Assembly (NCBI GenBank): GCA_030550155.1
Contig: JAUQPZ010000013.1
Location: forward strand, 1 to 41,135
Direction: 5' to 3'
DNA from: Thermoproteota archaeon
GTDB taxonomy: Archaea > Thermoproteota > Nitrososphaeria_A > Caldarchaeales > Calditenuaceae
DNA length: 41,135 nucleotides
This document shows, one piece after another, positions 1 to 41,135 of the stretch (position 1 is the first letter of the stretch; every line of letters begins with the position of its first letter). The notes under the pieces were generated by a model. It searched no databases. It saw nothing but the letters and a program-made list of their open reading frames with translations, and was not told where the DNA came from. The translations under genes and the position numbers were made by a program.

Positions 1-350
1 CCGGCAAAGTCATGCCCACCAAAACTCTTCAACCGATAAACCTCGACACACGCATTCGTCACATTATACCTGTCAGCAAAACCGACACCCGCAGGCATAA
101 CGGGCGTATCGCCTGGTAACGTAGTGTCAGGTGTTCCTTCCCAAGAGTCAGTGACAAGCTTCAGCCAAGCAGAATACTTCGGCTGAGCAACCGACACACC
201 AAGCATCGAGACACCCACAAGAACCGGCGTCAACAACAGCACAGCCAGCAAAGCAGCCTTCGCTACATCCGCAGCACCTAAACTACGATGCCCACGACCA
301 TTATCGGGCATTTCCCAATCACGCAGCCCAAACAACCAAAAACCAACCAT
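1..350 (-). CDS. Hypothetical protein with N-terminal hydrophobic segment, truncated at window start
   Basis: Open minus-strand frame from ATG at 350 to the window edge (MVGFWLFGLRDWEMPDNGRGHRSLGAADVAKAALLAVLLLTPVLVGVSMLGVSVAQPKYSAWLKLVTDSWEGTP...). One predicted TM/signal segment. Not in the ORF track because it is incomplete. Confidence 0.55.
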   Translation of the reverse strand, partial: MVGFWLFGLRDWEMPDNGRGHRSLGAADVAKAALLAVLLLTPVLVGVSMLGVSVAQPKYSAWLKLVTDSWEGTPDTTLPGDTPVMPAGVGFADRYNVTNACVEVYRLKSFGGHDFA

Positions 351-635
351 AAAGACCCAACTATTCTAGGACGATTCCAAACCCTAGAACAAACCAGAAG
401 AGAAGCTCAAAAACCCGAAAAACAACCCTATATAAACCCCCCAAACCCACCACAAACACACCAACAGGCCAAAAACAAAGAGAAGACAAACCCCCCGACA
501 CCCTCAGCCAAAAGCAGATAACCCACATAAACACTCTAAATCATCAACAAACAACCAAAAACCCCAAAAGACACCCTAGAGCCTAAATCAGTTCAGGCTA
601 AAACCACAACCCCCAACTCCAAAGAAAGAACAAGA

Positions 636-1211
636 CTAGCTGAGACCAAGCCTAGCCTTTATCTCAGCAATATCCCTCTCCAACCGCGCCAACCTCTCAT
701 CCAACATAGTCTTCAAATCACTCCTCAAACCCCTCACCTCACCCAAAATCTCACCCGACAACTTCAAAGAAACATCGCGAAAGTCACGAAACTCCTGACG
801 AAACTCTCGAAACTCCTGGCGAAACTCCCGGAACTCCTGACGAAAATCGCGAAACTCCCCCCGATAATCCGTAAAAATAGCCTGCATGGCCCCAAATCCC
901 TCCTGGAGCTCGTCAGCAAGCCTACCATACATGATCTGGAAGGCCTTGAGCCTAGGTCTCGGCCTTACCTCCTCAACCACAATCTCCCTAACAACGGCCG
1001 GGGGCGGTGGAGACCTTATCCTTGAGAGAAAAGAATCAACCAGTCCATCCTCACCTTGGACGAAAACAATAACAGAACCATCCAGCTCATTCCTAACATA
1101 TCCAGCGAGGCCCAGCTCCTGGGCCACCTCAAGCACATGCCTCCTATAACCCACCCTCTGGACGCGACCGAGAACCTTGACAGAGACCGCCCTCAACACC
1201 CACCAACCCAC
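636..1211 (-). CDS. Acylphosphatase domain protein with C-terminal coiled-coil repeat tail
   Basis: N-terminus VKVLGRVQRVGYRRHVLEVAQELGLAGYVRNELDGSVIVFVQGE matches the acylphosphatase signature; the tail has (EFRDFRQ)n heptads. Confidence 0.8.
   Translation of the reverse strand: MGWWVLRAVSVKVLGRVQRVGYRRHVLEVAQELGLAGYVRNELDGSVIVFVQGEDGLVDSFLSRIRSPPPPAVVREIVVEEVRPRPRLKAFQIMYGRLADELQEGFGAMQAIFTDYRGEFRDFRQEFREFRQEFREFRQEFRDFRDVSLKLSGEILGEVRGLRSDLKTMLDERLARLERDIAEIKARLGLS
776..857 (-). repeat. Tandem ~21-nt repeat encoding EF-R-[DE]-F-R-Q heptads
   Basis: Repeated cgaaactcctg[ag]cgaaactc units; protein EFRDFRQEFREFRQEFREFRQEFRDFRD. Confidence 0.75.
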
Positions 1212-1260
1212 CCTCTACACGAAATATATCTTTTACCACACGATCGAGAAAAAAGATACG

Positions 1261-2067
1261 CTATACACGCAAACCAGACCTAGACAAGAGAAGAGAGACT
1301 GCAAAAACCGCTATCAGAATAAAGACAGTCGCGGCTCCAGGTGCGATGTCAAGGAGATAGGAAAGGACGACACCGGCGAGAAGAGAAGCCTCACCGAAAA
1401 CGACGGAGAACAAGATGGCCCTACGCATAGAAGAGACCAGAAGACCAACCGCCATCACAGGAACAACAATAAGCGCGGTAACAAGAAGCACGCCCACAAT
1501 CCGAACACTCACAGCCACCGCGAGCCCCGTGACAAGCGCAAACAAAACCTCATACAACGACACATTCACCCCCCTAATCCTCGCCAACTCCTCACTCACA
1601 GTATATAGCAACACCCTACCAAAGTTCCTGACAACAAAGACGAAGGCAAAGACCGCGACCAACAGACCAGCCACAATATCCTCGACCTGCACCGCCAACA
1701 AGCTCCCAAAAAGAACAGACCCCAAACTAACACGAGCACCCCTAGAAATCGCCAAGGAGGCCATCGCGGCGCTGAAAGAGAGAAGAATAGCCAAAACCTG
1801 GTCACCCGAGAGACCCAGCCCCCTCACAAGCCTCAAAGCAGCAAACACACCGACCACTACAGCAACATACGCCGCCAGCACACCAGACACACCAAAAAAC
1901 GCACCCAACGCCAAAGAAGCCAAGACAAAGTGAGAAGACGAGTCACCCAGAAGAGAGAGCTTCTTAGGCACAATAAAACACCCCACAAAGGGAAGGAGGA
2001 AACCCGCCACCAAGGCGGCCAAGAACGCCCTCTGCATGAAGGGCTGAAGAAAAATCTCAGGGAGCAA
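1261..2067 (-). CDS. Metal ABC transporter permease (ABC-3 family, ZnuB/MntB-like)
   Basis: MQRAFLAALVAGFLLPFVGCFIVPKKLSLLGDSSSHFVLASLALG is typical of ABC-3 permeases; operonic with ATPase and SBP. Confidence 0.88.
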   Translation of the reverse strand: MLPEIFLQPFMQRAFLAALVAGFLLPFVGCFIVPKKLSLLGDSSSHFVLASLALGAFFGVSGVLAAYVAVVVGVFAALRLVRGLGLSGDQVLAILLSFSAAMASLAISRGARVSLGSVLFGSLLAVQVEDIVAGLLVAVFAFVFVVRNFGRVLLYTVSEELARIRGVNVSLYEVLFALVTGLAVAVSVRIVGVLLVTALIVVPVMAVGLLVSSMRRAILFSVVFGEASLLAGVVLSYLLDIAPGAATVFILIAVFAVSLLLSRSGLRV

Positions 2068-2071
2068 GTCC

Positions 2072-2809
2072 CTAGTGCCCGTGCCTCACGAGATAGACGT
2101 GAAACCCATAGATATTGCAGAGCTGCTCAGAGCCCACCAAGTCACTTATATCGCCATCGAAGAGAGCACCCCTATTAACACAGATAACCCGCGACGCAAC
2201 AGTCGAGAGAGCCGCGATATCATGCGTGGCGATAATCGCTGAAAGCCCCCACTCATCCCGAAGCCTCCCAAGAAGCCCGATCAGCGCAACCACTCCCCCC
2301 TGATCCAGATAAACAGTAGGCTCATCCAACAGCAATAGCTCAGGCCTATTAATTAGGGACGCGGCGAGCAGGATTTTCTGGAAATTACCCCCCGAGAGGC
2401 CGTTAATGCTCTGCCCCAGAATCCTCGAGGGGTTCTCGACCCCCACGAGCTCAAGAGCCTCCTCCGGCTCGAACCCCCTCTCAACGACTTTAGAAGCGTG
2501 CAAGAACTCGCCAACACTGATAGGCATCCTCTCAAAATAAGAGACCGCATTCTGCGGGAGATACCCTATCCTCCACCATTCCTTGAATCGTCTAACATCC
2601 TGGCCGAAGACCCTGACTACTCCCCGTTCAGGCCTAACCAAGCCAACAATGGCCTTGAGGATGGTTGACTTACCTCCACCATTCGGCCCTAAGAGAAAGA
2701 CAACCTCACGCTCGCCAAGACTGAACGAGACATTACTAACCGCATGAACACCCCTCACATAGGAGATGGCGACATCCTCGAACGAGACCACGTTTTTAAC
2801 CGCATTCAA
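2072..2809 (-). CDS. Metal ABC transporter ATP-binding protein (ZnuC-like)
   Basis: Walker A GPNGGGKST, signature LSGGNFQKILLAASLINRPELLLLDEPT. Confidence 0.9.
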   Translation of the reverse strand: MNAVKNVVSFEDVAISYVRGVHAVSNVSFSLGEREVVFLLGPNGGGKSTILKAIVGLVRPERGVVRVFGQDVRRFKEWWRIGYLPQNAVSYFERMPISVGEFLHASKVVERGFEPEEALELVGVENPSRILGQSINGLSGGNFQKILLAASLINRPELLLLDEPTVYLDQGGVVALIGLLGRLRDEWGLSAIIATHDIAALSTVASRVICVNRGALFDGDISDLVGSEQLCNIYGFHVYLVRHGH

Positions 2810-3749
2810 ACCCCTCCACCAGCGCCTTGATATTCGAACGCATCAAATAGACATAACCTTTACCCGCCTTAACATCCTCAAGCGTCAAAGACTCGCCAGT
2901 ATAAAGCATCATCACCTCTACCCCATACTCACGGCTCAGAGATGAAATAACAGGAGAGACGACACCATCCTCCGCATAAATAATACACAGCCCCTTTATA
3001 ACCTCAATCACTTCGCCGAGATGCTGAGGAGTAGGTTCCTCTTCCTCAGGACCAAGCACGGCGATAACTCTCAGACCATAGGCCTCCGCAAAATACCTAA
3101 AAGCGTTATGCTGCGCGACAAATAGCCTCCCACGGTAAGGCTTTAACTCCCCTAATGCCTCACTATGAAGAGCCTCAAGCTCATTGATAAGCGAGGCTGA
3201 GTTCTCCCTTATCTTTGAGGCCAAATCCGGAAACTTCTGGGATAGCTTCTCGGCCACATCCTTGACGACGATCTGTACATTCAAGGGATTGAGCCAGAAG
3301 TGCACGTCAAATGATCCATGGCCCTCATGGCCCCCATGTTCGTCGTTAATCGGAAGCAGCTTAACATTCTTAGCAGCCTCAAAATGCTCTACGCCCGTTG
3401 CCTCCGCAAGACTTACAGCCCACTCATCAAGCCCCTCCACGGTCCAGATAAGCAACCTCGCCCTAGATACTGCCTTCACGGTCTCTGGGGTAGGCTCCCA
3501 ATCATGAATCTCAACACCGGGCGGAAGAGCCTGAACTACTTCAATCTCGCCCCCTCCCAACCGGTACACAATCTCGGCAAGCAGCCCCCACGTGACCGCC
3601 ACAACTCTCTCGCCCCGCTGCTGAGGGGCTAATGTAAGAAAGAAGACTGCAACTAGAGCAGATATAATGACTGCGCTCACGACCATAGATACAATTACAC
3701 GCCTTGAGACCATCGCAGGAAAATTTAGGCTGAGCCTAAATTTAAGCAT
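2796..3749 (-). CDS. Metal ABC transporter substrate-binding protein (ZnuA-like); start may be the internal ATG at 3713
   Basis: His-rich loop NDEHGGHEGHGSFDVHFWLNPLNVQ typical of ZnuA/TroA proteins; hydrophobic N-terminus after MVSRR. Confidence 0.88.
   Translation of the reverse strand: MLKFRLSLNFPAMVSRRVIVSMVVSAVIISALVAVFFLTLAPQQRGERVVAVTWGLLAEIVYRLGGGEIEVVQALPPGVEIHDWEPTPETVKAVSRARLLIWTVEGLDEWAVSLAEATGVEHFEAAKNVKLLPINDEHGGHEGHGSFDVHFWLNPLNVQIVVKDVAEKLSQKFPDLASKIRENSASLINELEALHSEALGELKPYRGRLFVAQHNAFRYFAEAYGLRVIAVLGPEEEEPTPQHLGEVIEVIKGLCIIYAEDGVVSPVISSLSREYGVEVMMLYTGESLTLEDVKAGKGYVYLMRSNIKALVEGFECG
3722..3744. promoter_or_regulatory. Perfect 11-1-11 palindrome AAATTTAGGCT-G-AGCCTAAATTT, candidate metalloregulator operator
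   Basis: Read directly; sits just upstream of the likely ZnuA start at 3713. Resembles DtxR/MntR-type TTAGG..CCTAA boxes. Confidence 0.65.
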
Positions 3750-3996
3750 TCATTTACACCGCAGGCAAATCACCCTTCGGATAACGAATATCAGCCGAGA
3801 AAACTAATATAGTCGCCGAGTAAGGTGAGAAGTGAGATATGCCATCCCACGGCTCAATAACCAAGGCGGGTAAGGTGAGGAGCCAAACACCTAAGATTGA
3901 GCCTAAGCCACGCAGATCACCGAACCCACGAGAGAGAAACAGGAACAACTACGTGAAAAGGGTGCTGAACGCCGCTCCTGAACAGAGAGAGTAAGG

Positions 3997-4950
3997 ATGG
4001 ATGAGCCAATACTCTTAACCGGCGGCGCTGGTTTCATCGGCAGCCATTTACTTGACCGCCTAGTTGAGCGGGGTGTAGAGGTCGTAGTCCTCGATAACTT
4101 TTCGTCCGCGAGTTATGAAAACATCTCGCAACATCTCGGCAGTCCCCGCGTTAAGCTTGTTCGGGGAGATATAAGGGACAAAGAGACAGTTGAGAGATCA
4201 GCCATGGGGTGTAAGTCAGTTATTCATCTTGCTGCGAATCCGGAGGTTAGGATGGGTGACCCGGAAGAGCACATGGAGCACAACATCAGGGGGACTTTAA
4301 ACGTGCTTGAGGCTGGGAGAAAGATTGACGCTTCAATTGTGGCCTTCGCCTCCTCCTCCACAGTCTACGGTGAAGCCACCATACTACCGACTCCAGAGGA
4401 CTACTCGCCCATGAAGCCAATCTCCACCTACGGCGCATCCAAGCTAGCCTGCGAAGCCCTATTATCAGCCTACACCCACACATACAGCATCCCCGCGGTA
4501 GCCCTCAGATACGCCAACGTCGTCGGTCCCCGCGCAAGGCGTGGAGTGGTGTACGACTTCGTGAGAAAGCTCCTCGCAAACCCCCACACGCTCGAGATAC
4601 TCGGAGACGGAACTCAGAAGAAATCCTACATATGGGTCGAGGACGCGGTCGAAGCGACACTAGCTGCTGCCGAGAATGCAGGTAAAACTTTCGAAGCCTA
4701 TAACGTGGGCAGCGTCGACGCTATAACTGTCAGAGAGGTAGCAGATACCGTCTGTCAGGCTTTAGGGCTAGCAGGGGTTGAATACTCGTTTCTCGGTGGG
4801 CCTGGAGGGCGTGGGTGGCCTGGTGATGTGAAGTTCATGCACTTAGACATTAGGAAGCTTATGTCGCTGAATTGGAGGCCCAAGTATGCAAGCCGAGAAG
4901 CGGTGGCTAACGCGGCTAAGGCTCTGCAAAACGAGCTCGTAAAAGGCTAG
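3997..4950 (+). CDS. NAD-dependent NDP-sugar epimerase (GalE-like SDR)
   Basis: TGGAGFIGSHL, SSSTVYGEA, YGASK motifs. Confidence 0.9.
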   Translation: MDEPILLTGGAGFIGSHLLDRLVERGVEVVVLDNFSSASYENISQHLGSPRVKLVRGDIRDKETVERSAMGCKSVIHLAANPEVRMGDPEEHMEHNIRGTLNVLEAGRKIDASIVAFASSSTVYGEATILPTPEDYSPMKPISTYGASKLACEALLSAYTHTYSIPAVALRYANVVGPRARRGVVYDFVRKLLANPHTLEILGDGTQKKSYIWVEDAVEATLAAAENAGKTFEAYNVGSVDAITVREVADTVCQALGLAGVEYSFLGGPGGRGWPGDVKFMHLDIRKLMSLNWRPKYASREAVANAAKALQNELVKG

Positions 4951-4983
4951 CTCATACTAAGACCCGCTGGACAACGTGGTAGC

Positions 4984-5331
4984 CTACTTCTCTTGGGGCT
5001 TGGACTCGGCTGCCTCCTGAGAGAGCTCCTTTTCAATCTCTTCGAGGGGCTTGGGAGGAGGGGTGGTGGCAAGAGTATATCCTATCCAAGCCAGGACTCC
5101 AAGAATTAGTGCCACGCCTGCGAAGGCGGTTAGCTGCAGGACGAGCAGAGACCAGTTACTGAAGAGGACAAGCCAGCCATAGAGAATTATACCTACTATG
5201 CTTGCAACGAGTATTAATGCGCCGAGCTGTTGGTCTCGGGGCAAACCGCAGATATCGAGATTTGCCACGATATAAGTATTAAGCGTCCCGGCCGCCGCGA
5301 ATAAAGCATGGAAGCAGAATTTAGGGATCAT
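4984..5331 (-). CDS. Hypothetical integral membrane protein
   Basis: 115 aa with about three hydrophobic segments and a charged tail; convergent with the epimerase. Confidence 0.6.
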   Translation of the reverse strand: MIPKFCFHALFAAAGTLNTYIVANLDICGLPRDQQLGALILVASIVGIILYGWLVLFSNWSLLVLQLTAFAGVALILGVLAWIGYTLATTPPPKPLEEIEKELSQEAAESKPQEK

Positions 5332-5453
5332 GTCCTCTTTCCCAACGAGGTTTGAACGATGCTGGTATTATAACAACAATCTAGCTGGTAAATACATAAA
5401 TCACCATCAGGATACTTCGTGATAGAGCGTAGGCTGGGAGGAGAATTAGGGTA

Positions 5454-6425
5454 ATGGCTAAGAGAGCATCGTCCGAGGCTCAGGAATCTGTACATGTGGA
5501 GGATATAGTCTTGCTTCTTCTGAAGGAGAGGGTGGAGCAGGACCTTGTGCCCACCATCGTGCCGGGGAGCGGCGTATACTACGTTGTCGCCGGGTTCCAT
5601 ATACCTGCCGAGAGGCTGCTGCGAGGGTCTCAGAAGGGATTTTTCGAGGTGAAGAGACACCTCTCCTTCCCCTCATGCGGAACATGCAGATCAACTTCTC
5701 TGATACTTGAGATATTGTGTCCGAGCTGTAAGACGTCAGATCTTACGCGCATAGATCTGGTTGTGCATTACGAGTGCGGGTATATGGGGAGTGTGGAGGA
5801 GTTCTCGACTAAGAGCTACGGAGTCGTGGAGAGGTGTCCTAAGTGTGGGAAGACTTTGAAGAGGGTTGGGATAGACTATGGTAGGCCAGGGGTAGGCTTC
5901 CGCTGCCAGAACTGCAGGGAGATATTCCAGTATCCCCTCGTAAATGTGAGGTGTGATGGAAACCATCAGACAACACTGGATAAAGTTAACCTTGAGAGAT
6001 ACCCGGTGCTCTCTCTGAGCAGAGAGTCGTGGAGGGTCAGCAGATTCGTAGATATGCTACAGATAATAGAGAATGAGCTGAGAAAGAGCTTAGACCTCGA
6101 CGTTAGCATTCTCGAAATGGTCAGGGGGAGAAGCGGCGTGCCACACCTCATCCACATGTTGATTCGGAGTTCAGATAAAGATGTGGCTTTGATGGTGCTG
6201 GACGAGCAGACAGAGTTAACCGAAGCGATGAATGTTGTATCTAAAAATATTGACCTCGGAATCCACTTCATAGTCCTCATGGATGAGAGAAAAGCAGAGG
6301 AACTTAGCAGGCTGCTTAACCCTCAATACTTCACAGTGATACCTGTGAATTTCCAGAACGTTGACGAGATAAGATACAAGCTGGTTGAGTCGGTGTATTC
6401 GATTGTCGCGGCGAGAGGGGTTTAA
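5454..6425 (+). CDS. Multi-zinc-ribbon protein with C-terminal alpha/beta domain, possible TackOD1-like output domain
   Basis: CGTC, CPSC, CPKC, CQNC knuckles followed by a domain with VALMVLDEQTELTEAMNVV..GIHFIVLMDERKAEEL. Confidence 0.6.
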   Translation: MAKRASSEAQESVHVEDIVLLLLKERVEQDLVPTIVPGSGVYYVVAGFHIPAERLLRGSQKGFFEVKRHLSFPSCGTCRSTSLILEILCPSCKTSDLTRIDLVVHYECGYMGSVEEFSTKSYGVVERCPKCGKTLKRVGIDYGRPGVGFRCQNCREIFQYPLVNVRCDGNHQTTLDKVNLERYPVLSLSRESWRVSRFVDMLQIIENELRKSLDLDVSILEMVRGRSGVPHLIHMLIRSSDKDVALMVLDEQTELTEAMNVVSKNIDLGIHFIVLMDERKAEELSRLLNPQYFTVIPVNFQNVDEIRYKLVESVYSIVAARGV

Positions 6426-7914
6426 AAAGCGTGTCGTCATTGCCACCACCTTCATAGCTATTGTTCTGTTTTTCCTTTTCGCGTTTACAAGGCCCTCCCT
6501 CCTTGTCCTCGCATACTCTATAACGATATTCTATATCCTATGGGGCGGATACCATATACTGATAACTATTAGAGGTGTTGGACCGGTCTTCACACCTACA
6601 GGTCCTCCAAACAGGTTTCCAAAAGTATCCCTCATAATTCCAGCAATGAACGAGCCGATACTACCCCGCACAATAGAGGTTGTGATGGGTTACATATCTT
6701 ATCCACAGTCGCTGAAGGAGGTTCTCGTAGTTACCGACGACCCGTTAGGAGAGCGCATATCGTCGTTCACGCAGCAGAAGTATCCAAGCAATGTGCGTGC
6801 ACTAGCTAGGAGGGCTTTCTTCCCTACCAAGCCCAGTGCCTTAAACGACGCTTTACCACTCTGTTCAGGCGAGATAGTCGGAATAGTTGATGTAGAGGAC
6901 ATCCCAGATTCGGATGTTCTACAAAAGGCAGTTGCGGCGCTGGTTAACCACAGGTATGACGCGGTCCAAGCGATACTCAGAATAGTCAACGAGGAGGATT
7001 CATGGATAACAAAGGTGTTCGCATATGAGTATGCCGGATGGTTTAGGGTGTGGTTGAACGGGAGGGCGCGGTTGGGCCTATACACTCCGCTGGGAGGCAC
7101 TGGTAATTATTTCTGGAAGTCAAGCGCAGTGCAGGTGGGTTGTTGGGACTCTCTAAATGTCGCGGAGGACGCGGAGCTCGCAGTCCGCATGACCCTCGCA
7201 AAGATGAGGATCGGGGTGATCGATGCCAGGCACTGGGAGGAAGCCCCGGCATTCTTTAAGAAATGGCTGAGACAGAGGACTAGATGGTATAGGGGGTGGC
7301 TTCAGAGCCTTTGGAAATACCTCCCACTACTGCCTAGGCTGGGGGTTGTGAAAAGGATAGGGGTACTACGGTTTTTCTCGATACTGATTATGCTCTGCTC
7401 ACCGCTTGTCGTTTTGCTTAACTGGGTAAGCTTCGCCCTGACAGGCCTCTGGGTCCTCGAGTTCTACGGGATGACGCCGCCGCTTCTAAGCGGAGTTTTC
7501 CCCACATGGGCGATACTGCCAGTATTCTTAAACATCATATTCATATCGACGTGGCTGATCGGCGGCAGACTTGAAAAAGTCCGAACACCGTGGTGGAAAG
7601 TTATTCTTCCAATGCTGGTCTACTCCTACTTGATGATGCCACTTGCGAGCCTTAGGGCGCTTTATCAGGAGATAGCCAAGCCTGTGGGGTGGGAGAAGAC
7701 TGAGCATCCGGGCCGAGGTGTTGTCGGATTCGTAACTGAGTCTAAGACCAAAGTATCGGTTGCCGAAAAAACGGAGGGCGAGGAGACTCGCGCGGTTGTG
7801 AGGGCTGAGGGAATATCGGAGCTCAAGGCAATGATTATATGGATAATAGTCCTCCTCCTCGACCTAGCGCTGATAAGTATCCTGCTAGCTTTCCCATCTC
7901 TCAAGGTTTTCTAA
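6385..7914 (+). CDS. Membrane glycosyltransferase family 2 (processive, cellulose-synthase/NAGT-like)
   Basis: VSLIIPAMNEP, VDVEDIPD, ED(A)ELAVRM, QRTRWYRGW (QxxRW), flanking TM helices. The start probably lies after 6425. Confidence 0.88.
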   Translation: MSRCIRLSRREGFKKRVVIATTFIAIVLFFLFAFTRPSLLVLAYSITIFYILWGGYHILITIRGVGPVFTPTGPPNRFPKVSLIIPAMNEPILPRTIEVVMGYISYPQSLKEVLVVTDDPLGERISSFTQQKYPSNVRALARRAFFPTKPSALNDALPLCSGEIVGIVDVEDIPDSDVLQKAVAALVNHRYDAVQAILRIVNEEDSWITKVFAYEYAGWFRVWLNGRARLGLYTPLGGTGNYFWKSSAVQVGCWDSLNVAEDAELAVRMTLAKMRIGVIDARHWEEAPAFFKKWLRQRTRWYRGWLQSLWKYLPLLPRLGVVKRIGVLRFFSILIMLCSPLVVLLNWVSFALTGLWVLEFYGMTPPLLSGVFPTWAILPVFLNIIFISTWLIGGRLEKVRTPWWKVILPMLVYSYLMMPLASLRALYQEIAKPVGWEKTEHPGRGVVGFVTESKTKVSVAEKTEGEETRAVVRAEGISELKAMIIWIIVLLLDLALISILLAFPSLKVF

Positions 7915-7924
7915 GCCAAGTTTA

Positions 7925-8503
7925 TTGGTCTCCAGTACGCGTCATATACATGTGAGGGCTAGGGATACAGGTCTAGTAGCTGCATGGATAGCGTATGTCT
8001 TTATCGCTGCTGCTATCGCCCTATCGCCCTGGTTCAGCTTCTATGATAACGCCTTAAGCGACCTCGGCAACTATGCAAGACAGGGCCCCCTCGCCGCAAT
8101 CTTTAACATAGGCTTAGTCGCCTCGGGAGCGCTAGCCACGGTCACTGCGGCCCTGATAATTCGTGCGGGCGGGGGCCGTCTAGTCTTACCTTGGTCGGTG
8201 CTTCTCTTTGCGGCTGGAGTAGACCTTGTCTTGGTAGGCATTTTGTCAGAAGACTTCGGCGCAGCCCACTTTGTCGTCTCGGTTATCCTCTTCACACTCT
8301 TCAGCCTGACATTACTGGTTTACGGTGCATGCTCTCTTATGTCTAGGGGCTGGTGGGCCGGGACTTACGCTTTGGTGGCTGGCCTTGTCAGCGCGGCTAT
8401 ATGGATGGTCGATTGGCCTTGGAGGGGTGTCGCAATCCAGGAGCTAGCGTCCTCGCTTTTGATATCGGTGGGTCTCACAACCGTAGCCTTCAGACACGGC
8501 TAG
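7925..8503 (+). CDS. DUF998 family membrane protein
   Basis: SPWFSFYDNALSDLGNYA motif and six hydrophobic segments. Confidence 0.75.
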   Translation: MVSSTRHIHVRARDTGLVAAWIAYVFIAAAIALSPWFSFYDNALSDLGNYARQGPLAAIFNIGLVASGALATVTAALIIRAGGGRLVLPWSVLLFAAGVDLVLVGILSEDFGAAHFVVSVILFTLFSLTLLVYGACSLMSRGWWAGTYALVAGLVSAAIWMVDWPWRGVAIQELASSLLISVGLTTVAFRHG

Positions 8504-10548
8504 TTTAGGGCCGCCCTGTTAATCGTCAGCGAGTTCGTCAGGACCGAGACCGAGCTCAGGGCCATGGCCACCCCCGCCAGTATGGGGTTCAAGTATCCGG
8601 ACGCGGCCACGGGTATGAGCACGGTGTTGTAGATGAATGCCCAGAAGAGGTTCTGTTTGACCTTCCTCATAGTGATTCTGCTGAGGCTAATGGCTCGTGG
8701 AATGTCTAGCGGGTCGTCTCTGATTAGAACTATTCCACCAGACTCCACAGCGACATCTGTCCCGCTACCAATAGCTATGCCCAAGTCAGCCTGCGTCAAG
8801 GCAGGCGCATCGTTAATTCCGTCTCCCACCATCGCAACCCTGCATCCCTGCTCTTGAAGCATCTTCACAACCCTCAGCTTATCCTCCGGCCTCACATTAG
8901 CCATAACCTCAGCGATCCCCACTTTAGCCGCAACCGCCTTAGCGACGCGCTCATTGTCGCCTGTCACCATCAAGACTCGAAGACCCATCTCCCTCAATCT
9001 TTGAACAGCCTCACTCGCATTTTCCCGCGGCTCATCAAAGACGCCAAAGAGCCCAGCAGCCACACCGTCGACGGCCACATACATGATGGAACGGCCCATC
9101 GACTCCAACCTGTTCACAGCGTTTTCAAGGTCAGAAACATCAACCCCTCTGCTCTCCAAAAAAGCACGGCTGCCAACAAGCACGACGCTGCCATTAACAT
9201 GCGCTTCAACACCCTGGCCAGGAACCTCTTCCAGCCTTACCGGCCTTACGGGCTCTAGTCCTTGTTCACGGCACTTTTTGACCACGGCATCGGCTAGTGG
9301 ATGCCGGGAGCCGAGCTCGGCCGAGGCTGCGAATTTCAGCAGAGTCTTTTCGTCGAACTGATTTGATGTAACTATGTCCGCGACCACCGGGACACCCTTC
9401 GTGATTGTCCCTGTCTTGTCTAAAACCACCGCATCGATTCTCTGAGCGCGCTCAAGAACCTCTCCACCCTTAATCAGTATCCCCTTCTCAGCCCCCCTGC
9501 CGGTCCCAACAACTATTGCCGCAGGCGTTGCCAAGCCAAGGGCGCATGGACATGCTATTATCAAGACAGCTATGAAGGAAGTTAGCCCACGTAAGGTTTC
9601 TCCGCCCAACAAAGCCCAGGCAGCAAGCGAGGCTAGAGCCACTGCCACCACTATCGGGACGAAAACCGAGGCCACGCGGTTTGCAAGCCTCTCCACGGGC
9701 GCCTGAGCGGCCTGAGCCTCCTCCACCAGCCTGATGATCTGGGACAGCACGGTGTCGGCTCCAACTTTTGTAGCCTTCAGGACTATCATTCCACCAACGT
9801 TAATCGTCCCACCTATAACCTCCTGACCGGGCCCCTTAGCCAACGGCATGCTCTCACCAGTCACCATCTTCTCGTCAACACTCGTTAAACCCTCAACCAC
9901 GACACCGTCGACAGGAATCCTCTCGCCGGGCCGCACAACAACCAGATCACCAACAATAACCTGCTCGACAGGCACCTCCGCCTCAGCGCCATCCCGCAAA
10001 ACCCTCGCGGTCGGAGGCTGGAGATCCATGAGCCTCCTAATAGCATCAGAGGCCCTCCTCCTCATGAGGTTCTCCAGAAATTTCCCGAGAAGTATGAATG
10101 CTATGATGAGTGCTGACACCTCGTAGTAAAGTGCCTCTGGAAATACTCCCGGCATGAAGGTGACTATAGTGCTGTATCCCCAGGCCGCTGTTGTTCCGAT
10201 GGCGATGAGGGTATCCATGTTGGTCATGCGCGCCTTCAGGGCGTGAATCATCCCCTTATAGAACAGTGAGCCAGCCACGAACTGGACGGGCGTGGCCAGT
10301 AAGAAGAGCAGGTAGGAAACCGGGATAGTCGAGATAGAGAAGGGCAGCCATGTCAAGATAAGCGTGGGTACACCAAGTGCGAAGCTCAGGATTGTTAGAT
10401 GCCTAATTTTTCTAAGCTCAATCTCGGGCGCCAAGAAACTGGTCAAACAGGTTTCAGAGCAGAAATAATACGTCCTGCCTCGCACTGTTGCTTTCAGGGA
10501 GTCTTTATCCTCCGGCACGAACATGCCGCATACAGGGTCCTTAGCCAA
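8500..10548 (-). CDS. copA: Copper-type P1B ATPase with N-terminal YHS domain (TTG start)
   Basis: YHS DPVCGMFVPEDKDSLKATVRGRTYYFCSETCLTSF; CPCALGLATP, DKTGTITKG, HPLADAV, GDGINDAPAL. Confidence 0.92.
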   Translation of the reverse strand: MAKDPVCGMFVPEDKDSLKATVRGRTYYFCSETCLTSFLAPEIELRKIRHLTILSFALGVPTLILTWLPFSISTIPVSYLLFLLATPVQFVAGSLFYKGMIHALKARMTNMDTLIAIGTTAAWGYSTIVTFMPGVFPEALYYEVSALIIAFILLGKFLENLMRRRASDAIRRLMDLQPPTARVLRDGAEAEVPVEQVIVGDLVVVRPGERIPVDGVVVEGLTSVDEKMVTGESMPLAKGPGQEVIGGTINVGGMIVLKATKVGADTVLSQIIRLVEEAQAAQAPVERLANRVASVFVPIVVAVALASLAAWALLGGETLRGLTSFIAVLIIACPCALGLATPAAIVVGTGRGAEKGILIKGGEVLERAQRIDAVVLDKTGTITKGVPVVADIVTSNQFDEKTLLKFAASAELGSRHPLADAVVKKCREQGLEPVRPVRLEEVPGQGVEAHVNGSVVLVGSRAFLESRGVDVSDLENAVNRLESMGRSIMYVAVDGVAAGLFGVFDEPRENASEAVQRLREMGLRVLMVTGDNERVAKAVAAKVGIAEVMANVRPEDKLRVVKMLQEQGCRVAMVGDGINDAPALTQADLGIAIGSGTDVAVESGGIVLIRDDPLDIPRAISLSRITMRKVKQNLFWAFIYNTVLIPVAASGYLNPILAGVAMALSSVSVLTNSLTINRAALN

Positions 10549-10565
10549 TTGTCAGCACCGACAAT
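10548..10565. promoter_or_regulatory. Inverted repeat ATTGTC-N6-GACAAT between TATA-like element and copA start
   Basis: attgtcagcaccgacaat; minus-strand TATA-like GGATATATTG adjoins it. Confidence 0.45.
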
Positions 10566-10598
10566 ATATCCTCGCGGAACATGTAAAGTTATACATGC

Positions 10599-10745
10599 TT
10601 ATTTCTTCAAATATTTTGTTGGCTCCTTATCGAACCTATCCTTACAGATCCTTGAGCAGAAATAGTATGTCACGCCGCCGTATTGAGATTGATGCTTCGC
10701 CGACCTCTCATCCACACGCATGCCACAGACAGGGTCTATGCTCAT
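10599..10745 (-). CDS. Stand-alone YHS/TRASH-like metal-binding microprotein (48 aa)
   Basis: Hand translation: MSIDPVCGMRVDERSAKHQSQYGGVTYYFCSRICKDRFDKEPTKYLKK*. Clear YHS domain; below the ORF track size cutoff. Confidence 0.82.
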   Translation of the reverse strand: MSIDPVCGMRVDERSAKHQSQYGGVTYYFCSRICKDRFDKEPTKYLKK

Positions 10746-10772
10746 AGATTTTCACATACACTCAACCCTTAT

Positions 10773-10895
10773 TTAACGCCCCCTGTCTGACCTAACATCG
10801 CTAAGGCCGCATGAGACACACCTGTAGAGCCTGAAACCCTTTTCCACGCGCTCAACCCTCATCTCACCACCGCAGCACGGACACCTATCCGACAA
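10773..10895 (-). CDS. Zinc-ribbon microprotein (about 40 aa, putative TTG start)
   Basis: Hand translation: (L/M)SDRCPCCGGEMRVERVEKGFRLYRCVSCGLSDVRSDRGR*. Two CxxC knuckles. Confidence 0.55.
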   Translation of the reverse strand: MSDRCPCCGGEMRVERVEKGFRLYRCVSCGLSDVRSDRGR

Positions 10896-10944
10896 ACCTG
10901 CAGCTGAAAAAAATAGGGCGATTATAAGAATTATCCGTCTCTCC

Positions 10945-11223
10945 TCACTTAGCTCTCCTAGCCCTGATCAGCCAGAGAGAGACGCCGATCTTCTCTATTC
11001 CCAGATACTCCTGCCCATTATTCCGTATGGATTTGGGAACCGTCTCGCATGAGGGTGGATTGTCTATAAGTATCTCCAGGATGGCTCCGGGCTCTATCTG
11101 GCCCAGTGCTTTGGCCGTGTATAGCTGTGGGTAGGGGCAGGTGTAGCCTCTGAGGTCTAGCTTGTATTTTGCCGGCTCTGTCTTCGTTAGTAATGAAGGG
11201 GGGACCTGAATGTTTGCGGCCAT
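10945..11223 (-). CDS. TusA/SirA-family sulfur carrier protein
   Basis: LDLRGYTCPYPQLYTAKAL motif. Confidence 0.88.
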   Translation of the reverse strand: MAANIQVPPSLLTKTEPAKYKLDLRGYTCPYPQLYTAKALGQIEPGAILEILIDNPPSCETVPKSIRNNGQEYLGIEKIGVSLWLIRARRAK

Positions 11224-11249
11224 GCCCGTAGTTTGGTATCGGCCTCGAT

Positions 11250-11303
11250 ATAAATATTACATTATTTCACCCTTAGTTTAGTATTATAACAGATAAATAT
11301 TAC
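11250..11303. repeat. Direct repeat ATAAATATTAC (11250-11260 and 11293-11303) in divergent tusA/yeeE promoter
   Basis: Two identical 11-mers, start-to-start spacing 43 bp. Confidence 0.7.
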
Positions 11304-11339
11304 TTAGGGGGCTTTATCCCCGAGGTGTCATAAAGGGAC

Positions 11340-12533
11340 GTGAGCAGGCAAATCTACATCTCCGCAATCCTGATAGGAGTTGTCTCGACGGCTCTCGGAT
11401 ACTTCGCCTACCTGACCGCAGGAAAGGGCTCAATCTGGGGTATAACGACCGGCGAGTCTAAACTCGGCGGTATCTTCTGGAAAAGCCTCGGACTACCCGT
11501 CGACCAGCTACACTATTTTCAGCAGTTCAAGCTGATAAACACGCTAGAAGACCCCACACAGTTGATCGTTTTCTCGATAATTTTTGGAGGATTATTCACC
11601 GCGCTACTGACAAAGAGCTTCGTGATCAAGCATATACCAGATAAATGGATGCTACTTCAAGCCATCGTCGGCGGCGCACTACTCGGCTACGGCGCCAGAC
11701 TTGCCCTCGGATGCAATATTGGAAACTTTTTATCCGCGTGGGCGGCCGGCGGAGTACACGCAGCCATCTTCACAGCCGCGCTTCTCCCAGGAACATACTT
11801 AGGCTTGAAATTCACTGAACACTTCTTCCTACCGCGAGCCACGCCGAGAAAGGCCAGCTACTCGCCGCCACTCACCACTCAACCATGGATAGGGATTGTG
11901 TTCGCTGCGGCAGCACTCGCAGTTACGCCGCTACTCAAACCCCTCGCGACGGTCTGGTGGGTAGCGGGGTTAGCGTTCGGAGCGTTAGGGTGGATATCGG
12001 GCATATGCTTCGCATCGTGCTACAGAGACTTAGTCGCGCCCAAATACGCGAGCGGAGTCATGGTGAAAGCAATCGGCCTAGCGGTCCTCACATACAGTAC
12101 AGGAGTGTATATTCTCCAGTTGATTAACACGCCGTTCTCACTGACACCCCCGCAGATTGGCGTCGCCCAGATCCTTATAGGCGGAGTAGTGTTTGGGGCT
12201 GGAATAGGGGTGGCGGGCTCATGCATATTCAGCAGCGAGTGGAGAGCTGGTGGAGGCAGCATTTACTCGCTGATAGTTCTACTCTCGACGATACTGATCG
12301 GAATGCCGGCTCTCGCGCTTCATTATGACTGGTGGCTAGCGGTTCTGCCCCAAGACCCTAAGCCATTCACCCTCTACAACTTCGGACCACATATAGGGTA
12401 CATCGCACCGCTCTCATTCTCCCTGATACTGATACTATTCGGCTCATACATCGACACAGCGACACGTAACGCAGTATCTACTTGGCTAGGTGCGAAACTG
12501 TTAGGAAAGCAATCCGAGCCGAGGCTCAGATAA
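11340..12533 (+). CDS. YeeE/YedE (TsuA-like) sulfur-compound/thiosulfate transporter, GTG start
   Basis: GGALLGYGARLALGCNIGNFLSAWAAGGVHA and GGVVFGAGIGVAGSCIFSSEWRAGGGSIYSL repeats typical of YeeE/YedE. Confidence 0.88.
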   Translation: MSRQIYISAILIGVVSTALGYFAYLTAGKGSIWGITTGESKLGGIFWKSLGLPVDQLHYFQQFKLINTLEDPTQLIVFSIIFGGLFTALLTKSFVIKHIPDKWMLLQAIVGGALLGYGARLALGCNIGNFLSAWAAGGVHAAIFTAALLPGTYLGLKFTEHFFLPRATPRKASYSPPLTTQPWIGIVFAAAALAVTPLLKPLATVWWVAGLAFGALGWISGICFASCYRDLVAPKYASGVMVKAIGLAVLTYSTGVYILQLINTPFSLTPPQIGVAQILIGGVVFGAGIGVAGSCIFSSEWRAGGGSIYSLIVLLSTILIGMPALALHYDWWLAVLPQDPKPFTLYNFGPHIGYIAPLSFSLILILFGSYIDTATRNAVSTWLGAKLLGKQSEPRLR

Positions 12534-12653
12534 TTTCCCCGTAAAAACCGTTAAAACTATTTCTCGAGTTTTTATCTGTCAAGCACGTAATACGCGTACC
12601 GGAATTTGAGAGTAAACTAATTTAATAGGTTTAGCCCCTGCCGAATATCGGTC

Positions 12654-13376
12654 ATGCCCTCAAAGCCCCGCGCCCCGCCCCTCTCTCAAGCACTTCACCA
12701 AGCATCGCTTGACGCTCTTAGATACATTAAGAGACAGCACAACTATAGGCGGCTTGCAGCGACACTAGGCATCTCGACCTCGACTCTCTCCCGTTACCTG
12801 AGTGGGAAGACAATACCGCGCACACAAAAAATCAGGGCAATACTAGAGGGAATAGTTGATAACATTAAGTATGACGAGCTGGTCGCGGAGTTTTATGGGC
12901 AGGATCTTGACCTAGAGAATGGAGTCTATATCTGCCACGACATAGACACAATCAAGCTTCTAGCTTCTTATCTCTTGAGGAGGTTTATGGGTAGTAAGGT
13001 GGACTCGGTCCTCGCTGTTGAGGAGCATGCCATCCCACTTGCCACCTACTTCGCTGCACTGATTCACGCCGAGCTATACTTTACCCAAGACAAGCACCTG
13101 TGGAGAGACAGCCTTGAAATTGTGTACAGGTCGGAGGGGGGGCATGTAAAGAATAACCTCTGGCTTCCGAGAGGTGTGGCGAGGCGGGGAAAAAGCGTGC
13201 TCGTAATCACGACAGCCCTCCTCAACCATAGCCCCTACAAGGAGATATTCAACGTCCTACAGGATAAGAGGGCCTACGTCGCAGGGCTATTCGCCCTCGT
13301 ATCTAAACGCAATATATGGACAACACTTAGCGTGCCACCGGGTTGCACAAAAATCGTAGTTAAGATGTATGAATAG
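12654..13376 (+). CDS. HTH plus phosphoribosyltransferase-like regulator (GfcR/PurR-like architecture)
   Basis: HTH YRRLAATLGISTSTLSRYLSGKTIPRTQK followed by a PRTase-like domain (VLAVEEHAIPLATYFA..., KSVLVITTALLNHSPYKEIFNVL). Confidence 0.7.
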   Translation: MPSKPRAPPLSQALHQASLDALRYIKRQHNYRRLAATLGISTSTLSRYLSGKTIPRTQKIRAILEGIVDNIKYDELVAEFYGQDLDLENGVYICHDIDTIKLLASYLLRRFMGSKVDSVLAVEEHAIPLATYFAALIHAELYFTQDKHLWRDSLEIVYRSEGGHVKNNLWLPRGVARRGKSVLVITTALLNHSPYKEIFNVLQDKRAYVAGLFALVSKRNIWTTLSVPPGCTKIVVKMYE

Positions 13377-13394
13377 AAATGACTCGCCACTTCA

Positions 13395-15080
13395 CTAATA
13401 TTGAATAAATCTTCTCCTCCGACGGCTAAGGATCAATGACGCGGCAATTAGGATAGCGACTAATGCTATGAGCGCTGGGAGAATGTAGGTTGTGAATGGC
13501 TCTGCAAATAGGACTGTGGATGTTGATGTCTGCGTCTGGGTTGTGGTCGCCTCTCTCGTAACTGTTTTAGTGGTTGTTTGCGTATCGGTTCTGCTCGTGA
13601 CCTCTGTTCTGGTCGTGAGATATGTTAGTGTTTCAGTTATTGTTGATGTAGCCGTAGTGTATGACGTGCTCGTAGTAGTCAGGAAACTAGTGGTCGAGAC
13701 AGTCGTTGTTACTATGTTGTATGCTGTCTGGGTAGTTATGAGCGTTTCCACACTCGTTGATGTGGTTAGCGCGGTCGTGGTTCGCGTAGTGGTTGTCTCA
13801 CGAATCAAAGTGTCAGGACAGTATCTTGTGTAGAAGGCATCTTGCGGGGATGACGAGTCTATAGATGGTGAGAAGCTCGCGGTGCTTGGAGGCGGAGAGA
13901 TAGCCGTGGCGACGGCGTTCGTTATGCTAGGTGTCAACGACGAGATAGTTACGGAGAGAGTATTTGCAGACATATCGCCTATCACGTAGAACATCGGCCA
14001 GCCAGCCCTTTCCCCGGTGAAGAGGATACATGATCCCGAAGCCTTTATGCCGAGACCTCTATCAACCGCTGAAGGATTCCCTACCACCACGAACGAGTGT
14101 GAGATGTCACCAGCCAAGGTCACGGCCACAAGCATCGCATCTACTGACCCCAAGGCCGTAGTTTCTCCGGTCAGATAGAGCAGCCCGCCGGCCGCATCTA
14201 CCGAGTACCCCCTCTCGTTACTGGTCGTGCCGTATGCTTTAACCCACTGGAGAACCAGTGTAGAGTTGAACTTCGCGATGACAGACTCCAGACCTCTACC
14301 CGGATAGTCTACAGACCCGACAAGGTATATTTCTCCGCCCTGCACTACAATATCATATCCCTGCTCGTCAGCGGCGGTTGCAAGCTCGCGACTTGCTACG
14401 TGGTTTCCATTAACATCGAAGACGGTCAGGAAGATATTGCTTGAGCCGGGTGGGGTGGCCTTCCCCGTGACATATACTCGGCCACCGCTGAGGGAGACGC
14501 CGAAGGCCTCGTCGGCCGCGTCTCTGACCTTAAAAATCCTACCCCAGACAAAGTTCAGGGTGGAATTGACCTTCACTATTAGTGCTCCAGCACCTGTCTG
14601 CGAACCGACAACGTAGAGACTTGGAGAGGCGGAAGGCTCGACTGCAAGATCATAAACAGCCTCTACGCCGCCGAGATCGTAAAGCATAAAGGACTGTAGG
14701 CCGCAGTTGGTATCGAAGGCCGCTATGAAGAAGTTGGGAGGGGCGGGGCCGAAGTTTGTCTGCCCCAGCATGTATACTCTGTTTCCGTGGACCTTTACTG
14801 CTATCCCGAGGTCGTCTCCGCCCAAGTCTATTGAGACGCTGCATCGATGGGTGTCGTCGCTGTTGAATATTGTGAGGTAAGCGTTAGGCGCATTTACGCT
14901 GAAGGAATCGGTGGTGCCCACAACATATATGCCGTTACCGTCCACATCGATGCTCTGGGCTACATCGCTCGCTGCGCCTCCGAATCCGCGCCTGAAAGCT
15001 ACTAATGAGGCCTCAACGGGAGCCACCATTAATGCAAGCAGCAATATCGACAGGGCTAAGGCGATATTTCGGGAAAGCAT
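13395..15080 (-). CDS. Secreted/cell-surface beta-propeller protein with Thr-rich stalk and C-terminal TM anchor
   Basis: Signal peptide; seven SBBP-like repeats (e.g. DVAQSIDVDGNGIYVVGTT, GYDIVVQGGEIYLVGSV); Thr/Ser tract; TM then RRRRR. Confidence 0.85.
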   Translation of the reverse strand: MLSRNIALALSILLLALMVAPVEASLVAFRRGFGGAASDVAQSIDVDGNGIYVVGTTDSFSVNAPNAYLTIFNSDDTHRCSVSIDLGGDDLGIAVKVHGNRVYMLGQTNFGPAPPNFFIAAFDTNCGLQSFMLYDLGGVEAVYDLAVEPSASPSLYVVGSQTGAGALIVKVNSTLNFVWGRIFKVRDAADEAFGVSLSGGRVYVTGKATPPGSSNIFLTVFDVNGNHVASRELATAADEQGYDIVVQGGEIYLVGSVDYPGRGLESVIAKFNSTLVLQWVKAYGTTSNERGYSVDAAGGLLYLTGETTALGSVDAMLVAVTLAGDISHSFVVVGNPSAVDRGLGIKASGSCILFTGERAGWPMFYVIGDMSANTLSVTISSLTPSITNAVATAISPPPSTASFSPSIDSSSPQDAFYTRYCPDTLIRETTTTRTTTALTTSTSVETLITTQTAYNIVTTTVSTTSFLTTTSTSYTTATSTITETLTYLTTRTEVTSRTDTQTTTKTVTREATTTQTQTSTSTVLFAEPFTTYILPALIALVAILIAASLILSRRRRRFIQY

Positions 15081-15198
15081 GCTGGCGGATTTCGAGAGAA
15101 GGGTTGAATATAAAATAGAGTAGAGGCTACATGGCTGTTAACTCACAGGTATTACCGCAGGGATACCGAGGTAGATTCGCGCCAACAGATAATAATGA

Positions 15199-15732
15199 CT
15201 ATCTTGGACTCGCCATGACCGGCGAAGTTAGTCTCTTATGCAAAATGAAGGCGTTAGCTGACAGCAGCGCGGCGGAAGCGATGGCGGGTGCGAGGCCTAA
15301 GATGGAGGAGAGTGAGATTCCCAGAATAGCGACAGTAGGAGCCCAGCCGCAGCAAGCATAGGTTGCGGTGGCTATTGAGGAGAGCAGCATCGCTAAACCA
15401 GTTCCCGTGCTCCTGAGGAGGCATGCGCGTACCATTCCCCGCCTGACGAGTTTAAGCAGCATGTCCACGTTTAAGACCACCAAAGCCGAGATCAGGGCTC
15501 CTAAGAAAACTACGTATAGCCTTACCATGACCATGCTTTCATTCCAGAAGAGCTGGATACCCGGCCCATTATAGTTTTGTGACTCAAAATAGACGTAGAC
15601 AGCTTTGAAGCCCTCTACGCGGATATTCGGTAATAGGAAATACTGAGTGGCTCCGCTAAGATATGAGAAGACAGCCATGTATGCTATCCCTATGGCCAGT
15701 GCGAGGAGGGTATCTTTTCTGAAATTACTCAC
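15199..15732 (-). CDS. Membrane protein with Cys-Cys motif in a hydrophobic segment (ATYACCGWAPTVAILG)
   Basis: 177 aa, several hydrophobic segments; 9 nt downstream of the SCO1 gene on the same strand. Confidence 0.65.
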   Translation of the reverse strand: MSNFRKDTLLALAIGIAYMAVFSYLSGATQYFLLPNIRVEGFKAVYVYFESQNYNGPGIQLFWNESMVMVRLYVVFLGALISALVVLNVDMLLKLVRRGMVRACLLRSTGTGLAMLLSSIATATYACCGWAPTVAILGISLSSILGLAPAIASAALLSANAFILHKRLTSPVMASPR

Positions 15733-15741
15733 CCTGAAGCA

Positions 15742-16377
15742 TCACCTTGAGAGTATGTATCTGGCAGCCTGCAGATACTCCTCCTGTGGCATCTCCGCCG
15801 ATAGGACAAACCTCATAACATGCTCTCGGTCCGCCACGAATACGAAGCCTACATGAGTCACGAAGTAGGGCTGGCCTCTCTTGGCGTATTCCTCGGGATT
15901 GTCGATCCTGTTACCCTTCTCATCTGTAAAGTATGGTGCAACATTATACAGTCTCCAGACAGCCTCAAGCTCGCTGGGAGAGCCTGTCAGTGCAATTATT
16001 CTATCATCAAACCTCTCAATCCACTTTTTTAGAGCTTCGGGGGTGTCTCTCCACGGGTCCTGCGAGATGAAGATAAACGCGATTCTATCCGCGTCGCTCC
16101 CCAGGTTCCTTAGCGCGTATGCGTATTTGTAGAGAATTAAGGGGCAGATGTCGGGGCAGTTCGAGTATCCGAAGAAGAGGAAAACAGGTTTGCCTCCTAC
16201 ATCGCCGAGCCTGAATAGGTTTCCATTCTTATCTATTAGCTGAAAATCTGGCATAGGCTGTGGCTGTAACTCGATGCTTGGCCTATACCGGGGCACGGCC
16301 AAAATCTGATAGATGACAACGCCCATGATGACCACCGCCACAACGGCGGCGGCCAGAACAATCCCCCGTATTCGCAT
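15742..16377 (-). CDS. SCO1/SenC/PrrC family thioredoxin-fold copper chaperone
   Basis: GKPVFLFFGYSNCPDICPLIL (CxxxC), distal His in YFVTHVGFVFV, N-terminal TM. Confidence 0.9.
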   Translation of the reverse strand: MRIRGIVLAAAVVAVVIMGVVIYQILAVPRYRPSIELQPQPMPDFQLIDKNGNLFRLGDVGGKPVFLFFGYSNCPDICPLILYKYAYALRNLGSDADRIAFIFISQDPWRDTPEALKKWIERFDDRIIALTGSPSELEAVWRLYNVAPYFTDEKGNRIDNPEEYAKRGQPYFVTHVGFVFVADREHVMRFVLSAEMPQEEYLQAARYILSR

Positions 16378-16385
16378 CCACTAAA

Positions 16386-16402
16386 GTGGAGTTCAACCCC
16401 AC
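16386..16402. promoter_or_regulatory. Imperfect palindrome GTGGAGTT-C-AACCCCAC upstream of sco1
   Basis: 7 of 8 arm positions complementary; 8 bp upstream of the start codon. Confidence 0.35.
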
Positions 16403-16480
16403 AATTAAAGAATTCCTCCCAACAAACCTCCGCGATGGAGGGGCGTAACGATTTAATTAAGGAGTTTCTCAAAAGGGTGG

Positions 16481-16975
16481 GTGATGAGGGTAGAGGCCTC
16501 CAAGATTGTCTCAGATCTTAAACTCAAGCCCGGTGTCAAGGTCCTACTGTTCGGCGAAGTTGAGCCTAAGATTCTTGTAAGTGTTGCTGAGGCCGCTGGA
16601 GGTTTTGAGAAGCTCTTACTTCTCCATAGGGACGCTAAGCCTCCCCAAGGGGCTCGCGGGTTTATTGAAAAGGGAATGAAGGCGCAGAGAAGCTCCCTCA
16701 TCGAACATAACGACTTTTTACCGAGCTCCAGCTTCGAGGCCGTGTTAGCTCAGAACGTGATAAACAAGCTTCTTGGGAGACGAGAGTTCCTCGGAGAGTC
16801 TTATAGGCTTCTCAAACCAGGTGGGCGTCTGGCCATTATTCAGAGACTCTGGCCCCTGACGGATCTCAGGAAAAAAGAGTTCGATAACTTGATAAACGGT
16901 GCGCGCTCTTTTAGCAAGGTCGAGTCAAGGATCGGGCTTTTTTCCACATATGTAGTTCTGGAAAGGCCGACGTAA
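16481..16975 (+). CDS. SAM-dependent methyltransferase-like protein
   Basis: PGVKVLLFGEV, LAQNVINKLLGRREFLGESYRLLKPGGRLAIIQRLWPL (class I MTase post-motifs). Confidence 0.6.
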   Translation: MMRVEASKIVSDLKLKPGVKVLLFGEVEPKILVSVAEAAGGFEKLLLLHRDAKPPQGARGFIEKGMKAQRSSLIEHNDFLPSSSFEAVLAQNVINKLLGRREFLGESYRLLKPGGRLAIIQRLWPLTDLRKKEFDNLINGARSFSKVESRIGLFSTYVVLERPT

Positions 16976-16987
16976 AAGTTATAGAAT

Positions 16988-17332
16988 ATGTGCGACCAGA
17001 TAAGCTTGGAAGACATGGTTCCAAGTCTCACTCCTGCAGCCGCGGAGATACTTGGCAGGCTGCGTGCAGAGAATAAGGAGCTTCACCTCATAATAGGAGA
17101 TACTGGCTGCTGCGGATATAGCAACGTCTTCCTGACAAGGAATAGACCTGCTGGCGACTATGCCGAGGTCGGGGTGCTTGACGGTGTCAGAGTCTACCTG
17201 AGGCCCCCCATGGATAAGACACTCGACTTGAGCAAGGTCCTGATAGACGTGGTTGAGTCTGTGGCCGATGATTCATTGTCGGTTGAGACAGAGCTTGGCT
17301 ATAGATTCGTCCTGAGAATCAAGATGGGCTAG
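16988..17332 (+). CDS. DUF779/HesB-like small protein
   Basis: LTPAAAEILGRLRAENKELHLIIGDTGCCGYSNVFL resembles the DUF779 GCC motif arrangement. Confidence 0.4.
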   Translation: MCDQISLEDMVPSLTPAAAEILGRLRAENKELHLIIGDTGCCGYSNVFLTRNRPAGDYAEVGVLDGVRVYLRPPMDKTLDLSKVLIDVVESVADDSLSVETELGYRFVLRIKMG

Positions 17333-17766
17333 CAGCTGCGGGGAATATGCTCATCCATCCAGAGGGTCTTATACTCGGTCTTCTTGGGGATAATGCATAG
17401 GAACTCCGCATCCTCCTCGCCATCGTTCAGGTAGCTGTGAGCGGTCCCAGCCGGTACAAGTAGGGCGTCACCCTCCTTCACAACCACTTCCTTCTCGCCC
17501 AGCCTCACCCTATACCGCCCCCTGAGAACATACTGGATGTGCTCTATGTCTGGGTGTATGTGTAAGGGTATGTTTCCGCCAGGCTTTATCCTGAACTTTC
17601 TCAGCTCGAAGTTTGGCGCCCCATCTCTTCTGTCGATTAACCACTGGATGAAGGCTGCTTTTGCTCTCTCCACAGGTTCCTCAGGGACGGAGGCCGAGTT
17701 CTTCACTACGGACACGATGGCTAATGTGTGGGGGAGGTTTATGAGTTTTAGCCAGCTACCGGCCAC
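17329..17766 (-). CDS. Cupin domain protein
   Basis: KPGGNIPLHIHPDIEHIQYVLRGRYRV...GDALLVPAGTAHSY. Confidence 0.9.
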   Translation of the reverse strand: MAGSWLKLINLPHTLAIVSVVKNSASVPEEPVERAKAAFIQWLIDRRDGAPNFELRKFRIKPGGNIPLHIHPDIEHIQYVLRGRYRVRLGEKEVVVKEGDALLVPAGTAHSYLNDGEEDAEFLCIIPKKTEYKTLWMDEHIPRSC

Positions 17767-17817
17767 TCGCCTCGGTGAAGTAAGGTTATACGGTCGGCCC
17801 TCACTATTTCTGTATGG

Positions 17818-18069
17818 ATGTCTCCCCAGGACGCTTTCATCCTATTGGCCTCGATGCTTGCAGGAGCTGTGCTAGTTTTTGCCGGGCTGATGCTACTGTT
17901 CTCTGATAAGAGGAGCGTAGAGGGGGGCGGTGTTATCCTGATAGGGCCGGTGCCCATTGTTTTGAGGGGTAGAGGCTTGCGGATAATTGCCTTGTTAGCG
18001 GCCATATCCTTCGCCGTGGTTCTGCTATTTCTCCTGATAGCGGGGGTGATAGGCGGTGCCGTCCTCTAA
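17818..18069 (+). CDS. DUF131 family membrane protein (copy 1)
   Basis: GGGVILIGPVPIVLRG between TM segments. Confidence 0.75.
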   Translation: MSPQDAFILLASMLAGAVLVFAGLMLLFSDKRSVEGGGVILIGPVPIVLRGRGLRIIALLAAISFAVVLLFLLIAGVIGGAVL

Positions 18070-18328
18070 GACGCCCCTCGGCTTCATTCTGATAGCTTTT
18101 GGACTCATCCTCATCACGGTGCCTCTCTTCATACTCGTCATACTTAATCAACCAAGCCAGACAAGCGCATTTGGAGCAATAATAATAGGCCCAATACCGA
18201 TAATCATCAGCGGAGAGAGTCCATTGATTCCTATAATACTCGTGGGGGCCTTTATAGCCACACTCGCGCTCTTCATCATCCTCGCCCGGAGGGCTCAGCA
18301 ACCCACTCCAGAAGACGTGAGCGGCTAA
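18056..18328 (+). CDS. DUF131 family membrane protein (copy 2)
   Basis: FGAIIIGPIPIIISGE between TM segments; overlaps copy 1. Confidence 0.75.
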   Translation: MPSSKTPLGFILIAFGLILITVPLFILVILNQPSQTSAFGAIIIGPIPIIISGESPLIPIILVGAFIATLALFIILARRAQQPTPEDVSG

Positions 18329-18394
18329 GCTTCATCCGGCCGCCCACTCGCCTTCGAGGCGCCTATAAATAGAGGCGGGCCAAACGTAATCTGG

Positions 18395-18598
18395 TTGAGA
18401 AGCTGCCCCTACTGCGGAGCCACACTGGTCTTCGATAGAATGGAGAAGATCTATACCTGCAATTCCTGCGGTGCCGCTCTAAACCTCCAAGACATCGTGG
18501 AGCATAAGGAGAGGATAAGGGCTGAGAAGGAGAAGATTCAGAGGGAGAAGCGGAAGCACGAGGAGTATCTGGAGTGGTGGCTTTCGAGCAAAAAGTAG
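18395..18598 (+). CDS. Small zinc-ribbon protein with charged helical tail (TTG start)
   Basis: CPYCGATLVFDRMEKIYTCNSCG then KERIRAEKEKIQREKRKHEE. Confidence 0.7.
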   Translation: MRSCPYCGATLVFDRMEKIYTCNSCGAALNLQDIVEHKERIRAEKEKIQREKRKHEEYLEWWLSSKK

Positions 18599-18665
18599 CA
18601 GCTCCACACCCTGTTTTTTAGGCACCTGTGCGCTAAGCTAGATTTATATTTGTCCGAGGGTTAGT

Positions 18666-18719
18666 CCAGCCTCGTGATAGCTGGTGGTTTAGTTTGGCCA
18701 TGCTAGCCATCGACTAGAC
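18666..18719 (+). promoter_or_regulatory. Candidate structured leader upstream of trpD
   Basis: Stem CCAGC/GCTGG (18666-70/18680-84) and bulged stem GTTTAGT..TGGC/GCCA..ACTAGAC (18687-98/18706-19); TATA-like TTTATATTTG about 20-25 nt upstream. Confidence 0.35.
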
Positions 18720-18766
18720 GCATCAGCCCATATTCTCGTCGCGCACGATTCTGCAACCCTTGCGGG

Positions 18767-19846
18767 GTGTTCAGGCCTATGTCTGCCTTGAAGGATGTTT
18801 TAGCGAGGCTTGTCGAGGGGCAGGGACTGAGCTCCTCCGAGGCTGAGGCGGCTCTGAGGGAGATTATGTCTGGGAATTCAAGCCCCGCCCAGATGGCTGC
18901 TTTTCTGACTGCTATGCGGATGAAGGGTGAGACCGAGGAAGAGCTCTACGGGATGGCCCGCCTCATGCGGGAGCTTTGCGTGAAGGTTGAGCTCGGCGAC
19001 TCGAGTCAAGCTATTGACATTGTTGGCACGGGCGGCGACAGAGTCAAGACCATCAATGTTAGCACGATCTCATCCCTAATTGTCGCCTCAGTAGGCGTCA
19101 AGGTTGCGAAGCATGGCAACAGGGCTGCTTCAGGGTTTTGCGGAAGCGCCGACCTCCTTGAGGAGGTGGGGGTCAACATCAATCTAGGCCCTGACGGAGT
19201 TAGGAGGTGTGTGGAGAAGTGTGGATTCGGCTTCATGTTCGCACCTCTTTATCACCCCGCGATGAAGAACGTAGCGCCTGTTAGGCGGGAGCTTGGCTTC
19301 AGGACATTCTTCAACCTACTCGGACCGATGACCAATCCGTCTGGGGTGGGGGTGATGCTTGTGGGCGTCTCGGATAATAGATACTTGTTGAAAGTGGCGA
19401 GAGTTTTTTCGAGGCTGGGGCTGGAGAGATGCCTCATCGTCTGCTCAAGCGACGGCGTTGACGAGATCTCCATACAGGGTATGACGGAGGCTTGCTGGGT
19501 CGAGAGAGGAGAGATACGTGGCTGGAAGATCAGCCCCGGCGACTTCGGGCTGAAGCCCTCTTCCCTGGAGCCAGCTGTAGTCAGGTCGAGAGAGGATGCG
19601 GTTAAGCGTGCCGTGGACATTCTGAGGGGCAGGCTCAGCTCAGAGGACCCAAATATGAGGCTGGTCCTCGTAAACTCTGCCGCCGCACTCTTCCTGTCCG
19701 GGAGATGTGGCAGCTTGAGGGAGGGGGTTGAGGCTGCGCATAGCGCAGTTCTTGAAGGCCGCGTCCTCGAGACTCTTTTCAAGGTTGTGGAGCTGAGTGG
19801 TGGCGAGCTTGAGAGGTGTAGGGCGCTTGTCGGAGGGGGCGCGTGA
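18767..19846 (+). CDS. trpD: Anthranilate phosphoribosyltransferase
   Basis: DIVGTGGDRVKTINVSTISSLIVA...KHGNRAASGFCGSADLLEEVGVN. Start probably ATG 18779. Confidence 0.96.
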   Translation: MFRPMSALKDVLARLVEGQGLSSSEAEAALREIMSGNSSPAQMAAFLTAMRMKGETEEELYGMARLMRELCVKVELGDSSQAIDIVGTGGDRVKTINVSTISSLIVASVGVKVAKHGNRAASGFCGSADLLEEVGVNINLGPDGVRRCVEKCGFGFMFAPLYHPAMKNVAPVRRELGFRTFFNLLGPMTNPSGVGVMLVGVSDNRYLLKVARVFSRLGLERCLIVCSSDGVDEISIQGMTEACWVERGEIRGWKISPGDFGLKPSSLEPAVVRSREDAVKRAVDILRGRLSSEDPNMRLVLVNSAAALFLSGRCGSLREGVEAAHSAVLEGRVLETLFKVVELSGGELERCRALVGGGA

Positions 19847-20618
19847 TTTTTTATTAACTCTCTGTGAGGATGCGAGGCGAAGGGTTTCAGAGGGCTACTA
19901 TAGGATAGAGCGGAAAGAGACCATATTCCACGGAGAGCGGCTAAGCACTTCAATATTAAGGCAGAAGGGGAATGCGGTCATCGCAGAATTTAAGAGGGCC
20001 TCTCCGAGCATGGGGGCCATCGTAGGTGGCGCGAGCCCTCGAGAGTCTGTCCGCGCCATGGAGAGGGGAGGGGCCTGTGGCATCTCGGTGCTTACAGCGA
20101 GAGAGTGGTTCGAGGGGTCGATTGAGGATTTGATTGAGGCTAGAATGGCTTGTAGCCTCCCAATATTGATGAAGGACGTAGTTGTCTCTGAGGAGCAGAT
20201 CGAGGCCGCCCACAGGCTCGGGGCTCAGGCCGTCTTACTCATTCTCCGAGCCTTCAATAGAGGCTATACTCAGGTCTCCCTCGAGAGAGCTATACGCTTG
20301 GCTAGGGACCTCTCGCTCGAGGTCCTGCTGGAGGCCTGTAGCAGAGAAGAGCTTCTGGAGGCTCTGGGCACAGATGCTGACATGGTGGGGGTTAATTCTA
20401 GGGACCTATCCACTCTTCGTGTAGATAAGATGGTTCACGTGAGGGCGGTTGAGGGGCTGGATGTAGGTGGAAGAGTCCTCATAGCGGAGAGCGGAATTGA
20501 TTCTGCCGAGGATATCAGAAGGTTGAGGGGCCTCGGCTATCGAGCATTTCTCATAGGCACCTCTATTATGAAGGGGCCTGATGTGGAGTCTAAGACGAGA
20601 GAGCTGGTGAGGGCCTAA
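19797..20618 (+). CDS. trpC: Indole-3-glycerol phosphate synthase
   Basis: VIAEFKRASPSMG, LIEARMACSLPILMKDVVV, VGVNSRDLSTL, ESGI. The real start is likely near the trpD stop. Confidence 0.95.
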   Translation: MVASLRGVGRLSEGARDFLLTLCEDARRRVSEGYYRIERKETIFHGERLSTSILRQKGNAVIAEFKRASPSMGAIVGGASPRESVRAMERGGACGISVLTAREWFEGSIEDLIEARMACSLPILMKDVVVSEEQIEAAHRLGAQAVLLILRAFNRGYTQVSLERAIRLARDLSLEVLLEACSREELLEALGTDADMVGVNSRDLSTLRVDKMVHVRAVEGLDVGGRVLIAESGIDSAEDIRRLRGLGYRAFLIGTSIMKGPDVESKTRELVRA

Positions 20619-21253
20619 TGCGCGCCCGCGTCAAGATATGCGGGATTAAGAGGGTGGAGGACTTGGAGGCCGCGGTTGCCGAAGGGGCTGATGCCGTGGG
20701 CATGGTTGTCGGTTTTCCCTCGTCCCCCAGGAACCTCAGAATCGACGAGGCAGCAGAGATCAGGCGTAGGGTGCCACTCTTCATCGACGCGGTCCTCGTA
20801 ACCCAGGCAAAAAATATTGAAGAGTTGAGGTGGGCGGTCGAGAAGGTTCAGCCAGACGCTCTCCAGCTCTACGGCCCATTAGCTGTCGGTGTGGCTAAAG
20901 AGGCTGCACCATCCTGCAGAGTAATCAAGCCACTAAAAGCGGGAGACGAGCCCACGGATCTCGAGGTAATGGGTGCCGACGCGGTTCTACTGGATAGCCA
21001 TTCGGCAGGTTTACCCGGAGGCAGCGGGAGGACTCATGACTGGTTTGAGGCGAGGAGGGTGAAAGAGAGGGTGGGTCTCCCCTTAATTCTGGCCGGCGGC
21101 CTGAACCCGACGAACGTCCGTGAAGCTATCAGAGTTGTCAAGCCTTATGCCGTTGATGTTTCCTCGGGTGTGGAGTCGTCTCCCGGTGTGAAGAGCAGGG
21201 AGCTGATTAGAGCGTTCATCTCAGCCGTGGTCGGTGAGGAGATAGATGGTTAG
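20618..21253 (+). CDS. trpF: Phosphoribosylanthranilate isomerase
   Basis: [53 protein letters not shown]. Confidence 0.96.
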
Positions 21254-22448
21254 AAGTTATAACCTTCCAGATGAAAGCGGAAGGTTCGGTGTATTCGGCG
21301 GCCGATACGTTCCAGAGACGCTTGTTGAGGCTCTTGCTGAGCTGGAGGAGGCATACAACAGGCTCAAAGCCGACCAGATATTTCAGGGCGAGCTCAACTC
21401 TCTTCTAAAGGACTACGCCGGCAGACCCACACCGCTATACTTTGCTGAAAGGCTTACGGAGAAGCTCGGAGGAGCCAAAATCTATCTGAAGCGAGAAGAC
21501 CTAGCCTTCACCGGCGCACATAAGATAAACAACACGTTGGGTCAAGGCCTGCTGGCGAAGAGGATGGGAAAGAAGAGGCTGGTGGCCGAGACAGGGGCCG
21601 GCCAACACGGAGTCGCGACCGCGACTGTCGCGGCCAGGATGGGTTTTGAATGTACGGTCTACATGGGCTCAGAGGATATGGAGCGTCAGTCCATGAACGT
21701 TTACAGGATGAGGCTGCTCGGAGCTGAGGTGAGAAGGGTCGACTCAGGGTCGAAGACCCTCAAAGACGCGATAAACGAGGCCCTTAGGGACTGGGTAGCA
21801 AACGTGAGGACCACACACTATTTACTAGGCTCTGCGGTAGGCCCCCACCCATACCCCATGATAGTCAGAGACTTCCAGTCCGTGATAGGGAGAGAGATCA
21901 AGGAGCAGATACTTGAGCGCGAAGGCAGGCTCCCAGAACTCATCGTGGCCTGCGTAGGCGGGGGAAGCAACGCAATAGGAACATTCTACCCATTCATAGA
22001 GGACGGAGACGTCAGGCTCGTCGGCGTAGAGGCGGGAGGCGAGGGGTTGGAGACACGGAGACACGCGGCCAGCCTAGTAGGAGGCTCGCCCGGCGTGCTA
22101 CACGGCATGCACTCCTACGTACTTCAAGACGAGAACGGGCAGATAAGACAGACGCATAGCATCTCGGCCGGCCTGGATTATCCGGGGGTCGGTCCGGAGC
22201 ACGCGTATCTCAAGGAGATGGGCAGGGCTGAATACGTAGCTGTGAATGACCATGAAGCGCTGAGAGCGTTCCTTGAGCTGGCTAGGGTGGAGGGGATACT
22301 GCCCGCGCTTGAGCCGGCCCACGCGCTAGCATATGCGATGAGGGTAGCACCAATCATGAATAGGGATGAGATAGTGGTTGTGACGCTCTCGGGGCGAGGA
22401 GACAAAGACCTCGACATTGTGAGGAGAAGTCTTGGTGATCTGGTTTGA
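21246..22448 (+). CDS. trpB: Tryptophan synthase beta chain (TrpB1 type)
   Basis: [50 protein letters not shown]. Confidence 0.97.
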
Positions 22449-23257
22449 GACGCTTGATAGACGCCTTCAGGCGCAACCTAGACTCTGGACACGCCTCGCT
22501 GATAGGCTACTTGACAGCCGGAGACCCCAGACCCGAGTACACTGTGAGATACTCTGAGGCCCTGATAAGAGGAGGTGTAGATGTGCTGGAGCTGGGCGCA
22601 CCGTTCAGTGACCCAGTGGCAGACGGCATCACTATTCAGGCATCTACACAGAGAGCCCTCGAGGCCGGAGTTACGCTGCGCGAAGTCCTCAAGATAGCGT
22701 CCGAAATCAGAAACAAGTATGGGACTCCGATAGTTCTTCTATCCTATCTAAATCCGATATACCGTATGGGCTTCAACATGTTCTTCAAAGAGGCGAGCTC
22801 ACGCGGAGTGGACGGAGTCGTCGTCCCCGACCTCCCCGTCGAGGAGGCGGCCGAGTTTCGGGTCGCGGCACAGGAGGCAAGTGTAGCAACAGTCTTCCTC
22901 GCCTCACCCACGACCTCTGACCGAAGACTCGACACAATACTCAAGGCCTCGTCGGGCTTCGTCTACCTCGTCTCGCTCTTAGGTGTTACGGGCGTTAGGA
23001 GCGAGCTCTCAGCAGAGGCCCTGAGGCTGATAGATAGGGTTAGGGCGCGGAGGGAGAGACCATACATCGCCGTGGGGTTCGGAGTCTCATCCCCGGAGCA
23101 CGTGTCCATGCTGGCCAAGAAGGGAGCGGAGGGCGTTATAGTGGGAAGCGCAATAGTCAAGATAGTTCAGGAAAACCTCTCCGACCCGGAGAGATGCGAG
23201 GCAAGGCTGGAAGAATTCACCCGAAAACTGAAGGAGGCCACACGCTTCAAAGACTAG
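22445..23257 (+). CDS. trpA: Tryptophan synthase alpha chain (TTG start)
   Basis: [45 protein letters not shown]. Confidence 0.96.
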
Positions 23258-23697
23258 GGTATCTGTTCGAGAGGGGTCGGCATCTCCCTCTCGATAAACG
23301 TGATGTGGTATAACTCACTCTTTATCCTCACCATATGCCGCGAAGACTTTGATGGAAGCTTCTTACCCGTGAGTCCGGCCTCAATAACCTTCTCCTTAGT
23401 TACCGGCGGCTTATTATCCCACGGCAGAACCTCGATCTCGGGCCTCCAATAGTCGACGAAATAGACGGGGATGTGAGTCTTACCCAGCCTCTTCATGCAG
23501 TTGTATCTGTGATGCCCGTCCAGAATCACCTTTGTACCCGAATCCACTATTATGGGTCTTTTAAGGCAGCCATCCCGCTTAATCTCGGCAAGCAGCTCCT
23601 CCAGATGTGCGGGGTCAAAATTTTCGTGCTCCCGCAGCTCATCCAGCCTGACGAAAACCGGCTTAAGCTCCAGAAGGTCTTCCTCACCCATCTGCAT
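23254..23697 (-). CDS. ParB-fold protein, free-serine-kinase (SerK)-like
   Basis: GTKVILDGHHRYNCMKRLGKTHIPVYFVDYW and KLPSKSSRHMV resemble archaeal SerK/ParB-like DGHHR and KTTRH motifs. Confidence 0.6.
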   Translation of the reverse strand: MQMGEEDLLELKPVFVRLDELREHENFDPAHLEELLAEIKRDGCLKRPIIVDSGTKVILDGHHRYNCMKRLGKTHIPVYFVDYWRPEIEVLPWDNKPPVTKEKVIEAGLTGKKLPSKSSRHMVRIKSELYHITFIEREMPTPLEQIP

Positions 23698-23708
23698 TCT
23701 GCACGATG

Positions 23709-23729
23709 CATGGTTAAATAAATACCATG
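23709..23729. promoter_or_regulatory. Inverted repeat CATGGT-TAAATAAAT-ACCATG flanking a TATA-like core in a divergent promoter
   Basis: Read directly between the divergent SerK-like gene and the nucleoside hydrolase. Confidence 0.4.
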
Positions 23730-24701
23730 TCCCCGCCTCAACAGATATCTGCCCCCAAATCCTTGGTAGAGTCTGAGATGAGCAAGGTCTTGCTGGACAT
23801 GGACCCTGGAATAGACGACGCTCTCGCCCTACTACTGGCCGTTAGCCTACCCGAGCTGGAGCTGCTTGGGGTGACTACTGTGGCCGGGAACACCGTGGTG
23901 GAGAAGACAAGTGTCAACGCTCGGAGAGTGCTTGAATACGTTGGGCGCGGGGAGGTGCCGGTCTATGCGGGAGCCTCAGGGCCGATGGCTAGACTATTAA
24001 CCACAGCCGAGCATGTCCACGGCCAAGATGGGCTGGGCGAGGCCGGGATACCAGGGCCCATCGACCCTCCACAAGCCGGCGCCCTCCAGTTTTTATCTGA
24101 AACCATCAAGAAAAACCCTCACGAAGTAACGATAGTCGCAACAGGCCCCTTAACCAACCTTGGCCTAGCATTTCTTCTCAACCACCGCCTACCAAGCCTT
24201 GTTAAAGAGATCGTAATCATGGGCGGAGCATACCACCTCACACCCTACGGTCGGGGAAACATAACACCTCTCTCAGAGTTCAACATCTACACAGACCCTG
24301 AGGCTGCGAAAATCGTCTTCGAGTCCACCGCACCATTAACGTGCGTAGGCTTAGACGTCACAACAAATCCCTCAGTCAAAATAGACTCTCAGCGATACAG
24401 GGAGATAAGCCGTCTCGGGGGAAGAAAAGCTGAGCTAGCATCCAAGATCATGAAGTATCAGATAGAGAGGTTTGGAGAGATTGAAGTTCATGACGCCCTC
24501 GCGGTTGCGGCCGCGATGCAGCCAGCCATGTTCCAGATGGTTGAGATGAATGTCCAAGTCCTCACTAACAACGACGCCTCGCGAGGAGCCACGATACCCT
24601 TCAAGCCAAAAGAGGGCGGGCGTGGGAGGGCCAGGATATGCATAGACATCAACTCTGAAGAGTTCATGAGGCTATTTCTCGAGAAAGTCTCCGAGGCCTA
24701 G
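23727..24701 (+). CDS. Inosine/uridine-preferring nucleoside hydrolase; probable start ATG 23778
   Basis: VLLDMDPGIDDALALLLA, GVTTVAGN, NIYTDPEAAKIVFE, HDALAVAAA. Confidence 0.93.
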   Translation: MSPPQQISAPKSLVESEMSKVLLDMDPGIDDALALLLAVSLPELELLGVTTVAGNTVVEKTSVNARRVLEYVGRGEVPVYAGASGPMARLLTTAEHVHGQDGLGEAGIPGPIDPPQAGALQFLSETIKKNPHEVTIVATGPLTNLGLAFLLNHRLPSLVKEIVIMGGAYHLTPYGRGNITPLSEFNIYTDPEAAKIVFESTAPLTCVGLDVTTNPSVKIDSQRYREISRLGGRKAELASKIMKYQIERFGEIEVHDALAVAAAMQPAMFQMVEMNVQVLTNNDASRGATIPFKPKEGGRGRARICIDINSEEFMRLFLEKVSEA

Positions 24702-24756
24702 AGCCCTACGGGCGAGTTCAGAGATATATTCCGGCTCCCTTCAATGTGTCTCAGAC

Positions 24757-25668
24757 ATGAGGCTTCTCAGCCTAGGCTACTTCCTCTCAGTAATTAATGC
24801 CCTTATCTTTTCCCTACCAACCATACTCTATCTGCCCGCCCTGGCGGCCTACCCAGCATCCATTATACTGCGTGGATGGGGGTGGCGCTCTCTTGGAAAA
24901 AGGCTGGGAGCCCTCGGAAACCTCTACCCAGCAATCTGGATACTTGGAGGAGCAACATACGCAGCCATACTGTCGCAGAGTTACGGCCTCATCGAGTATG
25001 GGCTTCTTATAGCACTGGCCACCTGGGCCTCATACTCGGCTATCGAGGCAGCTCTATATCTCAGGACAGCTAGTAAGTTGAAGCTCAGACCTCTCTACTT
25101 CTCGCCGATAAGTCTAGTAGGCGTCAGCACCATAACGTTCGTCTTTTTAATGAGCAGCAGAACCATCCAATTCATGGAACAAGTGAGATACGGGGAGCTG
25201 ACATACCTTGTCTTCGCCTCCTCCGCAACCTTGGCAGCCTCAGCCCTCCTAACAGCCCTGACCACCCTCAGAATAGGGGCCGAGACCCCTACTGGTGAGC
25301 GCGAGGTGGAGGCCCTCCTAGTATCAACGCCCCAGCGCACCACGCCGCGGCGGACAATAAATGAAAACATTACACTACCCATCAAAAGAGAGAAGCCGCC
25401 AAAGACGGCGAGAGCAGCCACAGTTTCCGGACCCCTCATACGCATAGAGGTGATTAGCCGCAGCAATACAGTCGTTTGCTCAAAATGCGGCGCTGGCGCA
25501 CCCATAGGTACGGACAAGTGCCTCGAATGTGGAGAGCCATTTAAGAAGGCGGCAACAGCTCTCCGCTGCCCTGTCTGCAAAGCACCATTCTCCATGGCGA
25601 GAGCCGTCTCACAGCGACACTATGTCTGCGGGCAATGCTTTTCAGACCTAAGAGTGCTACAGAGGTAA
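24757..25668 (+). CDS. Membrane protein with C-terminal double zinc-ribbon
   Basis: N-terminal TM segments; VCSKCGAGAPIGTDKCLECGEPF and LRCPVCKAPFSMARAVSQRHYVCGQCFSDL. Confidence 0.7.
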   Translation: MRLLSLGYFLSVINALIFSLPTILYLPALAAYPASIILRGWGWRSLGKRLGALGNLYPAIWILGGATYAAILSQSYGLIEYGLLIALATWASYSAIEAALYLRTASKLKLRPLYFSPISLVGVSTITFVFLMSSRTIQFMEQVRYGELTYLVFASSATLAASALLTALTTLRIGAETPTGEREVEALLVSTPQRTTPRRTINENITLPIKREKPPKTARAATVSGPLIRIEVISRSNTVVCSKCGAGAPIGTDKCLECGEPFKKAATALRCPVCKAPFSMARAVSQRHYVCGQCFSDLRVLQR

Positions 25669-25730
25669 ATATGGGGCTGAGACGAGTTTCAGAATAAATG
25701 AATAAAACAGCTATTGGGGTTACTTGTTGC

Positions 25731-26282
25731 CTAGCGGATCAGGCTTGTGATAGCAGAAGCTATCGGCTCTGAGAGGAAGGATATACCCTGGCTTATCACG
25801 AATGAGATAGCTAGGAATGTTCCGAAGAGTATCGCCGCCATCGCGACGTTACCGTTTTTGAGCTCCTTCTCTACATCAAACTCCTTCACGTCAACTCCTG
25901 GAATAGTCTCTGCAATCTTGATGAGCCAGCTGTAGACCCGATTCTGAGCCCACACAATCAATATGATGGCTAGGGGCAGGCCTATAAAGAGCTGGATAAT
26001 CCCTCCGATGATGGCTCCTACGTTGAACTGCCCCGGTATCACTGCCTTACTTATCCCAGACACGGCCTGTCCCACAACGTTCCCAACCGCAATCAGTATG
26101 CCCGCAATATAGACGCCGACGGCCACGTTCCTGTTCCTAAGCTCCTCGAACTCGTTGATCTGTTTGGTGGTTCTGTCAAGTATGTTCAGGGCGATGGTTA
26201 TGCTGAATAGCGCGAGAGCAACAGCGAGTACTAGCTGAATCACGGCCACCAAGAGGTCTAGTATCACCATTTCTACAGCCAT
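25731..26282 (-). CDS. DUF350-like membrane protein (two internal repeats)
   Basis: EELRNRNVAVGVYIAGILIAVGNVV and KELKNGNVAMAAILFGTFLAISFVI. Confidence 0.65.
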   Translation of the reverse strand: MAVEMVILDLLVAVIQLVLAVALALFSITIALNILDRTTKQINEFEELRNRNVAVGVYIAGILIAVGNVVGQAVSGISKAVIPGQFNVGAIIGGIIQLFIGLPLAIILIVWAQNRVYSWLIKIAETIPGVDVKEFDVEKELKNGNVAMAAILFGTFLAISFVISQGISFLSEPIASAITSLIR

Positions 26283-26377
26283 ATCATGATAAGTGGGTGT
26301 CTAGCGACCTATATACTTTTTCCTTCCACTGTAACATATAGCTTCATCATAAGCTAATAAGTTAGAATTGAACCAAC

Positions 26378-26854
26378 CTATCTAATTTTCATTAGTAGCT
26401 TTAGACTCGGCGGCCTACTCAGCGACTCAGCCGCTAAGACTCTGCCACTCCCATCGATCACTAATAGTACCTGTTCTCCGAGGCTTCTCTCCTCGTAGTC
26501 TAAGTATCTGATGGTCTGAGACCCGTGAAGTGCCTCCACCATTGTTAGTTTGGCGTCGAGGACGAGCATGTTGATGGGGACCCGATAGTCAGCCAGAGGC
26601 ATAGATGAGTTCACGACCTTTGAGACCTTGAATATCTTTAGTACCCTACTCTTTCTCTTCTGTTCCCACAACAACCATGCTGGAACTGTGACCATGGCTG
26701 GTGCAAGGGTGATGAGGGAGAGATGTAGGTCCCTGAGAACGAGTATTATGACTGTTGAGAGCAGAAGGAAAAGGCTGAGGACTTCGAGGGCAAAGACCCG
26801 CACATATCTGTCGTGCAGGAGAAGTCTCTCTACGCTCGTCGCAGCGTACATCAC
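26378..26854 (-). CDS. Hypothetical membrane-anchored protein
   Basis: 158 aa, two TM segments and a C-terminal soluble domain. Confidence 0.55.
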   Translation of the reverse strand: MMYAATSVERLLLHDRYVRVFALEVLSLFLLLSTVIILVLRDLHLSLITLAPAMVTVPAWLLWEQKRKSRVLKIFKVSKVVNSSMPLADYRVPINMLVLDAKLTMVEALHGSQTIRYLDYEERSLGEQVLLVIDGSGRVLAAESLSRPPSLKLLMKIR

Positions 26855-26894
26855 TTTACAAGCATTGATACATGGCTATTGTTAAGCGTTATCC

Positions 26895-28034
26895 TTAGAC
26901 AACTATCGGTTCAGGACCAGAAGGGTTTATCGCCTTTAGCCCCGTGTTGGCGTTGACCCATGCTGCGAGCGCCTCGCAGGCCTCGGGGTCGCCGTGTATC
27001 GTGATGGCGATTCCTGAGTCGCTCCTCTTGGAGATATAATCGCGCAGCTCTGCCTGCCCAGCGTGTGCAGATAGCTTGTATTGGACTACTTTTGCCGCCG
27101 CCTTAATCTCTGACCCATTCGGAGACAGTTTGCCCTCTGCTAAGAGCTTAGCGCCAGGCGTGTTGGGGGCTTGGAAGCTGACGAGCAGTATTGTTGACGC
27201 TTCGTCTCCTGCTATTTTCTGGGCATAGTAAGCTGCCGGCCCACCCTTCAGCATGCCAGCCGGGCTAATAACCACCGAGGGGTCTTCTAGTAGCCTCTCC
27301 CTATCTCTCCTCCCCTTCACGATTCTCAGCTTCCTGCTGGTCCTCGCTAATAGGTCGAAGCCGTCCACGTATTCCTCGTCGTCAAGATAGAGCTGGAGTA
27401 GCTGCCTCGCCATCCCATCCATCCACACGTTCTCATGAAAACCATGTGCGGCGAGTATGCAGGCCACTTCCTGAGCCCTAGCAACAGCGAAGGAAGGCAC
27501 AACCATCACGCCGCCCTGATTCACCGTCTCCCGGGCAAGCTCCACAACATTGTCCTCCAAGACCTTTCTAGGCAGGTGCGCCTCGAGCGCATATGTTGAC
27601 TCTGTGACTACTACGTCAAACCCTGAGCCGGGGTCGTCGCAGCCATCTAGTAGGCGCGTCTTTACCGAGGTGAAGTCGCCGGAATATAAGAGGGTCTTAT
27701 CAGCGTTGACTACAATCTGGGCGCTACCCGGAATGTGGCCGGCGTCTATGAACTCTATCTCCGCGTCCTTAATCCTGATACGCTCACCATAATTCACCCT
27801 CTGGGTGGCTCTAACGAATTTCAAGACCTCAGCATCTGTGAAGGGCAGAAAGTATCCACTAAGCTTGAGCATGTCTTTCAACAGCACCTCAGCCTGCCTG
27901 ACGGTCGACTCTGTGGCGAAGATCTTGGGCGCGCCGCTAACAAGGAGCAGGGGCACCGCGCCGACATGGTCTAGGTGGGCGTGAGATATCAAAACCGCGT
28001 CCAAGTCCCTCGGCGACACGTGTCCCGGCATCAT
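26895..28034 (-). CDS. MBL/beta-CASP family RNase (aCPSF-like); annotated ORF is N-terminally truncated, homologous reading frame continues to about 28154
   Basis: SHAHLDHVGAVPLL, AGHIPGSAQIVV, YSGDFTS, TESTYA, beta-CASP region. Upstream in frame: VIEIRALGGAREVGRSAILVKTAGGARILLDYGVKVDDKV. Confidence 0.9.
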   Translation of the reverse strand: MMPGHVSPRDLDAVLISHAHLDHVGAVPLLLVSGAPKIFATESTVRQAEVLLKDMLKLSGYFLPFTDAEVLKFVRATQRVNYGERIRIKDAEIEFIDAGHIPGSAQIVVNADKTLLYSGDFTSVKTRLLDGCDDPGSGFDVVVTESTYALEAHLPRKVLEDNVVELARETVNQGGVMVVPSFAVARAQEVACILAAHGFHENVWMDGMARQLLQLYLDDEEYVDGFDLLARTSRKLRIVKGRRDRERLLEDPSVVISPAGMLKGGPAAYYAQKIAGDEASTILLVSFQAPNTPGAKLLAEGKLSPNGSEIKAAAKVVQYKLSAHAGQAELRDYISKRSDSGIAITIHGDPEACEALAAWVNANTGLKAINPSGPEPIVV

Positions 28035-28248
28035 GACCTTGTCGTCAACCTTGACACCGTAGTCGAGCAGAATCCTCGCTCCGCCTGCCGTCTTAACAAG
28101 TATCGCTGACCTTCCAACCTCTCGCGCTCCGCCAAGGGCTCTAATCTCTATAACCCATCACCATTTCTATCCGCCGTTTACCGCTATTCTTGCATATTGA
28201 TGCATGAGCAAAGTTATATACCTACCTACAATAGAGCAAACTTCTACC

Positions 28249-28345
28249 TGAGCCCTCGCCTCCATGGGTATGGAGGGGCAGCTTTCAAGCAGAGCCCTAT
28301 TCACGGGGATAAAGGCTAAGCCTGTAGTAGCTTTAATATGGCTCA
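28249..28345 (+). ncRNA. Candidate structured 5' leader/ncRNA upstream of purP
   Basis: Closing stem TGAGCC/GGCTCA; CCTCCAT-GGGT-ATGGAGG; GGC-A-GCTT-TC-AAGC-AGA-GCC; AGGC-TAA-GCCT. TATA-like TTATATA at 28214-28220. Confidence 0.4.
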
Positions 28346-28378
28346 AAACTCTAAACTTGTGATGCCGGGTGATTTAAC

Positions 28379-29383
28379 ATGCTGAAGGCCGCAATCTATG
28401 CAGGTCACACAGCTATCCAGCTCTCTCGAGGCCTTCTAGAGGAGGGAATCGGTGTAACGATCTTTGGGCCGAAGGATAGGCTGCGTCTCTATGAAAGATT
28501 CCCAGCTCTCAGGGTGCGGCTGCTCAATTATAATGGTCCATCACAGCTGGAGTCTTTGGCTGACGAGGAGCACTTTCTAGTCTTGACCGGCGGCGCTGTC
28601 GAGTATTTGACTCCGGCTGTGGTTGAGAGTTCAAGGATTCCTGTCTTCGGTCTCAGAGAGCTGGTTAGGTGGGAGGCGGACTGGGGTTTGAAGATCCGTC
28701 TTTTGGAGGAGGCGCGAATACCCGCACCAAAGTGGTTTAGGAGCGTTGAGGAGGTGGATGGCCTCGCCATAGCAAAGCTTCCGGGTGCAAAGGGCGGTAG
28801 AGGATACTTTGTTACCCGTTCTCAGGAGGAGATTAGAGGCTGGATAGAGAGGGCTGTAGCCTCGGGCCTCGTATCAAGTCCTAACGAGCTCTTCCTGCAG
28901 GAATATGTTGTTGGCACGCCGATCTACGCGCATTATTTTCAAAGCCCCATCATGGACAGGCTGGAGCTAACAGGGTTTGACATCAGATACGAGTCTAACG
29001 TTGACGGGCTCAGACGCCTCTCTCCAAGAAATATAGGGGAGCTTCGCGAGTCCTTCGTAGTCACCGGGAACCTCATAGTTTATCCGAGGGAAAGGCTGCT
29101 AGAAGACTTCATCGAGCTGGGTGAGAGGTTCGTTGAAGCCACGAAGCGCCTTATACCTCCGGGGATAATCGGACCTTTCAGCCTTGAAACCGTTGTGACT
29201 GAGGAGCTCAAGCCCGTAGTTTTTGAGTTCTCGGGCAGGATTGTGGCGGGGACAAATGTCTACATGTTGGGCAGCCCGTATCTTGCCCTTTATTGGGGGC
29301 GCGAGATAACAGTTGGCAGTCGCGTCGCGATGGAGATTAAGATGGCCTTCGAGCAGGGTAGGATGGAGGAGGTGTTAACATAG
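28379..29383 (+). CDS. purP: PurP-family ATP-grasp (FAICAR synthetase-like), paralog 1
   Basis: KLPGAKGGRGYFV, EYVVGTPIYAHYFQSP, FDIRYESNVDGL, FEFSGRIVAGTNVYMLGSPY. Confidence 0.88.
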   Translation: MLKAAIYAGHTAIQLSRGLLEEGIGVTIFGPKDRLRLYERFPALRVRLLNYNGPSQLESLADEEHFLVLTGGAVEYLTPAVVESSRIPVFGLRELVRWEADWGLKIRLLEEARIPAPKWFRSVEEVDGLAIAKLPGAKGGRGYFVTRSQEEIRGWIERAVASGLVSSPNELFLQEYVVGTPIYAHYFQSPIMDRLELTGFDIRYESNVDGLRRLSPRNIGELRESFVVTGNLIVYPRERLLEDFIELGERFVEATKRLIPPGIIGPFSLETVVTEELKPVVFEFSGRIVAGTNVYMLGSPYLALYWGREITVGSRVAMEIKMAFEQGRMEEVLT

Positions 29384-29385
29384 TC

Positions 29386-30441
29386 TTGGCGAGCCTAAGT
29401 ATCGCCTGCATAGCAAGCCACTCCGCTCTGGACGTCTTCGACGGCTCAAAGGACGAGGGCTTCACAACGATAGCCATCTGCAGAAAAGGTAGGGAGCGCA
29501 TGTACGCGGCAGTCCGCGAGACCGTTGACAGGCTGCTGGTCCTCGACAGCTATAAGGATATCATAACGCCCCGAGTTCAAGAGAGGCTCCGGGAAGAGGA
29601 GGCAATAATAGTGCCGAACAGGAGCATGGCAGTCTATGTAGGCTATACAGAGATTGAGAAGGAGCTCAATGTTCCTGTCTTCGGGAACAAGTTTCTATTA
29701 AGATGGGAAGAGCGCGTAGGTGAGAAAAACTACTACAGACTTTTGGATGAGGCTGGAATTAGGCGGCCGAGAGTCTGGAGAATCGACGAGTGCTCTGGAC
29801 CAGTCATACTAAAGATTCAGGAGGCTAAGAGGCCTCAGGAGCGGGCCTTCATATTCGCTTCAGGGCGCGACCACCTACTCTCCAAGATAGAAGACGCTCT
29901 GAGAAAGGAAGTCATCAGTGAAGAGCAGCTGAGAAGCGCGGTGGCTGAGGAGCTGATTCTGGGCGCCCACTTCAACATCAACTACTTCTACAGCGCTGCG
30001 CGGGGAAGGCTTGAGATATTGAGCATCGACAGAAGAATTCAAAGCAACCTAGATGGCTTACTCCACCTACCCGCAAGACAGCAGCTAGAACTGGATCAGC
30101 CAATCAGCATGATAGAAGTTGGGCACATACCCGTCACGATTCGTGAGAGCCTCCTGGAGGAGGCTTACGTGATTGGTGAGAGGTTTATTGAGGCTTCGAG
30201 GAGGCTGGAGCCCCCAGGCGTGATCGGGCCATTCACACTCCAGGCACTGGTTACGCCAGAGCTGCAGCTCGTTGTATATGACGTGGCTCCCCGGATAGGG
30301 GGCGGGACCAACGCCCACATGGGTATTGGGGGCCAGTACTCGAAGCTTTTCCTAAGGAGGGCGGTCTCGACGGGTAGGAGAATCGCCATGGAGATAAGGG
30401 AGATGAGCAGCCAAGATAGGCTCCACGAGATAACCACATGA
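29386..30441 (+). CDS. purP: PurP-family ATP-grasp, paralog 2
   Basis: IASHSALDVFDGSKDEGFTTIAICRKGRE, SIDRRIQSNLDGLLHLPA, VYDVAPRIGGGTNAHMG. Confidence 0.86.
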   Translation: MASLSIACIASHSALDVFDGSKDEGFTTIAICRKGRERMYAAVRETVDRLLVLDSYKDIITPRVQERLREEEAIIVPNRSMAVYVGYTEIEKELNVPVFGNKFLLRWEERVGEKNYYRLLDEAGIRRPRVWRIDECSGPVILKIQEAKRPQERAFIFASGRDHLLSKIEDALRKEVISEEQLRSAVAEELILGAHFNINYFYSAARGRLEILSIDRRIQSNLDGLLHLPARQQLELDQPISMIEVGHIPVTIRESLLEEAYVIGERFIEASRRLEPPGVIGPFTLQALVTPELQLVVYDVAPRIGGGTNAHMGIGGQYSKLFLRRAVSTGRRIAMEIREMSSQDRLHEITT

Positions 30442-30567
30442 AAAAGCCACGTTCAGAGCTGTTAAGTGCGCACCCTTAATGAAACGCGGGTTCCGCCTCA
30501 GATTGGCTGAGTTAAGATTTTTAGAACGGGCAGGCCCAGATGGAGCGTCGAAGGATGTAGAAAGCCC

Positions 30568-31419
30568 ATGAGATGGCTCAGAGAGCTGGTTGACCCGGCT
30601 AAGCTGGCATCCTCCATGAGTCAGGGCTACAGATTTAGACGGGGCGTCTTAATCTTCTTGGGGGCCATAGCCGCTTACATTCTCTCCTCCGTGTACTATG
30701 TGGAGAATAAGCTTGCAGTCAGATACGCCTCACCCTCGATAAAGCTGCCGAGCCCACCGATAACGGAGCCCCCGGAAGTCGTCTTCGTCTCAACCCTCTA
30801 TCTCACCCTCGGTTTCTTGGCTGTTGTAGGGGTCTTCGCCATTACGATCTATTTCAAGGCAAGCGAGCGCAGAAGCCTGCTGCCGCTCCTCAGCTCGGCG
30901 ATGCATGCATTCATCGCATTCCTCGTAGCCGCCGGCCTGCTGATGCCCTTACTCGTCTCTTTAAAGCCTGTTGAAGTCTCCATAACTTACGCGGAGTTGG
31001 AGGAAGTAAAGCTTGAAAACGCCCAGATAGTAGGAGTTCTGAGCTCGAACAACTCTCTTGTAGCCGCGACCTCAGATGTTCTCCGCTCACCCAAACTCGT
31101 ATACAACGCCTCCAACCAGGCGTCACCCCTCACCATACAATCTGCGACAGCACGTTTCTCCAACTCAATAGTCGGCCTTGGGGACATCTACGTAAAACAG
31201 CTGAGCTGGGAGAGAATAGAGTTCAGCGGCTTCAACTATGTTACCGAGCCCGGCCAGGTTCGCGAGCCCCTGAGCGCCATAGCTACTATTTCCTCGTGGC
31301 TCTGGGTTGTCTTCTACGTCGGGGTTGCATGTAGAAGGATTTATGGCGTGAGCTCAGGGACAGCGGCCTTCTCAGCGCTGGCATCGGTCATGGTTCTGCT
31401 TATTTTCGGCCTCTTATGA
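30568..31419 (+). CDS. Hypothetical membrane protein with extracytoplasmic domain
   Basis: About five TM segments with a loop of ~120 aa between them. Confidence 0.55.
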   Translation: MRWLRELVDPAKLASSMSQGYRFRRGVLIFLGAIAAYILSSVYYVENKLAVRYASPSIKLPSPPITEPPEVVFVSTLYLTLGFLAVVGVFAITIYFKASERRSLLPLLSSAMHAFIAFLVAAGLLMPLLVSLKPVEVSITYAELEEVKLENAQIVGVLSSNNSLVAATSDVLRSPKLVYNASNQASPLTIQSATARFSNSIVGLGDIYVKQLSWERIEFSGFNYVTEPGQVREPLSAIATISSWLWVVFYVGVACRRIYGVSSGTAAFSALASVMVLLIFGLL

Positions 31420-32122
31420 GCCTCCCACCTCTATCTATCTCGCCGTTCCTGATTCTAGTGCTGCTCACGGGTTTACCGTCCTCGGCGAGAACCAAGGGTG
31501 AGAGCTCGAGGGTGGCTGGTGGAAGACTCTTTGAGGTTCTCATGTTCAAGGCCTCCTCCGCCCTGTTAAGGGTTATGGGGCCCGTGAATAGCGCCTCTAT
31601 GTTTTTGTCCGAGAGTAGGGGGCCGTAGGGGTCGTTTAGAGCCACTATCTGGGCCCTGTCTCTCCAGCCGTATCTCAGCAGAACCGCTTCCAGCTCAGAG
31701 AGTCTCTTAGACTGGGGCGAGACTCTGCCCTCCTTCATAAGTGTCGCGGCATAATCGTCCGTTGTAACACCTATTATGACATGTTTCGAGAGCCTGAAAG
31801 CGCTGTTAAGAAGCGCTATGTGTCCCACATGAAGCTCGTCAAAAGTCCCTCCCAGCGCCCCTAGGCTGTAAACGGGTGTGAAATCGCGAGACAGCTCTAG
31901 CTCTTCCTCGACCTCGAAATACCAGAGCCTATGACTTCTAAGAAGTATGAAGGCCTCACCCTTTAACGCTCCCAGCTGCAGAGAGAGCTCATCCACAGAT
32001 ATGTCGGGACGCTTCAGCAGGATCTCCTTCACAAGCAGGTCACGCTTCTTGCCATAGCTACCCATACTCCTGACGACTTCCCACAACATGGGATACAGCG
32101 TGGACATGTTCAACTTATTCAA
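31400..32122 (-). CDS. coaD: Archaeal phosphopantetheine adenylyltransferase with N-terminal helical extension
   Basis: LGALGGTFDELHVGHIALLNSAF; SSTRIRNGEID. Confidence 0.85.
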   Translation of the reverse strand: MNKLNMSTLYPMLWEVVRSMGSYGKKRDLLVKEILLKRPDISVDELSLQLGALKGEAFILLRSHRLWYFEVEEELELSRDFTPVYSLGALGGTFDELHVGHIALLNSAFRLSKHVIIGVTTDDYAATLMKEGRVSPQSKRLSELEAVLLRYGWRDRAQIVALNDPYGPLLSDKNIEALFTGPITLNRAEEALNMRTSKSLPPATLELSPLVLAEDGKPVSSTRIRNGEIDRGGRLIRGRK

Positions 32123-32213
32123 CCCGCTTCTCAGTGTAAACTGTTATATGTTATTAAACTCTTGCGTCATGGTGGGAAAGACTTATAGCTTGAATCAGAC
32201 TTTTCTGGCTTAG

Positions 32214-32531
32214 ATGACGGCGCTGAAGCAGATACACAGAATCTACGAAGAACTTAAAGACACAGTCGACTTCTTTGAGGAGCAACTCAACAGCGGATCA
32301 AGACTCGAGATGATCGCTAGCAACATTCCCGAGATCATTGAGACTATTGAGAGTCTTCTTTTAGACCCCCGCCTATCCGCCTCAACTCTGGCATTATTTG
32401 AAGAGCTCAGGATGCGCGCTCTAGAGATTCAGAGAAAGGCTAATAGCGCTTTGAACAAGATGGAAGAAAATATTAGTAACGAGCGTGAAGGACTAGAAGG
32501 TCGGAAATGGCGTCGATGGAGGACCTACTGA
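32214..32531 (+). CDS. Small all-alpha hypothetical protein
   Basis: Helical, heptad-like; overlaps the tldD 5' end by 25 nt. Confidence 0.55.
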   Translation: MTALKQIHRIYEELKDTVDFFEEQLNSGSRLEMIASNIPEIIETIESLLLDPRLSASTLALFEELRMRALEIQRKANSALNKMEENISNEREGLEGRKWRRWRTY

Positions 32532-33940
32532 GCTATGCGTTAAAAACCTCCTCTAGGCTTGGCGCATCTTACGCCGAAGCCCGTTTTGAAAACCATATTA
32601 CGGAGCAGTTTGTCCTGCGGAATGGCCTGGTCGACGTCGCGGGCCGCTCTGTCTCTAGGGGGATAGGTGTCAGAGTGCTTTACAACGGCGCGCTGGGTTT
32701 TAGCTCTACAGGTAGTTTAACTCGGAGGGGTGTGGAAGAGGCTGTTAAGGGGGCTGTGGGGGTTGCGAAGGCCTCCGCGAAGCTTCTCACTAAGGGCGTA
32801 GCGATGTGTGAGGAGAAGATGGAGAAGTCACGGACAATCGTGAGGCCGCGTGTGAAGCATGAGAATGTCACCACAGAGGACAAGACGGAGGTTCTGAAGA
32901 CCGCTGACAAGGCTATTGTGGAGGCGGCGGAGAGGAGAGGTGTTAAGGCTGTTGCGAGGATGTTTGAGCTGGGTCTTGGGCGTGTTGAGAAGCATGTCTT
33001 GAACACGGACGGCGCGGACGTTTACCTCGACAAGCCCATATCGGCTCTGTTCTCTATATTCACTATATATGGTGAGGGCAAGTATCTGCAGAGATTCGTC
33101 AACCTCGGAGAATCAAGGGGGTGGGAGGCGGTGGAGAGGTGGAGGCTGGACGAGATGATGGGGAAGGAGGCGTCAGCTGTATCCGAGGCCGTCAGAAAGG
33201 CGGTTGAGCCTCCAAAGGGGAGCCTAGACGTGGTTCTGAGCCCCGAGATTATCGGCCTAGTCTGCCACGAGTCTGCAGGCCATCCTGGCGAGGCAGATAG
33301 GATGCTTGGAAGGGAAGCAGCGCAGGCGGGGGAGACATACATTACGCGAGAGCACCTGGGCTCAAGAATAGGTTCGGAGGTTGTGACGATCATAGACGAC
33401 CCCGCGATACCTGGCTCCTTCGGCTACTACCTCTATGACGACGAAGGCGTTAAGGCAGGAGAGAGGACACTGATTGAGCGCGGCATAATCAAGGAGTTGC
33501 TCCAAAATCGTGAAACTGCCCCTGAGTTCGGCGTAAAGAGCAACGCCGCCGCGAGGGCAAACAACTACAACAGAGAGCCCATAGTCAGGATGGCTAACAC
33601 CTACATGAAGCCGGGCGACTATACGCTTGAAGAACTGATAGAGGATATTAGACACGGCGTTTACGTGAAAAGCTACATGGAGTGGAACATAGACGACAAG
33701 AGATGGAACCAGAGATACGTGGGGGTCGAGGCGTATCTCATCGAGAATGGGGAGCTGCGACAGATGGTCTTTCAGCCAGTAGTGGAGCTGACCACGCAAG
33801 CCCTCTACTCAGCCATAGATGCCCTAGGCAATGACCTGGAGTTCTATGCGGGCTACTGCGGTAAAGGCGACCCAATGCAGGCAATACCAGTCTGGTTTGG
33901 AGGGCCCTCGGCTAGGCTAAGAAACGTTAGGCTGGCCTAG
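32507..33940 (+). CDS. tldD: TldD/PmbA-family metalloprotease (TldD type)
   Basis: CHESAGHPGEADR (HExxxH), YDDEGVKAGERTLIERGIIKELLQNRETA. Confidence 0.92.
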   Translation: MASMEDLLSYALKTSSRLGASYAEARFENHITEQFVLRNGLVDVAGRSVSRGIGVRVLYNGALGFSSTGSLTRRGVEEAVKGAVGVAKASAKLLTKGVAMCEEKMEKSRTIVRPRVKHENVTTEDKTEVLKTADKAIVEAAERRGVKAVARMFELGLGRVEKHVLNTDGADVYLDKPISALFSIFTIYGEGKYLQRFVNLGESRGWEAVERWRLDEMMGKEASAVSEAVRKAVEPPKGSLDVVLSPEIIGLVCHESAGHPGEADRMLGREAAQAGETYITREHLGSRIGSEVVTIIDDPAIPGSFGYYLYDDEGVKAGERTLIERGIIKELLQNRETAPEFGVKSNAAARANNYNREPIVRMANTYMKPGDYTLEELIEDIRHGVYVKSYMEWNIDDKRWNQRYVGVEAYLIENGELRQMVFQPVVELTTQALYSAIDALGNDLEFYAGYCGKGDPMQAIPVWFGGPSARLRNVRLA

Positions 33941-33996
33941 TGGGCTAATGAGCCCCCCGCTCTCTGATGCTAATCGACCTAGCACGAGGGGCATGG

Positions 33997-35586
33997 TTAG
34001 GTTCCGGCGCTGGCAAGTGCTTCCCTGAGCCGTTGTGTTCCTATGTCGTAGAGGTAGGGGCCGAGGCGCGGGCCGCTGGGCCTCCCTAAAAGTATGAGGT
34101 AGAGCTTTGAGAAGAAGTCTGGGGGACTGATTCCTGCCTTTCTTGCCTCCTCGAATATCGCGGCCTGAACCTCTTCACCGCTTGTCGCCGTCGACACACG
34201 GTTTAGCAGCGACTCTATGGCCCTTCTTTCAGCCTCGCTAAGCTTCGCAGAGACCCTACCACGCTCCAATGCACCGAAAGCCTCAAGATAGAGTCTCACT
34301 CTCTCGCTCTTCTCCAATAGATAGTCGTCAACCTTGTATCCGTACCTCTGGAGTCTCTTCTCCACGAACTCTCTGAATCTCTCGGGGGGAGCGAACTGGA
34401 CTATATCGGCTAAGAGCCCGTATGGTGCGTGGCATCTCGGCTTCTCCGGAGTTTTCAGCAGGTGTATGTATTCATAGAGCCCTCTCAGCTTGGCTCTCTG
34501 CTTCTCATCACTTACTTTTATCTTTCCGAAATAAACGTCTTCGAGCTCTTCAAACTCGTCCCAGAGACGCGGTATCATTTTAGGGGAGATGATCCTTGCA
34601 CCCACGCTCCTCTTATACATGAGGAGGAGCAGCGTCGCGGGAGGGGCGTATTTGAGCCACTCGTTTGGGGTGAAGACGTTCCCCACAGACTTTGAGAACT
34701 TTTTTCCGCTTACGTCGATGAAGTGCTCGTATTTTACGTGTAGAGGAGGCTCGTACTTGAGTACGTTTCTTGAGACCCAGTCGTTGACCCTGACGCTGTC
34801 GATGAGGTCTTTGCCATAGGCCTCGAATCTTACATCCAAGAGCTTCCACCTCGCAGCGAACTCGACCTTCCACGGAAGCTTGCCGTTCCCAGCTCTCAAA
34901 TCCGACCAGCCCTCGTGCCCACACCCCCTATGCAGCCTCCTCTTCACCACTATGTCGCTGCAGACATAGCTCACCCTCCAGTTATCCCTGTCAAACCCCA
35001 AGGCCTTGGCCGTGTAGATCCTTCCGCACGAGTCGCAGACCGGGTAGTAGGGTAGCTGGGCTGTGAATTTTTCCTGCCCTACCAACGACTTTATCGCTTC
35101 ACCAATCACTGCGGAGTTGCTGAGTATCTCAGCCGCTATACTGGCCAGCCGTCCGCTGCCATAGACCTCGTGTGCGCTGTATAGCCTGTATTCTACACCG
35201 ATTCTATCGAGGACATCCGTCATCATTGATATCATGTGGTGTGCATAGCTGGGGTGGCAGCCATACGGGTCAGGGATTCGAGAGACAGGCCTCAACAGGT
35301 ATTCTTCAAGCTCTTTTGGTAGTCCTGCTGGCACGCTTCGTAGGCCGTCCATATCATCGGAGAAAAGAGCCATCTCTGAGTTGTAGCCTAGCCCCCGGAG
35401 GGCGAGTGTCACGCCAAAAGCGCGGACAGGGTCGGAGAGGTTACCTATGTGTGGTATGCCGCTCGCGGCTATGCCGCTCTCAGTCAATACTAAGTCCAGG
35501 CTTCTGCCAAGACTCTTCTCTCTCTCCACAAGCCTATAAGCCACCCTATCCAGCCACGTCCCTCTACCAATTATCTTCCTCGACAC
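33997..35586 (-). CDS. lysS: Class I lysyl-tRNA synthetase
   Basis: SGIPHIGNLSD, CDSCGRIYTAKAL, ISGKKFSKS-like VSGKKFSKSVGNVFTPNEWL. Confidence 0.95.
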   Translation of the reverse strand: MSRKIIGRGTWLDRVAYRLVEREKSLGRSLDLVLTESGIAASGIPHIGNLSDPVRAFGVTLALRGLGYNSEMALFSDDMDGLRSVPAGLPKELEEYLLRPVSRIPDPYGCHPSYAHHMISMMTDVLDRIGVEYRLYSAHEVYGSGRLASIAAEILSNSAVIGEAIKSLVGQEKFTAQLPYYPVCDSCGRIYTAKALGFDRDNWRVSYVCSDIVVKRRLHRGCGHEGWSDLRAGNGKLPWKVEFAARWKLLDVRFEAYGKDLIDSVRVNDWVSRNVLKYEPPLHVKYEHFIDVSGKKFSKSVGNVFTPNEWLKYAPPATLLLLMYKRSVGARIISPKMIPRLWDEFEELEDVYFGKIKVSDEKQRAKLRGLYEYIHLLKTPEKPRCHAPYGLLADIVQFAPPERFREFVEKRLQRYGYKVDDYLLEKSERVRLYLEAFGALERGRVSAKLSEAERRAIESLLNRVSTATSGEEVQAAIFEEARKAGISPPDFFSKLYLILLGRPSGPRLGPYLYDIGTQRLREALASAGT

Positions 35587-35788
35587 CTATGCGGCCCCCT
35601 CTCACACCAGTAATATGAGCGCGAAAGCCGCAAATATAGCGGTAACCATACCTCGCGCCCACTAAGGCCTCAAACTCCAGACACCGCCTACGCATGGGCG
35701 GCCCCCCACCCTCTAACAAATTTTGCTCAAAGCCGCGTCTCGATCTAAAGTCAAAATCCTTACTCGCCCACCTGACTGTCCATACAAG

Positions 35789-38581
35789 CTACCCTGCCTC
35801 CATCGCAATTCTCAGCCTGCTTATCTCCACCCTCTTGAGCAGCTCGATGCTCACGAATGTGGCGGTCGCGCCTGTGGCTATCCATGCGAAGTCTCTCGGA
35901 CCGGGCGGTATTATGTGTAGGGCCTCCCGCGTTATGGGAATGGCGGTCAACAGAGTTATCATCGCTATCTCCCAGAGTATAGTTATGATTAGCAGCTTGT
36001 GGGGCCTGACCTTGAAGATTGACTGGCTTAGTGAGACCGTGTTGAGGGCGATGGCGAGCTCGATAAAGACGAACATCAGGAAAAGCCTGCTCCTTGCAGC
36101 CTCAATCCCCAGGGGCAGCGCATCGACAAACCCTAAGAGCAAGAGGGGAGTCTCGACGACCAGCGCCCTAATCAGATACTCCTTCAATTCGCGGGTGAAG
36201 ACTGTCTCACCGCGGGGGCGCGGTGCCCTCCGCATGATGTCGGGCTCAGGAGGCGTGAAGCCGAGCGCTATCGCTGGCAACCCATCCGTGGCAAGGTTGA
36301 TGTAAAGTATCTGAGCCGGCAGGAGCGGTAGAAGCTCCTCGCCCCTGACCCCCCAGAATGGGAGAATTATGAGTGCTGAGATTGCGATGACCGCTATCTC
36401 CACAAAATTGGCCTCGAGCAGATACGCCAGATACTTCTTGATGTTGTCGTAAATCCATCTACCTAGCTCCACCGCCCTGACAATCGTCGAGAAGTTGTCG
36501 TCGAGGAGGATTAGGTCCGAGGCCTCCCTCGCGACCTCGGTGCCAGTCACGCCCATCGCCACTCCGATGTCCGCGCGCTTAAGAGCCGGAGCATCATTCA
36601 CCCCGTCTCCCGTCATCGCCACAGTTTTCCCACGCTTCTTCCAAGCCTCCACGATGCGGAGCTTATCACTCGGAGCCACCCGCGCATAGACGGATATTTT
36701 CTCGACATTTCTCTCAAGCTCCTCATCGCTCATCTTCGCGAGCTCCGCGCCCGTGACCGCGAGGTCGCCTTCCCGGTACATGCCGACTTCGCGGGCTATG
36801 GCGAGGGCTGTCAGACGGTGGTCTCCCGTAATCATTATCGGCCTTATCTTGGCGGCTCGGCATTTCTCAACCGCCTCCTTCACCTCGAGCCTAGGTGGGT
36901 CTATGATTCCCACGAGGCCGAGAAGGGTGAACTCGCTCTCGACGGTCTCCTCCGAGCACTCGTGCAGGGGTTGAGGCATCTTCTTCTCGGCGACTGCCAA
37001 GACACGCAGCCCCCTCGAGGCCATCTCCTCGTTAGCCCTCAAAACCCTCTCTCTCCACTCTCCGGTAAGCTCCTCCTCTCCGCCATCAGCGAGGACTCTG
37101 TCGCAAAGATTAACGACAACCTCTGGGGCGCCCTTCATGTATGCCACGAAACCAGCATCCGAGGAAGTGATTGTAGTCATCCGCTTCCGCTCAGAGCTAA
37201 AGGGAATCTCATTGACTCGTCTGTTCCTCAGCCTAGCCTCCTGATGGTTTACTCCGAGGGCCTCGGCCATTAGCACGAGAGCTCCCTCAGTCGGGTCGCC
37301 GTAGACCTCGTTACCCTTAGCACCCCTCCTGACGACTGCGTCGGAGGAAAGGACCGCGGCTAGGGCCAGCCTCTTGAGCATGGCCTCGGCTTGGTATAGC
37401 AACTGTTGGCCGGCCTCCGCTGGATTAGGCGATGTGGAGTTGTTGGGGACGCTGAAGAATCTTCCACCTATGAAGGCTTCACGGGCGACCATCTCACCCT
37501 TAGTTATCGTTCCCGTCTTGTCTGAGCATATCACCTCCGTCGAGCCAAGCGTCTCGACCGCCGCCATGCTCCGCGCCACTGCATTCCTCTTCGCGAGAAT
37601 CCACATACCCACGGCCAAAGTGCTCGTGACTATGGCGGGGAGCGCCTCGGGCACGGCGGCGACGGCCAGCGAGACGGCGAACATGAAGATCTTGATGAGG
37701 AATGGAGTGGAAAGCTCCTCACCAAGCAGTGATATCTCGACCAGCTCAACCATAGCTATCACAGCAATCACCACCAGAATTATCTTCCCAAGACTCCTCG
37801 CAACCTCCTCCATCCTCCTCTCCAGAGGCGTCTTCTCCTCACGAATCTCAAGGACCTCCCTTGCAATTCTCCCGAACTCCATCCGCATCCCCGTAGCGGT
37901 GACCACCGCCTTACCCTTCCCATTAGTGACTGTTGTCCCCGCGAAGACCATGTTCGTCCGGTCAGGAATGGGAGTCTCTTGCGGGAGGGGGTCCGTGGTC
38001 TTTGCCACGGGTATGGACTCTCCCGTCAGCGCGGCCTCGTAAACCTGTAGACCGTGCGACTCTATCACCCTGGCGTCAGCGACAACCTTGTCTCCCGCCT
38101 CCAGAAGGAGGATATCGCCTGGGACCACCTCTTCCCCCCTTACCCTGACCATGACTCCGTCCCGAATCACGCTGCAGGCCGGAGACATCATCTTCCTCAG
38201 AGCCTCGACTATCCTCTCGGACCGGAACTCCTGCCAGAACCCCAAGACGGCCGCTAAGAAGACTATGACGAGAATCACTATTGAGTCGAGTATCTCGCCT
38301 AGGGCCGCTGATATGGCTGTTGCCACAATCAGTATTACTATCATCAGGTTTGTGAACTGTCTCAGCAGAATCTTCAGGGGTGAAAGTCTCTTCCCCTGCT
38401 CGATTACGTTGGGGCCATGAATTTGAAGCCGCCTCGCCGCCTCCTCGATGCTGAGCCCCGACTCCAAATCCGTGCCGAGCAATCTTAAACACTCGGAGGA
38501 ATCAAGCGCATGCCAATGAACAAGCTTCTCAGCCAATGGCCCACTACCATTTACAGATTCTCGTATTTTTAGGTAACCCAT
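35789..38581 (-). CDS. P2-type cation-transporting ATPase (Ca2+-ATPase-like)
   Basis: AALTGESIPVAK, PEALPAIVTSTLAVG, CSDKTGTITKG, MTGDGVNDAPALKRADIGVAMG. Confidence 0.93.
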   Translation of the reverse strand: MGYLKIRESVNGSGPLAEKLVHWHALDSSECLRLLGTDLESGLSIEEAARRLQIHGPNVIEQGKRLSPLKILLRQFTNLMIVILIVATAISAALGEILDSIVILVIVFLAAVLGFWQEFRSERIVEALRKMMSPACSVIRDGVMVRVRGEEVVPGDILLLEAGDKVVADARVIESHGLQVYEAALTGESIPVAKTTDPLPQETPIPDRTNMVFAGTTVTNGKGKAVVTATGMRMEFGRIAREVLEIREEKTPLERRMEEVARSLGKIILVVIAVIAMVELVEISLLGEELSTPFLIKIFMFAVSLAVAAVPEALPAIVTSTLAVGMWILAKRNAVARSMAAVETLGSTEVICSDKTGTITKGEMVAREAFIGGRFFSVPNNSTSPNPAEAGQQLLYQAEAMLKRLALAAVLSSDAVVRRGAKGNEVYGDPTEGALVLMAEALGVNHQEARLRNRRVNEIPFSSERKRMTTITSSDAGFVAYMKGAPEVVVNLCDRVLADGGEEELTGEWRERVLRANEEMASRGLRVLAVAEKKMPQPLHECSEETVESEFTLLGLVGIIDPPRLEVKEAVEKCRAAKIRPIMITGDHRLTALAIAREVGMYREGDLAVTGAELAKMSDEELERNVEKISVYARVAPSDKLRIVEAWKKRGKTVAMTGDGVNDAPALKRADIGVAMGVTGTEVAREASDLILLDDNFSTIVRAVELGRWIYDNIKKYLAYLLEANFVEIAVIAISALIILPFWGVRGEELLPLLPAQILYINLATDGLPAIALGFTPPEPDIMRRAPRPRGETVFTRELKEYLIRALVVETPLLLLGFVDALPLGIEAARSRLFLMFVFIELAIALNTVSLSQSIFKVRPHKLLIITILWEIAMITLLTAIPITREALHIIPPGPRDFAWIATGATATFVSIELLKRVEISRLRIAMEAG

Positions 38582-38659
38582 AAGATAAGTGGCGTTGTTT
38601 TATTCCTCACCCTCTCTAGCTTAGACTAAATAGGAGACTGGCCGTTCTAGCTTGGGTAG

Positions 38660-39229
38660 ATGCCGGTTAAGATTGCTCTTGACCTGGATGGGGTTTTATC
38701 AGACTCTATGGGCCGCTGGGTCGAGATTTGGAACACGAAATACGGCTACCCTATCTTAAGCGTTGAGGGCCTTACAGAATGGGATTTCTGGAGAAAGCTC
38801 GGAATAACGCAGGACGAGTTTAACAGAATATTTGACGAGGTCTGGCAGGAGTGGCCCCTTTTAAAGCCATTGGAGGAGAATATTGATGACAGCGTCTCGA
38901 AGATAGCGTCTCTCGGCAGGGTCGACATAGTTAGTGGACGGGTGTTAAAGCATCGCCAATACGTAGTGAGCTGGCTCAAGCTTCACGAGATAAGGTACGG
39001 CTCTCTTTTTCTCGGAATCTCACCCAAGAGCCGTCTTGGCCACGACGTCTTCATTGATGACTCGCCGATTGAGGCTTTACAAATAGCGAGAACCAGAAGA
39101 ATTGTCTTGCTGAGAGACCAGCCATGGAACAGAGATCTGGGTGAGAGCCCATACATTAGGAGGGTGCGGAGCCTCGAGGAGGCCTTCGAAAAACTTAGAG
39201 CCATAATTCTCCGAGACACGAGTCTCTGA
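38660..39229 (+). CDS. HAD-superfamily 5'-nucleotidase-like phosphatase
   Basis: IALDLDGVLSDS, VDIVSGR, HDVFIDDSP. Confidence 0.8.
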   Translation: MPVKIALDLDGVLSDSMGRWVEIWNTKYGYPILSVEGLTEWDFWRKLGITQDEFNRIFDEVWQEWPLLKPLEENIDDSVSKIASLGRVDIVSGRVLKHRQYVVSWLKLHEIRYGSLFLGISPKSRLGHDVFIDDSPIEALQIARTRRIVLLRDQPWNRDLGESPYIRRVRSLEEAFEKLRAIILRDTSL

Positions 39230-39251
39230 AGAGTCAGATCTTTGGCTTAAG

Positions 39252-40766
39252 GTGGCCTGCATATTTGGGTCAAAACATCTATTTATTCTGGTTGAGGAGA
39301 GGCTCGGGGTGAGCATGGAGATACAGGCGCTAAACCCTCTGCTTCTCTCGATCGTCCTCCCTCTAGGTCTCTCACCTATCGCGGCGTTCATTGGCCGCCT
39401 CCTTCACCCTAAGGGAGCCGGGATATTCGCGACGACCGCACTCTTTTTCCCCATGCTCTTTAGCATACTTCTATACCCTGTGATCAGCGCCGGCTTCATA
39501 GTTGAGGAGAGGCTCAGATGGATACCCGAGCTAGGGCTTACATTTACGTTGAGACTGGACCAGCTGAGCTACCCTTTTTTCCTGCTAATCAACTCGGTAG
39601 GGTTCCTCGCCAGCCTATACTCGCTGAGATACATGGAGCATGAAAGGGGCCTCGCCTCGTACTATGCTTTAACAATGATGTTCGTGTCGGGTATGAGCGG
39701 CGTGGTCCTTTCAACGAACCTTTTCCTACTATATATTTTCTGGGAATTAATGCTGATTCCGAGCTACTTCCTTATAGCCTATTGGGGGACAGGAAACGCC
39801 AGAATCATAGGGTTCAAGTATTTCGGAATGACGCATGTGGGCGCCATCTCGCTCCTCGCCGGGATAATCTGGCTCAACTCCCTGTTTGGTAGCGTTGAGC
39901 TCGATATCTTGAAAGTTGTAGTTGGAGGAGGCTCGCCCGCCATGCTAGGCATCGCATCACTTATTTTCATCGGAGCCGCTGTGAAAATGGCCTTATTCCC
40001 GCTACACACCTGGCTTCCAGACGCCCACGCAGAGGCCCCGACACCGATAAGCGTCCTTCTGAGCGGCGTCATGATAAAAACAGGCGTATATGCCTATGCA
40101 AGAATTATTGTAGAGCTTATGCCAGCCGCCTTCCAGCAGGCCCAACCTATCGTGATACCTCTCTCACTGGTTACGATTTTCTGGGGTGGGATGATGGCTC
40201 TCGTCCAGAGTGACATCAAGAGAATACTAGCCTACAGCTCCGTCAGCCAGATAGGCTACATGGTCTTCGGCCTCTCACTGCAGTCTAGTATAGGACTCGT
40301 GGGAGGGCTACTTCACGTAGTGACCCACGGTCTAGCCAAGTCGCTACTCTTCATGGCCGCGGGCTCGATCATACACTCGACAGGTGAGAGAGACATAAAC
40401 AAGCTTGGAGGCTTGATGAGGCCTATGTGGTTCACGGCTTCCGTCTTTCTCGTCGGCGGCCTCTCAATAGCTGGGACACCGCCACTCGCAGGCTTCTTCA
40501 GCGAGTGGATGATATTTACGGGCGGATTCCAGTCAAACATACCCCTTTACACCATCATAGCCATATTGGGGACAGCCATAACCCTCGGCTACTATCTGAG
40601 GACATTCATGTACGTCTTTACCCGGGGAGAGAGGCAGGACTCACCCAGAGAGGCGCCGCTCAGCATGGCCGCGCCCATGGCGATACTCGCCGCAGCCATT
40701 CTTCTCGCAAGCATCACCACTCCTCCGATAACAAGCATATTGGGGGCGGCTGTACTAAAGCCCTAG
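39252..40766 (+). CDS. NADH-quinone oxidoreductase subunit M / Mrp-antiporter-like subunit; probable start ATG 39315
   Basis: [70 protein letters not shown]. Confidence 0.9.
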
Positions 40767-40815
40767 TGTGCACCGGTGTTCAAGCTTTTATAGGGCTACA
40801 GAGAGGGCTCAAAGT

Positions 40816-41135
40816 ATGCAGGAGCCACTAGTCTACATAGACGGCGAGTTCTACGCCAAGAGTGTAGCCAAGGTCTCCGTCTTCGACCACGGTTTTCTCT
40901 ACGGAGACGGAGTCTTCGAGGGGATCAGAGTCTACGGTGGCGCGATATTCAAGCTCAGGGAGCATGTGGAGAGGCTCTATCGGTCTGCCAAGGCGATCCG
41001 TCTCGAGATTCCGATCAAGTTTGAAGAGATGATAGAAGCCGTGGTTAGGACCGTTAGGGTGAATGGCTTCAAAGACGCCTATATTCGCCTAATCGTCACT
41101 CGAGGGATTGGAGACCTGGGACTTGACCCGCGAAA
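40816..41135 (+). CDS. ilvE: Branched-chain amino acid aminotransferase, 3'-truncated by window
   Basis: [61 protein letters not shown]; runs off the window end. Confidence 0.93.

Follow-up and report, generated by a model that had tools for sequence, protein, structure and literature searches.

The window, that is the whole stretch of 41,135 nucleotides that was analysed, carries two adjacent open reading frames for PurP homologues on the same strand, separated by 2 nt. The features of the locus were as follows; residue numbers here and below are those of M. jannaschii PurP.

28379..29383, + strand: copy 1, PurP-I (cluster Ib type), 334 aa, ATG start
28403..28447, + strand: N-terminal segment GHTAIQLSRGLLEEG of copy 1, with the formyl-contacting His27 kept and S26 changed to G
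28781..28810, + strand: glycine-rich ATP-grasp loop PGAKGGRGYF of copy 1
Inside copy 1, just 5' of the copy 2 TTG, + strand: Shine-Dalgarno-like run GGAGGAGGTG
29386..30441, + strand: copy 2, PurP-II (cluster II), 351 aa, TTG start
29815..29856, + strand: class II replacement of the P-loop in copy 2, IQEAKRPQERAFIF, exceeding the class I loop by 2 residues

Both proteins matched PF06849 and PF06973 far above the cut-off and are full-length PurP homologues, which bears out the tandem paralogues of the original prediction. The two domains of the DUF1246+DUF1297 architecture scored 52.7 and 212.3 bits in copy 1, both exceeding the cut-off. M. jannaschii PurP (2r7k) was matched nearly end to end by copy 1 (2e-68) and by copy 2 (3e-76). 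Against NCBIfam NF009778 copy 1 reached 299 bits (cut-off 570), and it stayed under every equivalog cut-off. The nearest named matches were Calditenuaceae ILS 100 and HRbin02, and copy 1 was 80% identical to PurP-I of a Calditenuaceae MAG and 78% identical to that of HRbin02. A korarchaeal source of the window, to which the resemblance to the Korarchaeum cryptofilum pair had pointed, was discarded on account of these matches. A search of the host genome yielded no PurP gene beyond the two copies.

The immediate neighbours of the pair are not purine synthesis genes. Upstream in the window, on the + strand, lie a tryptophan gene cluster (18767-23257; trpD, trpC for IGPS, trpF for PRAI, a PALP-family trpB candidate and trpA) and a gene for an inosine-uridine nucleoside hydrolase (23727-24701), which fits purine salvage without de novo synthesis. 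A recent tandem duplication was ruled out for the pair, as the copies share only 36% identity and already diverge at the base of the family tree. Within the genus, dN/dS was about 0.06-0.08 for both copies, indicating strong purifying selection. At longer distances the class II protein evolved more slowly, with 60% identity to the protein of locus L008 versus 43% for class I. Decay of copy 2 into a pseudogene was likewise ruled out, its dN/dS being about 0.07 and copy 2 being the slower evolving of the two.

The duplication into clusters I and II was described by Brown et al. in 2011 (PMC3261824). Cluster II proteins, to which no function was assigned, have His in place of Asn258 and a longer loop without the P-loop glycines, and their genes often adjoin a cluster I gene (PMC3261824). 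We aligned PurP proteins taken from Thermoproteota loci and from solved structures, of which 56 belong to class I, 59 to class II and 15 to class III. The signatures G93/R, G163/E and N258/H, which distinguish class I from classes II and III, were exceptionless among the 130 aligned proteins, and E310/D failed in a single class I outlier only. His27, Arg264 and Arg314 were invariant in 130/130. The tree separated class I from classes II and III with an SH-aLRT value of 99, while class II received only 47 as a single clade.

Copy 1 resembles the cluster I proteins, of which cluster Ia is represented by M. jannaschii MJ0136 (PDB 2r7k) and cluster Ib by P. furiosus PF1517 (PDB 2r84). It retains His27, Asn258, Glu310 and Arg314, its P-loop KGGRG follows the cluster I pattern (K/R)GG(K/R)G, and it is 38% identical to MJ0136 over the aligned columns. 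It differs from cluster I in the lineage changes S26G, S94G, P260I and S266R, position 260 being I or Q across the genus. Copy 2 carries the class II signature R93, E163, H258, Q297 and D310 together with a loop that is two residues longer and lacks GG.G, and it retains His27, Ser94, Ser266 and Arg314. Like P. furiosus PF0421 of cluster II it has no glycine loop and adjoins a cluster I gene; only minor substitutions, none of them class-defining, set it apart from that cluster. The two copies are thus the ordinary archaeal PurP-I/PurP-II pair, which arose by an ancient duplication. The genes of such pairs were found together and adjacent in 50 sampled loci, in either gene order and sharing a strand in 47 of the 50, which agrees with the co-occurrence raised by the original prediction.

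That prediction had further proposed that each copy lost one of two conserved motifs and that the copies complement one another as halves of one active enzyme. The motifs themselves are present in the window as described, with GHTAIQLSRGLLEEG and PGAKGGRGYF in copy 1 and SHSALDVFDGSKDEGF and IQEAKRPQERAFIF in copy 2. However, the GG.G loop occurs in 0/59 class II proteins, all of which have His258, Asp310 and Arg93, while S26G in the N-terminus of copy 1 is confined to the genus of the window and leaves His27 intact. The loop change is therefore ancient and class-wide, and the N-terminal change is recent. Moreover, SH[ST] and the GG.G loop occur together in 51/56 class I proteins, and a class II gene lies beside most of these. 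Relatives in the same family (e.g. L045-L048) have a class I protein that is canonical in both motifs and a class II gene that is still adjacent. The argument from complementary loss fails on these grounds and gives no support to the obligate heteromer derived from it, and half-enzymes are very improbable. The suggestion that one copy catalyses a different reaction keeps its footing in one respect, because copy 2 does lack the ATP-grasp loop.

The purine genes were surveyed in 299 Thermoproteota genomes that were at least 85% complete. PurP was present in 241/299 genomes and PurH2 in only 13/299, while PurO (PF07826) was found in 0/299, the host genome included. PurH (PurH1+PurH2) and PurP+PurO carry out the same two steps from AICAR to IMP, and PurP is related to neither PurH nor PurO. 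PurH also had no real match in the host genome (PurH2 part of TIGR00355), so the check for purH and purO that accompanied the original prediction was negative for both. As the host has neither PurO nor PurH2, ring closure needs another protein. PurC was not found in the host genome, and PurM and PurL gave paralogue-level matches only (2.7e-8 and 7.5e-7, respectively), whereas HisF (6.5e-103) and PurA (1.1e-110) were present. Across the order Caldarchaeales PurL was found in only 4/44 genomes and a PurP match in 35/44 (33 of class I/II and 2 of class III). Weak PurH matches of about 1e-5 in the order were rejected, since they covered only positions 4-58 and lay within reading frames roughly 1,080 aa long; we take them to be an MGS-type domain, as in CarB.

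Among the PurC-less genomes, some of which outside Caldarchaeales may merely be incomplete MAGs, PurP (class III excluded) was present in 32/39 genomes with HisF but only 8/52 without it. When genera were counted instead, a partial phylogenetic correction with sets compiled by hand from tables, PurP again tracked HisF (17:3 versus 2:30, Fisher p 7e-9). Three of the eight PurP-positive genomes without HisF contained decayed fragments only. Truncated or stop-bearing PurP remains were seen at L074, L076 and L093, in family f6 genomes that lack PurC and HisF; they apparently reflect decay once the source of AICAR was gone.

Several sister genera have clusters of the PurP pair, guaB and purA (once also with purB), arranged co-directionally or divergently. 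At L102-L106, in Caldarchaeales genera without de novo purine genes, PurP-II/PurP-I adjoin guaB (IMP dehydrogenase) and purA; L103 has PurP-I only and also purB beside guaB and purA. A described counterpart is Korarchaeum cryptofilum, where Kcr_0400/Kcr_0401 form an adjacent cluster Ib/II pair and de novo purine genes are likewise absent. It differs from the window host in that its histidine genes are missing too, while the window genome has HisF.

According to Brown et al. (PMC3261824), histidine synthesis releases AICAR, and the last two purine steps are therefore expected wherever histidine is made. Since PurP tracks HisF and the pair adjoins guaB and purA in sister genera, we place the pair at the AICAR-to-IMP node. 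The class membership of the genes, their co-retention, the loss of the upstream purine genes and the links to histidine genes and to guaB-purA were observed directly. The pair thus probably recycles histidine-derived AICAR to IMP in a purine-auxotrophic Caldarchaeales host from a hot spring (probability about 0.7). AICAR formed as a by-product of histidine biosynthesis would be converted by PurP-I, with formate and ATP, to FAICAR, a reaction established for cluster Ia; PurP-II may then, with less certainty, close the ring to IMP, which would be used by PurA and, where linked, by GuaB. Some observations run against this recycling. Genus g6 (G061, G097, G121 and G151) keeps the pair without HisF or PurC, the pair adjoining guaB and purA in G097 and G121, and HisF occurs without PurC or PurP in two genomes of family f4. 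The non-purine neighbours of the pair in the window point the same way, as does the loss of two AICAR phosphate contacts from its PurP-I.

The contacts in question are Ser94 and Ser266, which Brown et al. (PMC3261824) count among the residues that contact the AICAR phosphate and which are replaced by Gly and Arg, respectively, in copy 1 and across its genus. S94G is limited to this genus. Position 266 is R or K in 18/56 class I proteins, all of them from Caldarchaeales, and Ala in one. These losses were not treated as class-defining, because Brown et al. accept exceptions: in Kcr_0400/Kcr_0401, Ser94 is unconserved in one protein and Ser266 in the other (PMC3261824). The presence of S26G, S94G, P260I/Q and S266R throughout the genus, and the faster divergence of class I than class II, would also fit a drift of copy 1 from AICAR to another substrate after the loss of de novo purine synthesis. 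However, G109, a member of the same genus with the same substitutions, has PurL, PurM and PurC, so the changes can coexist with purine synthesis and do not by themselves imply a new substrate. Phosphate can also be bound by R or K at position 266, and dN/dS is low. Such a drift is accordingly quite improbable.

For the second step of the recycling, PurP-II is a candidate IMP cyclohydrolase, at somewhat less than even odds. It would be an ATP-grasp protein whose ATP loop was lost and whose FAICAR site was retained, with a newly acquired catalytic His258. This His takes the place of Asn258 next to the carboxamide, the group that has to attack the formyl carbon. Judged from the residues, PurP-II fits this role because the formyl and phosphate contacts are kept (His27, Arg314, Ser94 and Ser266), the ATP loop and Glu310 are lost, and His258 is present. 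Tentatively, then, PurP-II may be the missing IMP cyclohydrolase of Thermoproteota, with the daughters of the duplication running AICAR to FAICAR to IMP and Caldarchaeales keeping them as a two-gene module. Brown et al. (PMC3261824) had already considered that one PurP protein of the two might be a cyclohydrolase, but called the phyletic pattern imperfect. In their work Archaeoglobi and Methanosarcinales have PurH2/PurH alongside two PurP. The pattern was imperfect here too, in that five genomes combine a PurP pair with PurH2: G069, G081, G117 and G241 have a stand-alone PurH2 plus two PurP matches, and G030 has a full PurH plus two PurP matches. The coexistence of the pair with PurH2 or PurH argues against PurP-II being a cyclohydrolase only.

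The persistence of the pair beside the stand-alone PurH2 in those four genomes would suit an obligate mixed complex of PurP-I and PurP-II that makes FAICAR, with PurP-II as a non-ATP-binding structural or regulatory partner and another protein as the cyclohydrolase. The pair is retained or lost as a unit, its genes are adjacent, the trees are parallel, and in a report cited in PMC3261824 neither PF1517 nor PF0421 of P. furiosus was active by itself. Although these points agree with a complex, methanogens have a class Ia PurP that functions in the absence of class II (PMC3261824), the substrate-site residues of PurP-II are strictly conserved and the protein evolves more slowly than PurP-I, which is more than a scaffold needs, and class III, which is PurP-II-like, exists without any PurP-I. 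We regard such a complex as possible but rather unlikely.

The AlphaFold2 model of copy 2 (pLDDT 94.7) has the PurP fold, with a TM score of 0.90 to 2r7k (MjPurP), and its best non-PurP structural matches were ATP-grasp enzymes. This retention of the ATP-grasp fold, together with Lys156 and, in most members, GGTN, could also mean that PurP-II acts as a ligase or transferase using another donor or substrate, e.g. another formyl donor or carboxamide ribotide. The glycine loop and Glu310 are, however, gone in 59/59 class II proteins, and the residue that contacts the carboxamide is His in every one of them. Members of family f2 (L049-L054 and L060-L066) have also lost the GGTN segment, with VPGSP in its place, so class II can lose yet more of the ATP-grasp site. 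A role as another ligase or transferase is therefore unlikely.

Class III was found in 15 genomes (L078-L092, e.g. L082:808-2265) as one PurP of 464-494 aa without a class I partner. The proteins carry the class II signature (R93, E163, H258 and D310) and several insertions, and their structure model was of modest quality (mean pLDDT 79). PurC is present in 12/15 of these genomes, and the class III gene often adjoins purM or purC. PurH and PurO were absent from 11 of the 12 PurC-positive genomes, so that class III is the sole PurP in 11 purine-making genomes where AICAR needs formylating. If class III acts alone, a P-loop-less PurP may therefore formylate, which favours a ligase and cuts against the simplest form of the cyclohydrolase model.

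The PurP-I/PurP-II pair was thus already known, and the mechanism first proposed for it is unsupported as argued. The missing crenarchaeal IMP cyclohydrolase is a question from 2011 (PMC3261824) that persisted in 2019 (PMC6797443), and no later work on the Thermoproteota enzyme was found in the literature searched. Hosts that keep the pair without other de novo purine genes isolate the FAICAR-to-IMP question: because the rest of the pathway was dropped and the pair kept, the protein responsible should fall in a very small gene set, within which PurP-II is the first candidate. A second natural test is offered by the 15 genomes in which a P-loop-less class III protein stands alone as PurP. The genomic setting therefore makes an old question easier to address.
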